Made by a program: the position numbers and the translations under genes. 64,000 nt of DNA from Halocatena marina (GTDB lineage: Archaea; Halobacteriota; Halobacteria; Halobacteriales; Haloarculaceae), in NCBI RefSeq assembly GCF_023276375.1, contig NZ_JALLPK010000001.1:3847391-3911390 (forward strand). Direction: 5' to 3'. Each line of letters starts with the position of its first letter. Positions within the stretch are counted from its first letter, which is position 1. This document shows, one piece after another, positions 1 to 64,000 of this stretch. Under the pieces are notes generated by a model. The model saw only the letters and a program-made list of their open reading frames with translations. It had not been told where the DNA came from and ran no database searches.

Positions 1-549
1 CACATCGAAATCCCTGCCTACGACGACCACGTTCTCGTCGATATTCTGACCGAGCGTGCCTCCGACGGCCTCTCTCAGCGAGCCGTCACGCACGAACAGC
101 TGCGTCGCATCGTCAGATGGGGTGAGGGTAACGCACACAACGCACTGGCAGCACTGCTCAGCGCAGCGAGCGTCGCAGTCGCTCACAATCGATCTCGTGT
201 TATCGACGAGGATATTCAGACAGGGATGGACGCTGTTCCGCGCCCCTCGGTATCGCTCGCTCGGGTGCTGTGTCTCTCACAGAATCGTCAGTCCGTGCTG
301 CGTCAACTCGTCGATCTGGACGACACAGAACGGGCTTCTGTCGACACCACAACAGAGACAATAGCACAAACCTCCGGCGTCAATCTGTCAGAGGCGACGG
401 TCAAGCGCTTCTTGTACGAACTCGCCGAAACCGGCATTATAGAGCGCGTGACAAACGATACATCTCCGGGCATCGGTCGACCGCCGAGCCGACTCGAACC
501 TCGATTTCCGACGCTCGTCTTTCGTCAACTGTACGATCTCCCTTCATGA
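1..549 (+). CDS. Orc1/Cdc6-family AAA+ protein, C-terminal part (5' end outside window)
   Basis: The reading frame is open from base 1 to the stop at 547-549, so only about 182 C-terminal residues are seen. The first part, with the segment RRIVRWGEGNAHNALAAL, matches the sensor-2/lid helices of archaeal Orc1/Cdc6-type AAA+ ATPases. The second half is a winged helix (TVKRFLYELAETGIIERV) ending in the tail PPSRLEPRFPTLVFRQLYDL, which I associate with a haloarchaeal Cdc6-related subgroup. Family members bind ATP and origin DNA, but several haloarchaeal paralogues are not tied to an active origin. The Walker motifs lie outside the window, so ATPase competence cannot be judged. No convincing origin-recognition-box repeat was seen just downstream. 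Confidence 0.8.
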   Translation, partial: HIEIPAYDDHVLVDILTERASDGLSQRAVTHEQLRRIVRWGEGNAHNALAALLSAASVAVAHNRSRVIDEDIQTGMDAVPRPSVSLARVLCLSQNRQSVLRQLVDLDDTERASVDTTTETIAQTSGVNLSEATVKRFLYELAETGIIERVTNDTSPGIGRPPSRLEPRFPTLVFRQLYDLPS

Positions 550-1214
550 GTGAGTATACTGTTACACACACCACGCTATGACTATACGGAGTCGTCTTTG
601 TATTGTCCAACTGAGAGTCTCAAGTCAGTCTCTGGCTTCCTTCTACCGAAATAAAACAGAATAGGAGAGTTGCGCCGATTCCTACTCAGAAGTCAATAAT
701 ACTCTTCTACTTCGTTCAACTTCCTATCAATTAGTAAAATGATTAAAATCGTCGGTGGATCTATACAAAGATTCCGAGCCAATAGCAAAATACAAAGTGC
801 ATAATATGGGATTTGGAGCTGAGACGGTGTGAAACCTCTCTCCGAGTCCATCAACCCTACATTCGGCTACGCCTCATTACCACTTCCACGCTCTCGGCTA
901 CGCTTTGCTCCGCCTGCGCTTTCGCTACCGTACCGCAGCTACAGGGCAACAGGAATCCGTAGTCCACACCAGCAGGTCAGTAGGGCCGATGAGAGACGGT
1001 CTTATCACAGGTCGTTGTAGGCTCGGAAAACGAGTCTCCGATCCTCGCTGAGTAGGCTACATACACTCTCATAGCCCACTACTCGTAGCTTTCGCGGATA
1101 GGAAATCATCTAATCAATGCCTGACTGTTCTCCAATCAGCTCTTAATCAGCTAATGTCTCCAGAAACCATTCGATTTTAAAAAATAAACAAACCTTCACA
1201 GTGGCACTCGCCAA
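550..1214. other. Non-coding gap of 665 bp, possibly holding decayed sequence
   Basis: The first half is AT-rich and has no credible gene. Bases 829-1020 are GC-richer, with a short repeated motif (TCGGCTACGC at about 858 and 893). The 63-codon frame there has neither the acidic composition nor a recognisable domain of a haloarchaeal protein. The compositional step suggests a remnant of inserted sequence, but I could not match it to any transposase. Confidence 0.4.
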
Positions 1215-1988
1215 CTACGGGTTTTCATTTTCAGGTACGAACTCCTGACCGTTCCACTCGAATTTGACTAATAGGTCTAGGTCATTACCACAGGGCACGG
1301 ACTCCGTTTGGTCAGGGTCGGCCGGATCGCCCATACCAACCTCCGCAGAGCCACTCATAGCGCCGCTCTCCACGAACTTCTCAATGTCTGGCCCGGCTTT
1401 GAGCTTCACTTCCTGGATCGGAACATCCGAAGTCCACGAGATCGCGACCGGTTCGGATGGGTCGTTATCCTTGAACTCAGTGGGAGTCACGGTCACATCG
1501 TCTGCACTGCCCTCTGTACCTGGTGTGACACAGAACGCAACGAAACTGATTGCCGGTCGCATATCGGGCGTTGTCGTTGGTGTCGGTGTTGGTGTCGGTG
1601 TTGGTGTCGGTGTTGGTGTCGGTGTTGGTGTTGGTGTTGGTGTTGGTGTTGGTGTCGGTGTCGTCGTCGGTGTTGGTGATGGCTTGACGGAGACTCCAGT
1701 GCTACTGGCATCGGCATTAGCGTTCGCATTATTATTGTTATTATTTGTATTTGTGTTCTCGAGATTGTTGGAGTTCTTGTTGTTGTTTTTATTTTTGACG
1801 ATATTCACTGGATTGTTTTTTGACGTATCAGAGTTTTTATCTGAATTATCGTTTATTTTTGTGACCTTATCGAATTTCGGGACGTGCTTTGTACCGAATG
1901 ATGCCCCGACGGCAGGTACAACGACGACTCCCACGGTCACACTCAGCACCATGAAAACTATCAATGCGGTTTGGGTTTTTTGTTTCAT
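1215..1988 (-). CDS. Secreted protein with Asn-rich region and (Thr-Pro)n stalk
   Basis: 257 aa. Residues 1-29 form a Sec-type signal (MKQK followed by a hydrophobic core ending AVGA). Residues about 45-95 are very rich in Asn and Lys. Residues about 102-140 are almost pure Thr-Pro repeats, encoded by a 6/12-bp tandem repeat at about 1567-1680. The last 115 residues are an acidic globular domain, possibly an all-beta fold, with two cysteines (SFVAFCVTPG and VPCGND). The architecture suggests a domain held out from the cell surface on a rigid, possibly O-glycosylated stalk. No catalytic motif is visible and the function is unknown. The Asn-rich tract is unusual for a haloarchaeal protein. The opposite strand is also open here only because of the repeat. 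Confidence 0.75.
   Translation of the reverse strand: MKQKTQTALIVFMVLSVTVGVVVVPAVGASFGTKHVPKFDKVTKINDNSDKNSDTSKNNPVNIVKNKNNNKNSNNLENTNTNNNNNNANANADASSTGVSVKPSPTPTTTPTPTPTPTPTPTPTPTPTPTPTPTPTPTTTPDMRPAISFVAFCVTPGTEGSADDVTVTPTEFKDNDPSEPVAISWTSDVPIQEVKLKAGPDIEKFVESGAMSGSAEVGMGDPADPDQTESVPCGNDLDLLVKFEWNGQEFVPENENP
1567..1680. repeat. In-frame short tandem repeat encoding Thr-Pro
   Basis: Near-perfect tandem copies of GGTGTTGGTGTC (a doubled 6-bp unit, plus-strand sense) run for about 110 bp inside the secreted-protein gene. The unit is a multiple of three, so slippage would change stalk length without shifting the frame. Confidence 0.9.
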
Positions 1989-2566
1989 GATTGTTGGTTA
2001 TATGTACAGGAACAAGCACCATCGAGTCCAATAGACAGCCCGAAGGCTCCTATGAACAGGTCGGTCTGCGTTCCTACTCGCGATATCCGAATACAGCCAC
2101 TTCAAATTTTTTCTTTGTGTTTTATATATAAATTTATCCTGTCTAACTATGTTATTTGTAATTAATCAATGATAGTGCTATAAATCACTGGTGGCAGCGT
2201 GTTCATATCAGCCACTAACAGCGTTTTTAACCAACATCACTACTTTTGTTGTGGAACGAGAGATTCATGCTTCTATCATCTATCCCTCATCGTTCCGATC
2301 GAAGTATATAGAACGCACCATGGCTACACGTGGACACAGAATAGATCTGAGTGGAATTGGGCCGAACTCGAATTCTGATGTCATCACTATGGTTGCTGTA
2401 AGTCAGAAGGAGGCGGCGGGAGACATCACCGGGAATCACTAGTGATTCACACTTAATGTATAGACTTATAACGCGGGGAACAGAGGCACTGTACGATCTC
2501 GAAACGGGTTGAGTTTCGTACTGGTCGGTCACTCGCCCAGTCTCCAAAATATCAGAAGGAGTTCAC
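1989..2566. other. Intergenic region, 578 bp
   Basis: This region lies between two minus-strand genes. It holds an AT-rich tract with TATA-like sequence (TTTATATATAA at about 2121) that could serve the secreted-protein gene only if its leader is long. Frames at 2191-2442 (+) and 2287-2547 (-) overlap, lack a recognisable domain and look random. I see no RNA gene. Confidence 0.5.
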
Positions 2567-2719
2567 TTATACTGGCGCAAACAGGAGGAATATCCCGTAC
2601 GGAATCACGAACAGGAGGACGAACATCGCAAGCAGAATAGCGATGTATCCGAAGGTCGTTCCAAGCGCGGTCAGCCACGATGGATGCGTGAACTGGCCGA
2701 GGCGTGCTTGCTGTGTCAT
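2567..2719 (-). CDS. Small single-span membrane protein, haloarchaeal conserved type
   Basis: 50 aa, starting at the ATG at 2717-2719 (MTQQARLGQFTHPSWL). A longer open frame upstream (to 3064) is Arg/Ser-rich, unlike a haloarchaeal protein, and covers the divergent HPP gene, so the short start is preferred. The chain has a short basic N-terminus with a TxPSWLTALGTTFG motif and one hydrophobic helix (residues about 22-47). I recall near-identical small proteins from many haloarchaea but know no function. It is divergent from the HPP-family gene at 2888, and the shared intergenic region suggests a link. Confidence 0.7.
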   Translation of the reverse strand: MTQQARLGQFTHPSWLTALGTTFGYIAILLAMFVLLFVIPYGIFLLFAPV

Positions 2720-2887
2720 TACTCCACACTGGAACGCTCGCACAATAGAACTGTCGTTGTTATCGCTGCTACTCAGCCCAACGCGAACGTGTGGCTGTGA
2801 GAGAGTAAGATCAGATAGCGTAGAGAAGAGCAAAGCAGGAAAGGAAAAGGGAAGGATACTATGAGGTGGCTGTGTCGAACGGAGTGT

Positions 2888-3403
2888 ATGAACCGTCGTC
2901 GTGTTGGGACGAGTCTCTACGCTGGATTTCTGTTCACAGTTCTCGGTCTCGTTGCGTGGGCAAGCGGGCAGCCGTTTATTTTTCCGAGTCTCGGGCCGTC
3001 TGCGTTCATTCTCTCGTTTCAACGCCGAGTTGAGCGAACTCGGCGGACGATCGTTGGAAGCCACGTCATCGGTGGCTGTGCTGGTCTCCTCGCGTACTCC
3101 TTACTCGCCACTGATGCTACGATTGTTGCGACATCTCCTGCATTCTCTGCAGACGGCCTCCGTCTCGCTGCAAGCGGTGTCGTATCGATTGTACTGACGA
3201 GCTGGGGAATGATTGCTACCCACACAAACCACGCACCGGCGTGTGCGACGACGCTCATCGTCTCTCTTGGATTGCTTTCGACGCCGGTTCAGGTCGCAAT
3301 CATTGTGATAAGCGTCATCGTCCTTGTTGAAGTCCACTCTGTCGTGCTGTCTCTGTTCAAATGGACGGTCGGTGACAGCCACCCTGTGTACCGCGACTCG
3401 TGA
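2888..3403 (+). CDS. HPP-family integral membrane protein
   Basis: 171 aa from the ATG at 2888, in good context with MNRRRVGTSLYAGFLF; an in-frame start at 2861 would add 9 residues. The HPP signature is visible as the segment QPFIFPSLGPSAFIL at about residues 29-43, followed by hydrophobic helices and the motif THTNHAPACATTLIVSLGLL. HPP proteins have four transmembrane helices, and some cyanobacterial and plastid members transport nitrite. A substrate here is not supported by context. It is divergent from the small membrane protein at 2567-2719. Confidence 0.85.
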   Translation: MNRRRVGTSLYAGFLFTVLGLVAWASGQPFIFPSLGPSAFILSFQRRVERTRRTIVGSHVIGGCAGLLAYSLLATDATIVATSPAFSADGLRLAASGVVSIVLTSWGMIATHTNHAPACATTLIVSLGLLSTPVQVAIIVISVIVLVEVHSVVLSLFKWTVGDSHPVYRDS

Positions 3404-3500
3404 GCACTACGTACTGATAGATTGAGTCACGAAACTCGATTGGATCTTGACGAACATTCACAGCTATCCACATCAAACCCTCATCAAGTACTCTCGTGTG

Positions 3501-3698
3501 TCAGCGCACGATATCTTCGATGCGGCGGGGTTCGCCCTCAAGCGTCGGACTCTCCTCGATGATTTTCAGCACTTCGTGATCTGTAATTGATGGATACGAT
3601 TTTTCGATCGCGTTCTCAATGAGCTGTCGTTCGAGGCGGAATTCAGTTCCCTCGTAGACGACATCGACACCTTGTTCGTCGAATGATAAGGCAGTCAT
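3501..3698 (-). CDS. Small haloarchaeal protein, DUF5800-like
   Basis: 65 aa, acidic, with no membrane segment. It begins MTALSFDEQGVDVVYEGTEF and ends GEPRRIEDIVR. From memory this matches the haloarchaea-specific DUF5800 family, for which no function is known. It is a single gene in a plausible position, with no operon partner on its strand within 1 kb. Confidence 0.75.
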   Translation of the reverse strand: MTALSFDEQGVDVVYEGTEFRLERQLIENAIEKSYPSITDHEVLKIIEESPTLEGEPRRIEDIVR

Positions 3699-3797
3699 GC
3701 TCGGTCTTATTCACGGCGAAACAAAAACTTCGTCGCTCGTCAGCCGTGCGTCAGACGGTCCCAAGAGATTATAGCCCCGTCGTGGTAACGCTAGTCC

Positions 3798-4643
3798 GTG
3801 TCGATTCGCGGTGATACGCTTGACCGGCTCGTCATTCCAGATGAAACGACGGTCGAAGAACACGATCTCGTGACCGATGGAGACATCATCATCGGTGGGC
3901 AGAGTACGGTCGAGTTCGGGGTGCGCGGACGCAGCGTTATCGCCGGTGAGCGCACCGTATTCGGTGGTTCTATCGAGTCGACAGATGACTGTCGGCTCGA
4001 TATGTGGTGTGATGTTCACGGAAACGTTCTCGTGGGTGCAGACGCCTACATCGGAGAGCGGGCGCGCATCGGGGGCCAACTCGTTGTTTCCGGTGACCTC
4101 GATATCGGCGATGAAGTAGACATCGAAAAAGGCTTCGAGGCGAGTGGTTGGATCATTATCCGGAATCCGATGCCAACCATCGTCTTCCTGTTCCTGTATC
4201 TCTCGCATTTGTTGCGGCTCGGTGAGGAGGAAGCGGCTGCAGAGGTTGCAAACGAGTTCTTGGGCGAACAAGATGACGCACTCGTTATTCCTCGTGGCTC
4301 ACACGTGAGCGACGATATGTGGCGCGTCTCGACCCCGGGTGTTATCGGCAACGGCTGTCGGTTACACGGGAATATCAGAGCGGCATCGCTCACTGTCGGT
4401 GAGGACAACGACGTGTTCGGGAGCCTCAGAACGAAACGCTGTATCACGATCGGGAAAGGGACCCGTATTCACGGCGACGTAACCACACGGCACGGCACGG
4501 TCACCGTCGCCGAAGGCGCGGAGGTGCTCGGCGATATCTCCTGTGGTGATCTCGATCTGCACGATAGAGCGACCATTGACGGCGCGATCCGTGCGAGCGG
4601 CGAGATGTCGATTACGAACGATTCCATCCACGAAACCATGTAA
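3798..4643 (+). CDS. Bactofilin-like polymer-forming protein with a membrane-associated insert
   Basis: 281 aa from a GTG start. Residues 1-115 and about 170-275 are left-handed beta-helix-type repeats with regularly spaced Gly, Val and Ile (for example ADAYIGERARIGGQLVVSGD), as in polymer-forming cytoskeletal proteins (DUF583 and bactofilins). Between them, residues about 120-160 hold a hydrophobic stretch (PTIVFLFLYLSHLLRLGEEE) that may anchor the protein at the membrane. The likely role is a cytoplasmic scaffold near the envelope, inferred from family. The stop overlaps an alternative upstream start of the next gene, so the two may be co-transcribed. Confidence 0.75.
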   Translation: MSIRGDTLDRLVIPDETTVEEHDLVTDGDIIIGGQSTVEFGVRGRSVIAGERTVFGGSIESTDDCRLDMWCDVHGNVLVGADAYIGERARIGGQLVVSGDLDIGDEVDIEKGFEASGWIIIRNPMPTIVFLFLYLSHLLRLGEEEAAAEVANEFLGEQDDALVIPRGSHVSDDMWRVSTPGVIGNGCRLHGNIRAASLTVGEDNDVFGSLRTKRCITIGKGTRIHGDVTTRHGTVTVAEGAEVLGDISCGDLDLHDRATIDGAIRASGEMSITNDSIHETM

Positions 4644-4693
4644 TGGAGGTGTGGAATCGAAAGGCACTCTCCGACGCCGACCCTGTACGGTGT

Positions 4694-5887
4694 ATGGTTT
4701 CACTCTCCCTCTCGCTTGCCCTTGCCGGAAAGCCCAATGCCGGGAAGTCCACGTTCTTTCGTGCGGCGACGCTCGCAGATGTCGAAACCGGTAACTACCC
4801 ATTCACAACGATCGATCCGAATAGAGGTGTGAGTCACGTCCGCACGGAATGTCCTTGTCTTGCACGTGAAGAGCGCTGTGACAGCGACAACTGCCACGAC
4901 GGCATTCGCTTTGTTCCAGTCGAACTGCTCGATGTAGCGGGACTCGTCCCCGGTGCGCACGAGGGTCGAGGTCTCGGTAATCAGTTCCTCGACGCTCTCT
5001 CGAACGCCGATTGTGTCATCAACGTTGTCGACGCCAGTGGTGCGACGAATGCCGAGGGTGAACCGGTCCCAACTGATTCGTACGACCCCGTTCAGGACGT
5101 GGATTTCATCCAACAGGAGATGGACCTCTGGCTCGCGGGAATCGTTGATCGAAACTGGGAAACCGTCGAACGTCAGTCCCGATCGCCCAACTTCGACCTC
5201 GAAGACGCGCTGACAGAGCTACTGACCGGCTTCGGCGCGAGCGAGCCGAAAGTCGCATCAACGCTTCGTGCGGTCGACTATTCTGACGATCCACTCTCGT
5301 GGGACAGCGACGATCGTGAACGACTGGCGCGTGAGCTACGCGCCCGCACAAAGCCCATCATCGTCGCTGCCAACAAAGCAGACACCGCCTCAACAGAGAA
5401 CATCGAACGACTCCGCGAGACAGGAAGCCGCGTGACTCCGACCACAGCAGAGGGTGAGTTTGCTCTCCAACAGGCCATGAACGCGGGCGTCATCGAGTAC
5501 GATTCTGGCGATCCAGATTTCACCGTCGTCGGTGATCTTACGGACGAACAAGAACGCGGATTGGAACGGATTCGTACCGTGATGAGCGACTGGGGTGGAA
5601 CCGGCGTTCAGGAAACGTTGAACACGGCCGTCTACGATCTTCTCGATCATATCACCGCTTATCCTGTTCAAAACGAGACGAAGTGGACCGACGGGCAGGG
5701 AGTTGTTCTTCCTGATGCCTTCCTCCTCCCGCGTGGGTCGACCCCGAAGGATCTCGCATACGCCGTCCACTCCGATATTGGGGACGGCTACCTCCACGCG
5801 GTCGATGCACGTTCTGGACGACGCGTAAGCGATGAGTACGAACTTGAAGAAGGAGACGTGATCAAGATCGTTAGCACGGCTACGTGA
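4694..5887 (+). CDS. YchF/Obg-related GTP-binding protein with TGS domain
   Basis: 397 aa from the ATG at 4694; an in-frame ATG at 4643 would add a 17-residue tail unlike the family. G1 is GKPNAGKST (about residue 11), G3 is [19 protein letters not shown] and G4 is NKAD. Bacterial and eukaryotic YchF/Ola1 usually have a changed G4 and prefer ATP, whereas the archaeal branch retains NKxD, so GTP is the likely ligand. The C-terminus (from about residue 315) is a TGS domain ([16 protein letters not shown]). The cysteine-rich stretch after G2 ([15 protein letters not shown]) could bind zinc. The expected role is ribosome-associated, inferred from family. Confidence 0.88.
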
Positions 5888-6629
5888 CATCCTCACGCCC
5901 CTTGTATCCCGACACATAGTTCGTGGTGTGCTCGGTCGGCACAGCGTGAACCATGATTCGAGAGCTGATTAGTATGAGAGAAATGGAAAGACTCATCTTC
6001 TAATTATTCTGTTATATAACTGATTAAAAATATATGAAAAATACACGCGCTCTTGTTGAGCGTGTTTCTGTCAAAATCCGTCGACGATTCGGTGTTTGGT
6101 CAGCATTCGTCGAATTCTGCGCTGCAACTACTTTTGGTTATCATGAATAACTGTGCTATATCGTATCCTTAGAACAGAATGTAGCTCCGGTTCACGTGGA
6201 GACTAACATATGATGATTATTTTATATATTTGTGGGATTGATGTCATATTATGAACGTTCAAGTTATATATTATTGCCACAATTACGCCACTCTCCAACG
6301 AATACAGACGGACTGTGAAATGGTTTCTTCGAACAACCACTATCTGTTGTTCGAATACATATCAGATGTTGCAGACGAACCTGGGGGCACAAGACTCATG
6401 CCTATGTAGAATACAATTTAGTGTGGGCGTCGGTCACACAGCGACTATGTGACGTGACGGTTTCATCCAAACCCCCGGCGTCCGAACCGGTATAGTCCAA
6501 ACGTCACTGTCGCGCTCCATAGCCAATCAGCCCCCTTCTGGCCTATGGTATTTTTTCCGAACCCGACAGTAGTGTGTCGATAGTACTGTTAGACGAATGT
6601 CCATCGTGCCGTGTACTGTGCGTTGTCTG
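5888..6629. other. AT-rich non-coding gap, 742 bp
   Basis: This is one of the two longest gene-free stretches. It is strongly AT-rich from about 5990 to 6260, contains a perfect 10-bp inverted repeat at 6328-6355 and a GC-richer block at about 6420-6545. A 28-codon frame lies at 6434-6520 on the minus strand (starting MERDSDVWTIP) but has no supporting evidence. No tRNA, SRP RNA or RNase P RNA pattern was recognised. A small RNA in the 6420-6545 block cannot be excluded. Confidence 0.5.
6328..6355. repeat. Perfect inverted repeat, 10-bp arms
   Basis: TTCGAACAAC, an 8-base spacer, then GTTGTTCGAA. No T-run follows. It could be a regulator-binding site or an RNA hairpin. It is about 270 bp beyond the stop of the CaiB-family gene and 440 bp after the GTPase stop. 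Confidence 0.6.
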
Positions 6630-7787
6630 TCAGTTGATTGCGCCCGTTTCGCGCAGTTGTTCGAGTATTCGCTGATCGTAGCCGACCGATCGGAGGACAT
6701 CATCTGTGTGCTCGCCGTGTGCTGGAATCGATTCGTCTGGTTCGGGTGTATCGATCACGGCTGGAAATCCAATCCGTGGTGCCTGATCCACATCACGTCG
6801 TATTATTCCTCGTTCGTTGAACTGCGCCGCCTCGACTGCCTCTTTTGGTGTGTAAACGCCGTCGACGGTTGCGCCGTCGCCAACGTTTTCCCATTCTTCG
6901 CGCGTTCGCTCTCTGAATATCGATTCGAGTTCTTCTCTGAGCGCCTGCATCGTTGCCGGATCGGTGTTCATGTGCTCTGAGACGAGATCCTCGCGTTCTA
7001 CGGTCTCACAGAAAGCTTGCCAGAACTTTGGTTCGAGCGCGGCGAGTGTGACATACGCCCCGTCAGCAGTTTCGTACGTATCGTACCACGGAAAGTCGCC
7101 TGTAAGCGGCGTTGCGCCGGGTCGTGGGTTTTTACCGGCAAGCGCTTGGGGTGCGATTACTTGTGAGAACGACAGGGCAACATCCGTCATTGCCACATCG
7201 ATGTACTCACCGTCACTATTACCGAGTTCCCGCGAACAAAGCGCACCAACGATAGCGAACGCCGCGAACAATCCTCCAGCCATATCCGCTACTGGGTAGC
7301 CGGGGACCTGCGGTTTCGAAGACTCGTCCTCGCGGGTCATATCAAGCAGTCCTGCCCGTCCGACGTAGTTAAGATCGTGTCCTGCGCGTTCGGCGAGCGG
7401 ACCGCTTTGACCGTATCCCGACAGCGAACAGTAGACGATTGACGACTTGTGTTCACGGACGCTGTCGTAATCGATCCCAAGCCGTTCGGCGACACCTGGC
7501 CGGAAGCCTTCGAACACCACATCCGCATCGTCAAGCAGGCGATAGAACGCGTCCCGTCCGCCGTCCGTTTTGAGATCGAGCGCAACGCTTCGCTTGCCTC
7601 GGTTGACGCCGTCGAACACCGCTCCGACACCACTGTCGGTCACGGGCGGCATATAGCGCGCGTAATCACCGCTGTCGGTGTCCTCTATTTTGATCACGTC
7701 TGCGCCCGCATCGGCGAGTAGCTGTGTCGCATACGGTCCCGGAAGGAGGCGTGTGAGATCTAACACACGAACGCCGTCGAGTCGCAT
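6630..7787 (-). CDS. CaiB/BaiF-family protein, alpha-methylacyl-CoA racemase-like
   Basis: 385 aa, full length for the family. It starts MRLDGVRVLDLTRLLPGPYA, the typical N-terminus of class III CoA-transferases. His137-Asp138 in RAGHDLNYVG and Asp168 in YPVADMAGG match in kind and spacing the His/Asp pair of 2-methylacyl-CoA racemases. The GHDxNY motif also favours a racemase over a formyl- or carnitine-CoA transferase, where Asp168 would carry the acyl group. The likely role is epimerising branched acyl-CoA in fatty acid or isoprenoid breakdown. It is a single gene with large gaps on both sides, so the substrate is not fixed by context. Confidence 0.85.
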   Translation of the reverse strand: MRLDGVRVLDLTRLLPGPYATQLLADAGADVIKIEDTDSGDYARYMPPVTDSGVGAVFDGVNRGKRSVALDLKTDGGRDAFYRLLDDADVVFEGFRPGVAERLGIDYDSVREHKSSIVYCSLSGYGQSGPLAERAGHDLNYVGRAGLLDMTREDESSKPQVPGYPVADMAGGLFAAFAIVGALCSRELGNSDGEYIDVAMTDVALSFSQVIAPQALAGKNPRPGATPLTGDFPWYDTYETADGAYVTLAALEPKFWQAFCETVEREDLVSEHMNTDPATMQALREELESIFRERTREEWENVGDGATVDGVYTPKEAVEAAQFNERGIIRRDVDQAPRIGFPAVIDTPEPDESIPAHGEHTDDVLRSVGYDQRILEQLRETGAIN

Positions 7788-7978
7788 ACTCCGACGTCGC
7801 TACCAGCGACTGTAAAGCCACGCGATCAACATCATTCTCATTCACAAAATCCGTTGTCATTCTGTCACCTCTCTCTCGGACGCTAAAACGACTGCCGTCT
7901 CGAGCTATCCGCCGATCTCTGATTCAATTCATGATGGCCAGAAAGCATTTATAAAACATGGTTATTGTTGCTCTCGTA

Positions 7979-9244
7979 ATGCAACAGTCCTCGATGGAAC
8001 TCAGTCGTCGATCGTTCCTCACGAACACCGCTGTCGGTTTGGCTGGCCTTGGGGCGCTCGGTCACGGATCGGTCCGCACAGCCGCTGCCTCGAATCAGTC
8101 GACCCCTGTGCAGGGTGAATGGCCACAGTACAGGGCAGGCCCGGCTCACTCAGCCCGGCTCACCGATGACACTGGACCCACAGGAGACATCGAACAGGCG
8201 TGGTCAACGAGTCACGATCGCATTCATGATGGAGTAGCGGTCATCGACCAGACGGTCTACGTTGGTGGGAAAGAGCTGATTGCGGTGAACGCACAGAACG
8301 GTCAGACTCGTTGGTCATTCGAGCCAGCACCCCCGGAAATCGAGGATCCCGGAGAACCACTGATCCCCGATGTCGATTCGCCAGCCGTACTGGATGGAAC
8401 GGTCTATGCGAGCGTTGGGTTTGGTCCCTACGACGGAGGGACGTACGACGCCGCGCTCATCGCGGTCGATGCGAACACCGGGAAGCGCCGCTGGCGGTTC
8501 GATACCGATGACGCATCTTCATTACGAATGGCTCCGGTCACGGTCACAGACGATACCATCGTGACGAGTATTCCCCGAGGGTACAATGACAGGACTGTAA
8601 CCGCATTCACCACTGATGGGGAGATTCGCTGGCAGACACCGATCGACGATATGTTTTCAGGCGCTCTCCCTGTCACCGATGGACGAGTGTACGTTCCCAG
8701 CGCGGCAGGCGTTCAGGCGCTCGATCTAGAGACCGGTGAGACCGTCTGGACAGCACTCCCAAGGGTCAAATTCGATCCCGCAGCCACTCCGATCGTTTCT
8801 GACGGAACACTGTTCGTAGCTGAAGAGGGCGAACCGGGCGTAACGCTCATCGCGCTTGATGCGGCAACCGGTGCGGAGTACTGGCGCACCGCTTATGCGC
8901 CGGACACGTACCCCAACCTGAGGATCGGATCGGCGGACGAGAAACAGGTGTACATTCACGTGAACGGGATCGACGCCGACGTCATCGCGCTTGATCGAAC
9001 AGATGGGGGTGAGCGCTGGCGAGCACACGTCGAGCAGCGGGACGTACCAACAGATGGCTTCGCACGGGTTGGTGAGCTTCTCTACGCCGGTGCGTCTGCT
9101 ATCGATCCCACTGACGGTACGATCGTCTGGGAGCGACAGCTACCCGTTACGGGCTATGGGTGGCGTCTGAGTGCTGTCACCGGCGGACAGGCCTATCTCA
9201 GTGGTGCGGAACTCGTCGTCTTCTCCGGTACTGGACACCCGTAG
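7979..9244 (+). CDS. Tat-exported PQQ-like beta-propeller protein
   Basis: 421 aa from the ATG at 7979; in-frame ATGs at 7958 and 7994 are alternatives. The N-terminus has a Tat signal (SRRSFLTNTAVGLAGLGALG). The rest is a series of PQQ/quinoprotein-like blades seen as repeated patterns such as IAVNAQNGQTRWSFE, IAVDANTGKRRWRFD and LDLETGETVWTA, eight or so in all. In bacteria this fold appears in quinoprotein dehydrogenases and in BamB. No PQQ ligand set or heme motif was recognised, so a structural or binding role at the cell surface is as likely as catalysis. Confidence 0.82.
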   Translation: MQQSSMELSRRSFLTNTAVGLAGLGALGHGSVRTAAASNQSTPVQGEWPQYRAGPAHSARLTDDTGPTGDIEQAWSTSHDRIHDGVAVIDQTVYVGGKELIAVNAQNGQTRWSFEPAPPEIEDPGEPLIPDVDSPAVLDGTVYASVGFGPYDGGTYDAALIAVDANTGKRRWRFDTDDASSLRMAPVTVTDDTIVTSIPRGYNDRTVTAFTTDGEIRWQTPIDDMFSGALPVTDGRVYVPSAAGVQALDLETGETVWTALPRVKFDPAATPIVSDGTLFVAEEGEPGVTLIALDAATGAEYWRTAYAPDTYPNLRIGSADEKQVYIHVNGIDADVIALDRTDGGERWRAHVEQRDVPTDGFARVGELLYAGASAIDPTDGTIVWERQLPVTGYGWRLSAVTGGQAYLSGAELVVFSGTGHP

Positions 9245-9282
9245 TGTGCCCTTCCTGATCGAGTATGGCTGTAGCGTAGCGA

Positions 9283-9600
9283 TCAAAACAAATCCAGCCC
9301 GAGCAGTTCCTGCTGAATTGCATCACCGGCCCTGATGTGACAGTCTGCTTGCGGGTACGAACTGCACAGCAGTGCGTAGCCGTCTTCTCGCTGATCAGAT
9401 TCAAGCGCCATCCCGTCGCTCTGGTCGATTTCTCCGTCGAGTAGCTCGGCAACACAGCTAGTGCAGTTTCCGTTTCGACAGGAAAACGGAAGATCGAGTC
9501 CCGCCTCGTGGCCCGCATCAAGAATGTACTCGTTCTCGTCGACTGATACTGTCGTCGTGTCACCGTCGAACTCGATGGTGACGTCGTATTCCGTGCTCAC
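9283..9600 (-). CDS. Plant-type 2Fe-2S ferredoxin
   Basis: 105 aa from the GTG at 9598-9600 (STEYDVTIEFDGDTTTVSV); the longer frame to 9702 overlaps the previous gene. The cluster motif is CRNGNCTSC (C-x4-C-x2-C), with the fourth cysteine about 30 residues on in ALLCSSYPQ, the usual arrangement of plant- and halobacterial-type 2Fe-2S ferredoxins. It lies 13 bp after the small helical protein and one gene after the R2-like oxidase on the same strand, so it is the likely electron donor to that di-metal enzyme. Confidence 0.88.
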   Translation of the reverse strand: MSTEYDVTIEFDGDTTTVSVDENEYILDAGHEAGLDLPFSCRNGNCTSCVAELLDGEIDQSDGMALESDQREDGYALLCSSYPQADCHIRAGDAIQQELLGLDLF

Positions 9601-9613
9601 GATTGTTCTCAGA

Positions 9614-9901
9614 TTAGAGCTTTTGTCTGAGTTTGTACAGTTCGAGCGCCTCAAGACGTGGATCACCAGTGCTCCCGGTATCGTCTTGGAGGCTCGCACC
9701 ACTCACCATTTCGTTGAATGAGGTGCTCACACCTTCTTCTTCGAACGTCGAGTCCATGATATACGCGACGTTCTCGCGTACCTCTTCGGGAGATTCACCG
9801 AGTTCCTCGGCAGCCGTTTCGATCGCCTGATCGACCTCCTCGTCAGTCGCAGTGAACTCCGCTCCGCGGGCAAGTTCACGTAGTTCTCGATCGAGTGCCA
9901 T
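9614..9901 (-). CDS. Small acidic helical protein between oxidase and ferredoxin
   Basis: 95 aa from the ATG at 9899-9901, one base after the stop of the R2-like gene, so translation is probably coupled. The sequence is acidic and predicted helical (ATDEEVDQAIETAAEELGES), with no metal-binding or membrane motif. I do not recognise the family. Its place between a di-metal oxidase and a ferredoxin suggests an accessory or assembly subunit, but that is inference from position only. Confidence 0.7.
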   Translation of the reverse strand: MALDRELRELARGAEFTATDEEVDQAIETAAEELGESPEEVRENVAYIMDSTFEEEGVSTSFNEMVSGASLQDDTGSTGDPRLEALELYKLRQKL

Positions 9902-9902
9902 C

Positions 9903-10949
9903 TCAGTTTCCTCCGTCGGTTGCAACAGGACGCTTTCGCTGGTAGTGCTGTTCTCGTTCGTCGATTCGTTTCTGTAAGTCCCACTCTTCGATTTCTACGT
10001 AGCGGTCACGGACGACGCTGATGACTTGCATGTAGTCAACATCGAGTCCGAGCGTTTCGTTGTACATCCCGTCGATGAGGTTGCCACCGCGTAATAGGAC
10101 CTCGTTGAAATCGAGACCGAGCGGGTCATCCAGTGCGTCAGTAAACATATAGCCAAAGTCAGCCATGTACGGCACATCCGCATACAGCGTGTCGACGATG
10201 CCCTTCTCGACGCCCTGAAACTGTGGTTTCCCAGCTCGCTCCTTCGCAATGAGTTCTTTGAGGAGTTCGACGCCGTGGGTGATGTGACGACCTTCATCGG
10301 TGCTGATGAATTTGAAGGCGTAGTTCAACAGCGGGAGATTCGCTCGTTGGGGGAATCGGCTGATCGCGCTTGCCCCGACGCGCGCAAGAATCCCCTCGAC
10401 GTTCAGGTGGTAGTTCGCTGCCGCCTTGGCGATATCGACGGGATCGAGCGTGCTCGCGGCCTTCGCTGTCAATAGTCCTTGATGCTCGAACACCTCACCC
10501 AGACCGGTCGCCTGCACCACCGGAATGCGTGTTCCGCGCCGTGGATCGAGGTCGTTGTAGTTGTCTCGGTCGTCCATCACCTCCTGCATGTAGATGTCGA
10601 GAAACTGCGTGTGCTTGTGCTCGGTGAGCGTGAGCATTGTCATGTACATCTCCTTTTCCGTGTTCGAGTCCAGACACGGTGCGCCCATAATGCGCTGGAG
10701 ATTCGTCGCAGCGTCCCCGGCAACTTCTCGCTCGCCGTCGAGAAAACCCGAGAGGAGATATCGTATCTGATCCCGTTCGTCCTGTGAAAGCGATTTCCAC
10801 GACTCCCGATCTTGTTCGAATCCGATCTCATCGAACAGCTTCTCGACGTTCCACGTCCCGAGTTCAACTCCCTTCTGGAACAGCTGATACCACTTGCTCC
10901 CGGTATCTACCCGCTGTCCTGTGAAATCTGATTGGAGAACCTGTGACAT
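9903..10949 (-). CDS. R2-like ligand-binding oxidase (R2lox-type), ferritin-like di-metal protein
   Basis: 348 aa from the ATG at 10949 (MSQVLQSDFTG); GTG at 10964 and ATG at 10961 are alternatives. The six metal ligands of the R2 fold are seen as Glu73, Glu110 and His113 (TLTEHKH), Glu185 (LNVEGILA), and Glu219 and His222 (STDEGRHI). Such proteins are usually called ribonucleotide reductase beta. Three points argue against that here: the residue four after His113, where the radical Tyr sits in class Ia R2, is Leu117; Val76 lies three after Glu73; and Tyr180 lies five before Glu185. The last two are the positions of the Val-Tyr ether crosslink in R2lox. A Mn/Fe oxidase with a bound fatty-acid-like ligand is therefore expected. 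No alpha subunit is nearby. The flanking SCP2-like protein and ferredoxin fit an oxidase of a lipid-like substrate. Confidence 0.8.
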   Translation of the reverse strand: MSQVLQSDFTGQRVDTGSKWYQLFQKGVELGTWNVEKLFDEIGFEQDRESWKSLSQDERDQIRYLLSGFLDGEREVAGDAATNLQRIMGAPCLDSNTEKEMYMTMLTLTEHKHTQFLDIYMQEVMDDRDNYNDLDPRRGTRIPVVQATGLGEVFEHQGLLTAKAASTLDPVDIAKAAANYHLNVEGILARVGASAISRFPQRANLPLLNYAFKFISTDEGRHITHGVELLKELIAKERAGKPQFQGVEKGIVDTLYADVPYMADFGYMFTDALDDPLGLDFNEVLLRGGNLIDGMYNETLGLDVDYMQVISVVRDRYVEIEEWDLQKRIDEREQHYQRKRPVATDGGN

Positions 10950-11038
10950 ACGGGATATCATCACGCACAGATCCGCATTAGGGTTCGGCCACGCATGCGT
11001 GGTAATTTAAAGTCCGTGAGATAGCACTTTCGAGGAAA

Positions 11039-11743
11039 TTAAAAAAGAAAGTTTGTCTCTATCCGTCCAGCAGTGTCGCCTAACTCCTGTGCAGCCTCCG
11101 GATATAAGATGACGTTCGTGATCGATCCATCGAGGCTCATATCTTGTGACATTACTGATTCGATGACATCAGTGCCGTCGATGAGATCGTTCCATTTCGA
11201 GTACGGAGCTGTCAGCACGAATCCAGCGGTGCGTTCCTCTGTCTGCTCAAGTACCTCCGCCGTGCGACACCTCCCATCGTAGAGATCGAGGTACGTATAC
11301 ACTGTCGAACCGTCGAGATATCGATCCAGTTGATCGAGGAGATTTGCGAGATCCTCGGGATACTCAGAACGGAGGTCAGGCCACGTCACACGAGGTGCAT
11401 CCTCGATCGTCGTTCCACAAAGCGCGCTGATGAAGCGTTCACGTTCGTTTTCGACGTGCTCCTGTTCTTCGAATCGCTCTTCGAGAGCGGATGGAGCGTC
11501 GGCGATCAGTTCCTCGATGCGTTCCTCAGAGAGCGATGCGAGGTTTTCCCGAAGCGATTCAGAGAGATCCTCCGGAAGATCGCCGATGGTCGTCTCTGCA
11601 GTCGGGAGATCTGTGATTTCAAAGACGAAATCCCCCTCGAAATCGACACCCCATCCCTCACTCATCGTCTCGTATGTTTCGTTGTCATTCAGCCGCTCGC
11701 GGTAGGCCGCCAGCCATTCGCGCGACGGAAACCAGTACGCCAT
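11039..11743 (-). CDS. SCP2-like (sterol-carrier-type) protein
   Basis: 234 aa. The N-terminus (MAYWFPSREWLAAYRERLND) leads into a WGVDFEGDFVFEI strand. The C-terminal half has the motif GFVLTAPYSKWNDLIDG and ends with a segment like LDGSITNVILYPEAAQEL. This combination resembles SCP2-type lipid-binding proteins of bacteria and archaea. Residues about 65-110 are a charged helical insert rich in Glu. It is 89 bp upstream of the R2-like oxidase start on the same strand and probably in the same transcript. It may deliver or hold a hydrophobic ligand for the oxidase; this is inference. Confidence 0.65.
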   Translation of the reverse strand: MAYWFPSREWLAAYRERLNDNETYETMSEGWGVDFEGDFVFEITDLPTAETTIGDLPEDLSESLRENLASLSEERIEELIADAPSALEERFEEQEHVENERERFISALCGTTIEDAPRVTWPDLRSEYPEDLANLLDQLDRYLDGSTVYTYLDLYDGRCRTAEVLEQTEERTAGFVLTAPYSKWNDLIDGTDVIESVMSQDMSLDGSITNVILYPEAAQELGDTAGRIETNFLF

Positions 11744-11871
11744 GTACGTGGTCTCTGCGTGTCCATTCGCATGAGGATGAGGGCTCGGATAGGGGGCCGT
11801 TTATTTACGCGATTGAGCGATAGAATTTCCCTGAACGTGTCGAACTCTCTCGTTATCACGAATTGATCTAG

Positions 11872-13431
11872 TCAGGCGGGACGACCGAGCGTCCAGAGGA
11901 ACATCGGCGTTTGGCTGGCGGCGCGGGGGCTGAAGAACTCGGTTACCTCCTCGTCGTAGAACGTTAGTCCGGTCGCACCGAGATCGCGGTGGGCGTACGC
12001 CGCGAGGTAGAGTCGTCCGGCAGTAAGCGCCGCTTCAAACTGTGCGAGGCGATAGCCGCGGTCACCGAACTGGTCGGTGACTGCATCGATGTCCGAAAGG
12101 AAAAACGCGCACAGGCCGGCATCGGCCGCGAGGCCCTGATCCAGTGCGAGGTGACCGGCCTCTCGACGAAATGATCCCTCTCGAAGGAGTTCGATCGTTC
12201 CGTCCCCCTCGTCCGGATGATAGTGATACGCCCCGCTCGGAACGTTTTGCACGTCGTTGATGAGGAGATAACAGTCGGTGAACTGGAGCGATGGCCCCGA
12301 CGGATCGCGCACATCCAGTGGGACGCCACGAACCGCGCGGTCGAGGATTGTCGACACCTTGCGAAACGACAGGGGATCACGAGTGTATTTGCGACAGGAT
12401 CCACGACGTCGGATCGTCCAGTGCAGCGGCGTCTTCGCCGCTCGCTCATCATCAACTGGTTCGAGATCGATTCGCCATCCATCACCTCGGGCCGTTCCAC
12501 TGTTCGAGTCCGGTCGAGTCCTCTGCCAGTCACGCACGGCGTTCTCGTCCTTGAGCGTCGAGGCGCTGAAGGCTTCCTGAATCAGTTCGTACTCCACCCG
12601 TTTCTCCGAGAGAGGACGCGTATCGGGATCGATCGGCTCGATGGCGGGCGTATCGGGCACTTGCTCATCCATTCCGACAGAGACGAGTGCGATTGGACCC
12701 TCATGGGCGGGATCGATTCCGAGCACATCAGCGACTCGATCGTCATCGAAGCCCAAAGCCGCGCGCGCAGGAATATCGAGCGCGTGTGCGGTGGCAAGCA
12801 GATTGGCAAGAACAGTTCCCGAATCCCAGAACGCGTGGCGATACGCTCGTGCGCGGTATTTCCACGCGTTTCGCCACCATGTCGAGGTTGCGACAATTGT
12901 GAGGGGCGCAGACCCTGCTTCTGAAAGCGCGCCGCGAAAATCCCCTCGCCGGAGTACATCGAGCGAGAGCGTTCGTGGATCGAAGTGATAGACGCCGGAC
13001 GCAAGAGTAGGAAGCGACCCACAGATCACGTACAGGTTTATGTGATAGAGCGCGCCTGTACAGGCCGCAGCTCGAAAGGGAATCTCTCGTTTTCCTCGTT
13101 GAATCGTTTTCGTGATCCCCGACGAAAGGTAGCACAACTGCGTGAGCACAGCACGATCGAGCGGATGAGCACGCGTCTTCGACGGTGAGTGCTGATCGAA
13201 CTCCGGATCTGATCTCGAATCTGTGTCTGCGTCGTATCCGGTGATTGCGCGTAACGTCGGGAGCTGTGACGGGCGAATATTAGATGACAGCTCGACGGAC
13301 GGGAGGTTCTCGTAGATCTTGTACGGGATCGGTTTGTTCTCAAAATCGAGACTGAAGCTGTTGTTGCGGATCGCTTCTGGAGTGTGGCTCGTACGCTCGT
13401 GGTAGGACAGCGCTGACGTTCCGCGTGACAT
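11872..13431 (-). CDS. SagB-type nitroreductase-fold oxidoreductase, two-domain
   Basis: 519 aa with two nitroreductase-like domains: residues about 55-280 (including FRAAACTGALYHINLYVI and VYHFDPRTLSLDVLR) and about 330-515 (RRRGSCRKYTRDPLSF, SGAYHYHPDEG, LTAGRLYLAAYAHRDLGATG). This is the layout of SagB/ThcOx-family FMN enzymes, which oxidise azolines to azoles in microcin-type peptides, though many archaeal members have no known peptide. No cyclodehydratase (YcaO) or precursor gene is within reach, so the substrate is open. It is divergent from a flavin reductase-family gene that begins 200 bp away. Confidence 0.8.
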   Translation of the reverse strand: MSRGTSALSYHERTSHTPEAIRNNSFSLDFENKPIPYKIYENLPSVELSSNIRPSQLPTLRAITGYDADTDSRSDPEFDQHSPSKTRAHPLDRAVLTQLCYLSSGITKTIQRGKREIPFRAAACTGALYHINLYVICGSLPTLASGVYHFDPRTLSLDVLRRGDFRGALSEAGSAPLTIVATSTWWRNAWKYRARAYRHAFWDSGTVLANLLATAHALDIPARAALGFDDDRVADVLGIDPAHEGPIALVSVGMDEQVPDTPAIEPIDPDTRPLSEKRVEYELIQEAFSASTLKDENAVRDWQRTRPDSNSGTARGDGWRIDLEPVDDERAAKTPLHWTIRRRGSCRKYTRDPLSFRKVSTILDRAVRGVPLDVRDPSGPSLQFTDCYLLINDVQNVPSGAYHYHPDEGDGTIELLREGSFRREAGHLALDQGLAADAGLCAFFLSDIDAVTDQFGDRGYRLAQFEAALTAGRLYLAAYAHRDLGATGLTFYDEEVTEFFSPRAASQTPMFLWTLGRPA

Positions 13432-13629
13432 AAGTTGACAGTACGATTGGATGGCACAAAAGCAGGGTGGCGGCTACGAACTTGCTGTCGATCAATCAGT
13501 AGTCATCGATGCTCAGCTATCGGATCGCCAATTACCCTCTAAAAGTCCGTACGAATACAGATTCCAGTCTATCTTCTCCTGTCTTGTAATGTTCGATACA
13601 ATTATTCACATCGATCAGTCATCGATTGT

Positions 13630-14217
13630 ATGGAACTCGACCCGAGTGAGCAGGATTCTTCGGCCACATATCGGATTGTTTCGAGCACGGTCACACCTCG
13701 ACCGATCGGTTGGATCAGCACACGAAGCGCTGACGGTGTCGACAATCTCGCGCCGTACAGTTACTTCAACGCCATCAGCTCCTCGCCACCTGTTGTGATG
13801 TTCTCGGCGGGACGTACGGAGGGAGAACTCAAGGACACTCCGAGAAACGCCCTCGATTCGGAGGTATTCGTGTATAACTTAGTGACAGAGTCGGTTGCGG
13901 CCAAGATGGACAAAACGAGCGCTTCGATCGACGCCGATGAAAGCGAGTTCGAGATGGCTGGGATCGATCGGGAAGAAGCGGCAACGATCGATGCCCCCCG
14001 GGTCGCAAACGCCCTCGTCAGCTTCGAGTGCACGCTGTACGATTCGATGGAGATCTACGGAAACACGGTGGTTTTCGGAGAAGTTGTGTACATCCACATT
14101 GACGACGAGGTCCTTACTGATGGAGCGATCGACACCCGGAAGATAGACGCTGTCGGTCGTCTCGGTGGCCGATTGTACACTGCGACCGATAGTATGGACC
14201 TTCAGCGATGGAACTGA
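13630..14217 (+). CDS. Flavin reductase-like, FMN-binding split-barrel protein
   Basis: 195 aa. It begins with the TYRIVSSTVTPRPIGWISTR motif and continues NLAPYSYFNAISSSPPVVMF, characteristic of the FMN-binding split barrel of the flavin reductase-like family. The C-terminal part (VNALVSFECTLYDSMEIYG-like) completes the barrel. Members bind FMN and use NAD(P)H or serve as flavin-dependent oxidoreductases; the specific substrate is unknown. Divergent transcription with the SagB-type gene may reflect shared flavin chemistry. Confidence 0.85.
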   Translation: MELDPSEQDSSATYRIVSSTVTPRPIGWISTRSADGVDNLAPYSYFNAISSSPPVVMFSAGRTEGELKDTPRNALDSEVFVYNLVTESVAAKMDKTSASIDADESEFEMAGIDREEAATIDAPRVANALVSFECTLYDSMEIYGNTVVFGEVVYIHIDDEVLTDGAIDTRKIDAVGRLGGRLYTATDSMDLQRWN

Positions 14218-14294
14218 CAGCGATACCACCACCAAAACGCGGTTAATCGCTGCAATCTACTGGCTTGCGACTGGACTGCTGTTCGCTACTCGCG

Positions 14295-15140
14295 TCAATT
14301 ATTCCCATTTCCTGGGTTTTTCTCGATGATTTCGATACCAGAGATAACAGGATTCTCCACTCTGTGATGGAATCGAATCGTGAGACTTCCATCGTCTACG
14401 GTCGTCTCGAAGGATTTGACCGCCCCCACGTCGTGGCCGTGCTCGACGAATGGCTCGTAATTTTGCAGGGCAGTTTTGTTCTCAATGACGACGTCGAACG
14501 AACGGGGGCCTTCCTCACTGTACGACTCCTCAGACGGCCGCCCCGACTGTCCGGACGTGAAAAACGGTTCAACGACGTAGATTCGAACTTCGTATACGCT
14601 GTTCGGGTCAGCGGGGAATCCCCATTCCATCTCTTTTTGCCACAATTTGGGTTTGCGAGAGAAGCGGTATGTCTTGAACAGCGATTGAGGCGTTGTCGCT
14701 GAGACGGCGTTCTCGACAGTGATCGGGTCCGGTGTGTCGTTGACGACCGTATCGGACACCCTGTGGTTCAGATACGTCGAAGGAGCGTTTTCCTGATCGG
14801 CCAGCCAGTCTGGACCATTGTCAGTGGCTTTGAGTCTCGGACCACCAACATTGATACGGTAGATCGTGGTGTCGCTCGGTTCACTCGTTGCAGTTGCCGT
14901 CGGCACAGGCATCTGTCTCTCAGTTTCTGTCGGGTCCGGAACGGGCGAAACACTGTCCGTCGGAGACAGTGATGTCGAATTGGTATCAGTGAGACCGCCA
15001 AGCGGCAGTCCGGGAACACCGACAAGGACGATGATGCTGCCGAGTAAAAAGACACCACCGAGACCAAAGAGTGCCCACTGGAGCCAGTTATCCGAATCCT
15101 GAGTGCGGGACGATTGATCGTACGGTGGTGAGCGCGACAC
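14295..15140 (-). CDS. Membrane-anchored malectin-domain surface protein
   Basis: 281 aa from the GTG at 15140 (SRSPPYDQSSRTQDSDN); GTG at 15149 is an alternative. One N-terminal transmembrane helix (residues about 23-48, WALFGLGGVFLLGSIIVLVG) is followed by a Ser/Thr/Pro-rich linker to about residue 90. The rest is a malectin-type carbohydrate-binding beta domain: TIYRINVGGPRLKATDNGPD, ALFKTYRF-like and WGFPADPNSVYEVRIYVVEP motifs, and a closing NPVISGIEIIEKNPG. Malectin domains bind glucose-containing glycans. A role in binding surface glycans outside the cell is inferred. The start lies about 250 bp from the divergent pterin dehydratase. Confidence 0.8.
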   Translation of the reverse strand: MSRSPPYDQSSRTQDSDNWLQWALFGLGGVFLLGSIIVLVGVPGLPLGGLTDTNSTSLSPTDSVSPVPDPTETERQMPVPTATATSEPSDTTIYRINVGGPRLKATDNGPDWLADQENAPSTYLNHRVSDTVVNDTPDPITVENAVSATTPQSLFKTYRFSRKPKLWQKEMEWGFPADPNSVYEVRIYVVEPFFTSGQSGRPSEESYSEEGPRSFDVVIENKTALQNYEPFVEHGHDVGAVKSFETTVDDGSLTIRFHHRVENPVISGIEIIEKNPGNGNN

Positions 15141-15332
15141 AGTGTACACCAAGATGTTCTTTCCGGCACAGCCAATTATACGTCACGTATTTCCGATGTG
15201 GGTGTATGATCAATTCTCGAAAATCACCATCTATGTGTGATGTGTGCCGTAACATCGCGACGAGTACGGTGATCGAGAACGGCTGTGTGAGAATATTGTC
15301 TGCGGTCATCGAGACAGCGTATCGATCGTGGG

Positions 15333-15347
15333 ATCCCGAGTCGGGAT
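15333..15347. promoter_or_regulatory. 15-bp palindrome upstream of the pterin dehydratase gene
   Basis: ATCCCGA, one base, TCGGGAT: perfect 7-bp arms ending 41 bp before the ATG at 15389. This spans or lies just upstream of the probable BRE/TATA position and could be an operator for a dimeric regulator. No second copy was found in the window. Confidence 0.4.
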
Positions 15348-15388
15348 AGTCCTTAACGTACAAGAGGCGAAATGTCGTATGGAAACGT

Positions 15389-15742
15389 ATGGTCTCGGAC
15401 CTTGCAGAGCAAGAGTGCGAAGCATGTACCTCGGAGGATGAACCGCTCACTGAATCAGAATACGAGGCGTACCTGACTGACCTCGCTGATGACGTCTGGG
15501 AGGTCGTCGACGAGCATCATCTCGAAGGAACGTACGCGTTTGAGGATTTCCGTGACGCACTCGAATTCACGTACGAAATTGGTGAGTTGGCCGAAGAAGA
15601 GTGGCACCATCCCGATATTCATCTAGCGTGGGGCGAGGTGCGCGTCGAGATGTGGACGCACAAAATCGATGGGCTTCACAAGACAGACTTCGTAATGGCG
15701 GCACGGATGGACCGTATCCACGACGACTACGCCCCCGAGTAA
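15389..15742 (+). CDS. Pterin-4a-carbinolamine dehydratase
   Basis: 117 aa. The core motif [25 protein letters not shown] matches the PCD/DCoH family, with the active-site HHP followed by a later His in MWTHK. The family dehydrates 4a-hydroxytetrahydrobiopterin after aromatic amino acid hydroxylation and also assists molybdopterin and other pterin metabolism. The N-terminal 35 residues carry two cysteines (ECEAC) not usual in the family. No hydroxylase gene is adjacent. Confidence 0.88.
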
Positions 15743-15775
15743 GCGCACCGCTCGGGTCGGTTCCCGTCAATACGG

Positions 15776-16393
15776 TCACTCCGCCCACGGTGTCGTGTTT
15801 TTGCGGACGATTTTCGCCTCGTCCTCGTATTCAATCTCGGTGAACGAACAGTTCTCTGCCCGGTTGTGCAGTACCGATTCAGCGATCGACAGTCCCTCGA
15901 TGTGTCCTATCAAGAGACGGATCGGACCTCCGTGCGTCACGACGAGAATAGTTTCTGATGGGGAACTCGCTGTGAGCAGCTCTTGCCAGCCAGAGACAAC
16001 ACGCTCTGAAACTTGAGCAAGGCTCTCGCCGCTATCGGGAATTCGGTCGGCTGCTTTTGCCCCTGCTTCTCCGAGTCCAAACGCAGGAAAACGATCGGCA
16101 ACCGTTTCGTACGGGAGGCCTTGATACACGCCCAAATCGCGCTCACGCCACGCCTCGTCGAACTGGACGGAAACATCGATCGTCGATTCTACCGCTGTCG
16201 TTGTCTCACGGGTGCGCACCAGATCCGACGAGACCACCCGATCGGGTGTGATTCCGTCCGTATTGAGATACGCGGCTGCACTATTGGCCTGCTCACGACC
16301 TTGGTCGTTCAACGGGACTGGTGCCCATCCTTGTAGCCGACTCTCGCGGTTCCACGCCGTCTCCCCGTGTCGCATGAGAACGATAGTTGTCAT
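15776..16393 (-). CDS. Histidine phosphatase family protein (phosphoglycerate mutase-like)
   Basis: 205 aa from the ATG at 16393 (MTTIVLMRHGETAWN); the frame continues upstream without family similarity. The catalytic RHGET is followed by SRLQGWAPVPLNDQGREQA, and the second His is in VVTHGGPIRLLIG. The segment WRERDLGVYQGLPYETV supports a broad-specificity phosphatase or alpha-ribazole/adenosylcobalamin phosphatase type rather than a true glycolytic mutase. The exact substrate cannot be fixed from the sequence. It is convergent with the pterin dehydratase gene. Confidence 0.85.
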   Translation of the reverse strand: MTTIVLMRHGETAWNRESRLQGWAPVPLNDQGREQANSAAAYLNTDGITPDRVVSSDLVRTRETTTAVESTIDVSVQFDEAWRERDLGVYQGLPYETVADRFPAFGLGEAGAKAADRIPDSGESLAQVSERVVSGWQELLTASSPSETILVVTHGGPIRLLIGHIEGLSIAESVLHNRAENCSFTEIEYEDEAKIVRKNTTPWAE

Positions 16394-16563
16394 TCGTACT
16401 GTATTGATTATCGTTGAGTATGTAGTTATACCGGTCATGATGATGACGATAACTGATCTCGTTTCTTATCGTAGCGGACAAACTGCTATCTATGTTGGAT
16501 AATGAATAGAATCAAGTGAGAGCGGCTACCACACAGTAATCCACAGAATCAGATGGTCGAATA

Positions 16564-17919
16564 ATGTCCGAAAACACGCGACAGACGACGTTTAGTACGT
16601 TTCTCGATGAGGGAGGGTCTCTGGAGGAGATCGACTGGACATTTAAAGGTGCTGATACGTCATATCTCACACACGGTCTACACAACTACCCTGCCCGGAT
16701 GATACCACAGATTCCAGATACACTTCTCAGCTATTACAAGTTGTGTGGAGTGATTGAGACCGGTGATACGGTGTACGATCCCTTCAGCGGGAGCGGAACG
16801 ACCGCTGTGGAATCACGTCTCCATGGCTTGAACGCACAGGCGAACGACATCAATCCGCTTGCCTGCGTTCTCAGCGAGACGAAAGCCTGTCCAATCCCGC
16901 GTGAAACGCTTCGATCACTCCGCGACGATCTGCTTTCTAATCTACGTGCTGAGCTGCACACAATTCGAGAGCAGTATCAAACGGGAACATTGACGTTTGC
17001 TGATGAACCGCAAGTACGGGACGGGTGGTTTCCGGAACCGCAATTATACGAACTGTGGTATATTCGCCGACAGCTTGATCAGGCCGAAGAATCGTACGGA
17101 GAGGATGTCACCCAGTTCTTTCGAGTGGCGCTCTCATCCATCACGCGCACCGTAAGCTACCAGCGCAACGGAGAGTACAAACGGTACCGGCTCCCCGAGG
17201 AGAAGCGGAAAACCCACGGTCCTGATGTGTTCGATCTGTATCGCTCGAAAGTAGCGGCGAACTACAAACGCATGCGAACGTACAGCGACCGGGTCGATCA
17301 CTCGCTCGATACCACAATTCACTACGCTGATTCCCGGACAGCGACCGCAAATGAGGAGAACACGATCGAAGAAAACAGCGCTGATATCGTGATCACTTCA
17401 CCACCGTACGGCGATCATCGGACGACCGTCGCGTACGGACAGTTCAGTCAGGACCCTGCGATCATCGCTGGACGATACGGATACGACGAAATGAAAGCGG
17501 TCGATAAAACCGGGCTCGGTGGGCCGAATAGTGATCTCAAACCGATCGAGGCGTTGGAGGAATGGTCCCCATCGTTCGGTGCAACGATGGACGCGCTCCG
17601 GGAAACAGACGGTCGGGCAGACGACGCAATGGATTTTGTTCGGGATTACTACGAAGTCATGAACGACGTTGCGAAAGTTCTGAAATCCGGACAGCCGTCG
17701 GTTTGGGTGGTCGCAAACCGAACGATGAGTCGGGTGAACATTCCGACCCACTTAATCACACGAGAACTGTGCGAACACGTCGGGTATGAACACGAATCGA
17801 CGCTCCCACGTGAAATTCCAACAAAGACGCTGCCGTGGGAGAACGCACCAGAGAACATCGAAGGCGTAACGGGTGATGCAATGGCAAGTGAGAACATCGT
17901 GATTCTCACCGCACCATAG
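16564..17919 (+). CDS. Orphan DNA methyltransferase (amino-methylating, SPPY type)
   Basis: 451 aa. An N-terminal HGLHNYPARMIPQIPDTLL motif precedes the SAM-binding motif I DPFSGSGTT (residues 72-80). The catalytic motif IV SPPYGD is at about residue 278, so the order is I then IV. SPPY is typical of N4-cytosine enzymes but also occurs in N6-adenine enzymes. A large central region (about 120-260) holds the probable target-recognition part. No restriction endonuclease, specificity subunit or nuclease gene is adjacent, so this looks like a solitary methyltransferase with a regulatory or protective role. The next gene, 133 bp on, is an alkaline-phosphatase-superfamily protein. Confidence 0.85.
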   Translation: MSENTRQTTFSTFLDEGGSLEEIDWTFKGADTSYLTHGLHNYPARMIPQIPDTLLSYYKLCGVIETGDTVYDPFSGSGTTAVESRLHGLNAQANDINPLACVLSETKACPIPRETLRSLRDDLLSNLRAELHTIREQYQTGTLTFADEPQVRDGWFPEPQLYELWYIRRQLDQAEESYGEDVTQFFRVALSSITRTVSYQRNGEYKRYRLPEEKRKTHGPDVFDLYRSKVAANYKRMRTYSDRVDHSLDTTIHYADSRTATANEENTIEENSADIVITSPPYGDHRTTVAYGQFSQDPAIIAGRYGYDEMKAVDKTGLGGPNSDLKPIEALEEWSPSFGATMDALRETDGRADDAMDFVRDYYEVMNDVAKVLKSGQPSVWVVANRTMSRVNIPTHLITRELCEHVGYEHESTLPREIPTKTLPWENAPENIEGVTGDAMASENIVILTAP

Positions 17920-18052
17920 CGTCCGAGTGATCGCTTTCGTTGTCGTCCGTCGTGCAGATAGAGTGCCTCAGAACTCTCGTTCGTTCATTATTATGACACA
18001 AGGCAGAGCTATCTACAACAATGCCTTTGTGATCAAACCCCATCCCCACTGT

Positions 18053-19075
18053 ATGGGTAAATCGTTGCTCGTTGTAGGGTGGGACGCTGCTACACGCGCA
18101 CACCTGTCTGGTGATCTCGATCTTCCTTTTTTCAATTCGCTCTCTGCCTCCGACACGCTTCTTCCTGAGCCGATCTGGCAGAATCGTGAGGTGGATAGTG
18201 GCACCGCGTGGACGACGATAACGACTGGTCTTTCGATGTGGGACCACCGAGTCGCTACTCTCACTGGAATGGTTGAACACCCAAACGTGTTGCGTGCTTT
18301 CTCAAAGTTTGATACGTTAATCCCACGTAATCTATTCGGCGTCCCTGCGCGGATTTGGGCCCGTAAACACATCCTGGGCAAACAACCGACAAACGACGAT
18401 ATACGATACAAACGCGTCTGGCACTATCTTCCGAACTCACTCTCGTTTGCGGTTCCACTTACATATCCTCCTAAACCAACGGACGGCGTCACCGTGAGTG
18501 GATTTCCGAGTCCGAGTGTGACCGTCCAACCAGACCAATTAGAAAAAGCAGTCCAACAGCGATACGACGGTGAGCCACGTCGTACGCACAACTCGAACGG
18601 AGGGTTTGATGAGAGTTATACTGAAGATCTATTTTCTGTTCACAAACAGGAGGTGGAGACTGTCTGTTGGCTCGATGAACAGACTGAGTTTCAGTTCTAC
18701 TTCGTTGTGTTCACACTCCTTGACCGCCTCCTTCACGTTGTTGACCGAGGGGATGAAGATATCGAACGAGCGTATAAACGTCTAGATACGTCGACTCGAA
18801 CGCTCATCGATCAGATCGATCCGGATGATGTCCTCATTCTCAGTGATCATGGAATGCGCTATGCACCTCGTGGAAAATGGAGACATATTCACGATGAAAA
18901 ACAAGGAATTTGGGCAGGAACGACCGATTTCGGGCTCGAAACACACCTCGATGTGACTCCCACAATACTCGATTACTATGGCGTCTCGATGGACGACCCG
19001 ACCTATGATGCCGAGACTGTCGTTGAGAATACAGATGAAATCGAAGACCGGCTGAGCAATCTCGGATACTTGTAA
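18053..19075 (+). CDS. Alkaline phosphatase superfamily protein (type I phosphodiesterase-like)
   Basis: 340 aa from the ATG at 18053 (MGKSLLVVGWDAATRAHL); the upstream in-frame extension is not family-like. Visible elements are the metal-binding Asp in VGWDAAT, the nucleophile region DSGTAWTTITTGLSMWDH, VVFTLLDRLLHVVDRG, the metal-binding LILSDHGMRY and the HLDVTPTILDYYGV tail. The family cleaves phosphomonoesters or diesters. Codon use and composition look somewhat more AT-rich than nearby core genes. It could be an envelope-polymer enzyme, but no signal peptide is present, so it is cytoplasmic as read. Confidence 0.8.
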   Translation: MGKSLLVVGWDAATRAHLSGDLDLPFFNSLSASDTLLPEPIWQNREVDSGTAWTTITTGLSMWDHRVATLTGMVEHPNVLRAFSKFDTLIPRNLFGVPARIWARKHILGKQPTNDDIRYKRVWHYLPNSLSFAVPLTYPPKPTDGVTVSGFPSPSVTVQPDQLEKAVQQRYDGEPRRTHNSNGGFDESYTEDLFSVHKQEVETVCWLDEQTEFQFYFVVFTLLDRLLHVVDRGDEDIERAYKRLDTSTRTLIDQIDPDDVLILSDHGMRYAPRGKWRHIHDEKQGIWAGTTDFGLETHLDVTPTILDYYGVSMDDPTYDAETVVENTDEIEDRLSNLGYL

Positions 19076-19180
19076 AATTCTGTCAGAACCAACCAGTCAC
19101 GAATGCGTGGCGTACGTGAGTCGGCTCTCTACGTTTCTGCAGAGTACCGACAGAGTATCGATGCGCTAGCAGTGTTGATG

Positions 19181-20113
19181 TTAGTCGACGCTCGGATAGT
19201 CTGTGTCGAATACGTCCGCGCTGACTGTTTCGTCAACAGCACCGTCATCGTCTTTCTCGACGGCAACTCCGTGGTCGCTCTCGGTGTTGTCTGTCTCATT
19301 TGTCTGCTCGTTCGCTGGACTCACGCTTCCCGTCTCGTAGCCGTGGAGATCGAGCGTGACGTGATCGAATCCGATATCGGTGAGATGTTCGCGCGCCGCT
19401 TGCACAAACTCGCTGTCGAGCGCACGGTCGAGTTCGTCCTGCCCGACTTCGATGCGCGCCAGCCCGTCGTGATCACGCACGCGGAACTGTTCGAAGCCCC
19501 ACGTTCGGAGGAGTCGTTCTGCTTTTTCGATCCGCGTGAGGCGAGATTCGGTAACCGACAGTCCCGTCGGAATGCGTGAGGAGAGACACGCCATCGCTGG
19601 CTTGTCCGCAACTGACAGCCCATAGTCTGCTGCGGCCTCGCGGACCTCTGATTTTGTGAGATCGTAGACGAGCAGCGGCGAGAACACCTCAAGCTCCTCG
19701 ACGGCTTGTAACCCTGGTCGGTGGCCGTCTCCGGGATCGGATGCGTTTGTCCCATCACAGACCGTTCCGATCCCGAGTTCGCGCGCGGTCTCGTACATCT
19801 TTCCGAGCCGCATCGTTCGGCAGTGATAGCATCGTTCCTCGTCGTTGCGCACGAAATCGGGATTGTCGAGCTCCGAAAACTCGACGACCTCGTGGCGGAT
19901 TCCGATTTCTTCGGTCACCTGCTCTGCGTGAGAGAGCTCCTCGATCGGCAGCGTTTCACTCTTTGCGGTACAGGCAACTGCCTGCTCTCCAAGCGCATCG
20001 TGAGCGAGAGCAGCAACGACGCTCGAATCGACGCCACCAGAAAAAGCGACGAGCACACCATCCCGAGAAGCGAGATCATCGCGGGCTGCGGCTAACTTCT
20101 CCTCTAGGGTCAT
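19181..20113 (-). CDS. larE: LarE-type ATP-dependent sulfur transferase
   Basis: 310 aa. An N-terminal PP-loop (VAFSGGVDSSVVAAL) adenylates the substrate. The segment NDEERCYHCRTMRLGKMY and Cys in KPAMACLSSRIPTG match LarE, where that cysteine can be the sacrificial sulfur donor. LarE converts the LarB product to the pincer nucleotide of lactate racemase. The C-terminus carries a 40-residue acidic extension beyond the usual end (about residue 265), common in haloarchaeal variants. No larB, larC or larA is in the window. Confidence 0.88.
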   Translation of the reverse strand: MTLEEKLAAARDDLASRDGVLVAFSGGVDSSVVAALAHDALGEQAVACTAKSETLPIEELSHAEQVTEEIGIRHEVVEFSELDNPDFVRNDEERCYHCRTMRLGKMYETARELGIGTVCDGTNASDPGDGHRPGLQAVEELEVFSPLLVYDLTKSEVREAAADYGLSVADKPAMACLSSRIPTGLSVTESRLTRIEKAERLLRTWGFEQFRVRDHDGLARIEVGQDELDRALDSEFVQAAREHLTDIGFDHVTLDLHGYETGSVSPANEQTNETDNTESDHGVAVEKDDDGAVDETVSADVFDTDYPSVD

Positions 20114-20303
20114 GATCTCTCTTTATGGCGATAGACAAAAAGGACGTTGGACGTATTTCATCCCAGTAGCCGTGCCGATTTCGTTGAGTATGATTACATC
20201 AGTAAAATATTCTTGATAATAATGGTTGAATATATATTATTTGTTGCTAAGTGCGTGGTGCGGAGCGGTGCAGTTTTCTGTTTTGGTGTCGAGGAGACAG
20301 CCG

Positions 20304-22301
20304 ATGGACTTGGAGACCGTCCCGGGTGTCGGCGCAACGACCGCCGAACAGCTCGCCCAGCTCGACGATCCCGAGCGTGCGCTCCGGGAGGGTGATGTCG
20401 CCGCAATCGCCCGTGCACCACAGATTAGCGACGGTCGCGCGGCCCGTATCGCTCGTGGTGCTATTCGACAGCGACACGACGATCACGATGAGTTCCTTCA
20501 GACCGATCGTGCGCGCGAACTGTACCAATCAGTGCTCGGATTGCTTCAGGAACGTGCTGTTACGAACTACGCGCAAAAACACCTCGAAACGCTGTATCCG
20601 AGCACGACACGTTCGCGCATCGATGAGGTACGGTCGTTCGTGACTGAGGCTGTCGAGCGCGAGCCTGCCCCAGAGATACTCGATGCACTGGCTGGCGTTT
20701 CACCGCTGGAATCACCATCCAATCTTCGGGTGCGTGAGCGATGTCTTGCGACAAGTGACGCCGAGACCTACGCACAGGCAGAGCAGACATTTCCTGAGCT
20801 GAGCATCGAACTCGTCGAAGATGCCCGTGATCTGTCTGAACTCGCTCGGGGGTATTCGACAGTTATTGCAATCGATGAGGCGTTCGCCGGGCTCGATCTC
20901 ACTGGTGACGTTCGAGTACTTCCTGATGCGTTCGACCGGATTGAGGAGGTCGTTCCCGAACGGCTGCTCACGTTTTTCGCATCGAATCGTGAACGGTTGC
21001 TCGCCGCTGCTACGGTCCATGAGAAAGCAGCGATCGAGCCACCGTGTGATCTTGATGCGCTTCGTGACTGTCTCGAACGGCTCACGGACGAAGGAACCAT
21101 CGCTGGAGACGACGAGCTCGTCCAACTGCAGCGGGCCCTCGATGACCTCGATACCGCTGTTTCCAGCGCCGAACGTGTCGCAAACGATCATCTCCGCGAA
21201 GCGATTCAAGAGCAGAACGTTACGATAGAGGGAGCAGACCTTCTTTCTCTCGTCGAACAGGGTGCGCGGGTCGATTCGCTGCTTGAACGCGAACTCGCTG
21301 ATGAGTTCACAGCAGCTATCGAAGCCGCCCGGTCCGAACTTCTCGATATACTCGCAGTCGATGATTACGACGCGATCGCAGAGCGGGTGTTCGCAGACGA
21401 TCCGACGTTCCCTGTCGAACGACGAGAGGAACCGGTCGGACGTCTCCAGACGGAACTCACTGCAGCCCGCGATCGTCGTGCGAGGCGACTGAAGGCCGAT
21501 CTCGCCTCTGATCTCGCCGATTTGCGCGAGCCAGTCGAGAGGCTTGTCAGTGCAGCACTCGAACTCGATGTAGAGCTCGCTCTCTCGCGGTTCGCCCGAG
21601 ACTTCGATTGCACGATGCCCGTTTTCGAGGACGACGCTGACGAAGTGTGTAGTGGATTCACCATTGCGGGTGGACGCTCGACGCTTCTCGACGTTCCATT
21701 CGAGGCGGTTGAGCCAGTTGATTACGCTGTCGAGGGCGTTGCACTCCTCTCGGGCGTGAACAGCGGTGGCAAAACGTCGACCATTGATCTCGTCGGGCTG
21801 GTCGTGATTCTCGCACAGATGGGACTTCCTGTCCCTGCTGAGCACGTCCGTCTGGAACGGTTCGATGCGCTCTACTATCAGGAGAAAAATCAGGGAACGC
21901 TCGACGCTGGTGCGTTCGAGACGACGCTCCGTTCGTTTGGCAATCTCGTCCACGGAGCCGGGAACCGACTTGTTCTCGTCGATGAACTCGAGAGTATCAC
22001 GGAACCAGGAGCGAGCGCGAAAATCATCGCTGGTATCCTCGGAGCGCTGGACGAACAAGGCACGACGAGCGTGTTCGTCTCACATCTCGCGGGAGAGATT
22101 CGCGCTGCTGCCGACATCGACGTGCAGATCGATGGGATCGAAGCTGTCGGACTCGTCGACGGAGAATTGCAAGTTAATCGATCACCCGTGAAAGGACGAC
22201 TGGCTCGCTCAACACCCGAGCTCATCGTCGAAAAACTCGCCCAAGAGAGTAGTGCCGAGGGTCGGTTCTACGATCAGCTCCTGGCGAAATTCGAGGAGTG
22301 A
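20304..22301 (+). CDS. MutS-family ATPase with N-terminal helix-hairpin-helix
   Basis: 665 aa from the ATG at 20304 (MDLETVPGVGATTAEQLAQL); an earlier in-frame start lacks similarity. Residues 1-40 look like a helix-hairpin-helix motif (VPGVGATTAEQL). A long helical core follows, and the MutS ATPase domain begins at about residue 480: Walker A GVNSGGKTST, the segment GLVVILAQMGLPVPAEH and Walker B LVLVDELESITEPG. The N-terminal mismatch-binding domain of MutS1 is missing and there is no C-terminal Smr domain as in MutS2, so it belongs to the archaeal MutS-like branch. A role in recombination or repair is inferred. An Orc1/Cdc6 gene follows 248 bp downstream. Confidence 0.85.
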   Translation: MDLETVPGVGATTAEQLAQLDDPERALREGDVAAIARAPQISDGRAARIARGAIRQRHDDHDEFLQTDRARELYQSVLGLLQERAVTNYAQKHLETLYPSTTRSRIDEVRSFVTEAVEREPAPEILDALAGVSPLESPSNLRVRERCLATSDAETYAQAEQTFPELSIELVEDARDLSELARGYSTVIAIDEAFAGLDLTGDVRVLPDAFDRIEEVVPERLLTFFASNRERLLAAATVHEKAAIEPPCDLDALRDCLERLTDEGTIAGDDELVQLQRALDDLDTAVSSAERVANDHLREAIQEQNVTIEGADLLSLVEQGARVDSLLERELADEFTAAIEAARSELLDILAVDDYDAIAERVFADDPTFPVERREEPVGRLQTELTAARDRRARRLKADLASDLADLREPVERLVSAALELDVELALSRFARDFDCTMPVFEDDADEVCSGFTIAGGRSTLLDVPFEAVEPVDYAVEGVALLSGVNSGGKTSTIDLVGLVVILAQMGLPVPAEHVRLERFDALYYQEKNQGTLDAGAFETTLRSFGNLVHGAGNRLVLVDELESITEPGASAKIIAGILGALDEQGTTSVFVSHLAGEIRAAADIDVQIDGIEAVGLVDGELQVNRSPVKGRLARSTPELIVEKLAQESSAEGRFYDQLLAKFEE

Positions 22302-22549
22302 GGAATCGTCATACAACCGAGAAACCGCTGTGAACTTGCTTTTGCTGTAGTGTGCTCTAGAGTACAGTTGTCGAGACGGTGACTGTTTCTGGCAGCAACT
22401 GGTCATAAAACCATCCAGAGTAGTACTATTTTCTAAGTACTAACCAATACCTGAATGATAAAAAATTGATGGTGATGGGGTCGGTTAAAACGTCCTTCGT
22501 TCACTCGCGCCCAACTCTTATATGCTCTCGCAAGCGAGGTGAAAGTGAA

Positions 22550-23671
22550 ATGCCGGATGATGAGATGCTGTCTTGGGACGAGACCGTGTTCCGGGACGAA
22601 CACGTCTTCGAAATCGACTACGTGCCCGAGACGTTTCTCCACCGGGAGGATCAGACGCGGCAGCTCCAGTACGCCCTCCGTCCTGCTGTCCGCGGCTCAC
22701 GCCCGCTGAACGCGATGGTGCGCGGGCCGTCTGGTACCGGAAAAACAACATCACTCCAGTTGCTCTCCTCGGAACTTCGAACACACACGAACGTGAACGT
22801 CTCGCACGTGAACTGCCAGGTTGATTCAACTCGGTATGCGGTCTTCTCGCGGCTGTTCGAGGATATGTTCGAGTACGAACCGCCCACAAGCGGTATTTCC
22901 TTTAAGAAACTCTTCGGGCAGATTACGGATCGCCTCGTCGACGAGGATGAGGTGCTTGCTGTCGCACTCGATGATGTCAACTATCTCTTCTACGAGGGAG
23001 AGGCGTCCGATACGCTCTATTCGTTATTACGCGCCCACGAAGCACACACCGGCGCAAAGATCGGCGTTATCCTCGTTTCTTCTGATCTCGATCTCGAAAT
23101 CATCGACGAACTCGATACGCGTGTCCAAAGCGTCTTCCGACCCGAGGAAGTGTACTTCCCGAGATACGACGAGCCAGAAATCGTCGATATACTGAGCGAA
23201 CGCGTCGATCGCGGCTTCCACGACGGTGTCGCTGGCTCGGAGATATTGAATCGCGTTGCAGAGCTCACTGCCGAGACCGGCGGCGATCTTCGTGTTGGCA
23301 TCGACCTCCTCCGTCGGGCGGGTCTCAACGCCGAGATGCGAGCGAGCACCACGGTCGAACTCGAAGACGTCGAACGCGCGTTCGATAAGTCGAAATACGT
23401 CCATCTCTCGCGCCACCTCCGGAATCTCACTGATTCCGAAATCGCCCTCGTCAGAACAATCGCAGAGCACGACGGCGAACGAGCAGGAGACGTCTACGAA
23501 TCATTCGAAAAGCGGACTGATCTCGGATACACCCGCTACTCCGAACTCATCAACAAGCTCGATCAGCTCAACATCATCGATGCAGAATATACGAGTGTCG
23601 ACGGTCGAGGACGATCACGGAAATTATCGCTCGCGTACGACGAGGACGCAGTGCTCGAACGGATTGATTGA
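22550..23671 (+). CDS. Orc1/Cdc6-family replication protein
   Basis: 373 aa from the ATG at 22550 (MPDDEMLSWDETVFRDE). Walker A is GPSGTGKTT (residues 59-67) and Walker B is VALDDVNYLFYEG (about 139). The sensor-2 region is TGGDLRVGIDLLRRAG, and the C-terminal winged helix is YTRYSELINKLDQLNIIDAE. It is full length for archaeal initiators. The upstream 248 bp was searched by eye for the ORB-type motif (paired TCCA...GAAAC with a G-string); none was convincing, so this gene may not mark an active origin. Haloarchaea carry many such paralogues. Confidence 0.9.
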   Translation: MPDDEMLSWDETVFRDEHVFEIDYVPETFLHREDQTRQLQYALRPAVRGSRPLNAMVRGPSGTGKTTSLQLLSSELRTHTNVNVSHVNCQVDSTRYAVFSRLFEDMFEYEPPTSGISFKKLFGQITDRLVDEDEVLAVALDDVNYLFYEGEASDTLYSLLRAHEAHTGAKIGVILVSSDLDLEIIDELDTRVQSVFRPEEVYFPRYDEPEIVDILSERVDRGFHDGVAGSEILNRVAELTAETGGDLRVGIDLLRRAGLNAEMRASTTVELEDVERAFDKSKYVHLSRHLRNLTDSEIALVRTIAEHDGERAGDVYESFEKRTDLGYTRYSELINKLDQLNIIDAEYTSVDGRGRSRKLSLAYDEDAVLERID

Positions 23672-23697
23672 ATCTAAAATTGTAAGCAGTTGAGGGC

Positions 23698-24231
23698 TCA
23701 GTACGGTTCGTTTTTCCAGCCAATTTGATACGCCGCGATGTTCATGCTCAGGTGGAGTATCGGAGTGACTACTAGTATAACGGCGATCACAGGCAGCGTA
23801 AAGACCTCACCAAACCAGTTTGGGGCGACGAGCACAACGAGAAGGAGTGCGCCAACGACGAAATCGAGCTGATCGAGTCCCGGTACGGCAACGCCTCGCT
23901 CACGTCCGAGGCGACGTTTGAAGAACGACGCGAGCAGATCTCCGAGCATCGCACCGAACGGGAGCATCACCACGACTGAACGCGGAAACACTGGGAGAAA
24001 ATCCCCAGCACGCAGGAATGACACGATCACGTTGAGGACAACCGCAACGAGTATTCCAGCCAACGTTCCGCCTGCTGTCCCACGCCACGTCTTGCCATCT
24101 CCGAGAAGACGCTTTCCCTTGTACATTCGACCACCATCGATAGGGCGCCCTCCACCGAATAACACAGCTGCATTGTTAGGAACATATGCCGGTAGCATAA
24201 CCCAGAGAGCAGTGACGATTACCTCCAACAT
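23698..24231 (-). CDS. carS: CDP-archaeol synthase (CarS)
   Basis: 177 aa from the ATG at 24231 (MLEVIVTALWVMLPAYVPNN). It is an integral membrane protein with five or so helices. The signature DGGRMYKGKRLLGDGKTWRG at about residues 32-51 and the LDQLDFVVGAL segment match CarS, which transfers CMP from CTP to unsaturated archaetidic acid. This is a core step of archaeal polar lipid synthesis at the cytoplasmic membrane. The extended frame upstream to 24342 is not conserved in the family. Confidence 0.92.
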   Translation of the reverse strand: MLEVIVTALWVMLPAYVPNNAAVLFGGGRPIDGGRMYKGKRLLGDGKTWRGTAGGTLAGILVAVVLNVIVSFLRAGDFLPVFPRSVVVMLPFGAMLGDLLASFFKRRLGRERGVAVPGLDQLDFVVGALLLVVLVAPNWFGEVFTLPVIAVILVVTPILHLSMNIAAYQIGWKNEPY

Positions 24232-24449
24232 ACTCGCAAGGCGGGTTGTCCCGACCTTAAAACGCACTAGATGCTCGGCATCGATCGAGTCACCGCAGAC
24301 AAACATTTTTGTCTGAATGATGGAAACCGCAGATTTGGGCAATCAATCGTGTGTTTCGTATCACGCAAGCGCTCGATTTACACGCTGGATCTGGTCCGAA
24401 CTGGTGTGGATATGGATACATATGAATGGATGCAAACGCGATTACAAAT

Positions 24450-25031
24450 ATGAACTCTATCTGTGTCTACTGTGGATCGAGTTTGGGCCAATCTTCGGTG
24501 TACGCAGAGCGTGCCACTGATTTCGCCGATGAACTCATTGAACGTGATCTCGCGCTCGTATACGGCGGCGCAAGCGTCGGCATCATGGGAACCGTTGCAG
24601 ATGCGGTCCTCGATGCTGGTGGTGAGGCGATCGGGGTCATTCCGAAGGCACTCGAAGCAAAGGAAGTCACCCACACGGGGCTCACAGAACTCCACGTCGT
24701 CGAGTCGATGCACGCCCGTAAGCAGACGATGGTGGACCTCGCCGACGGATTCGTCGCTCTCCCGGGTGGACTCGGAACCGTCGAGGAAATATTCGAGGTA
24801 CTGACGTGGGCACAACTCGGGTTTCACGAATACCCGTGCGGTTTTCTGAACATCGATGGCTACTACGATATGCTAACCGCGTTTCTCGATCACGCTACCT
24901 CGGAGGAATTCGTCAAACCGATCCACCGTGAGATGGTCGTCGTGGAACCGACACCGGAGACGTTACTCGATGCGTTTGCATCCTACGAACCAACCCACGT
25001 CAAGAAGTGGATTGATCGGGAAGAGACATAG
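24450..25031 (+). CDS. LOG-family protein (TIGR00730, nucleotide 5'-monophosphate phosphoribohydrolase type)
   Basis: 193 aa from the ATG at 24450 (MNSICVYCGSSLGQ). It has a Rossmann fold with the diagnostic motifs ESMHARKQTMVDLADGF and PGGLGTVEEIFEV. LOG proteins release the base from nucleoside 5'-monophosphates, such as cytokinin riboside monophosphate in plants; in archaea the substrate is probably AMP or a damaged nucleotide. The gene is divergent from carS. The ATG at 24426 would add 8 residues and is possible. Confidence 0.88.
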   Translation: MNSICVYCGSSLGQSSVYAERATDFADELIERDLALVYGGASVGIMGTVADAVLDAGGEAIGVIPKALEAKEVTHTGLTELHVVESMHARKQTMVDLADGFVALPGGLGTVEEIFEVLTWAQLGFHEYPCGFLNIDGYYDMLTAFLDHATSEEFVKPIHREMVVVEPTPETLLDAFASYEPTHVKKWIDREET

Positions 25032-25202
25032 CTCAAAAGAGAGGTTTTCAGGTGATGCGGTTCATTTGAGGTCGCTTTGTTCGTTATTCGTCTCTTCTTT
25101 TGTAATACTCGAATCTTCAGAAGCGAGCACATCAGCCGAAACGCGTTTGATTCTCTCTCTTGTTCTGGCATACACGAACACGAACACGATTACAAACCAA
25201 TC

Positions 25203-26048
25203 ATGCGCTCACCCCGTCCTCACTCTCACTCCAACGCTCGCACTTCCTCTGTACTGTCCACTCGACGAGACGTTCTTCGAGCGCTCGGTGGTGTTGCAGG
25301 CGTCGTCACCAGTGGTTGTATCGGTCGGTTAGAACGGAGCGTCACTGGTGGAAAGCAGCGATCGGTCGCCGAATTGGATCCCGAATACACGGAAGCATCG
25401 TTCGGGTCGTACGTCGATCAGATGCGCGAGCGGTACGACGATCACGGCGTCTGGGGTACAGAGAAGGGACCAACGGGCACAGAACGGCTCTCACTCGTCG
25501 GTGCGTGGAGCGATAACTGGACGCTCCGGAAACCTCGAACGCCATCAGACAATGGACGACAGATTCGCATTCCAATCGACTACGCTGCCGTCCTCTACCG
25601 CGTTAGCGGCAGTGATGATCAGCAATCCCAATCCCAGACGCATCATCTCTGGATGTGGGCTGGTGCAGACCCAAAACAGTCCAAGAAAGGCTACGGTGGG
25701 ACGACGGTCGTCGAACTGTCGGTCGCTGTTGCACTCGAAGGTACCGGGACACTCACCGCACACATTCCCAAAACGAGCGTTGGGCCCGAAGACGCTCCGG
25801 TACAAGTTCAACTATCAGGGAGTGATACACTCGGACCGGCGGCCCCGCTCCACATTCCGGCTGGTCGCATCCAACCCGCTCCCGATGGGACCAATGTTGG
25901 TCCCAACGGGACGTTCGATCTCGATTGGACGGGTGCGCACGGATCGCCTGTCTCAGTCGCTGGCGTGTGCGAGCTACAACGCCCACCCGACCGTGAATTC
26001 GAACTCACACTCAGCTGTGAAGCCAGCGGATCACAAGGGACACTGTGA
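25203..26048 (+). CDS. Tat-exported lipoprotein, unknown function
   Basis: 281 aa from the ATG at 25203. The N-terminus has a Tat motif (STRRDVLRALGGVAG) followed by the lipobox VTSGC, so the mature protein should be lipid-anchored outside the membrane. The mature chain (about residues 48-281) is probably an all-beta domain rich in Ser, Gly and Asp. I recognise no catalytic motif. It stands alone, convergent with the small gene at 26292. Confidence 0.75.
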   Translation: MRSPRPHSHSNARTSSVLSTRRDVLRALGGVAGVVTSGCIGRLERSVTGGKQRSVAELDPEYTEASFGSYVDQMRERYDDHGVWGTEKGPTGTERLSLVGAWSDNWTLRKPRTPSDNGRQIRIPIDYAAVLYRVSGSDDQQSQSQTHHLWMWAGADPKQSKKGYGGTTVVELSVAVALEGTGTLTAHIPKTSVGPEDAPVQVQLSGSDTLGPAAPLHIPAGRIQPAPDGTNVGPNGTFDLDWTGAHGSPVSVAGVCELQRPPDREFELTLSCEASGSQGTL

Positions 26049-26291
26049 ACGGTCTTCTGGATACTTGTTTTGTCGCTTCGTTTGGGGGCGTTGTCTCAAC
26101 AACGGGAGACAATTCCGGATCCAGCTCTAGCCGTACCGGAGCCTTCGCCAAACGAGGAGCCCGATTCCGAACAGACTCACAACAAGCATGAATCCGAGAG
26201 AAAAACTGTAGAAGAGATCTGTCGAGCGTAAAATTGTGATACTATTACCATCTCAAGTCAGCTCCAGATCAAAAATAGTCCTGCTAAAGTC

Positions 26292-26444
26292 TCAGCACTC
26301 GATTTCGAGTGTGATATTGGAAGCAATCCATCCATCGGGGTTCGTTTCCTCGATGAGCACCGTCCGTCCAGGACGTGTTTCGTAGGCAACGACATACCCT
26401 TCAGAATCTGACGCGTCACGCCCTGACTCGACATTCACGTCCAT
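26292..26444 (-). CDS. Small acidic haloarchaeal protein
   Basis: 50 aa from the ATG at 26442-26444 (MDVNVESGRDASDSEGYVVA); it reads through GWIASNITLEIEC to a stop at 26292. The composition is typical of haloarchaea, and the pattern of a GYVVAYET strand, a short middle and a closing DxWIxSN segment resembles a family of tiny haloarchaeal proteins of unknown function (I believe DUF7331-like). It begins 39 bp after the stop of the FolCP gene on the same strand and is probably in its transcript. Confidence 0.6.
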   Translation of the reverse strand: MDVNVESGRDASDSEGYVVAYETRPGRTVLIEETNPDGWIASNITLEIEC

Positions 26445-26483
26445 ACGTACTTTTAGGCTATCCTAGACGGTAGGTGTGTCGGT

Positions 26484-28943
26484 TCATCTACTGTCAGGAT
26501 TGGTCGCTGCCTGCTGGGTTCGGACGGCTGCGACGTTTTCTGGCACATCGTGGACGCGGACGATATCGGCTCCTCGTTCTGCGGCGATCGCGGTGGCTGC
26601 GACGGTCGCGTGGAGGCGTTCACCCGCTGACCGGTCGATGTGATCGAACATCGACTTGTGTGAGTGACCGAAGAGAACGGGACAACCGAGAGCGTGGAAC
26701 TCATCGATCCGTCCGAGCAGTTCGAAGTTTTCCTGTGGTGATTTTCCAAAGCCTATCCCAGGATCAACGATGATCTGTTCACGTTCGAGTCCCGCCTTTT
26801 CCGCGAGAAGAACGCGCTCTGTGAGCGCATCGATCGTGTCCTCAACCACATCATCGTATTCGATCGACGTGTTAGGATCGACCGGTGTCTCGATGCTGTG
26901 CATAACAACGATCGGAACGTCGTATTCGGCCACGACGTGGCGCATCTCTGGATCCCCGAGTCCAGACACGTCGTTGACGATGTCCGCACCGGCGTCGAGT
27001 GCAGCACGCGCTACACTGGCCCTGCGCGTATCAACCGAGACGTATACATCGAGATCCGCTAGTTGCTCGATGACCGGAACAACGCGGTCGATCTCTTCTG
27101 CAACGGGCACCGGAGCCGCACCAGGTCGGGTGCTTTCACCACCAACATCGAGGATATCGACGTCCTGCTCGACCATCGCTTCGGCGTGAGCGATGGCGGC
27201 CTCGGTTGAGTTGTACTCGCCGCCGTCGTGGAAACTGTCGGGCGTGACGTTGACGATGCCCATCACCGCGACCCGGTCATCCCACGGGTAGTGGTTGGCG
27301 TCAGTGTCGATTTGGATTCCGAGCGCTCGTTTGAGATCCTGTGCGAGGGCGGCTAAGCCATAGGGCTGCCCGTCGAGCTTTTCGATCAACCGCTTGTGCT
27401 GTGCGAGCGTTCCCATGAGCACCACATCGAGATAGCGCGGCTGTTGTGATTGGATGCCAGAGATCGCACATTCGCCGCCGAGACTGAGCAGCTCCTCTTT
27501 GAGATACCGGGCTTGTCGGGGCTGAACGCGAACTTTCAGCACGCAATGAACGCCCTTCCCGCGCATTCGCCAGACACCAGCCGACGTGACATCCGCGCCG
27601 TCGAGTGTGGCCCGTGCTTCCGCAATCGAAGTGACACGCTTTGGCGTTTCCGTCCGCACCCACCGCTCGCGTGCTTCCGAGACGGCGTACAGTGATCCCG
27701 CCACGAGCACGCAGTCATCGGGTCCCGAAGCTTCGATCGCCGTTTCGATCGCCGTCTCGACCGACCGAATGACAGTAACGTCCGGCGAATCGGAAGCAGC
27801 AGCTGTCGACTCAGGGTCGTTCGTACCTTCGAACGTTCGGGCAAGTACGTCGGCATCTTCTGCACGATCTGTGGCAGGTTCACAGGCGTAGACGTTCGTT
27901 GGCTCTGGAAGCGCATCGACCATCCGCTCGTGGTCCTTATCGCTCATCGCACCGAAAACGAGATGGAGATTGTCGTAGTCGAACTCCGCAAGAGTTGTAG
28001 CTGCCGTCGCGCACCCGCCAGGGTTGTGTGCCCCATCGAGAACGACCAACGGCTCTCGTCCCATCACTTCGAACCGGCCCGGCCAATGTGCGTTCTCCAA
28101 CCCTCGGACGAGGTCGCTGTTCTCGACATCGGCGACCTGTCGACAGAGCGCTGCCGTCACGCCCGCATTCAGCGACTGATGTGCTCCGAGCTGTGGAAGT
28201 GACGCCTCGATTGACCAGTCCGGGCCAGAGAGACTGACGGTACTGCTCAGCCCGTCCCGACCGTCATAGTGCGCTCGAATGTCGACATCTTCCGCATTAC
28301 CGACGGTGACAACCTCACCCGCAACCTCTCGAATCGCATCGAGGGTCGATCCCGTTTCAGTGGTCACCAGCGGCTGCTCACCGGCGACGTGGGCCTTATC
28401 ACGGGCGATCTCTTCGACGGTCTCACCGAGCATCTCCGTGTGTTCGAGCGTCACGGACGTGACAGCGCTCGCGACGGGATCGACAACACTCGTCGCATCG
28501 TAGCGCCCGCCAATCCCCACTTCCAAGACGGCTATATCCACCTCTTGACGGGCGAACTCCCACAGCGCAAGCGCGGTGTTCGTCTCGAAGAACGTCGGAG
28601 CCTCTCCACGGCTCGCGGCATCGAGAACGTACTCGCGGACTGTGTCAATGAACTCTGTGAGTGATCTCTTGGTGATTTTGCGGCCGTTCACACGGACTCG
28701 CTCGCGCACGTCGCTCAGATGCGGAGACGTGAACAACCCCACGTCGAGACCGGTTTCGCGGAGCACCTGTTCTACCATTCGCGCGGTGCTTCCTTTCCCG
28801 TTCGACCCCGCGATCTGGATGCACGTGAGTTCATCGTGCGGATCGCCCAGCTCCCCGAGAAGCGCGCGTGTCGCGTCCGTCCCTCTGCGCGGTGGGTAGC
28901 GCTGGAGGTCGAAGAGGAAGTTTGCGGCCTCGTAATACTCCAT
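26484..28943 (-). CDS. folCP: FolC-FolP fusion: folylpolyglutamate synthase / dihydropteroate synthase
   Basis: 819 aa. Residues 1 to about 430 are a Mur ligase-type FolC: ATP loop IQIAGSNGKGSTARM, EVGIGGRYDATSVV, LDGAHNPGGC. A middle segment (about 435-545, HCVLKVRVQPRQARYLKEEL) joins it to FolP (about 555-819): VMGIVNVTPDSFHDGGEY, DVGGESTRPGA and GIGFGKSPQENF. Such fusions are known from haloarchaea (Haloferax volcanii FolCP). The protein makes dihydropteroate from p-aminobenzoate and adds glutamates. All catalytic motifs are intact in both halves. Confidence 0.93.
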   Translation of the reverse strand: MEYYEAANFLFDLQRYPPRRGTDATRALLGELGDPHDELTCIQIAGSNGKGSTARMVEQVLRETGLDVGLFTSPHLSDVRERVRVNGRKITKRSLTEFIDTVREYVLDAASRGEAPTFFETNTALALWEFARQEVDIAVLEVGIGGRYDATSVVDPVASAVTSVTLEHTEMLGETVEEIARDKAHVAGEQPLVTTETGSTLDAIREVAGEVVTVGNAEDVDIRAHYDGRDGLSSTVSLSGPDWSIEASLPQLGAHQSLNAGVTAALCRQVADVENSDLVRGLENAHWPGRFEVMGREPLVVLDGAHNPGGCATAATTLAEFDYDNLHLVFGAMSDKDHERMVDALPEPTNVYACEPATDRAEDADVLARTFEGTNDPESTAAASDSPDVTVIRSVETAIETAIEASGPDDCVLVAGSLYAVSEARERWVRTETPKRVTSIAEARATLDGADVTSAGVWRMRGKGVHCVLKVRVQPRQARYLKEELLSLGGECAISGIQSQQPRYLDVVLMGTLAQHKRLIEKLDGQPYGLAALAQDLKRALGIQIDTDANHYPWDDRVAVMGIVNVTPDSFHDGGEYNSTEAAIAHAEAMVEQDVDILDVGGESTRPGAAPVPVAEEIDRVVPVIEQLADLDVYVSVDTRRASVARAALDAGADIVNDVSGLGDPEMRHVVAEYDVPIVVMHSIETPVDPNTSIEYDDVVEDTIDALTERVLLAEKAGLEREQIIVDPGIGFGKSPQENFELLGRIDEFHALGCPVLFGHSHKSMFDHIDRSAGERLHATVAATAIAAERGADIVRVHDVPENVAAVRTQQAATNPDSR

Positions 28944-29071
28944 ACGCGCACATTCTGAGACCGACCGCTTTACGCTGTCGGAGTACTACCGTAACGGGCT
29001 GTGCTGTCGGATTGTGATGACCCTCCTCCCATAGAGTAAAATCGGAGAGCAGCAAAGATAGCCGCACGTCT

Positions 29072-30943
29072 ATGCTGCAGGTTCTGCGCGATCGTCTCAC
29101 TGAGGACATGACAGCGATACTCACCCAATGGGACTGCGAAGGGGTGATTGGATCCAATCTGATTGAAATCAACGAGTACGAGGAAGGCAATGGAGACAGA
29201 GCGGGAGAGAAAGGTCTTCTGGCAACGCCTATTGCCTACCAGCTCGCTTCGGAGCGTGAGAGATCACCGGCCGACATCGCAGTTGAACTCGCTGATGCGT
29301 TCCGAAATCGAGAGGAAATTTCTGGGATAGAATCGATCGAAGCTGTCGATGGATACGTCAATTTCTACGTTGACGAGGACGAGCTCACCACCCGTACGCT
29401 CGAACGAATTCTCGAATCAGAGTCGGCGTACGGTCAGGTGGCTGATTCGAAAGCGGCGTTTTTCGAGTTCTCTTCGCCGAACATCGCTAAGCCGCTGCAT
29501 ATCGGCCACCTTCGCAACACCATCCTCGGAGATGTACTGGGGACTATTCTAGAGACACGAGGATACGATCTCGTTCGTGACAATCACATCGGCGATTGGG
29601 GCGTCCAGTTCGGCCATCTCCTCTCCGAATACGAGAAGGCCATCGAGAACGGAGAAGACGTTGCAGAACGATTTGATGCGGATCCGATCGACTGTCTATT
29701 GGAGCTCTACCAGCGCTACGGACGCCACGAAGCCGAACTCGAAAACGCGGGCCGTGAGGAGGATCTTGAGCGGGTACGCGAGCGGGGTCGGAAGTACTTC
29801 GCCCGGCTCGAAGCGGGTGAAAAGCCATTGCGAGAGCGATGGGAACGGTTCCACGCTGCAAGCTGTGATCGGTTCGAGTCGATATACGATCGGCTCGGTG
29901 TCACCTTCGATACATGGCACGGTGAGAGCTTCTACGTCACCGAGGCATGGACGAACCGGCTCCGGGTACAGGCATACGAACGGGACGTCGCTGTCGAAAC
30001 GGCCAACGGTGCGTACGTCATCCCAATCTACGACGGTGATTGTACGAACGTTACTGACCCAGAGCGTGCTGATGTCTGCACTGACACTCCTGACGAGATC
30101 TCATCCGAGGAGGACGACCCTGAGTACGAAGCGTTCGTGCTTTTGAAACGCGACGGAACCACGACGTACGGAATGCGGGATCTCGCTACGATAGCCTACC
30201 GCACCGAGCAGTATGACGAACTGTTCTACGTCGTCGGGAGCGAACAGCGAGACTATTTCCAACAGCTGTTCGCCGCTGCCAGAAAATTCGGCTACACTGA
30301 CGCTCGATTCACTCACGTCGATTACGGGCTGATCGATCTTCCTGACGGAAGCATGTCGACGCGCGAAGGAAGACTCATCACTGCAAAAGAAGTCCTCGAT
30401 CAGGTTCACGATCGTGCGTTCAATGTGGTTCGTGAAAACAACCCGTCGCTGGACGAGACTACAGCGAGTAAGATCGCAGAGGGTGTTACGCTCGGAACCG
30501 TCCGCTTCGAGAACATTGCCAAACGACGAACCAAGAACACCACGTTCGACATCGAACAGGCAACAGCACTCGACGGCGACACTGGTCCGTACGTCCAGTA
30601 CGCAGCAACACGGGGTGTGAATATCCTCCGTAAAGCCGACAGCGACGTTCCGGATTCGAGTGATGTGACCACTCAGCCGTTGAACGAGTACGATCACCAG
30701 CTCGCTGTTCAATTGGCACGCTACCCGCTCGTCCTCCAACGCTGTGAGGAACGATACGATCCTGCACCGCTTGCACAGTATCTTCTCGATCTGGCGAAAA
30801 GCTTCAACAAGTTCTATCACGAAAACCGTGTTCTCGACGCAGCAAAAGCACGTGAACGGCGGTTGATACTCGTCGCAGCGACCGTTCACGTGTTCGAATC
30901 TGCCTTCGAAATCACCGGGATCCCGATGCTAGAGCAGATGTGA
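29072..30943 (+). CDS. argS: Arginyl-tRNA synthetase, bacterial/eukaryote-like type
   Basis: 623 aa, class I. The N-terminal Add-1 domain spans residues 1-125. The HIGH motif (143-146) lies in EFSSPNIAKPLHIGHLRNT, and GDWGVQFGHLLSEYEKA follows. The KMSKS equivalent is DGSMSTREGRLITA at about residue 428, and the C-terminal anticodon-binding domain ends SAFEITGIPMLEQM. Most haloarchaeal ArgS proteins I know have the different motif EHTSANPTGPVHVGRARN; the SPNIAKPLH form is that of bacterial and fungal enzymes. This may be a replacement or a second ArgS gained by transfer. It should be cytosolic and charges tRNA-Arg. Confidence 0.88.
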   Translation: MLQVLRDRLTEDMTAILTQWDCEGVIGSNLIEINEYEEGNGDRAGEKGLLATPIAYQLASERERSPADIAVELADAFRNREEISGIESIEAVDGYVNFYVDEDELTTRTLERILESESAYGQVADSKAAFFEFSSPNIAKPLHIGHLRNTILGDVLGTILETRGYDLVRDNHIGDWGVQFGHLLSEYEKAIENGEDVAERFDADPIDCLLELYQRYGRHEAELENAGREEDLERVRERGRKYFARLEAGEKPLRERWERFHAASCDRFESIYDRLGVTFDTWHGESFYVTEAWTNRLRVQAYERDVAVETANGAYVIPIYDGDCTNVTDPERADVCTDTPDEISSEEDDPEYEAFVLLKRDGTTTYGMRDLATIAYRTEQYDELFYVVGSEQRDYFQQLFAAARKFGYTDARFTHVDYGLIDLPDGSMSTREGRLITAKEVLDQVHDRAFNVVRENNPSLDETTASKIAEGVTLGTVRFENIAKRRTKNTTFDIEQATALDGDTGPYVQYAATRGVNILRKADSDVPDSSDVTTQPLNEYDHQLAVQLARYPLVLQRCEERYDPAPLAQYLLDLAKSFNKFYHENRVLDAAKARERRLILVAATVHVFESAFEITGIPMLEQM

Positions 30944-31082
30944 CATTGAAATGGTCAGATATGGGTCTGTTTCTTGCGGTCGTGCAGGATCGATTGTACT
31001 CGGGTCGGCCCCTGTGTTCGAATCGCGTTCGTGGGGAACGACCGCGTCGGTGGGAGCCCCCATAGATGAATGCTATCGAGAA

Positions 31083-31931
31083 CTATACGAGATCGTCGTC
31101 GATGTACCAGACACAGCCATCGTTGTAATCCATGTACTCGCAGTGGTGATGAATTCGTGACGTCATGTCGTGTTCGTACCAGTTGTAGGGTTCACCACCC
31201 GTGCCACCGGTGTACCCACACGCGTGGCGTCCGAATTCGGCAGCCTGATAGATGTCTCCGAGGGTGTCGTCGTTCTCACTGTAGTAGTTGTGCGTTTCGT
31301 TGGTACCGTACAGAATACCGTCGTAAAATCGTTCACCGGGCTGTTCGTCCCACACGGCAGCACCGAACAGGTTGACCGAGTTGATGGTGTGACCATACGT
31401 TCCATGCAGCCCCCGAACACATTCGAGCGCCATCTTCCCACCGAGGGAGTGAGCAACGAGATTCACCGTAACGCCGTGATCCTCCGTCAAGCCGTAGTAG
31501 TCAAGAATCTCGGCGAGATCTTGACCAGCTTCGATCGCGTGATTTTTCGCTGAGTACCAATCGTCCCATGAGTCGCCGGCGTTCCAATCACAGGCCGTGA
31601 CGTTGCCGTTATATCCGCTGTCCGTGAGATTTCGGTAGATCTCGTATGCGTAGTCACGACCGCCGTTCTGGTTCGTGAAGCCGTGAATGAAGATGGTCAG
31701 ACTCTCGGTCCCCCACGGCCACTCGTGGAAGCTCCAGTTCTCTGGTTCTACCTCTCCGAGCCACGACGGACAGCTCGGATAGGTGTACGGACACTCGCCG
31801 TCTCCGGCGGCTGCTGGACTGCTCATTGCCGTAAGACCAGTTGCCCCAACGACCGCCAGTCCAGCGGATTTCAACAGCCGTCGCCTGCTTACTGAGCCGG
31901 ATGGTTTCTGTGCGCTCTCGTCTCTACCCAT
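31083..31931 (-). CDS. Tat-exported alpha/beta hydrolase (lipase-like)
   Basis: 282 aa from the ATG at 31931; an ATG at 31961 is also possible. The signal is Tat-type: SRRRLLKSAGLAVVGATG. The mature part has an oxyanion strand ESLTIFIHGFTNQNGG, the nucleophile elbow VAHSLGGKMALE, and probable acid and His residues in the C-terminal region, which is rich in His and Trp. The fold suggests an esterase or lipase acting outside the cell. It contains several cysteines (CPYTYPSCPSW, HHHCEYMDYNDGCVW) that could form disulfides after Tat export of the folded protein. Confidence 0.8.
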   Translation of the reverse strand: MGRDESAQKPSGSVSRRRLLKSAGLAVVGATGLTAMSSPAAAGDGECPYTYPSCPSWLGEVEPENWSFHEWPWGTESLTIFIHGFTNQNGGRDYAYEIYRNLTDSGYNGNVTACDWNAGDSWDDWYSAKNHAIEAGQDLAEILDYYGLTEDHGVTVNLVAHSLGGKMALECVRGLHGTYGHTINSVNLFGAAVWDEQPGERFYDGILYGTNETHNYYSENDDTLGDIYQAAEFGRHACGYTGGTGGEPYNWYEHDMTSRIHHHCEYMDYNDGCVWYIDDDLV

Positions 31932-32177
31932 ATCGTCACCTAACATGAGTGTGACAACCACTCGACTCAGACATATTCAAATTAATTGAATTACAATTAC
32001 TATTTGTAATTATACCAATTTTGTAGCATATATTTATATGATTGGCTTAGCTACAGTTGTAGTTCTACAGTACGGTTCAGATCGGTACAGAGGACTTCAG
32101 ATACCGAGCGTCTGATTGTACGTCGCGTCAGCGCGAAGGGGACATTCCCCTTGTTCGCCGAGCACGGAGTTACTGAT
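31932..32177. other. AT-rich promoter region of the hydrolase gene
   Basis: AT-rich DNA (31970-32050) with TATA-like hexamers such as ATATTTATAT at about 32029. It serves the divergent side of the hydrolase and the 3' flank of the PurNH gene. No small gene was recognised. Confidence 0.45.
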
Positions 32178-33758
32178 TCACTCGTGTTTGAAACACCGCT
32201 GTCCAGTGAACGCCATCGCCATTCCTAGCTCATCGGCAGCGGCGATCACGTCCTCGTCATTGACGGAGCCTCCGGGTTGGATAACGGCCTCGATACCGTG
32301 TTCAGCTGCCGTCTCGATTCCGTCGGGGAACGGGAAGAAAGCATCTGAGGCCATCACCGCTCCGGCAGCGGACTTTCCGTCAGCGTGCTCGTCGGCTTTG
32401 AGCCCAGCGAGTCGGACCGCATCCACCCGGGACACCTGACCCATACCAATACCAACGGTTTCTGTCTCCGAAGCGAACACGATGGCGTTCGATTTGACGT
32501 GTTTTGTGACCGACCACGCAAACAGCATCGTTTCGATCTGTTCGTCGGTCGGCTCTCGCTCGGTAACAAATTCGAGAGCATCGCGCGTGAGCTGCTGTCG
32601 GTCGCGTTCTTGAACGAGTCGGCCGCCGACAAGCGGTTTTTCGACGAGCGTTTCGGACTGGTCGTAGGCGTCACCCACATCGAGCACTCGGAGGTTCTCC
32701 TTCGAGCGGAGCACATCGAGGGCTGCGTCAGTGTAGCCGGGGGCGACGACGATCTCCTTGAATGAATCGATAATCCGCTCTGCAGTCGTCGCGTCGCATT
32801 CCCGATTCAACGCGACGATGCCGCCGAAGGCACTCTGTGGATCAGTAGCGAGTGCGTCTTCGTACGCATCGGCCAGTGTCTCGGCCGTCGCACAGCCTGC
32901 AGGATTGGTGTGTTTGATGACTGCTGCCGCTGGCTCTTCGAACTCTTTGATCAGATTTAATGCGCCGTCAGCGTCGTTGTAGTTGTTGTACGACAGCGCC
33001 TTTGCACCCTCGTTCAGCTGATCAGCGTGCACCACGCTTGCCTCCGTACAGGTTGTATCCGCATAGAGCGCAGCGTCCTGATGTGGATTCTCGCCATACC
33101 GAAGCGAGGCAGTGCGGTCGCCAGTTTCGATCCACCGCGCTGGGAACGCACCGCTCTCGTCACCGTCGATATGAACGGTGCCATCATCGACCGTCACACG
33201 TCCCTCTGCAACAGCTCGCACAGCACGCGGGTATGCAACGAATTCGCCGTCGTAGAGCACGCGGTCTTTCAGGTCAGCAGCGGTATCGTCCTCGTAGACT
33301 GGGACGGGTTCTTGTGTAACGATTGGCCCCCCATCGACTTCTTCGGTGACCACGTGGACAGTACAGCCAGTCACCGTGACGCCCGCAGCAAGCGCATCGC
33401 CCCACGCATCCATCCCCTTGAACGATGGCAAGAGTGACGGATGGACGTTCAGCGTCAACGGAGCACTGTCGAGGAACGTGTTCGTCAGCACGCGCATATA
33501 TCCGTCGAGACAGACGAGGTCGATGTCGTAGCCCGCGAGACGAGCGAGAATGCGTTCCTCGTGGGAATCACGTGATTCGTCTTCACCGCTGCGTTCTACG
33601 ACCTCAGTCGGAATTCCACGCTCGGCAGCCTCAGTGAGAACGGGCGCGCTCTCGTTATCCGTGAGAACAACCGAGAATTCCACTCCGTTGGGTGCTCTAT
33701 CGGCGATGTTGAGGAGGTTCCGTCCACGATTTCCAGCCATACCGGCGATGCGCATCAT
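32178..33758 (-). CDS. PurN-PurH fusion: GAR formyltransferase / AICAR formyltransferase
   Basis: 526 aa from the ATG at 33758 ([20 protein letters not shown]). Residues 1 to about 195 are a PurN-type formyltransferase: [16 protein letters not shown] and [18 protein letters not shown] contain the catalytic Asn/His and Asp. Residues about 220-526 are the AICAR transformylase part of PurH, with [10 protein letters not shown] and the catalytic KHTNPAGCA. The IMP cyclohydrolase domain of bacterial PurH is absent, so a separate enzyme (PurO in haloarchaea) must close the ring. The gene is divergent from purB, which acts in the same pathway. Confidence 0.9.
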
Positions 33759-33956
33759 ATCTGTCTGAGACAGCTGTGACAGCAAAGAAATATCGGTCTA
33801 TCAGCAGCGTCGTGCATGATTATCCGATACAAGCACGAGATATATACACAAACGTGCATATTTTTCTGGACATTGATAGTGCTATTTTGATATCTTAGGT
33901 AGTCGCGGTCGAGATGGCTCCGATACGCTTTTTCGATGTCTCCACCGACCTCGGGT

Positions 33957-35336
33957 ATGCAGACGCTTACTGCCGTCTCGCCGCTCGACGGCCGCTATCA
34001 GTCCGACACAGAGCCGTTGTCACCCTACGTGAGTGAGGCGGGTCTCATGCGAGCGCGCGTTCGTGTCGAGATCGAGTATCTCATTGCCCTTTCCGACCTT
34101 GATGCCACGCCGCTCACGATCGACGCTAGTGATCGTGATGCGCTGCGAGAGTTGTACGGTGCGTTTGACGAGGAGAGTGCGGCACTGATCAAACAGATCG
34201 AGACGGAGGGATACGGGGAGTTTTCCGCAACGAACCACGACGTAAAGGCCGTTGAGTATTTCATTCGGGAGTCGTTTCCCGAGTACGGGCCGTGGATCCA
34301 CTTCGGTCTCACGAGCGAAGACGTGAACAATCTCGCATACCGGGTGCTCATCCCGGACGCTGTCGAGGAGGTACTCCTTCCGGATCTTATCGCCGTCCGG
34401 GACAATCTCGCCGAACAGGCCGACGAGTACCGTGATCTCCCGATGCTTGCGCGAACGCACGGTCAACCCGCAACGCCGACAACGTTTGGGAAGGAACTGG
34501 CCGTCTACGCCGCCCGACTCGACCGAGCCATCGATGGGATTCGGGCGGTTGATCTCTCGGGCAAACTGTCTGGTGCGAGCGGAACGTACGCCGCCCACCA
34601 CGCTGCCTATCCGGACGTGGACTGGCAAGCGTTCTCGCGTGCGTTCGTCGAGTCGCTGGGACTCAGCCATACACCGCTTGCGACGCAGGTGAACCCTTGT
34701 GACGATCTTGCGGCGTTATTCGATGCCTTCCAACGAGCCAACGCAATCCTCCTCGATCTCGATCGTGATATGTGGTTGTACATCAGCGACCGCTATCTCG
34801 GACAAGAACGCACGGAAGGCGAAACTGGGTCATCGACGATGCCCCACAAGGTTAATCCGATCGACTTCGAGAACAGCGAGGGGAACCTCTCGAAAGCTAA
34901 CTCCGATCTCTCGTTTCTCGCTGGATACATCACAAACTCACGGCTCCAGCGCGATCTCTCCGATTCGACCGTCAAACGAAATATCGGAACGGCGCTCGCA
35001 CATTGTCATATAGGATATGTGAAACTTCAGGCCGGACTCGGGAAAATCGTCCCGAACGAGAAAGTGATGGGTGAGGAACTGGAATCGACCCCCGAGATTA
35101 TCGGTGAGGCGGTCCAGACGATTCTCCGACGGGAAGGACACGAGGATGCGTACGAGCGAATCAAAGATCTCACCCGAGGGCAACGGGTTACGATCGATGA
35201 TTTCCGCGCGTTGTTCGACGATCTCGACGTGAGCGAAGCGGTCCGTCGGGAACTACACGCTCTCACGCCTATCGGCTACACTGGTCGCGCGAGCGATCTC
35301 GTGGAACAAATCGAAGACAGCGAACCACAGCAGTAG
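33957..35336 (+). CDS. purB: Adenylosuccinate lyase
   Basis: 459 aa from the ATG at 33957 (MQTLTAVSPLDGRYQSDTEP); the ATG at 33936 is possible. The family signature GSSTMPHKVNPIDFENSEGN at about residues 294-313 is perfect, and the catalytic His/Ser segments are intact (MLARTHGQPATPTTFG). The enzyme removes fumarate from SAICAR and adenylosuccinate in purine synthesis. It is head to head with purNH across about 200 bp, so the two may share regulation. Confidence 0.94.
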   Translation: MQTLTAVSPLDGRYQSDTEPLSPYVSEAGLMRARVRVEIEYLIALSDLDATPLTIDASDRDALRELYGAFDEESAALIKQIETEGYGEFSATNHDVKAVEYFIRESFPEYGPWIHFGLTSEDVNNLAYRVLIPDAVEEVLLPDLIAVRDNLAEQADEYRDLPMLARTHGQPATPTTFGKELAVYAARLDRAIDGIRAVDLSGKLSGASGTYAAHHAAYPDVDWQAFSRAFVESLGLSHTPLATQVNPCDDLAALFDAFQRANAILLDLDRDMWLYISDRYLGQERTEGETGSSTMPHKVNPIDFENSEGNLSKANSDLSFLAGYITNSRLQRDLSDSTVKRNIGTALAHCHIGYVKLQAGLGKIVPNEKVMGEELESTPEIIGEAVQTILRREGHEDAYERIKDLTRGQRVTIDDFRALFDDLDVSEAVRRELHALTPIGYTGRASDLVEQIEDSEPQQ

Positions 35337-35413
35337 CTGACGACCGGGATGCCTGCCGACTCCTTCACCACCATCATTGTAAATATCAGGAGCGAGTATC
35401 TAGAACTGAAATC

Positions 35414-35752
35414 ATGATCCTCAACGCCATCATTGGTGCGGTCGTGACCGTTCTCTCATCGTTCGCCATCGGCCCGCTCGCTCCAATTCTCGGCGGGAGT
35501 GTCGCTGGGTATCTTCAGCGGCGGGAGGGTCTCTCGGTCGGTGCACTCTCTGGCGTCATCGCATCGCTCCCGCTCGTGCTGTTGGTCCTCTTTGCTGGCG
35601 CGTTCTTTCTCTTTGTTCCCGATCAGATGTTGGCCGGAGTGGGTCTCTTCGTCGTAGGCGCTGTCTTCGTGGTTACACTCCTCCTCAGCGCACTACTCGG
35701 CGCGCTGGGTGGCTACCTCGGAGTGTACGTCAGATCGGAGATAACACACTAA
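35414..35752 (+). CDS. DUF5518-like membrane protein
   Basis: 112 aa with three or four hydrophobic helices. The N-terminal motif GPLAPILGGSVAGYLQRREG followed by SVGALSGVIASLP is typical of a haloarchaeal membrane family I recall as DUF5518. Function unknown. It follows purB by 77 bp in the same direction. Confidence 0.8.
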   Translation: MILNAIIGAVVTVLSSFAIGPLAPILGGSVAGYLQRREGLSVGALSGVIASLPLVLLVLFAGAFFLFVPDQMLAGVGLFVVGAVFVVTLLLSALLGALGGYLGVYVRSEITH

Positions 35753-35945
35753 TCGAGCAGCGCACAGAGCGTTGCGTGGACGATTTCGATCGTGTCTACT
35801 CGTTAAGACGACTGGCTAAACGGCTGTATTTATGGTTTCACTGAATAAACGACAATTTGTGCGGCGCTCGATATCCAATTACTTTGGGCTTCATCTGCAA
35901 GAAGCGAACCGTATAGGCGGGCGTGTAGAGCAGGGAGATGATTTC

Positions 35946-36371
35946 TCACGGAGCAGCAGTAGCTTCATTCGATGTTGTATCGAACGGGACTCGCATGATG
36001 AGTTCGTCGAACCAGACGACTGGTCGCTTTGCTTTGCCTTCCTCGATAAAGTAGATCACACCCATGTTTGCGAGCCGTGTTAACTGCTCATGAACATTTT
36101 TCACGTCCCGGTCAACCGCACGGGCAGCCTCGTTAATGCTCGTCGGCTTCTCTCGTCTGACAGTTTCGATGAGATTGAGTGTTGTTGGCGTGAACGTTTT
36201 CAAGAGATCGTCATAACTCGTGAATGACAGCGTCGGTGGTTCGTCTACACGCTCGCCTCCTTCCATCATATCAATGGCGTCTGTAACATCATCGCGGAAC
36301 TGATTGGACGACTTCACAGTTACAACGAGCGTTGATGCGGCGTCCAGATAGTCGCGTTCTTTTGGATGCAT
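35946..36371 (-). CDS. HTH antitoxin-like regulator (TumA-type partner)
   Basis: 141 aa. Residues about 45-115 form a winged helix: LSFTSYDDLLKTFTPTTLNL, EAARAVDRDVKNVHEQLTRL (recognition helix) and MGVIYFIEEGKAKRP. It belongs to the haloarchaeal MarR-like group often found beside DUF6516/TumE-like proteins. It lies 34 bp after the TumE-like gene on the same strand, so the order is toxin first, then regulator. It probably represses the operon and neutralises the partner; this is inferred from family context. Confidence 0.75.
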   Translation of the reverse strand: MHPKERDYLDAASTLVVTVKSSNQFRDDVTDAIDMMEGGERVDEPPTLSFTSYDDLLKTFTPTTLNLIETVRREKPTSINEAARAVDRDVKNVHEQLTRLANMGVIYFIEEGKAKRPVVWFDELIMRVPFDTTSNEATAAP

Positions 36372-36405
36372 TTGGTGTCACCTCTGTATGGATGGTCTAT
36401 ACGGA

Positions 36406-36744
36406 TTACGGGACCTCGAATTCGTCGTTTGGCACTTCAGTCCAGAATCGATTCCACAACTCGACCATGCCTGGAAACTCGATAATCTCTGGTTCGGGGT
36501 CGGGAGCAACATGCAGCTCGTGCCCCTTCGTGTCCTCGTGTGAGTTGTCGTATCGTCGTATCGTGCCATCATCGAGTGTTTCTTCGGTTGGTTCAAGCAC
36601 GCCGTAGTGAAGTTTGTATGCCCAGCCAGACGCATACGTTTCGTCTGTCGTCCGCATGCAGAACACACGGACGACTGTATCATCGGGATAGCGTTGTTGT
36701 CCTCTGTAACCATCAAGTTCGTCTTCCGTAACCGCTGGAACCAT
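36406..36744 (-). CDS. TumE-like putative toxin (DUF6516 type)
   Basis: 112 aa, acidic. The segment VVRVFCMRTTDETYASGWAYKLHYGVLEP and the following YDNSHEDTKGHELH match the TumE/DUF6516 pattern, including the conserved YDN-H-x3-H-x-H cluster of residues. TumE proteins are predicted toxins paired with an HTH antitoxin. The gene is first in a two-gene operon with the HTH gene at 35946-36371. Confidence 0.75.
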   Translation of the reverse strand: MVPAVTEDELDGYRGQQRYPDDTVVRVFCMRTTDETYASGWAYKLHYGVLEPTEETLDDGTIRRYDNSHEDTKGHELHVAPDPEPEIIEFPGMVELWNRFWTEVPNDEFEVP

Positions 36745-36872
36745 CCTTATCTATTGGTTCTCACGCCAATAGCATAGTGCTTTCCATTGGTGTTGAGAAC
36801 AATGATTCTCGCGCCAGTTCAGCATACTTAGTAGCAGTATTGGAGTATGAAAATGGATTTCTGGCTACGAGG

Positions 36873-37931
36873 TTAGCAGAGCAGCGCACAGAGCGTTCCG
36901 TGGACGATTTCGCTCGCACGCTCGATCTCAGAGCGTCGGACGTACTCTCTGTCGGCGTGTGCCACTGCGCCCGTTTCGTCTGCGAGGACGCCGGGACCAA
37001 ATACGACCGTCGGCGCTGGAGCGAAATACGACGCCTCAGTCGCCGCTGTGAACGGTCGCACGTCTCCTCCACCGGCTGCACACATTTCCCGGACGAGATC
37101 GCTGTCGTCGTCTGTCGCAAACGCCTCTAAAAACGGTGTTTCGCGGTCAGTCAGCGAGAATTCACACGCTGTGTCTGCGTGTTCTTCGAGATGTTCGTTC
37201 AGCGCGCGCTCGAATCCGTCTGACGTTTCGGGTGGAACGCTCCGACGATCGAGGGTGATGGTACAGTCATCCGGAATCTGGTTCACGGCGGATCCGCCAC
37301 GAATAACGGTCGGTGTGAGGGTCGGCGTACCGAGTGCGGGATGCTCATCAGATCCATTCTCGTCGAACGTGCGGAGGGAAGCGAGCACGCTCTCAGCGCC
37401 AGCGACCGCGTTTACCCCCACTTTTGGTTCGGCCGCGTGAGCGTTCGAGCCATGAATCGTTATTGTTCCCTCGAATCGTCCTTTGGCGGCGGTACACACG
37501 TCGAGACCAGTCGGCTCACCGACGATGTATCGATCACCATCCACGTCGAGTGCCGCTGCCCCCGCTGACGTCGTCTCCTCGTCGGGAGTGATGGCGATCG
37601 TGAGCCGTCCACGAGATGGATCGCAAGCAAAGAACGCAGCGAGGAGTGCAGCGAGCGGCCCCTTCGCATCACACGCACCACGACCGTAGACGATGTCGTC
37701 CTCTCGCTGGACGGGAACGTGGGGTGGAACAGTGTCGATATGTGTGTTTAAAACGACGTGTGGGCCGCTCTTCGAGCCGTATTTCGTCGCAAGCGTGTTG
37801 CCCGCTTCGACCGTCGGCTCCGGGCCGTGGTCACGAATCGTCTCAACGAGTAGTTCACGCATCGCTTGCACAGACTCGTGCGACGGCGTTCGTACTGCCT
37901 GCTCATGAAATGCGAGAGAGTCGAACGCCAT
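36873..37931 (-). CDS. dapE: Succinyl-diaminopimelate desuccinylase-like M20 peptidase
   Basis: 352 aa. Metal-site motifs of M20 enzymes are intact: NTHIDTVPP, GRGACDAKGPLAALLAAFF, ITPDEETTSAGAAALD and a GEPT motif. The C-terminal metal-binding His is in AVAHADREYVRRSE. As the last gene of the lysine operon, with its start next to the dapF stop, it most likely removes succinate from N-succinyl-L,L-diaminopimelate. By sequence alone it could be another M20 deacylase. Confidence 0.88.
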   Translation of the reverse strand: MAFDSLAFHEQAVRTPSHESVQAMRELLVETIRDHGPEPTVEAGNTLATKYGSKSGPHVVLNTHIDTVPPHVPVQREDDIVYGRGACDAKGPLAALLAAFFACDPSRGRLTIAITPDEETTSAGAAALDVDGDRYIVGEPTGLDVCTAAKGRFEGTITIHGSNAHAAEPKVGVNAVAGAESVLASLRTFDENGSDEHPALGTPTLTPTVIRGGSAVNQIPDDCTITLDRRSVPPETSDGFERALNEHLEEHADTACEFSLTDRETPFLEAFATDDDSDLVREMCAAGGGDVRPFTAATEASYFAPAPTVVFGPGVLADETGAVAHADREYVRRSEIERASEIVHGTLCALLC

Positions 37932-38824
37932 CAGCTAATACGACGGGGATCGGCCACCGAAAGGTCTGTCGAGCACTCGCGCACAACGGGGCCCGAGAGT
38001 GTCGCAACCCCAGCAGAAAGCGACACTTCGAGGTCGCCACCGGGCGGACAAACAGTGATCGGCCCCTCGTCCGGAAGGAATCCCTGTCTGTCCGCCACAG
38101 CGGCGATCGCTACTGCCCCCGTGCCACAGGAGTCAGTCTCACCTTCGACACCGCGCTCGAACGTTCGTTGATCGAAGACGGCGACGGCGTCGGAATCCGA
38201 ATCGAGGGGTGTAGTGTCTCTGTCGGATCGCGCTGACGCGAGCGTTACGTTCGCTCCGGATGGAAACACCGAAGCGTTGCGAACTAGCGGACCGACTCGC
38301 TCGAGATCCACGCTATTTACGTCGTCAACGAACGCGACGGCGTGCGGGACGCCCGTATTGACAGCTGTAACAGTGAGTCCCTCGACATCTTCCTCAACGA
38401 GTGGTGATTCGCGTGCCAACGGTACCTTATCGGGTAAGAATGTGGTGTGGCCCATCTCGACACGAACAGTCTCGTCCTCGATGATCGCTCGGCGAGTTCC
38501 GGCCTGTGTATCAACCATCAGTTCGTCCGCATCGGTCTTTCGAGCCGCCCACGCGGCCGCACAGCGCGCACCATTGCCACACATTTCTGCCACACTCCCG
38601 TCCGGTTGCACGAGTGTCATAACGACCCGTGGAGGAGAATACTGGTCTTCTAGTGCGAGAAACAACACGCCGTCCGCGCCGTTGGATTCGGTGTCAGGAT
38701 GGTTGATACCCGTCTCGCGGTCGCAATGCTCGATGGCGAATGCCCGTCGGTCAGGGACGGGGATTGCGGCATCGACGACAATGAAGTCGTTTCCGGTTCC
38801 ATGGTACTTCGATACAGAGATCAT
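37931..38824 (-). CDS. dapF: Diaminopimelate epimerase
   Basis: 297 aa. The two active-site cysteines are in AEMCGNGARC and ETDSCGTGAVA, in the expected halves of the pseudo-symmetric fold, and the N-terminus SVSKYHGTGNDFIVVD is typical. It converts L,L- to meso-diaminopimelate. Its stop touches the start of dapE. It lies 17 bp after lysA. Confidence 0.93.
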   Translation of the reverse strand: MISVSKYHGTGNDFIVVDAAIPVPDRRAFAIEHCDRETGINHPDTESNGADGVLFLALEDQYSPPRVVMTLVQPDGSVAEMCGNGARCAAAWAARKTDADELMVDTQAGTRRAIIEDETVRVEMGHTTFLPDKVPLARESPLVEEDVEGLTVTAVNTGVPHAVAFVDDVNSVDLERVGPLVRNASVFPSGANVTLASARSDRDTTPLDSDSDAVAVFDQRTFERGVEGETDSCGTGAVAIAAVADRQGFLPDEGPITVCPPGGDLEVSLSAGVATLSGPVVRECSTDLSVADPRRIS

Positions 38825-38841
38825 GATTCTATAGCTATCTG

Positions 38842-40080
38842 TTAGTTATTTTGTTCTAATCTGGTAAGGTCAGAGAGCGTCTCCCGTCGTGAGACGGTCT
38901 CGCCACTGACGGTGACGACCGCTGGTCGCGGTCGAGAGTTGTACTGGCTACTCATTTCGTAGCCGTACGCGCCCGCGTTTCCGACCGCAAGTTGGTCACC
39001 GCGCACCGGTGCGGGAAGAGACCGATCACGAGCGAACACATCGGAGGTCTCACAGATGGGACCGACAATGCGACAGCTCATCGCTTCTCGTCCGTCTCGA
39101 TCGGGGGTAAGGGTGCGAATCTCGTGGTGAGCGTCGTACAGCGCAGGACGGAGCAGCGTCGTCATTCCCGCATCGACGCCGACGACTGTCGTCTCTGCTG
39201 TCGGTTTCACGGTCGTAACGGTCGTTACGAGGACGCCTGCGTCCGCAACGAGATATCGACCCGGCTCGATCGCTAGCTGTGCATCACAGTCGCCATACGC
39301 TTTGCGCGTCGCAGCAGCCACGCTGTCGAGAGCAAGCGGCGGTTCGTCGGGATGGTATGGGACCCCGAATCCGCCCCCGACAGCGATGAAATCGAGCGCT
39401 CCAATCTCTCGACCGAGCACACCCATCCGTCGAACGAGTTCGCGGTGTGAGGCGAGGTCGTCGCCCGAAATACCGCTGCCAGCGTGTGCGTGAATGCCGA
39501 CGAGATCGACGCCGGTCGCCTCTTTGCGAATCGATGTGCATACGTCAGCCGCTCGGTCGTACGGAACGCCGAACTGCGGTGCATCGCCGGTCGTGACCTT
39601 CGCGTGGTGGCCAGCTCCGACGCCGGGATTGACACGTACGCAGAGTCGCCCCGAGTAGCCACGTTCGAGAACACGGTCGAGCGTGTCGGTCGCACCAATC
39701 GTGAGTACGAAATCGTCTGTCTGCGAGCGTGAGATGACGTACTCGAGGTCTCGATCAGGAGGATTGACGGCCGTATAGCGGATTCGCTCTGCTGGGAACC
39801 CCGCCGCAAGCGCTCGCTGAACCTCGCCTGCTGATGCACACTCCGCGCCGAGACCCGACGTCTCGATCGCTTCGAGTACGGTTCGCGTTGTGTTCGCCTT
39901 GAGCGCGTAGCTCACGTCTGCGTTAGGGAAGGCATCGCGCAACCGAGCTGCGTTCTCGCGGACGCGGTCGGGATCGAGCACGTACAACGGTGTCCCGTGT
40001 TTTCGAGCGAGACCTCGCAACTGCTGTCCGTCCCATTCGGCCAGCCGTCGCACTCGGTTCGCCTTTGCCTTCGAGCTCAT
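38842..40080 (-). CDS. lysA: Diaminopimelate decarboxylase
   Basis: 412 aa. The PLP lysine is in DVSYALKANTTRTVLEAIE; the glycine-rich phosphate-binding loop is FIAVGGGFGVPY; and the substrate-binding Cys/Glu region is GPICETSDVFARD. It makes L-lysine from meso-diaminopimelate. Its ATG overlaps the stop of dapD by 4 bp (ATGA), indicating translational coupling. Confidence 0.94.
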   Translation of the reverse strand: MSSKAKANRVRRLAEWDGQQLRGLARKHGTPLYVLDPDRVRENAARLRDAFPNADVSYALKANTTRTVLEAIETSGLGAECASAGEVQRALAAGFPAERIRYTAVNPPDRDLEYVISRSQTDDFVLTIGATDTLDRVLERGYSGRLCVRVNPGVGAGHHAKVTTGDAPQFGVPYDRAADVCTSIRKEATGVDLVGIHAHAGSGISGDDLASHRELVRRMGVLGREIGALDFIAVGGGFGVPYHPDEPPLALDSVAAATRKAYGDCDAQLAIEPGRYLVADAGVLVTTVTTVKPTAETTVVGVDAGMTTLLRPALYDAHHEIRTLTPDRDGREAMSCRIVGPICETSDVFARDRSLPAPVRGDQLAVGNAGAYGYEMSSQYNSRPRPAVVTVSGETVSRRETLSDLTRLEQNN

Positions 40081-40910
40081 TCTCGGAGGGCTGCCTCCCG
40101 TTCTGTTCCTTCGAGTGTCGTCGCCTCGATATCTGTCGCAACGACCGCTGGCTTGTACGCTCCGCCGTCGAACAGTTCGTGCTCGCCAACACTCGATTCG
40201 ACAAAGCGCGTGAACACCCGGCGCTCGGGCGGGAGAGACCCGTAGATGATCTGTTCGTCGACGAGGTCATAGACCGGGATGCGCGGTGTGAGCAGCGTGT
40301 TTTCGCCGACGATACAGCCATCTCCAACGACGAAACCTGATGTGATGCGACAGCCCGCACCGATCGACACGTCGTCTTCGATGACGACAGGTGCACTCTC
40401 AACTGGTTCGAGAACACCACCGATGAGCGTGTTCGCACCGAGCTTGACGTTCGCACCGATCTGCGCGCACGAGCCGACAGTGTCACAGGAGTCGACGAGC
40501 GTCCCATCACCAACGTGTGCTCCGATGTTGACGAACGCCGGACTCATCAGGATGGCGTCGCCTCCGACGTACGCTCCGCGTCGAATCACCGTTCCGTCTG
40601 GCGTGTTTCGTGTTCCGCGTTCCGGAAGATCGTCCGTCTCACGGAGCGAGAGCACATCGTGATACTCGACGTTTCCGTAGGAGTGCGTCTGGATGTCACG
40701 TAATCCGAAGTTGAGTAGAATACCACGTTTGACCCATTCGTTCGCGTGCCATTCTCCATCACGTTTTTCGGCGGCGCGTATCTCGCCCGCTTCCAACGCA
40801 TCGAGAAACGCCTCGAGCGTTGCATACGCCTCTGTCTCCGCATCGCTCGCGGTCAACCCGTCCTCGTACTGGTGCCACAACTCCGTGATTTCTGCTTGTA
40901 GGTTTGTCAT
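40077..40910 (-). CDS. dapD: Tetrahydrodipicolinate N-succinyltransferase
   Basis: 277 aa. The left-handed beta-helix hexapeptide repeats are clear (ILMSPAFVNIGAHVGDGTLV, GSCAQIGANVKLGANTLIGG). It matches the bacterial DapD family, so the organism uses the succinylase branch of the diaminopimelate pathway. Overlaps: 4 bp with dapB upstream and 4 bp with lysA downstream. Confidence 0.92.
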   Translation of the reverse strand: MTNLQAEITELWHQYEDGLTASDAETEAYATLEAFLDALEAGEIRAAEKRDGEWHANEWVKRGILLNFGLRDIQTHSYGNVEYHDVLSLRETDDLPERGTRNTPDGTVIRRGAYVGGDAILMSPAFVNIGAHVGDGTLVDSCDTVGSCAQIGANVKLGANTLIGGVLEPVESAPVVIEDDVSIGAGCRITSGFVVGDGCIVGENTLLTPRIPVYDLVDEQIIYGSLPPERRVFTRFVESSVGEHELFDGGAYKPAVVATDIEATTLEGTEREAALRE

Positions 40911-41668
40911 GCAAGTACCTCTCTGAACTCGTACCGGCCCGCTTTTTGTTTACTCACCCACTCGGCAGCATCGAGTGCCCCCGCTGCGAACACATGTCGG
41001 CTTTCGGCCCGGTGGGTTAGTGTGAGGACTTCGTCGTTTCCAGCGAAGAGAAGCTCGTGCTCGCCGCGAACGTTGCCCGCTCTGCGGACGTGAACGCCGA
41101 TCTCGTCCTCGTTCCGTGGTTGGATTCCTTCTCGACCGTGGACGCGCTCTTCGTCGAATATTTCGAGGAGCGACTTTGCCGTCCCGCTCGGAGCGTCGCG
41201 CTTGCCGTTATGGTGTGTCTCGGTGAGTTCCACGTCGTACTGCGGAAGTGACGCAGCGGTCTCGCGGACAAGCGCGAGCAGGGTCTGGATGCCTCGCGCG
41301 AAGTTCGCTGCTTTCAGCACGGGGATCCGGTCACTCGTCCGGTCAATCGTCTCAAGCTCTGCTGCTTCGAAGCCAGTGGTTCCGACGACGGCCGGTGTCC
41401 CAGTTTCGACACACGCGTCGAGGAATTCGATGCTCGCCTCCGGAACGGTAAAATCGACGAGCGCGTCCGGTCTGTACTCGGATAGCAGCGACTGGAGGTC
41501 GTCGGGATGATACGCGTCCGTACCACTAGTAGCACGACGTTTTGAATCAGCGTTCGTGCTCTCAGTTCGTGAGACGGCGATCGCATCCATTCCACGTTCG
41601 CGTGCGCCATCAAGCACCTCGCTGCCCATTCGTCCCGATGCACCCGTCACCACGATGGTCATACTCAT
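40907..41668 (-). CDS. dapB: 4-hydroxy-tetrahydrodipicolinate reductase
   Basis: 253 aa. The N-terminal NAD(P)-binding motif is VVTGASGRMGSEVLDGARE, and the active-site segment is ETHHNGKRDAPSGTAKSLL with the catalytic His and Lys. It is slightly short for the family but complete. It overlaps dapA by 4 bp and dapD by 4 bp. Confidence 0.93.
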   Translation of the reverse strand: MSMTIVVTGASGRMGSEVLDGARERGMDAIAVSRTESTNADSKRRATSGTDAYHPDDLQSLLSEYRPDALVDFTVPEASIEFLDACVETGTPAVVGTTGFEAAELETIDRTSDRIPVLKAANFARGIQTLLALVRETAASLPQYDVELTETHHNGKRDAPSGTAKSLLEIFDEERVHGREGIQPRNEDEIGVHVRRAGNVRGEHELLFAGNDEVLTLTHRAESRHVFAAGALDAAEWVSKQKAGRYEFREVLA

Positions 41669-42576
41669 GGTTGGTGTTCAATTTCAGCCGAGCTCGATTC
41701 GAGAGCCGAAAGGACAGCCGTCAGCTGTTCGCGGTTTTCGGAACCGAGCGGTGACAACGGCGCTCGCAACCGCTCGGGAGCGTGTCCTCTGATGCCCATC
41801 GCTGCGATGACCGGGATGGGATTCGTTTCGAGAAACAGCGCACGAAACAGCGGGCCGAGTTCGTGGTGGAAGTCGCGCGCACGATCATACTCGCCATCGA
41901 GTGCTGAGTGTACCATCCTCCGAACCCGTTCGGGTTCGACGTTCGCGGCAACGCTGATACAGCCTGTGGCACCGACAGCGAGCATCGGTACCGTGAGTGC
42001 ATCGTCGCCCGAGAGGACGCCGAAGCGCTCTCCACGAGTTCGTTCGATAATTTCAGTAATGCGGCCAATATCACCGCTTGCGGCCTTGTAGCCGACGATG
42101 TTTTCGTGTTGGGCAAGCGAAACAGCCGTCTCGACTGCTACGTTTCTCCCGGTGCGTGAGGGCACGTTGTAAACAATTTGGGGGAGATCGACGCTATCCG
42201 CAATCGTCCGGTAGTGATCCTCCATTCCTGCCGGTTCTGGCTTGTTGTAATACGGCGAGATGAGTAGCAAGCCATCAGCACCCGCCTCCGCCGAGCGGGT
42301 TGCGAGATCGACCGCCTCGTGCGTCGCGTTGCTTCCTGCTCCCGCGATGACCGGGATCTCTTTGACGGCATCGACAACAGTTTCGACGGTAGCAATATGC
42401 TCGTCGTGAGACATGGTCGCGCTCTCGCCGGTCGTCCCGACGGGAACAAGACCGTCGACGCCAGCGGCTTCGAGCCGTCGGGCGTCTGCTGCGAGTCGGT
42501 CGTGGTCGATGCTGCGATTCTCCGTGAACGGCGTCGTCATCGCTGGATAAACGCCGGTGAACGGTTCCTGTGTCAT
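41665..42576 (-). CDS. dapA: 4-hydroxy-tetrahydrodipicolinate synthase
   Basis: 303 aa, a TIM barrel. The Schiff-base lysine is in ENIVGYKAASGDIG; the proton-relay Tyr is in IVYNVPSRTGRN; and VPVGTTGESATMSHDEH is the substrate loop. It is the first gene of the operon and condenses pyruvate with aspartate semialdehyde. The promoter should lie in the 627-bp upstream gap. Confidence 0.94.
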   Translation of the reverse strand: MTQEPFTGVYPAMTTPFTENRSIDHDRLAADARRLEAAGVDGLVPVGTTGESATMSHDEHIATVETVVDAVKEIPVIAGAGSNATHEAVDLATRSAEAGADGLLLISPYYNKPEPAGMEDHYRTIADSVDLPQIVYNVPSRTGRNVAVETAVSLAQHENIVGYKAASGDIGRITEIIERTRGERFGVLSGDDALTVPMLAVGATGCISVAANVEPERVRRMVHSALDGEYDRARDFHHELGPLFRALFLETNPIPVIAAMGIRGHAPERLRAPLSPLGSENREQLTAVLSALESSSAEIEHQP

Positions 42577-43203
42577 TTGTGTGAGTGGGTTCGTCTGATT
42601 GTCCAGTCAGTATCCGGTGCAAGAGAATTGAAAACAGCCCGCGACGGGGTGCCAACCCGCCATGGACCAACAGCTACGGGCGTTTTTTACGACGAACCCA
42701 GCCGTCACACCCGAGGGCAATCGTGGATGTGACGTCTTGCATGTGTACACCCGTGTGCTGGCACAACTTAGCAATTACGCCCGGTACTAATCCTGCCCCA
42801 ATCGGAGCAGATCAGCATACGCAACGAGATTTTATGCGATGAACGGCGACAGCTTCGGGCAGAGTAAACGAGAGAGTAACTCGCTATTCTAAAACGTATT
42901 CCATCTGTGATTACATCACGGTCTGTGGTGTTGGTTGTAATCTCTACGTGATGCATCTCTTCTATGCTGTGCCATCGCTCTTCTGTAGTGATCTCAAACT
43001 GATGGTTCACCGCTTTCCGAAGCACCACTACTCACAGTTGCCTCTGAGTGCGGTCTGGCTCCATGCGGATGCGATCTCTATCTAACTCTGGTAGATCTCC
43101 AAGAATGACTTGATGGTCTCACTAGCTCAGATTGCCTTCCAAAGCGACGAAGAGAACATAAGTCAGTGCTGATAAGTATTGTCGTTCTGTATCTGTCGTT
43201 GAT
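42577..43203. other. Intergenic region upstream of dapA, 627 bp
   Basis: It contains the lysine operon promoter region and the 5' flank of the DUF4013 gene. A 42-codon frame at 42662-42790 (+, starting MDQQLRAFFTTNPAVTPE) has no recognised homology. No RNA gene pattern was recognised. Confidence 0.45.
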
Positions 43204-43911
43204 ATGATTGAAGAGTCTCTGTCGTACCCGCTTGAAGATGAAACCCGACTCAATACGATCGGTCTTGGTGGTGTGATATATATTATAGTGAGTTTCATGT
43301 CTTTTTTCGCTGATATTTTTAGTGATCAGCTGATTGCGATTCCGCTGCTTCTCGTTCTCTCCATTGGTGGGTTTGCTCTCGCAGGCTACTCCGCTCGTGT
43401 GCTCCGAGTAACCGCGCGAGGAGAAGAGACGGTACCGAGATTCACTGACTGGCGAGGGTTGCTTATAGACGGCTTCAAACTGACTGTTGTCAATATTGCG
43501 TACCTGCTTCCCACCATTCTGACCTTCATCGTAGCGTTCGCCATCGGATCGAACGACGGAGGATCGACGACCGCCGTTGGTTACCTCAGTTTGGCTGCGT
43601 TCGCTATTGGACTCGTTGCGCTGTTTTTCACTCCTGTTGCCTGGACAAACGTTGCGCTCACAGATCGTCTCAGTGCGGCCTTCGAGTTCAGGACTATCGT
43701 CGACGCAGCGTTGACTGGTCAGTATCTTGTCGCCGTTGGACTCCTCGTTGTTCTCGGTGCTATCTTTCGACTCATCTCAGGATTTCTGGCCATCATCCTC
43801 GTTGGATTTTTCATCCTCTTCTACACGCAAGTCGTCCTTTCCTATCTCGTTGGAAGCAGCTGCGGATCGATTCTCGTCGAAGATCTAGACGAGAGTGTGG
43901 TTGCTGAGTGA
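43204..43911 (+). CDS. DUF4013-like integral membrane protein
   Basis: 235 aa with five or six hydrophobic helices. Family-like features are the start EESLSYPLEDETRLNTIGLG, GYSARVLRVTARGEETVPRF and FTDWRGLLIDGFKLTVVNI. DUF4013 proteins are common in haloarchaea and have no known function. Its relation to the surface-protein locus downstream, on the opposite strand, is uncertain. Confidence 0.82.
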   Translation: MIEESLSYPLEDETRLNTIGLGGVIYIIVSFMSFFADIFSDQLIAIPLLLVLSIGGFALAGYSARVLRVTARGEETVPRFTDWRGLLIDGFKLTVVNIAYLLPTILTFIVAFAIGSNDGGSTTAVGYLSLAAFAIGLVALFFTPVAWTNVALTDRLSAAFEFRTIVDAALTGQYLVAVGLLVVLGAIFRLISGFLAIILVGFFILFYTQVVLSYLVGSSCGSILVEDLDESVVAE

Positions 43912-44176
43912 GTCAGTAATTAGGACCGAGTCCCCTCCGTTGTTCGCAATCAGTACTTCGTGGAGTAGTGGGTGTTGTCTGTTGTTACCGATTCGATAGA
44001 TGCTAGTGGTATGGTCGACGGGGAAATACACACCCGTCATTACGATGAAGAGAGCTATCCTCTTGTTGTAGTCTCTAGACGTGTATTCGACTGACTGTCA
44101 TGGTGGCTATATGCCATTCGTCGCGCTTTCGATCGGCCATAATCCAGTCGCTTCTGAAAATCTCTGTTGTATCAGG

Positions 44177-44548
44177 CTAGGGTATGAGGCTGGAGAGTCG
44201 ATTTTCGATGTCTTGTTGGGTGATTGTACCAGGATGATATTTCTCTGGGAGAATTTTATTGGGAGTGAGTACTAGAGCTAGTAATAAGAAGAATGCAACA
44301 AGTGTTATTACGCCATCTTCGATCAGGGTTTTAATCACGATATGATAGATAAACACTCCTGCGACGAGCGTAGCAGCGAGTGAAAATGGTCCCAGTCCGC
44401 CGGAATGGCGATCGAATCCATCGCTGGGCTGAAAAGTGAGGAATGGCGCAACATCCAGTAGGAAGGGATGAATAATATAAATATACACGACTGCCATCAC
44501 CACATAAATTACGGCTAATTTGATGTATTTGCTGGGTTTTTCTTTCAT
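44177..44548 (-). CDS. Tandem membrane protein, copy 3 of 3 (putative immunity protein)
   Basis: 123 aa with three predicted membrane helices: about 9-30, 53-72 and 78-95. It shares with its two neighbours the start MKEKPxxYxKLA, the block HPFLLDVAPFL, a SGGxGPFSLAAT segment and the C-terminal LPEKYHPGTITQ. This copy is the most diverged in its N-terminal half (HPFLLDVAPFLTFQPSDGFD then RHSGGLG). A TATA-like AAATATAAA lies 23-32 bases before the ATG, so it may have its own leaderless promoter. No known family was recognised. Its position after a secreted toxin-like gene suggests an immunity role, which is inference. Confidence 0.7.
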   Translation of the reverse strand: MKEKPSKYIKLAVIYVVMAVVYIYIIHPFLLDVAPFLTFQPSDGFDRHSGGLGPFSLAATLVAGVFIYHIVIKTLIEDGVITLVAFFLLLALVLTPNKILPEKYHPGTITQQDIENRLSSLIP

Positions 44549-44570
44549 AAGTGGATCAATAGTGAATAGT

Positions 44571-44580
44571 TTTATATTTT
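44571..44580 (-). promoter_or_regulatory. TATA-like box of membrane-protein copy 3
   Basis: AAAATATAAA on the minus strand, centred about 27 bases before the ATG at 44546-44548. This is the spacing expected for a leaderless archaeal transcript. Confidence 0.45.
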
Positions 44581-44666
44581 AATAGGAATTGGATATCTGC
44601 CATTGTGTCCACAAAAGATGGTTTCAAGAGTTCATAAGGTGGTTGTTCTCAGTGTAATATTGTCGT

Positions 44667-45092
44667 CTATTTTTGCCTCGATATAATCTTACGGATGTAT
44701 GAAAACGACCGTTTGACAAGTCCTGGTTTCTCTTTGTACCGATCTTCAAGATCTTGGAGGTCATTCATGTTTTCCGGATGGAATCTCTCTGGGAGAAATA
44801 AATTCGGAATGAGTATGAGAATGAACATTCCAATGACCGCCAATAACGGTACGAAACCAACTTTAATCGTATATTCTATCACGACATAATAGAAAAATAT
44901 TCCGGCGAGGACTGTAGCGGCGAGTGAAAATGGTCCCAATCCGCCAGAACGGCGCTCGAATCCATCACTCGATTGGAAGGCGAGAAATGGCGCAACGTCC
45001 AGCAGGAAGGGATGAACGATATAGATATACAGTATTATCGTCACTACAACAATAGCAGCTAGCTTACCGTATTCTCTAGGTTTTTCCTTCAT
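44667..45092 (-). CDS. Tandem membrane protein, copy 2 of 3 (putative immunity protein)
   Basis: 141 aa. The N-terminal 75 residues are close to copy 1 (MKEKPREYGKLA, HPFLLDVAPFLAFQSSDG, RRSGGLGPFSLAATVLAG). After the third helix the sequence departs: LPERFHPENMNDLQDLEDRY and a basic 25-residue tail (VKRSFSYIRKIISRQK) replace the GTITQ end of copies 1 and 3. The conserved half with a diverging tail recalls immunity-protein sets that track variable toxins. Copy 1 starts 477 bp further upstream on the same strand. Function unknown. Confidence 0.7.
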   Translation of the reverse strand: MKEKPREYGKLAAIVVVTIILYIYIVHPFLLDVAPFLAFQSSDGFERRSGGLGPFSLAATVLAGIFFYYVVIEYTIKVGFVPLLAVIGMFILILIPNLFLPERFHPENMNDLQDLEDRYKEKPGLVKRSFSYIRKIISRQK

Positions 45093-45191
45093 GAATCGAT
45101 TATTGCGGTAGTGTTAATGTAGCGGTAGCTTATTTAGACTATTCTTCATACATTTAAACCAGGTAGATTCGATGACCGTTTAGAAAATTAA

Positions 45192-45569
45192 TTATATCCT
45201 AGGTATGAGCCTCGAAAGACGCTCTCGGATATCTCGTTGAGTAATGGTTCCTGGATGGTATTTCTCTGGGAGAAATCTATTGGGAATGAGTACCAGTACT
45301 GTCAACAAGATGGCTGCAAAAAGTGATAATATGCCAGCATCGACCGTGTATTCAATCACGATATAATAGAAAAATATGCCAATGAGGACTGTTGCGGCGA
45401 GAGAGAACGGTCCAAATCCGCCAGAACGACGCTCGAATCCATCACTTGGTTGAAAGGTGAGGAATGGCGCAACGTCCAGCAGGAAGGGATGAACGGTATA
45501 TATATACACGACTATCATTACTACAACAATAACAGCTAGTTTACCGTACTCTCTAGGTTTTTCCTTCAT
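45192..45569 (-). CDS. Tandem membrane protein, copy 1 of 3 (putative immunity protein)
   Basis: 125 aa, starting MKEKPREYGKLAVIVVVMIV. Three membrane helices lie at about 9-36, 53-75 and 79-96, with an extracytoplasmic or cytoplasmic loop SDGFERRSGGFGPFS between the first two. It begins 75 bp after the stop of the large secreted protein at 45645-47582, so it is the first downstream partner. The 20 or so bases around its start (TTTTTCCTTCATGAATCGATTA, plus-strand sense, given here in part) are shared with copy 2, showing tandem duplication of the gene with its leader. Confidence 0.72.
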   Translation of the reverse strand: MKEKPREYGKLAVIVVVMIVVYIYTVHPFLLDVAPFLTFQPSDGFERRSGGFGPFSLAATVLIGIFFYYIVIEYTVDAGILSLFAAILLTVLVLIPNRFLPEKYHPGTITQRDIRERLSRLIPRI

Positions 45570-45644
45570 GAATCGATTAATGGTTTCGTGTTCGTATGCG
45601 AGTGACTTGATCGGTTGCCTTCATGGCATCGGTTGTTATCATGG

Positions 45645-47582
45645 TTATACTTGGACCGTCTGACATGATCCTTCTGTTTTCCATTTCTCATTCACATCTG
45701 GTTGTCTCTGCCAATTACAGTAGTTATTTGCTAGAGTATAGAAATTACCACCAGTGGTGATCGTGTCTGCATTTACGGCAACCTTTCCTAGATTCTTCCC
45801 TGTATATACTATCTTAATGAACTTTGGTGTATATCCTCTCTCTTTCGCCTGCTTGACCCCCTCAAGATCGTTGCCGTTTTCGGCGTAGTATTTGATGTGC
45901 TCCAGTGGCATCTCGTCAGCAGCGAGATCTGCTGCCAGATCGACATCAGCGCCTTTCCGGCTGAGCATCTTGATATCGTCCGGCGTGGCCCCTTGTTTGG
46001 CGAGGGGGATAGCTGTCTCAGGATCGACGCCTTTGTTGACGATTGTTTGAATATTATCGGCGCTATATCCCTCTTTGACGAGGGGCTTTGCCTTCTTGAG
46101 GTCGACACCCGAATGGATGAGCTTCGTCATCTTGTTCCCCGTCAATCCTCGTCTGACCATACTATTCACCAGCTGTTCGTCGTACCCTTTGTTGACAATA
46201 TAGAGGTATTCATCGTTCGTTATTGTGCCAGAGCTGGGTGGACGCTTCGAGAGGATGTTTGCGGTTTGCTTAAGATCATCCTTCATAGCGTATTGGATGA
46301 CTTCGTCCATCGATTCACCCCGGTGTAGTAGTACAGACGCCGAGCCATCACTGACTATGTCCAATGCAACCCGCGTCTGCGATTGTGAGGCACTCTTCGA
46401 AAGGAACGTCCCTATTGTCTTGAGGACGGCGGGAGATTTGCTGAATCGAGATACCCAGTCCGAGGTGACCGAGGCCACTTTCGGTGCATCGCCAACACCA
46501 TACCCACCGAGACTCCCAACCAGACCAATTGCGTCGAGAAGAGCCTCCCCTGCGTCCCCCAAACTCTGTTTTTTCACAGCGCTCACCGAGTTCTGAGAGA
46601 AATCACGAGCATCTGCGAGGACACCGACGTACGGCGTCGACGCAAGGCCTAACATTCCCAGGAGATAGAACGGCGAATCCTTCTGGTTGACTTCGTGCAT
46701 TCCACCAGGCATTCCCACCTCGCCCAAAACGCCACCCAGAGCGAATGCCTCCGCTTTCTTGGGATTTTCATGTGCCCACGTGGCGATTCCTACTGATATT
46801 CCACCCGTAATAACCGCTGCGAGTTCCGGATGTTTCTTCAGGAAGTTGATGACGTTTACTATATCTTCATCGAATCTTCGGATATAATCTTGCGCTTCTT
46901 TCTGCTTGGCAGTTGTGGAATCTGTGGCTTTTTTCGTCGGATTCTCACCGTCGTCATTGGAGCTATCGGACGTCGTAGTACCAGTTCCACTCTTCTGACC
47001 AGTTTGTGAGGAGGGAGTCGGTTTCCTCTGATCCACACTGCCAACTTCACCTACAGCCGATCCAGAGATCTCGCTATCGGCGTGGATTTGCACCGATTTG
47101 ATCACCGAGTCGCCTTCGTGCTGGCGAGTATCGACAGTCAATCCGACGGTCACCGACTCACCTGGTTTGAGCGGTACGGCCTGCTGTTTTCCTTCGAGCG
47201 AGCGTCGGTTGTTGCCACTCTCAAAGGTCACAGCCTCACTCGAATCAGTCATCCACACTCCGAACGGCTGGGCCCCCTTATTTGTGATTGTGAATACATC
47301 TCTCACAACCGTCAACGACTCTTGGTTGACCCCTGTACCGCTGCTTTCACCCCCGAGCGTCCCGCCCAACGAGACGTGCAACTGCCCGTTGCGTTGGACG
47401 GCGTACTCCCCGTTCGAGCTGTTGGCGGGCTGGAGCGACAGATAGCTCGCACCGTCGCCCGCAACACGGACATTCGCATCCCGCTGGGCAGTGATATTCG
47501 TGAACGCACCAGTGGCGTAGATGGCACTGGTGATCAGACCGACGGCCATCAGCGCGATAGCTAAACGACGCAGCCGATTCAT
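45645..47582 (-). CDS. Large secreted/surface protein, toxin-like architecture
   Basis: 645 aa from the ATG at 47580-47582 (MNRLRRLAIALMAVGLITSA), the start of a clean signal peptide; the frame runs on to 47732 without similarity. Order of parts: signal peptide (1-25); TasA/DUF1102-like beta domain (about 25-180; AFTNITAQRDANVRVAGDG, VFTITNKGAQPFGVWMTDS); a Ser/Thr/Gly/Asn linker (about 180-230); hydrophobic Gly-rich helices (about 245-350, including STPYVGVLADARDFSQNSV and LLDAIGLVGSLGGYG) resembling pre-toxin segments; a helical region; then about ten 13-residue repeats (about 460-595); and a tail with two cysteines (NNYCNWQR and EGSCQT). I know no family spanning this whole layout. Three membrane-protein genes follow on the same strand. 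A secreted toxin or halocin-type effector with immunity genes is the leading hypothesis; a structural surface protein is the alternative. Confidence 0.75.
   Translation of the reverse strand: MNRLRRLAIALMAVGLITSAIYATGAFTNITAQRDANVRVAGDGASYLSLQPANSSNGEYAVQRNGQLHVSLGGTLGGESSGTGVNQESLTVVRDVFTITNKGAQPFGVWMTDSSEAVTFESGNNRRSLEGKQQAVPLKPGESVTVGLTVDTRQHEGDSVIKSVQIHADSEISGSAVGEVGSVDQRKPTPSSQTGQKSGTGTTTSDSSNDDGENPTKKATDSTTAKQKEAQDYIRRFDEDIVNVINFLKKHPELAAVITGGISVGIATWAHENPKKAEAFALGGVLGEVGMPGGMHEVNQKDSPFYLLGMLGLASTPYVGVLADARDFSQNSVSAVKKQSLGDAGEALLDAIGLVGSLGGYGVGDAPKVASVTSDWVSRFSKSPAVLKTIGTFLSKSASQSQTRVALDIVSDGSASVLLHRGESMDEVIQYAMKDDLKQTANILSKRPPSSGTITNDEYLYIVNKGYDEQLVNSMVRRGLTGNKMTKLIHSGVDLKKAKPLVKEGYSADNIQTIVNKGVDPETAIPLAKQGATPDDIKMLSRKGADVDLAADLAADEMPLEHIKYYAENGNDLEGVKQAKERGYTPKFIKIVYTGKNLGKVAVNADTITTGGNFYTLANNYCNWQRQPDVNEKWKTEGSCQTVQV
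45795..46200 (-). repeat. Protein-level 13-residue repeat array
   Basis: About ten degenerate units of the form x-[ST/D]-x-x-x-[IA]-x-x-[LIV]-x-x-x-G are visible, for example YSADNIQTIVNKG, VDPETAIPLAKQG, ATPDDIKMLSRKG and YTPKFIKIVYTG. The DNA copies are diverged, so the repeat is old or selected at protein level. Confidence 0.75.
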
Positions 47583-47997
47583 GAGGTTCGGAGAAGCGGT
47601 AGCGTGTACATACGGGCACGCAGGGATTTCCGTGAGTTCACTAATGAGACAACAAATACGATCTGGGAGGGATTCCTTCGTGGCATAAACATGATGCGAG
47701 TCATGGTGGCACCCATCGGCGAGGACCGCCACAGGTACTACCCCATCCCTCTCCCTGCACCCACTTTGTATTGGGGAGCTTGAAGAAGGTACAATTTAGA
47801 TTGTACCCTCTTCAAGATCAGCTTGAAACCATTTTATTATCATCTTAAACTCAGATCCATATTAAACTCTCATCATCGAATGTTCGTTGTTCCCTGAGTT
47901 GTGATATGATGGTCCTAAAGAAGTCGCTAGAAGCGTTCGCAGTGCGAGCATTCGAAGAATACCAAGGTCTATCCGGATGGACGGTCCAACTTCGCGT
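47583..47997. other. Divergent intergenic region between toxin-like gene and NYN gene
   Basis: 415 bp containing the long inverted repeat at 47779-47816. It must hold promoters for both divergent genes. No clear TATA box was seen immediately before the toxin-like start. No further gene was recognised. Confidence 0.5.
47779..47816. promoter_or_regulatory. Long inverted repeat, 17-bp arms, 4-base loop
   Basis: Left arm CTTGAAGAAGGTACAAT, loop TTAG, right arm ATTGTACCCTCTTCAAG; one mismatch (a G-T pair if folded as RNA). It sits about 200 bp from the toxin-like start and 180 bp from the NYN start. It could be an operator controlling both divergent genes or a very stable RNA hairpin. Confidence 0.55.
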
Positions 47998-48489
47998 ATG
48001 CCGCCGCTACATTCGAATCAGCGCGTCGCCGTGCTTGCTGACGCGCAGAATCTCTATCACAGCGCTCACAGTCTCTTCTCGCGGAATGTCGATTATGCTG
48101 CGTTGCTTGAGGAAGCAGTACACGACCGCGATCTCGTGCGTGCCATCGCGTACGTCATCCGTGCGCATTCTCCCGACGAGGAACGGTTTTTCGAAGCGCT
48201 CGCGGACATCGGATTCGAGACGAAAAGCAAGGACCTGAAGACGTTCGAGGATGGGACAAAGAAGGCAGACTGGGACGTCGGCTTGAGTCTCGACGCCGTC
48301 ACGCTTGCACAGCACGTCGATGCGATCGTTCTCTGTACTGGTGATGGGGACTTTACGCGACTGTGTTGGCACCTCCGCCACGAAGGCGTCCGCGTCGAAG
48401 TCATGAGCTTTCGCCCATCGACCGCAGACGATCTCGTCGATGCCGCTGACTCGTTCGTCGATCTCGCAGACGACGCGTACCTCCTTTAA
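47998..48489 (+). CDS. NYN-domain protein (LabA-like predicted RNase)
   Basis: 163 aa from the ATG at 47998 (MPPLHSNQRVAVLADAQNLY); the ATG at 47977 is possible. The PIN-like NYN acidic residues are visible: VLADAQNLYH, KKADWDVGLSLDAV and VLCTGDGDFTRLCWHLR, then VEVMSFRPSTADDLVDAADS. NYN domains are metal-dependent RNases. The haloarchaeal group is widespread and usually stands alone. It is divergent from the toxin-like gene and shares the inverted-repeat region. Confidence 0.88.
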   Translation: MPPLHSNQRVAVLADAQNLYHSAHSLFSRNVDYAALLEEAVHDRDLVRAIAYVIRAHSPDEERFFEALADIGFETKSKDLKTFEDGTKKADWDVGLSLDAVTLAQHVDAIVLCTGDGDFTRLCWHLRHEGVRVEVMSFRPSTADDLVDAADSFVDLADDAYLL

Positions 48490-48580
48490 CGTGAACGACT
48501 GAGGGCTCGGTCGTATTCGGGTTCTTCTCAAATTCACTTCTGCATTCGTCGGGGCCCGCTCTATCAGATATCAGTAACAA

Positions 48581-49507
48581 TCAGCCGAGGCGTCGGAGCC
48601 AGTGGCTGATGCGCGATTGTAACCGTCCGCCCCGCTTCGTCACGATAACTGTGCTCTGAGCGTCTCGTCCGACTTTTTCAGGGGTTGGACCGACGACGAG
48701 CCGCTGGGTCCAATCTCGATCGGTGGCGCCAAGAACAGTAACATCCCGCGTTGCCGTCGCTTCGACGATGGCTGATGGAACGGCATCGGTCTCTCGAACG
48801 ATCTGTTCGACATCGGCAAGCGGTTCAAGCGTCCGTGTGAGAGCTTCCACGAGCTGTTTGGCTGCGGTTCGTTCTTTGTCGGTCGCATCGGTGGCAACGA
48901 GGCGAAGGACATCGATTCCGGCGTCGTTCGACAACGCGATCGCACGGGCGACCGTCGCAGCGAGTTCGGTGTTTGGTCCGGGACCCGCTGGGAGCAACAC
49001 GCGTTCGACTCCACCCGCCGTGACGCCGATTTTCTCGACGAGAATGTCACAAGGTGCGCTCGTAACCACTCTGTCGACGTTGCGCCCGAAGACGGTATCG
49101 CTCCGGTGTCGGTCGGACCACCCGAGCAAGACAGCATCGCAGTCAAACTGTGTGATGGCTTGCTCAATTGCCCGTGAAACGTCGTGAGAGACCAACAGAC
49201 GGCCACGAATGGGTACTTCAGAGCCTTCGGCAATAGATAGCGCGCGATCGAGGATCTCTCGCCGATCACCGCTGAATTCGCGTTTGATGAACTCATCGGT
49301 GAACAGCGAGAATGGCGAGGTACGTTGCTTCGTGATAACACTTATAATGAGAATTTCGCCGTCGTTGTAGCGAGCGATATCGAGTGCTGTCCGTAGCAAC
49401 TGCTCGACGGGCCGCGGATCTTCGAGAGCGACAGCGAGCCGATAGCGGGATTCAGGCATCGACTCGACTGTCGCTGTCTCGTGGAGAGAATTCTCATTGC
49501 TCGCCAT
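48581..49507 (-). CDS. Tandem universal stress protein (UspA)
   Basis: 308 aa with two Usp domains: about 20-155 (YRLAVALEDPRPVEQLLRTA to CDILVEKIG) and about 165-300 (VERVLLPAGPGPNTELAATV to QSTVIVTKRGG). The ATP-binding GxxG-type loop is partly altered in both (LLGWSDRHRSDTVFGRNVDR; VVGPTPEKVGRDAQ). The C-terminal tail is basic (SRISHWLRRLG). Usp proteins respond to stress; no specific ligand can be given. It is divergent from hisI. Confidence 0.87.
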   Translation of the reverse strand: MASNENSLHETATVESMPESRYRLAVALEDPRPVEQLLRTALDIARYNDGEILIISVITKQRTSPFSLFTDEFIKREFSGDRREILDRALSIAEGSEVPIRGRLLVSHDVSRAIEQAITQFDCDAVLLGWSDRHRSDTVFGRNVDRVVTSAPCDILVEKIGVTAGGVERVLLPAGPGPNTELAATVARAIALSNDAGIDVLRLVATDATDKERTAAKQLVEALTRTLEPLADVEQIVRETDAVPSAIVEATATRDVTVLGATDRDWTQRLVVGPTPEKVGRDAQSTVIVTKRGGRLQSRISHWLRRLG

Positions 49508-49593
49508 GACTGATATATGTTAGCATCCATCGATGAAAAGTGTTAGCAAGGCCGGGCAAAAGGCATATCCACGGACCGAACGTTCTCCCTCCC

Positions 49594-50019
49594 ATGACTG
49601 ATACCGAACTCGTTTTCGATGACGGGCTCTTGCCAGCTCTCGCCCAGGATGTGGAGTCCGGACGTGCTTTGATGCTCGCGTACGTTTCGCCTGATGCCGT
49701 CTCAAGAACGCAAGAGACCGGACTAGCACACTACTACTCGCGTAGTCGCGGAGAGCTCTGGCAGAAGGGACAGACGAGCGGGAACGTTCAACACGTCGAG
49801 GATATCCGTGTTGACTGCGACGGTGATGCGTTGTTATATCTTGTTCGACAGGAAGGAGGTGCATGCCACACTGGTCACGAGAGCTGTTTCTATCGCTCTG
49901 TCGATGACGTTTCGATCGACAACAGTAATCAAGGCGACGAGGCCGATGCGTCATCGGTGACGGTTGCGACGACCAATATCGGTGAGCAAGTGTACGATCC
50001 AGAGACCGTTTACAAGTGA
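49594..50019 (+). CDS. hisI: Phosphoribosyl-AMP cyclohydrolase
   Basis: 141 aa from the ATG at 49594 ([20 protein letters not shown]). It shows [26 protein letters not shown], the metal-binding segment [13 protein letters not shown] and the [14 protein letters not shown] motif with three Zn/Mg ligands. It catalyses step three of histidine synthesis. Its stop is directly followed by the ATG of the next gene, so the two are co-transcribed, although the partner is not a histidine enzyme. Confidence 0.92.
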
Positions 50020-51132
50020 ATGGACGCAGTCGATGATCTCCGTACGGTAGCCAACGAGTACGAAAATGTACGCGAGCGTGTCGAATCAATCGGAGTGCAG
50101 AAACACGAAGCGGTCAGCGAGGCGTATCACGAGATACTCGATCTCTTCGATCGATACGAAGAGCGAGCGACCGACTGGGATGATTTCGAGGGATACGTCG
50201 AATTCCAGTCACAGCTCGTTGATGCGATCGAAGGGCTTCCGGATGATCTCCCGGCCCGTGATGCGTTCGAGGCGGCCGACGAACATCTCCATCAACAATC
50301 GCTCTCCGAAAGCGATTTCGAACGGGCCAGAGCAGATTTGCAGCCAGCTGCTGCGTACGCCGACCGCTACGAGCGCATCAACGAACTCCGGGAACAGTAC
50401 CATGATGCCCGGTACGCTGTCCGTCAAGAGCGTGACGAGCTCGACGAACGGATCACTCGACTCGAACGGATCAAACGATTCGGTGAAGCCGACCTCGATG
50501 CACCAGTTGACCGAATCCGTGAACCAATTGACCGCTACAACGAGACCATCAACGAAGATTTTCAGGCGTTCGTACAAGAAGAAAGTGCTCGTGCAGTGCT
50601 TTCACTCGTTGCTTCGACAGCAGCCTATCCACTCATCGAGTACCGTCAACCACCGGAATCCGTACTGGAGTACGTCAAAACGCATCCAGCAGGCACAGAA
50701 TCGATCCCGAGCCTCCTCGAATACGCTGAGTACTCCCGTTCGAAGCTCGATCACTACGTAGAGAATGCACAAGCACTGAAGGCCGCCGTGGGAACGAATC
50801 GGACGTATCTCAATCGTCTCGACGGCGGGCCGCTCGAACTCGTATGGCCACCACCACAGGCTGCGACGCTCCAGTTTCAGGTGCGCGAGCGTATTTCCGT
50901 CGTCGGCCGCTTTGCACCCGAAGAGACAGTTGCTCGCCTCCGTGCGCTCCGCGCGATGAGTGAAATTCCGGCATATGACGATCTCCGCGAAAGCGCACTC
51001 GCCCGCGATGAACTCAACGACGACGCGCGCCAGCGACTCCAAAACGGAACTGTCGAGCGAGACCTCGAACAAGCACGCACAAAGCGCGACCACCTCGATG
51101 ATGTACTCCGTGAATTTTCAGGACCAGAGTAG
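50020..51132 (+). CDS. Haloarchaeal coiled-coil protein, unknown function
   Basis: 370 aa, acidic and almost entirely helical, with coiled-coil stretches at about 5-140 and 145-180 (RQERDELDERITRLERIKRF) and again near the C-terminus (ERDLEQARTKRDHLDDVLRE). The middle, TAAYPLIEYRQPPESVLEYV, is the most conserved-looking part. I believe it corresponds to a haloarchaeal domain-of-unknown-function family. The start is coupled to the stop of hisI. No catalytic motif is seen. Confidence 0.78.
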   Translation: MDAVDDLRTVANEYENVRERVESIGVQKHEAVSEAYHEILDLFDRYEERATDWDDFEGYVEFQSQLVDAIEGLPDDLPARDAFEAADEHLHQQSLSESDFERARADLQPAAAYADRYERINELREQYHDARYAVRQERDELDERITRLERIKRFGEADLDAPVDRIREPIDRYNETINEDFQAFVQEESARAVLSLVASTAAYPLIEYRQPPESVLEYVKTHPAGTESIPSLLEYAEYSRSKLDHYVENAQALKAAVGTNRTYLNRLDGGPLELVWPPPQAATLQFQVRERISVVGRFAPEETVARLRALRAMSEIPAYDDLRESALARDELNDDARQRLQNGTVERDLEQARTKRDHLDDVLREFSGPE

Positions 51133-51282
51133 AGTAGAATAGAGTAAAGCAATGTTTTGTATCGTACTGTATAGATGTCGGCATCTCTGTGTTCCTGCGG
51201 GCTGCGGTCTCGGCCGAACGGGATGAAGTGAAACGGAACGGAACGGAACACCGTTTTAGTCGCTCACGTATTTTGTATAGAT

Positions 51283-53016
51283 ATGATCGACCCGGCAACG
51301 CTCGATGTGACTATTGTCGACGGGTACGTCGACGAACCGGCACACTTCGGCGTTCCGCCGTACATCTCCACGTATCCGCGCTACACCGCGGGTGCGATCG
51401 TCGACGCGGGGGTCCCACGAGAGCAAATCACCTACCACACGATTGATGCGCTCCGGGACGAGCCACGTCGCCGGCAGGATATTGAAACGGCTGACCTGTT
51501 CGTGTACATTGGTGGAATGACCGTTCCCGGTAGCTACGTTGGTGGGACACCGGCTGAACCGGAGGAGGTACGCCGGATGGCGTGGACTGCGAAGGGTACG
51601 ACGCTCGTCGGTGGTCCGGTCCGGTTCGGTGTGGGGACACAGAACGAAGGCGCGATGGATACAGAACGCAACGATCTCGATTACGATTTCGTTGCGAAAG
51701 GCGACATCGAGGCTGCTGCCTACGATCTCGTGGCGAACGGTCTCGAAGGGTTCGGGAACCGTATTCGGGATATCGATGAAGTCACTCGATGGGCCGCACT
51801 CGGGGCATTCATCGTCGAGAGCCACCCGAATCACCCCGAGTATCTCATTGCCGAACTGGAAACGGGACGTGGCTGTCCGTACCGCTGTTCGTTCTGCACC
51901 GAACCGCTGTACGGGAACCCTTCGTTCCGTCCGCCAGAGACGGTCGTGAGCGAGGTCGAGGCGCTCGCAGAGCGGGGTGTACGGAACTTCCGCCTCGGTC
52001 GACAAGCGGACATTCTCGCGTACGGCGGTGACGGCGAACGTCCGAATCCAGACGCACTCCGCTCGTTGTACGAGGGCATCCGTGCGGTCGTTCCGGACTC
52101 AGAACTCGGTACGCTTCACCTCGATAATATGAATCCGATCACGATCGTGAAGTGGCCAGAGAAGGCACGAGAGGGAATCCGCATTATTGCCGAGCACAAC
52201 ACTGCTGGCGATACGGCTGCGTTCGGATTGGAGAGTGCAGATCCTGTTGTCCAAGCGGAGAACGACCTCAACGTGAGCGCCGATGAGTGTTTCCGTGCTG
52301 TGAAGATCCTTAATGAAGAGGGAGGCTGGCGGCCCGGTGAGGATCCGAACGACGCGCCGACACACGGTGCTGATTCGAACAATCGACTTCCGAAACTGCT
52401 TCCCGGTATCAATCTCCTCCACGGACTGAAGGGCGAACGGGAGGAGACCTACGAACACAATCTGCAGTTTCTCCGGCGGGTCTACGATGAAGGCTTGATG
52501 CTCCGGCGGGTGAACGTCCGGCAGGTGATGGCTTTCGACGGCACGGACATGAGCGATACAGGCGCACAAATCGCGCGCGAGCACAAACAACGGTTCAAAC
52601 AGTACAAGCGAACCGTCCGCGAGGAGATCGACAACCCGATGCTCAAACGGGTTTCCCCAGTGGGGACGCGCCTTCCGGACGTTCATCTGGAGTATCACAA
52701 AGACGGAAAGACGTTCGGTCGGCAACTCGGGACGTACCCACTGCTCGTTGCAGTGCCAGGCGAACACGATCTCGGACGAACGATCGATGTTGCGATAACT
52801 GATCATGGCTATCGCTCAGTGTCGGGTGTGCCACACCCACTCGATCTGAACAGCGCCTCGATGGATGAGCTGACTGCAATACCGGGGCTTGGACAGCGTC
52901 GCGCGGGAACGATCGTCGTTGATCGCCCCCACTCATCGACCGACGACGTCGCAGGAAGCCTCGATGTCGAACTTGAAGCATTCGCAACTGTCGACCAGTC
53001 AGGTGCAGCTGACTAA
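51283..53016 (+). CDS. Radical SAM protein with C-terminal helix-hairpin-helix
   Basis: 577 aa. The cluster motif is RGCPYRCSFCTEPLYG (C-x3-C-x2-C) at about residues 203-210, preceded by an N-terminal domain with a cobalamin-binding-like layout (VDGYVDEPAHFGVPPYISTY, FVYIGGMTVPGSYVGG). The middle includes LDNMNPITIVKWPEKAREGI and GINLLHGLKGEREETYEHNL. Residues about 520-565 form a helix-hairpin-helix (LNSASMDELTAIPGLGQRRA). This is a conserved archaeal radical SAM family whose reaction is unknown; the C-terminal module suggests contact with nucleic acid. Confidence 0.87.
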   Translation: MIDPATLDVTIVDGYVDEPAHFGVPPYISTYPRYTAGAIVDAGVPREQITYHTIDALRDEPRRRQDIETADLFVYIGGMTVPGSYVGGTPAEPEEVRRMAWTAKGTTLVGGPVRFGVGTQNEGAMDTERNDLDYDFVAKGDIEAAAYDLVANGLEGFGNRIRDIDEVTRWAALGAFIVESHPNHPEYLIAELETGRGCPYRCSFCTEPLYGNPSFRPPETVVSEVEALAERGVRNFRLGRQADILAYGGDGERPNPDALRSLYEGIRAVVPDSELGTLHLDNMNPITIVKWPEKAREGIRIIAEHNTAGDTAAFGLESADPVVQAENDLNVSADECFRAVKILNEEGGWRPGEDPNDAPTHGADSNNRLPKLLPGINLLHGLKGEREETYEHNLQFLRRVYDEGLMLRRVNVRQVMAFDGTDMSDTGAQIAREHKQRFKQYKRTVREEIDNPMLKRVSPVGTRLPDVHLEYHKDGKTFGRQLGTYPLLVAVPGEHDLGRTIDVAITDHGYRSVSGVPHPLDLNSASMDELTAIPGLGQRRAGTIVVDRPHSSTDDVAGSLDVELEAFATVDQSGAAD

Positions 53017-53097
53017 TCGATGCAATTGGTATGGTAATTGATAGCCCAACGAGATGAGGCCGGAAAGCACTTCAATTAGTGCAGGCATCAAGCAACA

Positions 53098-54891
53098 ATG
53101 AGTGTAGAGGTGAGTGTCGTTCTTCCTGCGTATAACGAGGAAGCAACAATCGAGCAAACGATTCATACGACGCTCGATACCTTAGACTCGTTTCTCCCGA
53201 AGGGGAGATACGAGGTATTGGTCGCAGAGGACGGCTGTGATGACAACACACCGAAGATAGCCGCACGAATCGCGGGCGAGGACAGACGCGTTCAGCACGT
53301 TCACAGCGACACGCGTCTTGGACGTGGGAGCGCACTCGAACGTGCGTTCCGGATTTCCAGTGGCGAGACGCTCGTCTATTTCGATACGGATCTCGCTACC
53401 GATATGTCGCACCTCGAAGAGCTAGTCGAGAGTGTTCGCTCCGGAGAGTACGACATTGCAACCGGTTCGCGCTGGATTCCTGGAAACGTCGCCGAACGTC
53501 CCGCCAAGCGGAGCATTCCCAGTCGAGGATTCAACACCCTCGTCAGATTCCTACTCGATTCGAAGTTACAGGACCACCAATGTGGATTCAAGGCCTTCGA
53601 TCGGAGTGTTCTCTTCGCTTTGCTCGACGATATCGGAGACGAACACTGGTTCTGGGACACCGAAGTGCTTGTTCGGGCACAAGAGCGTGGATACCGCGTC
53701 AAAGAGTTCCCCGTCGATTGGGTTCCGGGTGAAGAAACGAAGGTCGATCTCGTCCGCGATGTGTTCGGGATGGGGAGTCAGATTCTCCGCTGCTGGTGGG
53801 AGATCGCCGTTCAACCGCGGATCACCCGTGGCGTAACGATCGCAGGCGGATCGCTTCTCGTACTGGTGGCCGTTGCCCTCATGTCTCTGTACATCGACCC
53901 CAGTGCGGTCGTAGAACACATGAGCAAGGCCGATCCATGGTACATTGCTGGGGCGACACTTGTTTATCTTGTCTCGTGGCCACTGCGCGGCCTTCGGTAC
54001 CGCGATATTCTTCAGGAACTCGGTTACAACGAAGGCATCTGGTTCCTAACAGGGGCTGTATTCATCAGTCAGACCGGTAATCTCGTGATTCCAGCACGGG
54101 TAGGCGATGCCGTCCGTGCGTACGTCGTGAAGATGCGTCGGAAGATTCCGTACGCATCGGGATTTGCCTCGCTCGCGGTCGAGCGCGTCTTCGATCTGCT
54201 CACGATTACCGTCCTGGCTAGTGCGGTGTTCTTCGTACTGGCTGCAATGGGTATCGACGCCGGAAGTCTCGGATCGATATCACAGTCTCGAAGAGACAGT
54301 GGTCAGACTGCGATCGTCGTTGCGATTGGTGTCGGTCTGGCTGCCATCCTCGCTCTTGTCGGTATCATTGCCAGCGTGCGTTCTGATCGAAATTTTGTTC
54401 GATCGACTATCTCAGCGATCAGTTCGGACTCGTACGCTGACTACCTCGCCAGTGTGATCGAGCGGTTCACTAGTGACATACAGACCGTCGCTAGTACCCC
54501 CAAATCGTTCGCACGCATCGGTGCAAGCAGTGTCGGCATATGGATACTCGATGTCGTCACTGCGCTGCTTGTGTTTGCCGCGTTCAATGTCCAGCTGTCA
54601 CTTATCACATTCGTTGCAGTTGGCTTTTTCGCCGTCAGCGTTGGTAATCTCGCGAAGGTTCTTCCACTTTCCCCCGGTGGTGTCGGTCTGTACGAAGGGG
54701 CATTTACGCTCATTGTCGTCATGTTCACCCCGGTTACCGGACCCGTTGCGGTGAGTGCGGCTATCGTCGACCACGCTGTTAAGAACGTCCTCACCGTGAT
54801 TGGTGGAATCATTTCAACGTTGGTCCTGAACGTCTCACTCACCACTGCCGTCGAGGAGAGCCGTAACATCGAAGCGAGCAATACAGACTGA
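53098..54891 (+). CDS. aglD: AglD-like glycosyltransferase fused to a flippase-like membrane domain
   Basis: 597 aa. Residues 1-240 are a GT-A family 2 transferase: VSVVLPAYNEEATIEQTIHT, VAEDGCDDNTPK, the metal-binding VYFDTDLATD, and DHQCGFKAFDRSVLFAL. Residues 250-590 form about eight membrane helices of the UPF0104/flippase-like family (ISQTGNLVIPARVGDAVRAY, LPLSPGGVGLYEGAFTLIVV). This architecture is that of Haloferax volcanii AglD, which attaches the final hexose to dolichol phosphate for S-layer N-glycosylation. No other agl genes are adjacent. Confidence 0.88.
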   Translation: MSVEVSVVLPAYNEEATIEQTIHTTLDTLDSFLPKGRYEVLVAEDGCDDNTPKIAARIAGEDRRVQHVHSDTRLGRGSALERAFRISSGETLVYFDTDLATDMSHLEELVESVRSGEYDIATGSRWIPGNVAERPAKRSIPSRGFNTLVRFLLDSKLQDHQCGFKAFDRSVLFALLDDIGDEHWFWDTEVLVRAQERGYRVKEFPVDWVPGEETKVDLVRDVFGMGSQILRCWWEIAVQPRITRGVTIAGGSLLVLVAVALMSLYIDPSAVVEHMSKADPWYIAGATLVYLVSWPLRGLRYRDILQELGYNEGIWFLTGAVFISQTGNLVIPARVGDAVRAYVVKMRRKIPYASGFASLAVERVFDLLTITVLASAVFFVLAAMGIDAGSLGSISQSRRDSGQTAIVVAIGVGLAAILALVGIIASVRSDRNFVRSTISAISSDSYADYLASVIERFTSDIQTVASTPKSFARIGASSVGIWILDVVTALLVFAAFNVQLSLITFVAVGFFAVSVGNLAKVLPLSPGGVGLYEGAFTLIVVMFTPVTGPVAVSAAIVDHAVKNVLTVIGGIISTLVLNVSLTTAVEESRNIEASNTD

Positions 54892-55217
54892 GAATGCTGT
54901 GAACAACAGCGCTGAATGGGGTATCAATATGTATTCATTTATGCTGGGATGGTAGATAATTATAAATGGGTCGAAATCGTGGTCACTCCCGGGAATAAAA
55001 GAACATACTGCGATACACGTGGGCGACGGTGCGTTTGACCTCGTGTAATCGCTGCATCCCGAACGGGCCGATGAACTGTTTGCTCGTCGTGGATAGTGTG
55101 AAACCCATACAGTAGATACCGGAACGGTTAAGAAGGTTTCGACCGAACATAAAAATACTAAGCGGACATCCGGGGGTTTCGGGGAGTGGTCCTGCCCGGA
55201 TAGCACCCGCCCTCATC
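54892..55217. other. Upstream region of the tfb gene, 326 bp
   Basis: AT-rich at 54925-54970 (including TTATAAATGG at about 54959) and again AAAAATACTAAG at about 55150, either of which could be part of the tfb promoter. No gene was recognised. Confidence 0.45.
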
Positions 55218-56180
55218 ATGAGCGATTCGAACACGCGAATCCGAGAACGTACAGAGGAACAGGAAACAGAGGACACCGGAGAGACGGTCTCTTGTCCCGA
55301 ATGTGGTGGCAAGCTTGCCACCGATAGTGAGCACGGTGAGACGGTCTGTATTGAGTGTGGTCTCGTCGTCGAGACTGACGAGATTGACCGTGGTCCGGAG
55401 TGGCGCGCATTCGATGCCACCGAGAAAGACAAGAAATCCCGCGTCGGTGCCCCGACAACCAACATGATGCACGATAAGGGGTTGTCAACTAACATCGATT
55501 GGCGCGATAAGGACGCCTACGGTAATTCGCTCGGCTCGCGTCAGCGCGCGAAGATGCAACGTCTTCGCAAGTGGAACGAGCGCTTCCGTACCCGCGACTC
55601 TAAAGAGCGAAATCTCAAACAGGCTCTGGGCGAAATCGATCGGATGAGTTCTGCCCTCGGTCTTCCTGAAACCGTCCGTGAGACGGCGAGTGTCATTTAT
55701 CGTCGTGCACTCGATGAGAATCTATTACCCGGTCGTTCCATCGAGGGTGTTGCTACGTCCGCTGTGTACGCTGCTGCTCGGCAGGCGGGCGTTCCACGTA
55801 GCCTCGATGAGATCTCAGATGTCTCCCGAGTCGAAAAAAGCGAGATCGCTCGCACCTACCGCTACGTCGTTCGGGAACTCGGTCTGGAAGTCAAACCTGC
55901 CGACCCCGAGAGCTACGTTCCCCGGTTTGCTTCATCCCTCGATCTTTCCGATGAAGCCGAAAATCGAGCGCGCCAACTGCTTCGCAGCGCCAAAGAACAA
56001 GGCGTCCACTCCGGAAAGAGCCCCGTCGGGCTCGCCGCTGCGGCAGTTTACGCGGCTGCGCTTCTCACTAATGAAAAGACCACTCAGGCCGCTGTCAGCG
56101 AAGTTGCGGACATCTCAGAAGTTACAATCCGTAATCGGTATCACGAACTTCTGGAAGCAGAACAGGATCTTCCGGCCTGA
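55218..56180 (+). CDS. tfb: Transcription initiation factor IIB (TFB)
   Basis: 320 aa. An N-terminal zinc ribbon (CPECGGKLATDSEHG ... CIECGLVVE) is followed by the B-reader/B-linker region (RGPEWRAFDATEKDKKSRVG) and two cyclin-like repeats (about 130-220 and 230-315; SIEGVATSAVYAAARQAGVP and SPVGLAAAAVYAAALLTN). A recognition helix is near the C-terminus (ISEVTIRNRYHELL). It recruits RNA polymerase to TBP-bound promoters. Haloarchaea have several TFBs, and no number can be assigned from sequence alone. Confidence 0.95.
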   Translation: MSDSNTRIRERTEEQETEDTGETVSCPECGGKLATDSEHGETVCIECGLVVETDEIDRGPEWRAFDATEKDKKSRVGAPTTNMMHDKGLSTNIDWRDKDAYGNSLGSRQRAKMQRLRKWNERFRTRDSKERNLKQALGEIDRMSSALGLPETVRETASVIYRRALDENLLPGRSIEGVATSAVYAAARQAGVPRSLDEISDVSRVEKSEIARTYRYVVRELGLEVKPADPESYVPRFASSLDLSDEAENRARQLLRSAKEQGVHSGKSPVGLAAAAVYAAALLTNEKTTQAAVSEVADISEVTIRNRYHELLEAEQDLPA

Positions 56181-56607
56181 GCTTGCGCTCCTCCCCGTTT
56201 CTATTCTCTCTTTGCTCACGAGACTCGTCTACAGATCTTATCTGAGTTCATCATCGACCGATAGTCGTGACTGTTGCTGTTTTCAGTGCTCATATTTTAC
56301 AACGATTCACAGCATCCGATGGATACCGTTCCACTTCGCCAAATTAATGATTATGAGATAACACTATTGGGCCGATAAGCGGATTCTCCGAGAATCTTAG
56401 TTTGGATTGACATGATATTTTCAACCAGAATAATTCGTGTATTGTGGATAAAATCGCTCTTTAACCCATCTCTCGGCGGTGCCAAATAATCCATCATTTT
56501 TATATAACAACATAAACTGGTAAAATGATGTACTAGTATAAAACATCACAACAAAAAGCATTTTTACCCTGACGCCAGACGGTACGGTTGGGTGAAACCA
56601 TACGAAA
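56181..56607. other. AT-rich gap, 427 bp, promoter for the Tat protein gene
   Basis: Strongly AT-rich from 56390 to 56560, with TATA-like elements TTTTATATAA at about 56498 and AGTATAAAAC at about 56536. The latter is about 65 bp before the ATG at 56608, implying a leadered transcript. I see no gene. Confidence 0.5.
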
Positions 56608-57177
56608 ATGGTCGATAAAATGCAACCAAATGATGAATCACGGCGAACGTTTCTGAAATCGATCGGCGTGACGGGGGCTGCAACGGCAGGTCTCGGTACG
56701 CTTAGCGAATCTGCTGCTGCAAAATCCACATCAACTACCACTCAAAACGCAATGAAGAAGATCAATCTCAACGCTGACGACATCGTCCCGGCAAACAAAC
56801 TCCTCTCGATCTCTCTCGTCGACTTCGCAACCGAGCGAGTCGAGAGTATGGACGTTCTGGTTGACGGAACGCCGATCAACAACGTCCAGGCTGTCGGTGC
56901 CAACACGCTTGTCCTCAGCGTCTTCGATCTCCTGACGAACCTTAATCTCCAATCTCAAGACTCCGTTGAGGTCAAGTGCCAAGGAAAAACCAAGAAGGGC
57001 ACGAAATTTGTCGGCACCGACACGCTCAGCGTTGTCGACCCGACCAACATTCTCGGCGGCGTGACTGAGACTGTCTCCGACACCGTCGGCGGCCCAACCG
57101 AAACGGTCACCGGTACCGTCGATTCGCTCGGAGTCCTCAGCGAGACGTCGAGCACGAAGAAACAGCAGATGTACTAA
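56608..57177 (+). CDS. Tat-exported protein of unknown function
   Basis: 189 aa. The Tat signal is SRRTFLKSIGVTGAATAGLG, then a cut after AAA. The mature chain has a strand-rich middle (LLSISLVDFATERVESMDVL) and a C-terminal Gly/Thr/Val repeat (GGVTETVSDTVGGPTETVTG). It lacks cysteines except CQGK. I do not recognise the family. It stands alone, convergent with rpl15e. The hydrophilic end with Lys is unusual for a haloarchaeal export. Confidence 0.75.
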   Translation: MVDKMQPNDESRRTFLKSIGVTGAATAGLGTLSESAAAKSTSTTTQNAMKKINLNADDIVPANKLLSISLVDFATERVESMDVLVDGTPINNVQAVGANTLVLSVFDLLTNLNLQSQDSVEVKCQGKTKKGTKFVGTDTLSVVDPTNILGGVTETVSDTVGGPTETVTGTVDSLGVLSETSSTKKQQMY

Positions 57178-57369
57178 CGGGTGGAGCACGACGCTAACCC
57201 CGATTGGTATCTAGAAATCTCGTGTTTTTACTGTAAGTGAGAACGTAAGATTAGTTTGGCTTGTAGTGTCATCTCTCTTGGATCGGTGGTATAGCTCTCG
57301 AACAATACGTAGCTATACGCAAACACCAAAATCAGAAATACCGATCCACGAAGGTCGTTGTGCTGTGGA

Positions 57370-57960
57370 TTATTTCCCGCGACCGTCGTTACTTCGGATA
57401 CTTGGTCGGGTCTTCTCTGCGCCTTTCCCGCGTGTGCCAAGTCCTCGTCCGCGTTTGCCGGCGCCAGTCGCGCCATGGAAGGCGCGACCTTTTTGCGTCT
57501 CATCACAGATCCAATTGAGATCGTCGTCGTTCTGGATTGCGCCGTGCTCGGGATCAATCAAGATGATCTCGAACCATTTCTGCGATCCATCCTCACCAAC
57601 CCAATACGAGTTGAGCGTTCGCAGGTTGCGGTATTTGCGCTGAGCGCGCTCTTCGGAAATTCGCTGAAGATTCTTCCGGCGTGTGATTGGGTTGACGCCC
57701 TGTCGCTTCGAGCGTCGCCCGGCTGTGAATCGCTGCTTGCGAGCGCCGCCTTTGCGGACACTCACGCGCACGACAACAATGCCCTGCTTTGCCTTGTATC
57801 CGAGCGCGCGCGCCTTATCGAGACGCGTTGGACGCTCGATACGCTCAATCGCGCCCTGCTTGCGCCAGTCCTGCTGGCGCTGCCACTGCAACTCGGCTAA
57901 TTTCCCTTCTTTTGGGGACTGCCATGCCTCTCGGATGTGTGAGTAAAAACTCCGTGCCAT
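57370..57960 (-). CDS. rpl15e: 50S ribosomal protein L15e
   Basis: 196 aa, basic relative to its neighbours. The start MARSFYSHIREAWQSPKEGK and the segments RLDKARALGYKAKQGIVVVR and RRSKRQGVNPITRRKNLQRI are diagnostic. The C-terminus RGLGTRGKGAEKTRPSIRSN is a rRNA-binding tail. It is a core ribosomal gene, monocistronic here. Confidence 0.96.
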   Translation of the reverse strand: MARSFYSHIREAWQSPKEGKLAELQWQRQQDWRKQGAIERIERPTRLDKARALGYKAKQGIVVVRVSVRKGGARKQRFTAGRRSKRQGVNPITRRKNLQRISEERAQRKYRNLRTLNSYWVGEDGSQKWFEIILIDPEHGAIQNDDDLNWICDETQKGRAFHGATGAGKRGRGLGTRGKGAEKTRPSIRSNDGRGK

Positions 57961-58212
57961 ATGCGTTCACCGACGGGCTGCGTGGTTCAACCGATTCCGG
58001 TCACATTCCAACCTGCCATAGCAGGTGCCCGCTGGTGCCCGTCACGACCAACGAGATACACGGTATTCTGCTGTTGCGTACTTAGGGGCTTCGAAGCACC
58101 GTTGGCCGTGCGATCGGTTCGCGTGTCTATGTCGTTTCTAAAAAATATAATCCATGCTACAAAAATTTATTTTAGAGAACGTTTTAGCAGGTACAACGGT
58201 AAGAATACTACT

Positions 58213-59091
58213 ATGAGTCGAGCGGACATTCAGGAGTGTGATGAGTGTGTCTCACCCGCGGAGGCATTTTCGATCATCGGGAACGAGACTCGTCTTTCGA
58301 TTCTCGAAGCGTTGTGGGCCGTCGAGAACCGGCCAGTACGATTCTCACGTCTCCGCAAGCAGGTCGGGATGCGAGACAGTGCTCAGTTCAACTATCATCT
58401 TGACAAACTGATTGGGCAGTTCGTCGTTCGGTCTGAGAAAGGCTACGATCTACGAAATGCCGGTGAACGGGTTGTAGAAGCTGTGCTTGCAGGGTCGTTC
58501 AACGAACATCCACGTGTGGAGCCATTCACCATTGACTCGCCGTGTACCCGCTGTGACGCACCGCTGCGCGTCTATTACGAGGACGAGCAACTGACGGTCG
58601 AATGTCCAGAATGCGATCGAGGCCACGGAACGTACACCTTCCCACCGGGTGGCTTACACGATCGCTCTCACGATGAGCTTCTGACTGCGTTCGATCAGCG
58701 TGTACGGCACCTTCACTGTCTCGCTGCCGATGGCGTCTGTCCGGCGTGTAGTGGTCGGATGCGGACGACCATCGTTCGTGAAGACGAGTGCTGTCTCGGT
58801 GTCGATCTCCGCGCTGATCACGTCTGTGAACAGTGTAACCATAATCTCTGCTCGGCGATTGGCTTGAGCCTGCTCGATCACTCTGCTGTCGTTGCGTTCC
58901 ACAAAGAGCACGATATTGACCTCAACAGTACACCGTACTGGAACTTTGAGTGGTGTGTGAGCGACGATCAAACGACCGTCCTCTCTGAGGATCCGTGGCG
59001 GTTGCGCGTCGATATCCCGCTTGACGCACAGACTCTCTCAGTCGTTCTTGATGGTGATTTAACGGTTATCGAGACAGAACACAGGCACTGA
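58213..59091 (+). CDS. Winged-helix regulator with zinc-ribbon C-terminal domain
   Basis: 292 aa from the ATG at 58213 (MSRADIQECDECVSPAEAFS); the frame upstream is not family-like. Residues 15-95 form an ArsR-like winged helix (SIIGNETRLSILEALWAVEN, SAQFNYHLDKLIGQFVVRSE). The C-terminal 190 residues have several CxxC pairs (CTRCDAPLRVYY, CPECDRGHGTY, CPACSGRMRTT, CEQCNHNLCS) for two zinc ribbons. This is a common haloarchaeal layout; DNA targets and signal are unknown. TATA-like TTTATTTTAG lies at about 58167. Confidence 0.85.
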   Translation: MSRADIQECDECVSPAEAFSIIGNETRLSILEALWAVENRPVRFSRLRKQVGMRDSAQFNYHLDKLIGQFVVRSEKGYDLRNAGERVVEAVLAGSFNEHPRVEPFTIDSPCTRCDAPLRVYYEDEQLTVECPECDRGHGTYTFPPGGLHDRSHDELLTAFDQRVRHLHCLAADGVCPACSGRMRTTIVREDECCLGVDLRADHVCEQCNHNLCSAIGLSLLDHSAVVAFHKEHDIDLNSTPYWNFEWCVSDDQTTVLSEDPWRLRVDIPLDAQTLSVVLDGDLTVIETEHRH

Positions 59092-59172
59092 CGATCGATT
59101 ATACTGGCCAAACAATCGAAATCCGATGTTCTTATATTTTCCTGAACATTTCCTCAGATAGGTGATGTGTGA

Positions 59173-59310
59173 ATGAAGATATGGTGTCCCGAGTGCGACT
59201 GGTCCGGGGAACGGGACATTTTGGATGAGGTAGAAGGGTACGGTCGTCCGTGTGGCTGTCCGTCCTGTGGCTACGTGTTTCCGGTGCTGGAGCAAGCCGG
59301 GACGAATTGA
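59173..59310 (+). CDS. Small zinc-ribbon protein, 45 aa
   Basis: ATG at 59173, starting MKIWCPECDWSGERD, with the second pair in CGCPSCGYVFPV. Two CxxC pairs about 20 residues apart form a complete zinc ribbon. It begins 81 bp after the winged-helix gene stop. Many such micro-proteins (often called mu-proteins) occur in haloarchaea; function unknown. Confidence 0.7.
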   Translation: MKIWCPECDWSGERDILDEVEGYGRPCGCPSCGYVFPVLEQAGTN

Positions 59311-59321
59311 ACCACCGCTAT

Positions 59322-61556
59322 TCAGTAGGGTCGCTCTCGAATTTCGAATCGTGCTCCGCCACTCGTTCCTTCGGTAACATCGATCGACCATTCGTGTGCC
59401 TGAACGATTACGAGTACGATGACAAGTCCAAGTCCGGTACCGTTGGCGTCAGTCGAGTATCCACGCTCGAACACTCGTTCTCGGTCCTCAGGTGGGATTC
59501 CCGGTCCGTCGTCCTCGATATAGAATCCGTTTTCATCGAGCATCCCGACCGTAACTGTGACGTCGTCTCCACCGTGCTCAATCGCATTCCGGAACAGGTT
59601 TTCGAACAGTTCTTGCAAACGTTGCTCGTCCGCGTCGATTACGGTAAGAGTGCCATCGACAGCGAGCTCTGCGGAACCAGTTCTGGATATGTCCCACGCA
59701 TCATGAACAATCTCGTCGATTGCGGTCGGAGTCGGCGTTCTAACGACCTTCCCCCGTCGTGCTAACGTCAGCACGTTCTTGGTGAGTGTTTCCATTCGTT
59801 CCAGTGCATCCTCAATGTCGTCGAGATGGTGTGTGTCGTACTCTTCTCTAATAATGCTCAGTCTTCCAGACGCAATACTCAGCGGTTGCCGGAGGTCGTG
59901 TGAAACGACACTAGCGAACTCTTCTAACTGCTCGTTCTGTCGTTCGAGCTCATACTCGCGCCGCTTTCGGTCCGTGATATCACGGTAGATTGCGTATCCT
60001 TGTACTGGTTCTTCACCAACCGAAATCGGCGCATTAGAGAGCCGAAAGTCTCGAAGACCATCATTCGTCATTCGACAAACTTCGATTTCGAGTCGATCTC
60101 CGTCGATGACACGTTCGTTGAGCGATTTCGCTTCATTACTCCTGCCCAGAGGAAGGATAAGAGCATCGAGTGATTCTCCGAGAATATCTTCTTCGGAGTG
60201 GCCAAACATCTCCTCAAACGCTGGATTAACCGCCTCGACATGTGGGGAGCCGTCTCTTATGATGTATTGAATTGTTGGTTCAGAGATATTTTCGAAGAGA
60301 GCAGCGAACTGATCGCGCTCAGTCCGGAGTAGCTCTTCGAGGTCTTTTTGCTTCGTGATATCTCGGACGACGCCAACCGTTCCATTGAACTCGCCAACGT
60401 GGGTTAATGGTGTAATATTCGTTCGACACGGGACGATCGTTCCGTCGGAATCCTTGATTGTGATCTCGTATGAATCACTCGCCCGGTCTTGTGACGTATC
60501 GGCGAGTAGTTTCCGGATACGCGCTTGTCCTTCACTGATCTCATCATCGTCAAGAATGATTGAGACGTGCTCGTCGAGAAGTTTCTCGCGGTCGTATCCT
60601 GTCAGATGGAGCCCCGTCTCGTTGATGAATGTGAATTGGCCGTCGGGATCGAGCGCGTATACGATATCACCGGCGGTGTTCACCATCTGCTCATATCGTT
60701 TGAACTCTTCTTCTTGCTGTTTGCGAGCCGTCACGTCCATCAACAGCCCAAATACTGATGGATTTCCCTTGGCGTCAATACGATCGCTGTGTATTTCGAC
60801 GTGGATAACACTTCCATCTTTTCGAACACCACGGAATGTATACTGAAGCTCGTCGATGAAGTTCCACTCTCGACGTTGAAGATGACGGATGAGTGATGCA
60901 CGGTCTTTCTCGTGAACGATGTCAGGAACCGTGACTTCTGAACGCAGTTCTTCGCACGTATACCCGAAAATCGCTGCCAGCTCTTCGTTAACGTATTCGA
61001 ATGATAGGTTCTGTATGAGAAACACGCCAATGAGATTCGACTCGGCAAACCGATGGAGATTGATGTATTCCATCGGAGATAACTGATCCATTGTTGGGAG
61101 CGAAGCGCCGTGTGCACGCCGACGGGCAGTGTGATCGATCGTTTGTGGCGGTGTGCTTGATTGATCGATTGCGGTTAGCTCTCGGATTCGGTCGACGACT
61201 TTGATGTAGCACTCTTCCCCTGATGTCTTTTTAATGTACTCAGAAACACCAGCAGTAATCGCTCGACTGAGAAGCTCTTCGGTCCCTTTGTCGGTAAACA
61301 GAATGAACGGGAGATCGGGATGGTCGTAATCACGTCGAACTCGTTGGAGCGTATCGATACCATCGATTCCAGTGGGACCATGGTCACAGACGATACAGTC
61401 AACCGGCTCTCCAGACGTGAGGTACGAGAGTGCCTCGTCGGTACTTGTTGCTGTGATCGTAGTGATCGATCCGTCTGCGCGTTCGAGGGACTGCGCTGTT
61501 CTTTCCGCGCCGCTGGAAGTATCATCGACTACGAGGACACGGACCGACTCGTCCAT
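59322..61556 (-). CDS. Hybrid receiver-PAS-PAS-PAS histidine kinase
   Basis: 744 aa from the ATG at 61556 (MDESVRVLVVDDTSSGAERT). The N-terminal receiver domain (8-120) has VVDD and the phosphoacceptor Asp in VDCIVCDHGPTGIDG. Three PAS domains follow at about 160-285, 290-410 and 415-535 (NPAFEEMFGHSEEDILGESL). HisKA has its His in ASVVSHDLRQPLSIASGR (about residue 560), and the ATPase has N, G1 and G2 boxes (LFRNAIEHGGDDVT, IEDDGPGIPPEDRE, GTGLGLVIV). It is soluble, with no membrane helix, so it senses a cytoplasmic signal. Haloarchaeal genomes have dozens of such kinases. No response regulator is adjacent. Confidence 0.9.
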   Translation of the reverse strand: MDESVRVLVVDDTSSGAERTAQSLERADGSITTITATSTDEALSYLTSGEPVDCIVCDHGPTGIDGIDTLQRVRRDYDHPDLPFILFTDKGTEELLSRAITAGVSEYIKKTSGEECYIKVVDRIRELTAIDQSSTPPQTIDHTARRRAHGASLPTMDQLSPMEYINLHRFAESNLIGVFLIQNLSFEYVNEELAAIFGYTCEELRSEVTVPDIVHEKDRASLIRHLQRREWNFIDELQYTFRGVRKDGSVIHVEIHSDRIDAKGNPSVFGLLMDVTARKQQEEEFKRYEQMVNTAGDIVYALDPDGQFTFINETGLHLTGYDREKLLDEHVSIILDDDEISEGQARIRKLLADTSQDRASDSYEITIKDSDGTIVPCRTNITPLTHVGEFNGTVGVVRDITKQKDLEELLRTERDQFAALFENISEPTIQYIIRDGSPHVEAVNPAFEEMFGHSEEDILGESLDALILPLGRSNEAKSLNERVIDGDRLEIEVCRMTNDGLRDFRLSNAPISVGEEPVQGYAIYRDITDRKRREYELERQNEQLEEFASVVSHDLRQPLSIASGRLSIIREEYDTHHLDDIEDALERMETLTKNVLTLARRGKVVRTPTPTAIDEIVHDAWDISRTGSAELAVDGTLTVIDADEQRLQELFENLFRNAIEHGGDDVTVTVGMLDENGFYIEDDGPGIPPEDRERVFERGYSTDANGTGLGLVIVLVIVQAHEWSIDVTEGTSGGARFEIRERPY

Positions 61557-61802
61557 TGCTGTCGTGATAGGACAACGCACGAAAAATACCCTTCGAGATG
61601 AGATCGGTGGTCAATCAGACTTATTTGACGGTCATATCAGACGATACTATCGTGAGACACCGCTAGACGCTCTCTGAATGAGCATTCATCAGTACGAAGG
61701 ATCTCTGTAGTAGTGTCAGTAATGGAAACGGATGTTTTAGCTGCAGGGGGTGTCGGATCACAGAATCTAAAAAGCAGTCATCAAATTGACGCTACTGCAG
61801 GA

Positions 61803-62171
61803 TCAACTGAAGAGTTCTCGGAGCTGGTGGTACGTTGGCTCTTGGCCAGCAAACAGCACGAGGGCCTCGTTCGCTGGAGCGTAGAGCGTCATCTTCGTTC
61901 CTTTTTCTGAATATCCGACCCCTGCCGGCTCAATAAGTCCTGCCGCTTCAAGTTTTTCGAGGTGATAATGAACATTCTGTATAGACGTCTCAACTTCGTC
62001 TCGGATATCACTGGGTGTTGCTGGGTACTCGTAGATGATAGAGAGCACCGCTCGGGTTGTGGATGCTGTTAACGTTTTAAATGCCTTGTCAGCCGCATCG
62101 CTATCGAGATTAAACAGACGTGGCTCGTTGGGAGATACTTGCACCTCCTCCCGTAACGGTAGTAGACTCAT
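61803..62171 (-). CDS. Winged-helix regulator, short form
   Basis: 122 aa from the ATG at 62171 (MSLLPLREEVQVSPNEPRLF). The winged helix lies at about 30-85 (LTASTTRAVLSIIYEYPATP, TSIQNVHYHLEKLEAAGLIE), followed by the wing YSEKGTKMTLYAPANEALVLF. In related haloarchaeal proteins this ArsR-like head often continues into membrane helices, whereas here it stops soon after FAGQEPTYHQLRELFS. It is therefore either a genuinely short form or a 3'-truncated gene. The next 200 bp downstream show no obvious continuation. Confidence 0.75.
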   Translation of the reverse strand: MSLLPLREEVQVSPNEPRLFNLDSDAADKAFKTLTASTTRAVLSIIYEYPATPSDIRDEVETSIQNVHYHLEKLEAAGLIEPAGVGYSEKGTKMTLYAPANEALVLFAGQEPTYHQLRELFS

Positions 62172-62313
62172 GGGACTCTGTCTTTCACGCCATTTTAATT
62201 TGGTATACTGGTGCATCAACTCATTGTTTAACACATGGGTGTCATTGATAAATGACTGTTACATACTGACGTTACTCGGCGTTTGTCGCTCTTTCAGGAG
62301 TTAACTACAGATT

Positions 62314-62694
62314 TCAAGAAGAATTAAAATCCGAAGACATCTTCGGACTTTGAGTGTGAATAGTCCACATTTCGTGGCTGTTTTTCTTCTCCGGGAGCGG
62401 GACTCTCACTCGTTGCATGAACTCGACAACGTTCATCTTTTTATAACATTTATAACAGATGGTTTGGTCAGAGAACACATCGAGATCAGCTTTCTGTCGG
62501 TAGTCTTTATCGATCTCTCCACAGTTCTCACAGAAGATGATCTGTGAGTCTGCTTGCCGAATGATTCGCCATCGTACCCCCGTGATGGTTGTTTCGCTTG
62601 TTCGACCATCTTTTAGAAAAACTTTCAGATGCACATCGTGTGTGCTTCCATCACCTCTTTCTGAATCTATCTCCTGTCCCCTCATTGAATTCAC
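62314..62694 (-). CDS. Zinc-ribbon protein, 126 aa, coupled to upstream micro-protein
   Basis: GTG start at 62692-62694, overlapping the TGA of the upstream small gene (GTGA), which fixes the start. An N-terminal beta part (HDVHLKVFLKDGRTSETTIT, WRIIRQADSQIIFC) is followed by a zinc ribbon with CENCGEID and CYKCYKKMN. The C-terminus is not conserved-looking. I recognise no family. A nucleic-acid-binding role is plausible from the zinc ribbon. Confidence 0.6.
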   Translation of the reverse strand: MNSMRGQEIDSERGDGSTHDVHLKVFLKDGRTSETTITGVRWRIIRQADSQIIFCENCGEIDKDYRQKADLDVFSDQTICYKCYKKMNVVEFMQRVRVPLPEKKNSHEMWTIHTQSPKMSSDFNSS

Positions 62695-62801
62695 ATGTGT
62701 TTGTCATCAATAAAACCGCAGTCATTACATCGGAACTTGTCGTCTTGTCCGATTGCTGTGACCAAATCTGCCCCTCCACACCGGGGGCATTTGGACCGCA
62801 T
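62691..62801 (-). CDS. Zinc-ribbon micro-protein, 36 aa
   Basis: ATG at 62799-62801 (MRSKCPRCGGADLVTAIGQD), second pair FRCNDCGFID; an ATG two codons upstream is an alternative. It has two complete CxxC pairs. It overlaps the next gene by 4 bases (GTGA), so the two are translated together. Confidence 0.6.
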   Translation of the reverse strand: MRSKCPRCGGADLVTAIGQDDKFRCNDCGFIDDKHM

Positions 62802-62807
62802 GACCAT

Positions 62808-63236
62808 GTTTGTTATTCATTACCTACAAGGATAAAAACCTACTCCTTACTGACAATCATGCCTCACTAGATTATTATCCGAATAGTTCCGCATAACCCG
62901 ATCTCCTCCGATTCAATCGACTACCCACCCAATACGATTTCAATTATAGTTACATATATGATGGTTCTGGGCCGACTTTGATTCATATCAGGTAATAATA
63001 TAGTAATTACTGCATTCGATGTATATCATATCTGCAAAGTTCGACAGCTATCATATATGTCGGATAAATGACTAACAATGTCTCCCTCGCCGTCTCGTGG
63101 TAGAATCACTCGGATATTTCTCACCGCCCGGTTTCTCGTTGTCTTTGCATTCGTCAGCGCTAGAGGTGTGGGATACTCAGTGCCAGCCACGACCGGCGTA
63201 TATATCCGCTTTGCTCGTGGACAGTCGAGCACGGAT
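62808..63236. other. AT-rich intergenic region, 429 bp
   Basis: AT-rich to about 63070, then average composition. A 68-codon minus-strand frame at 63026-63232 has an Arg-rich random look and is not accepted. No RNA gene pattern was recognised. It should carry the promoters for the divergent zinc-ribbon pair and the beta-propeller gene. Confidence 0.45.
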
Positions 63237-64000
63237 ATGAGCAGTATCGACGAAAAGCGCGTCTATGGCGCAACGGAGGGGAAAACCGACGTATTCATCG
63301 CCACCGGTATGGGTGTCGCACGCGTCGAGTGTTCTGGCGATCTCGTCGGCGGGTTTGGACTCGTTCATCGTTGTGTCGCAACCGACATTGCTGCCAAAGG
63401 AAATCGGCTGGCGGTTGCAACAGACGAGGATGTCCTCGTTTGGAATCGGGACGAATTCGATCCGGCAGGATTCGGACCAGCGCATGCGGTTGGCTACAAC
63501 GACGAACTGATCGCTGCTGGGAGTGGGCGGATCTCCCGGTCTGTGGAGAACGACTGGAGCGCGCTCGGAGTGTCCGAGTCGGGGGATAAAATCGATGTTC
63601 GTGCGATTGACGGTGATTTGATCGCGAGCTCAGACGGCGTTTATCGCCTCTCAGACGGTGCGAACGGTGTCGGATACGTTCCGGTCGGCCTGAACAACGC
63701 ACGAGACGTTTCGTCTGTTCCGATCCCGCTTGTCGCCACCGCGACTGGACTGTATCAGCTCAAAAACGGATGGGTGAACGTTCTCGATGCTGACGTCCAC
63801 CTCATCGAGAGTGACGGCACACGGATCCACGCAGCGACCGACGAGGCACTGTACGCTCCATGTAAGTCTGAGAACACGAGTGAGCACCAATCTCACAACG
63901 CGCAGTCCGATGAGTGGGAGCGACTCGAACTACCGGTTGCAGAGCAAATTGCGGGCATCGGCCACGGTGAATCGACCTACGCGGTCACAGTAGATGGAAC
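63237..64000 (+). CDS. Beta-propeller protein, HVO_0234-like (3' end outside window)
   Basis: 254 codons are seen from the ATG at 63237 (MSSIDEKRVYGATEGKTDVF), open to the window end. The chain is made of repeated strands of propeller type: VFIATGMGVARVECSGDLVG, LAVATDEDVLVWNRDEFD, IAASDGVYRLSDG-like and PLVATATGLYQLKNGWVNVL. There is no signal peptide, so it is cytoplasmic. It matches my memory of the haloarchaeal HVO_0234 family, function unknown. No enzymatic motif is visible. Confidence 0.75.
   Translation, partial: MSSIDEKRVYGATEGKTDVFIATGMGVARVECSGDLVGGFGLVHRCVATDIAAKGNRLAVATDEDVLVWNRDEFDPAGFGPAHAVGYNDELIAAGSGRISRSVENDWSALGVSESGDKIDVRAIDGDLIASSDGVYRLSDGANGVGYVPVGLNNARDVSSVPIPLVATATGLYQLKNGWVNVLDADVHLIESDGTRIHAATDEALYAPCKSENTSEHQSHNAQSDEWERLELPVAEQIAGIGHGESTYAVTVDG

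Follow-up and report, generated by a model that had tools for sequence, protein, structure and literature searches.

We analyzed a locus in a 64,000-nucleotide stretch of Halocatena marina DNA (the window) and conclude, with a probability of about 0.83, that it represents a haloarchaeal polymorphic toxin-immunity cassette, in which a displayed carrier would bear a swappable, membrane-acting tail and neighboring membrane genes would confer protection. This reading draws on a gene family, its modularity, linkage and co-variation, orphan cassettes, and the presence or absence of the site among species, all of which are established here. The gene for the large protein starts at the ATG at 47582, while an upstream GTG, as an alternative start, would give a protein of 695 aa. 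Downstream on the same strand are ORFs of 125, 141, and 123 aa, in that order, and the gaps running from the large gene through membrane genes 1-3 are 75, 99, and 118 bp. The arrangement is that reported by a first-pass annotation of this DNA, i.e., a 645-aa protein followed at short spacings by three same-strand membrane paralogs of 123-141 aa (Table 1).

Table 1. Features of the locus and its surroundings (positions within the window).
Feature	Position	Strand	Basis
Polymorphic toxin candidate, secreted, 645 aa (whole gene)	45645..47582	-	Family alignments A1, A5
Signal-like segment and pilin-like beta domain (carrier module), residues 5-164	47091..47570	-	TafE, TafF, PDB 9p0a_C
Pre-toxin region, residues 269-440	46263..46778	-	Common to carriers with different C-termini
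Helical solenoid, residues 456-594	45801..46217	-	AlphaFold2, repeat-unit model, weak BurrH/dTALE profile matches
Presumed toxic tail, residues 596-645, Cys622 and Cys640, G+C 0.40	45648..45797	-	
Membrane protein 1 (125 aa), immunity candidate, presumably cognate	45192..45569	-	
Membrane protein 2 (141 aa), mosaic immunity candidate	44667..45092	-	
Membrane protein 3 (123 aa), immunity candidate	44177..44548	-	
dapA-to-NYN gene interval, 5.4 kb	42577..47976	.	313-323 bp in five other Halocatena species
DUF4013 membrane protein, inside the dapA-NYN interval	43204..43911	+	Pfam DUF4013, E 7.3e-28

The N-terminus of the large protein contains one hydrophobic segment (residues 7-25, by a simple hydropathy window), and the YATGAF motif lies with this segment and a pilin-like domain within the first 160 residues. 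Residues 5-164 matched TafE (NCBIfam NF052522) at E 4.1e-10, with 39.7 bits against a curated cut-off of 155 bits, and the N-terminus matched TafF at E 1.1e-8, also far under the curated cut-off. A solved pilin (PDB 9p0a_C, "Pilin") matched residues 8-111, with an E of 6.6e-4 for the single sequence and 1.8e-13 for a profile. The first-pass annotation had named an invariant protein with similarity to a surface or pilus protein over the whole length as an outcome that would speak against a toxin; the similarity we found is confined to these N-terminal stretches, with no Taf- or pilin-type match past about residue 225. The hydrophobic segment and the pilin-like domain correspond to the N-terminal export or trafficking module of polymorphic toxins, and the large protein is predicted to be exported. 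Beside a paralog of the large gene, L010, lie genes resembling TafE and TafC and one encoding an archaeal signal peptidase I, which also matched SipW, though more weakly.

The predicted structure of the large protein has low overall confidence, with beta strands at residues 34-169 and a pLDDT below 50 in the linker and helical middle; at residues 456-594, and in this part only, AlphaFold2 gave regular helices with a pLDDT of about 80. The solenoid repeat unit there is 26 aa long, comprises two short helices, and gave weak profile matches to BurrH/dTALE. Prediction of the window protein with one relative gave a pLDDT of 51 and was unreadable except for the solenoid, and in Foldseek searches of the model against PDB no match reached E 0.001; the highest-ranked entries were Ig-like domains, with some pilin domains, at E of at least 0.03. 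The two segments quoted in the first-pass annotation as resembling pre-toxin regions, STPYVGVLADARDF and LLDAIGLVGSLGG, are both present in the large protein. That guess stands insofar as residues 269-440 are common to carriers with different C-termini and also occur in very long surface-type proteins, but none of 20 family members matched a Pfam pre-toxin family, a domain that some polymorphic toxins lack. Across the family, the carrier comprises a signal-like segment, a pilin-like domain, a linker, and, in most cases, the pre-toxin region, after which the C-terminus is swapped. Neither the large protein nor the three membrane proteins had any Pfam match above cut-off.

Paralogs within the same genome have a common carrier and differing ends. 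We compared six pairs of our own choosing. In L055/L068, carriers from two species, ten 40-column segments were 82-100% identical, after which identity fell to 52% and then to 10-25%; the swap was less sharp in L126/L127, L064/L075, and L062/L074, and the pattern was lacking in L066/L056 and in the window protein paired with L059. Some sister genes have nuclease-type ends. As a profile, ten of these (set A4) matched PDB 7m5f_C ("Toxin CdiA") with an E of 1.7e-6 (6.8e-4 for the best stretch), and taken singly they matched PBECR1, PBECR2, or EndoU under cut-off. Relatives of the end of L011 and of its downstream gene are found as a pair in another family, where they follow a different N-terminus. 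The tail of the window protein itself had no nuclease match in Pfam or PDB searches, and the single-sequence PDB search found only the pilin.

This tail is ~50 aa long and contains two cysteines (Cys622 and Cys640). Exactly two cysteines occur in the last 65 aa of 14 of 17 tails; the other three (L067, L057, and L065) have none there, and five nuclease-type proteins have none. G+C of the tail or end was below that of the carrier in 21/21 cases and, in the window, drops from 0.505 in the solenoid to the tail's value, near the 0.43 of the membrane genes. A short tail with two cysteines would also suit the precursor of a diffusible, halocin-type peptide, cleaved outside the cell and acting at a distance, with the carrier needed only for secretion. 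No halocin family appeared among matches up to E 5 in Pfam and NCBIfam, libraries expected to contain halocin models. Although excerpts of PMC12893001 describe halocins H4 and C8 as releasing active C-terminal fragments, we consider such a precursor unlikely here, since display is suggested by the pilin-like head, by the solenoid (~140 residues), and by the pre-toxin region that very long surface-type proteins also contain.

The toxin family was present in all seven Halocatena genomes searched. In the order as a whole, the membrane-protein family occurred in 10/392 genomes (a set in which G002 repeats G000) and lay beside a toxin-family gene in nine of these ten, which exceeds chance; two genomes from another haloarchaeal family carry the gene pair as well. 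Scanning named genomes revealed a single locus, in Halocatena pleomorpha (NZ_RRCH01000008.1), and viral contigs gave 13 pattern matches and no relatives. Among 24 fetched family members, a membrane-family gene lay within 3 kb of 16/16 solenoid-tailed genes of the genus vs. 0/8 of the others, a grouping first made by eye and not blind, since the C-termini were viewed alongside the downstream genes. In a later check, a repeat-unit model derived solely from the window protein matched 15/16 solenoid-tailed genes at E 0.02 or better, and 8/8 others scored at E 0.085 or worse; the one missed, L056 (E 1.5), is close to L066 of a neighboring species. The co-occurrence that the first-pass annotation had proposed to look for was borne out. 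A carrier found commonly without membrane genes had been named as evidence to the contrary; carriers do occur in this state, but with another C-terminus.

Membrane protein 1 is 67% identical to membrane protein 2 and 70% identical to membrane protein 3, and a simple hydropathy window finds three hydrophobic segments in every one of them. They had no NCBIfam match above cut-off, PADLOC and PHROGs likewise held no match for them at E 0.1, and structure prediction of four membrane proteins was unreadable (pLDDT 57). Membrane gene 2 is a mosaic whose C-terminal half is nearest to the partner gene of another species, which suggests that the array covers several toxins. By a crude measure, dN/dS among the three paralogs was <1 in both halves, and positive selection was not seen. 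In the family, 7/37 membrane genes stand alone.

Over 17 genes, tail similarity correlated with membrane-protein similarity (Pearson r = 0.83; 0/20000 permutations), while carrier similarity did so only at r = 0.24. The pairs are non-independent, and removal of four near-orthologous ones left r = 0.73. Over 15 genes, Spearman's coefficient was 0.42 vs. a Pearson value of 0.85, indicating that much of the correlation stems from a small number of similar pairs. Variable C-termini with matched partner variants, which the first-pass annotation had suggested looking for, are observed, and an adjacent partner gene matched to the C-terminus is also characteristic of polymorphic toxin systems. Together with the linkage, these comparisons favor the toxin-immunity interpretation. 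Since the solenoid (r = 0.77) and residues 251-400 (r = 0.72; with these residues controlled for, the tail's partial r is 0.67) co-vary with the partner too, the unit that is matched may extend beyond the tail.

The solenoid's correlation could also mean that the tail is inert alone and that the solenoid is the effector or receptor binder, with the membrane proteins as its blocking partners. Orphan cassettes make this improbable. By tblastn, a tail with a membrane gene was found once in L059 and twice in L069, and a tail profile found another in L098 (E 4e-5, the sole match among 1078 ORFs); the ORFs in L059 (76 aa) and L098 (60 aa) retain the tail with little or no solenoid, and the G+C shift likewise falls at the tail. 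No orphan tails were detected between the window's own three membrane genes. A reading of one ORF in L069 as a transposase was dropped, as the ORF matches no Pfam family.

Equally hard to credit is an adhesive fiber tip, with the membrane proteins as anchor or assembly factors and the variability reflecting antigenic variation or receptor choice. The pilin-like domain and the neighbors of L010 would suit such a tip, and physical docking could also yield C-terminal co-variation. However, an assembly factor should track the carrier, which it does poorly; a third of the fetched carriers (8/24) lack the membrane gene; an anchor would hardly be expected in tandem, on its own, or with an orphan tail; and some sister ends are nuclease-like.

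The site itself is closed in 5/5 other Halocatena species, meaning that the insert was either gained here or lost there. In a profile search, DUF4013 lay near toxin loci only at the window locus (including its re-fetched copies) and at L098, where relatives flank the orphan cassette. Orphan cassettes, solitary membrane genes, low-G+C tails, and the closed site are all in keeping with a toxin-immunity cassette.

In such a cassette, the large protein would be exported and displayed via its pilin-like domain, presumably built into or capping a TasA/Taf-type fiber, and the pre-toxin region and solenoid would hold out the tail. Most relatives retain two cysteines, so the tail is probably closed by one disulfide. 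It would serve as a swappable warhead, most likely acting on or in the cytoplasmic membrane of a neighboring related cell, since its partners are small integral membrane proteins. Membrane gene 1 would protect its owner, and genes 2 and 3 may be extra immunity genes retained against the tails of other strains. Toxicity, membrane attack, and fiber-borne delivery are what we infer from sequence. More tentatively, archaeal toxin-tipped fibers might exist in which a donor-strand pilin-type subunit bears an exchangeable, disulfide-closed peptide warhead that attacks a neighbor's membrane, and in which membrane proteins gain immunity specificities by shuffling halves.

As of 2021, archaeal polymorphic toxins had been predicted but lacked experimental characterization (PMC8416519, in excerpt), and excerpts of work on an archaeal T6SS indicate that Haloferax volcanii can serve as a test host for haloarchaeal toxin-immunity pairs (PMC11566945). 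The present family offers a compact test, i.e., one tail and one membrane protein in a host group amenable to experiments. Should the pilin-like head indeed carry the tail onto a fiber, the delivery route would be one unnamed in the literature covered, some of it in excerpt. The membrane partners and their mosaic halves would show how immunity diversifies against a membrane-directed peptide.

Among known systems, the N-terminal 160 residues resemble TafE and TafF in their hydrophobic segment, YATGAF motif, and pilin-like domain, but the score falls well short of the TafE cut-off; the pilin-like part is also akin to TasA-type fibers. Among the literature matches listed for TafE, SipW, and DUF1102 with archaea, no toxin of this kind appeared. 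Makarova et al. reportedly described an archaeal set of polymorphic toxin systems in 2019, which may include proteins of this family. CdiA shares the modular C-terminus with a partner gene and is related to the sisters' nuclease-type ends; unlike CdiA, the window carrier matches pilin, and its tail lacks a nuclease match. Halocins H4 and C8 are likewise haloarchaeal, secreted, and active in a C-terminal fragment (PMC12893001, in excerpt), whereas the window system has no halocin family match, separate membrane partner genes, and a display-type head. Toxins with downstream immunity genes from Halogeometricum borinquense, tested in H. volcanii, resemble the window system in this arrangement, but are delivered by a contractile system (PMC11566945, in excerpt). 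Finally, the family differs from polymorphic toxin systems, as excerpts of Zhang et al. (2012; PMC3482391) present them, in its pilin-like carrier head, its ~50-aa warhead with mostly two cysteines, and small membrane partners, of which the three in the window had no match above cut-off in Pfam and NCBIfam or, at E 0.1, in PADLOC or PHROGs, while having in common with them an export domain, a pre-toxin region, a swappable C-terminus, an adjacent immunity-type gene, orphan C-terminal cassettes, and extra immunity genes.

The arrangement described in the first-pass annotation, a 645-aa gene (the window toxin) followed on the same strand by three genes for small membrane proteins (genes 1, 2, and 3), is present (see table), with gaps from the toxin through to gene 3 of 75, 99, and 118 bp. 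The distance between dapA and the NYN gene is 313-323 bp in five other Halocatena species versus 5400 bp in the window, where the interval contains the toxin and membrane genes 1-3 together with a DUF4013 gene; gain of this segment in the window species is the simplest reading, the alternative being its loss in five species. G+C content of the tail (i.e., the short C-terminal end behind a helical solenoid) or other end was lower than that of the carrier (the N-terminal, pilin-like part) in 21 of 21 genes (means of 0.41 vs. 0.60), and the mean for 17 partner genes was 0.38. DUF4013-type membrane proteins adjoin both the window cassette and the orphan tail cassette of L098, from another species. 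In the short dapA-NYN spacer, a stretch that looks alike in two species by a translated run matched no Rfam family at or above threshold, and an eL15 ribosomal protein leader was found elsewhere in the window.

Coordinates of the features discussed (window positions unless a fetched locus, L, is named)
Feature	Position	Strand	Remark
Window toxin	45645-47582	-	645 aa
Membrane gene 1	45192-45569	-	candidate immunity gene
Membrane gene 2	44667-45092	-	candidate immunity gene
Membrane gene 3	44177-44548	-	candidate immunity gene
DUF4013-type membrane protein	43204-43911		adjoins window cassette
DUF4013-type membrane proteins	L098:3935-4708; L098:6095-6667		adjoin orphan tail cassette
dapA-NYN spacer stretch	42585-42842; L145:2728-3039		alike in two species
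eL15 leader	57979-58025		RF03144, 47.4 bits
Sister toxin candidate	L011:6040-7770		window's own genome
Soluble gene downstream of sister toxin	L011:5546-6028		
Possible fibre locus	L010:3504-10429		also has DUF5305 protein

The same genome encodes two paralogs of the window toxin, one of 665 aa (L010; 39% identity over 584 columns) and one (L011; 38% over 453 columns) whose last part is without a match. Using a profile of these three proteins, we found the family in every one of the 7 genus-set genomes, G000 and G002 among them being one species; a 625-aa member lies on Halocatena pleomorpha NZ_RRCH01000008.1. Twenty-four genes with long C-terminal parts were taken from six genomes (G002 omitted), carrier-only ORFs of ~170-275 aa being excluded; two are broken, since L058 stops early in frame and the carrier of L061 is a separate ORF. 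The window protein resembles TafE (residues 5-164, E 4.1e-10) and TafF (residues ~21-225, E 1.1e-8), both far under the curated cut-offs, and the solved chain 9p0a_C ('Pilin') was matched by the window protein alone (residues 8-111, E 6.6e-4) and by an 18-sequence family profile (E 1.8e-13). L010 neighbors genes resembling TafE and TafC as well as one for an archaeal signal peptidase I (the SipW match being weaker), and its surroundings are possibly a fibre locus.

Helical repeats and a short tail terminate 16 of the 24 family genes, a separation from the other eight that was first made by eye with neighboring genes in view. When a repeat-unit model was then built on the window protein only, 15 of the 16 scored E 0.02 or better, the exception being L056, and all eight others scored E 0.085 or worse. 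The structural model of the window protein was poor overall (pLDDT 51), with regular short helices at residues 456-594 (pLDDT about 80). Exactly two cysteines, 11-27 apart, occur in the last 65 residues of 14 of 17 tails (15 Halocatena genes, L058 omitted, plus L126 and L127), five of these 14 proteins having one or two more upstream; L067, L057, and L065 have none in those residues, and five nuclease-type proteins have no cysteine at all.

A membrane-gene profile was built from 20 downstream ORFs picked by hydropathy and a loose motif. Searched against the ORFs of 43 loci, it recovered these 20, as it must by construction, and five further ORFs (L066, L056, L067, L069, and L090), with none at the eight non-solenoid family genes. 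When the proposed co-occurrence was checked, a membrane gene lay within 3 kb of 16 of 16 solenoid-tailed genes vs. 0 of 8 other family genes, co-directional with the toxin in four (window, L059, L073, and L065) and convergent in 12. Genus-wide (37 matches, G002 omitted), a family gene was no more than 3 kb away for 26, a toxin fragment adjoined three (L095), an orphan tail adjoined one (L098), and seven stand alone. Among the 392 genomes of the order searched, the membrane family occurs in ten: seven of Halocatena and three of genus g26, from another family. Two of the latter (G194 and G208) encode a family protein of 532 aa, and the membrane gene follows it after 53 and 60 bp, in two copies in G194; the third (G177) gave one membrane-gene match (E 5.6e-7) and no toxin was seen. 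The three window membrane proteins had no match at E 0.1 in PADLOC or PHROGs, and none above cut-off in Pfam or NCBIfam.

Variable C-termini with matched partners, also anticipated in the first-pass annotation, were found. Between L055 and L068, from two species, identity was 82-100% in ten 40-column windows, then 52%, then 10-25%, the sharpest break among six hand-chosen pairs; it drops less cleanly in L126/L127, L064/L075, and L062/L074, and no such break was seen in L066/L056 or window/L059. For 15 genes, tail (last 55 aa) and adjacent membrane protein gave a Pearson r of 0.85 vs. a Spearman value of 0.42, a difference meaning that much of the correlation comes from a few similar pairs. The correlation with the membrane protein was 0.23 for the carrier and 0.72 for residues 251-400, the partial correlation for the tail was 0.85 when controlling for the carrier and 0.67 when controlling for residues 251-400, and best partners agreed in 11 of the 15; the unit matched to the membrane protein may be larger than the tail. 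Adding L126 and L127 (17 genes, 136 pairs) gave r values of 0.83 (tail), 0.77 (solenoid part), and 0.24 (carrier); with the four near-orthologous pairs removed, r was 0.73 for the tail and -0.15 for the carrier. The observed value was reached in 0 of 20000 permutations, a count that is not a strict probability since the pairs are non-independent.

Carrier-less tail copies with their own membrane gene were detected by tblastn in L059 (one) and L069 (two). In L098, a 60-aa ORF flanked by two membrane genes was missed by tblastn with whole toxins as queries and was the only match among 1078 ORFs to a five-tail profile (E 4e-5); in the gaps separating the window's own three membrane genes, tblastn at E 1e-3 detected no remnant of a tail. 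Window genes 1 and 2 share 87% identity in their first 75 residues and 38% beyond, the two copies in L126 break likewise (76% then 37%), and those in L059 show the reverse (39% then 66%); gene 2 is 52% identical to the L073 partner, from another species, in its C-half and 33% in its N-half. These mosaics suggest that halves were exchanged and that specificity more likely resides in the C-half, and may explain why the window keeps three membrane genes.

The suggested likeness to pre-toxin regions held in part: window residues 269-440 are common to carriers with differing C-termini, but no Pfam pre-toxin family was matched in any of 20 members checked. This region was detected in 22 of the 392 genomes; G058 and G059 have it behind other N-terminal parts, as do, with weaker matches, open frames of 1000-1800 aa with ends nuclease-like by eye. 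Surface-type ORFs of ~1040-1460 aa with the region occur in other haloarchaeal genera (L130, L131, L132, L133, and L135), several with ends nuclease-like in appearance and some with a small gene immediately behind. Three of the 24 family genes (L071, L072, and L060) match the window protein in the carrier only; they have no pre-toxin-region match, other C-termini (weakly PBECR2-like in L071), and several small genes behind. A profile of ten nuclease-type ends matched PDB 7m5f_C 'Toxin CdiA' (whole-chain E 1.7e-6, best-stretch E 6.8e-4), and singly the ends gave weak PBECR1, PBECR2, or EndoU matches, under cut-off. The sister toxin candidate L011 has a nuclease-like, CdiA-related end. Relatives of this end and of its downstream 160-aa gene occur together in L130 (G160, another family), with E 1e-23 for pre-toxin region and end and 36% identity (E 5e-15) for the downstream proteins; since both recur together behind a different N-terminus, end and neighbor gene travel as a pair in this case.

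This family shows modularity, linkage, co-variation, and orphan cassettes, and we consider it probable (about 0.83, slightly reduced from 0.85 because of the Spearman value) that the window locus is a toxin and immunity cassette. The protein would be exported and then displayed via its pilin-like head on a putative fibre, the solenoid would be a spacer carrying a tail presumed disulphide-closed, the putative toxic tail would act at a related cell's membrane, and the small membrane protein would block it, as putative protection. That the window toxin is instead the precursor of a diffusible halocin-type peptide seems unlikely to us, although halocins H4 and C8 release active C-terminal fragments, as PMC12893001 describes. 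Zhang et al. (2012; PMC3482391) set out the architecture of polymorphic toxin systems and consider them rare in archaea, and according to a 2021 paper (PMC8416519), archaeal systems had been predicted by Makarova et al. (2019) and were still uncharacterised. As a toxin and immunity cassette, the window family would be a variant of this known architecture.
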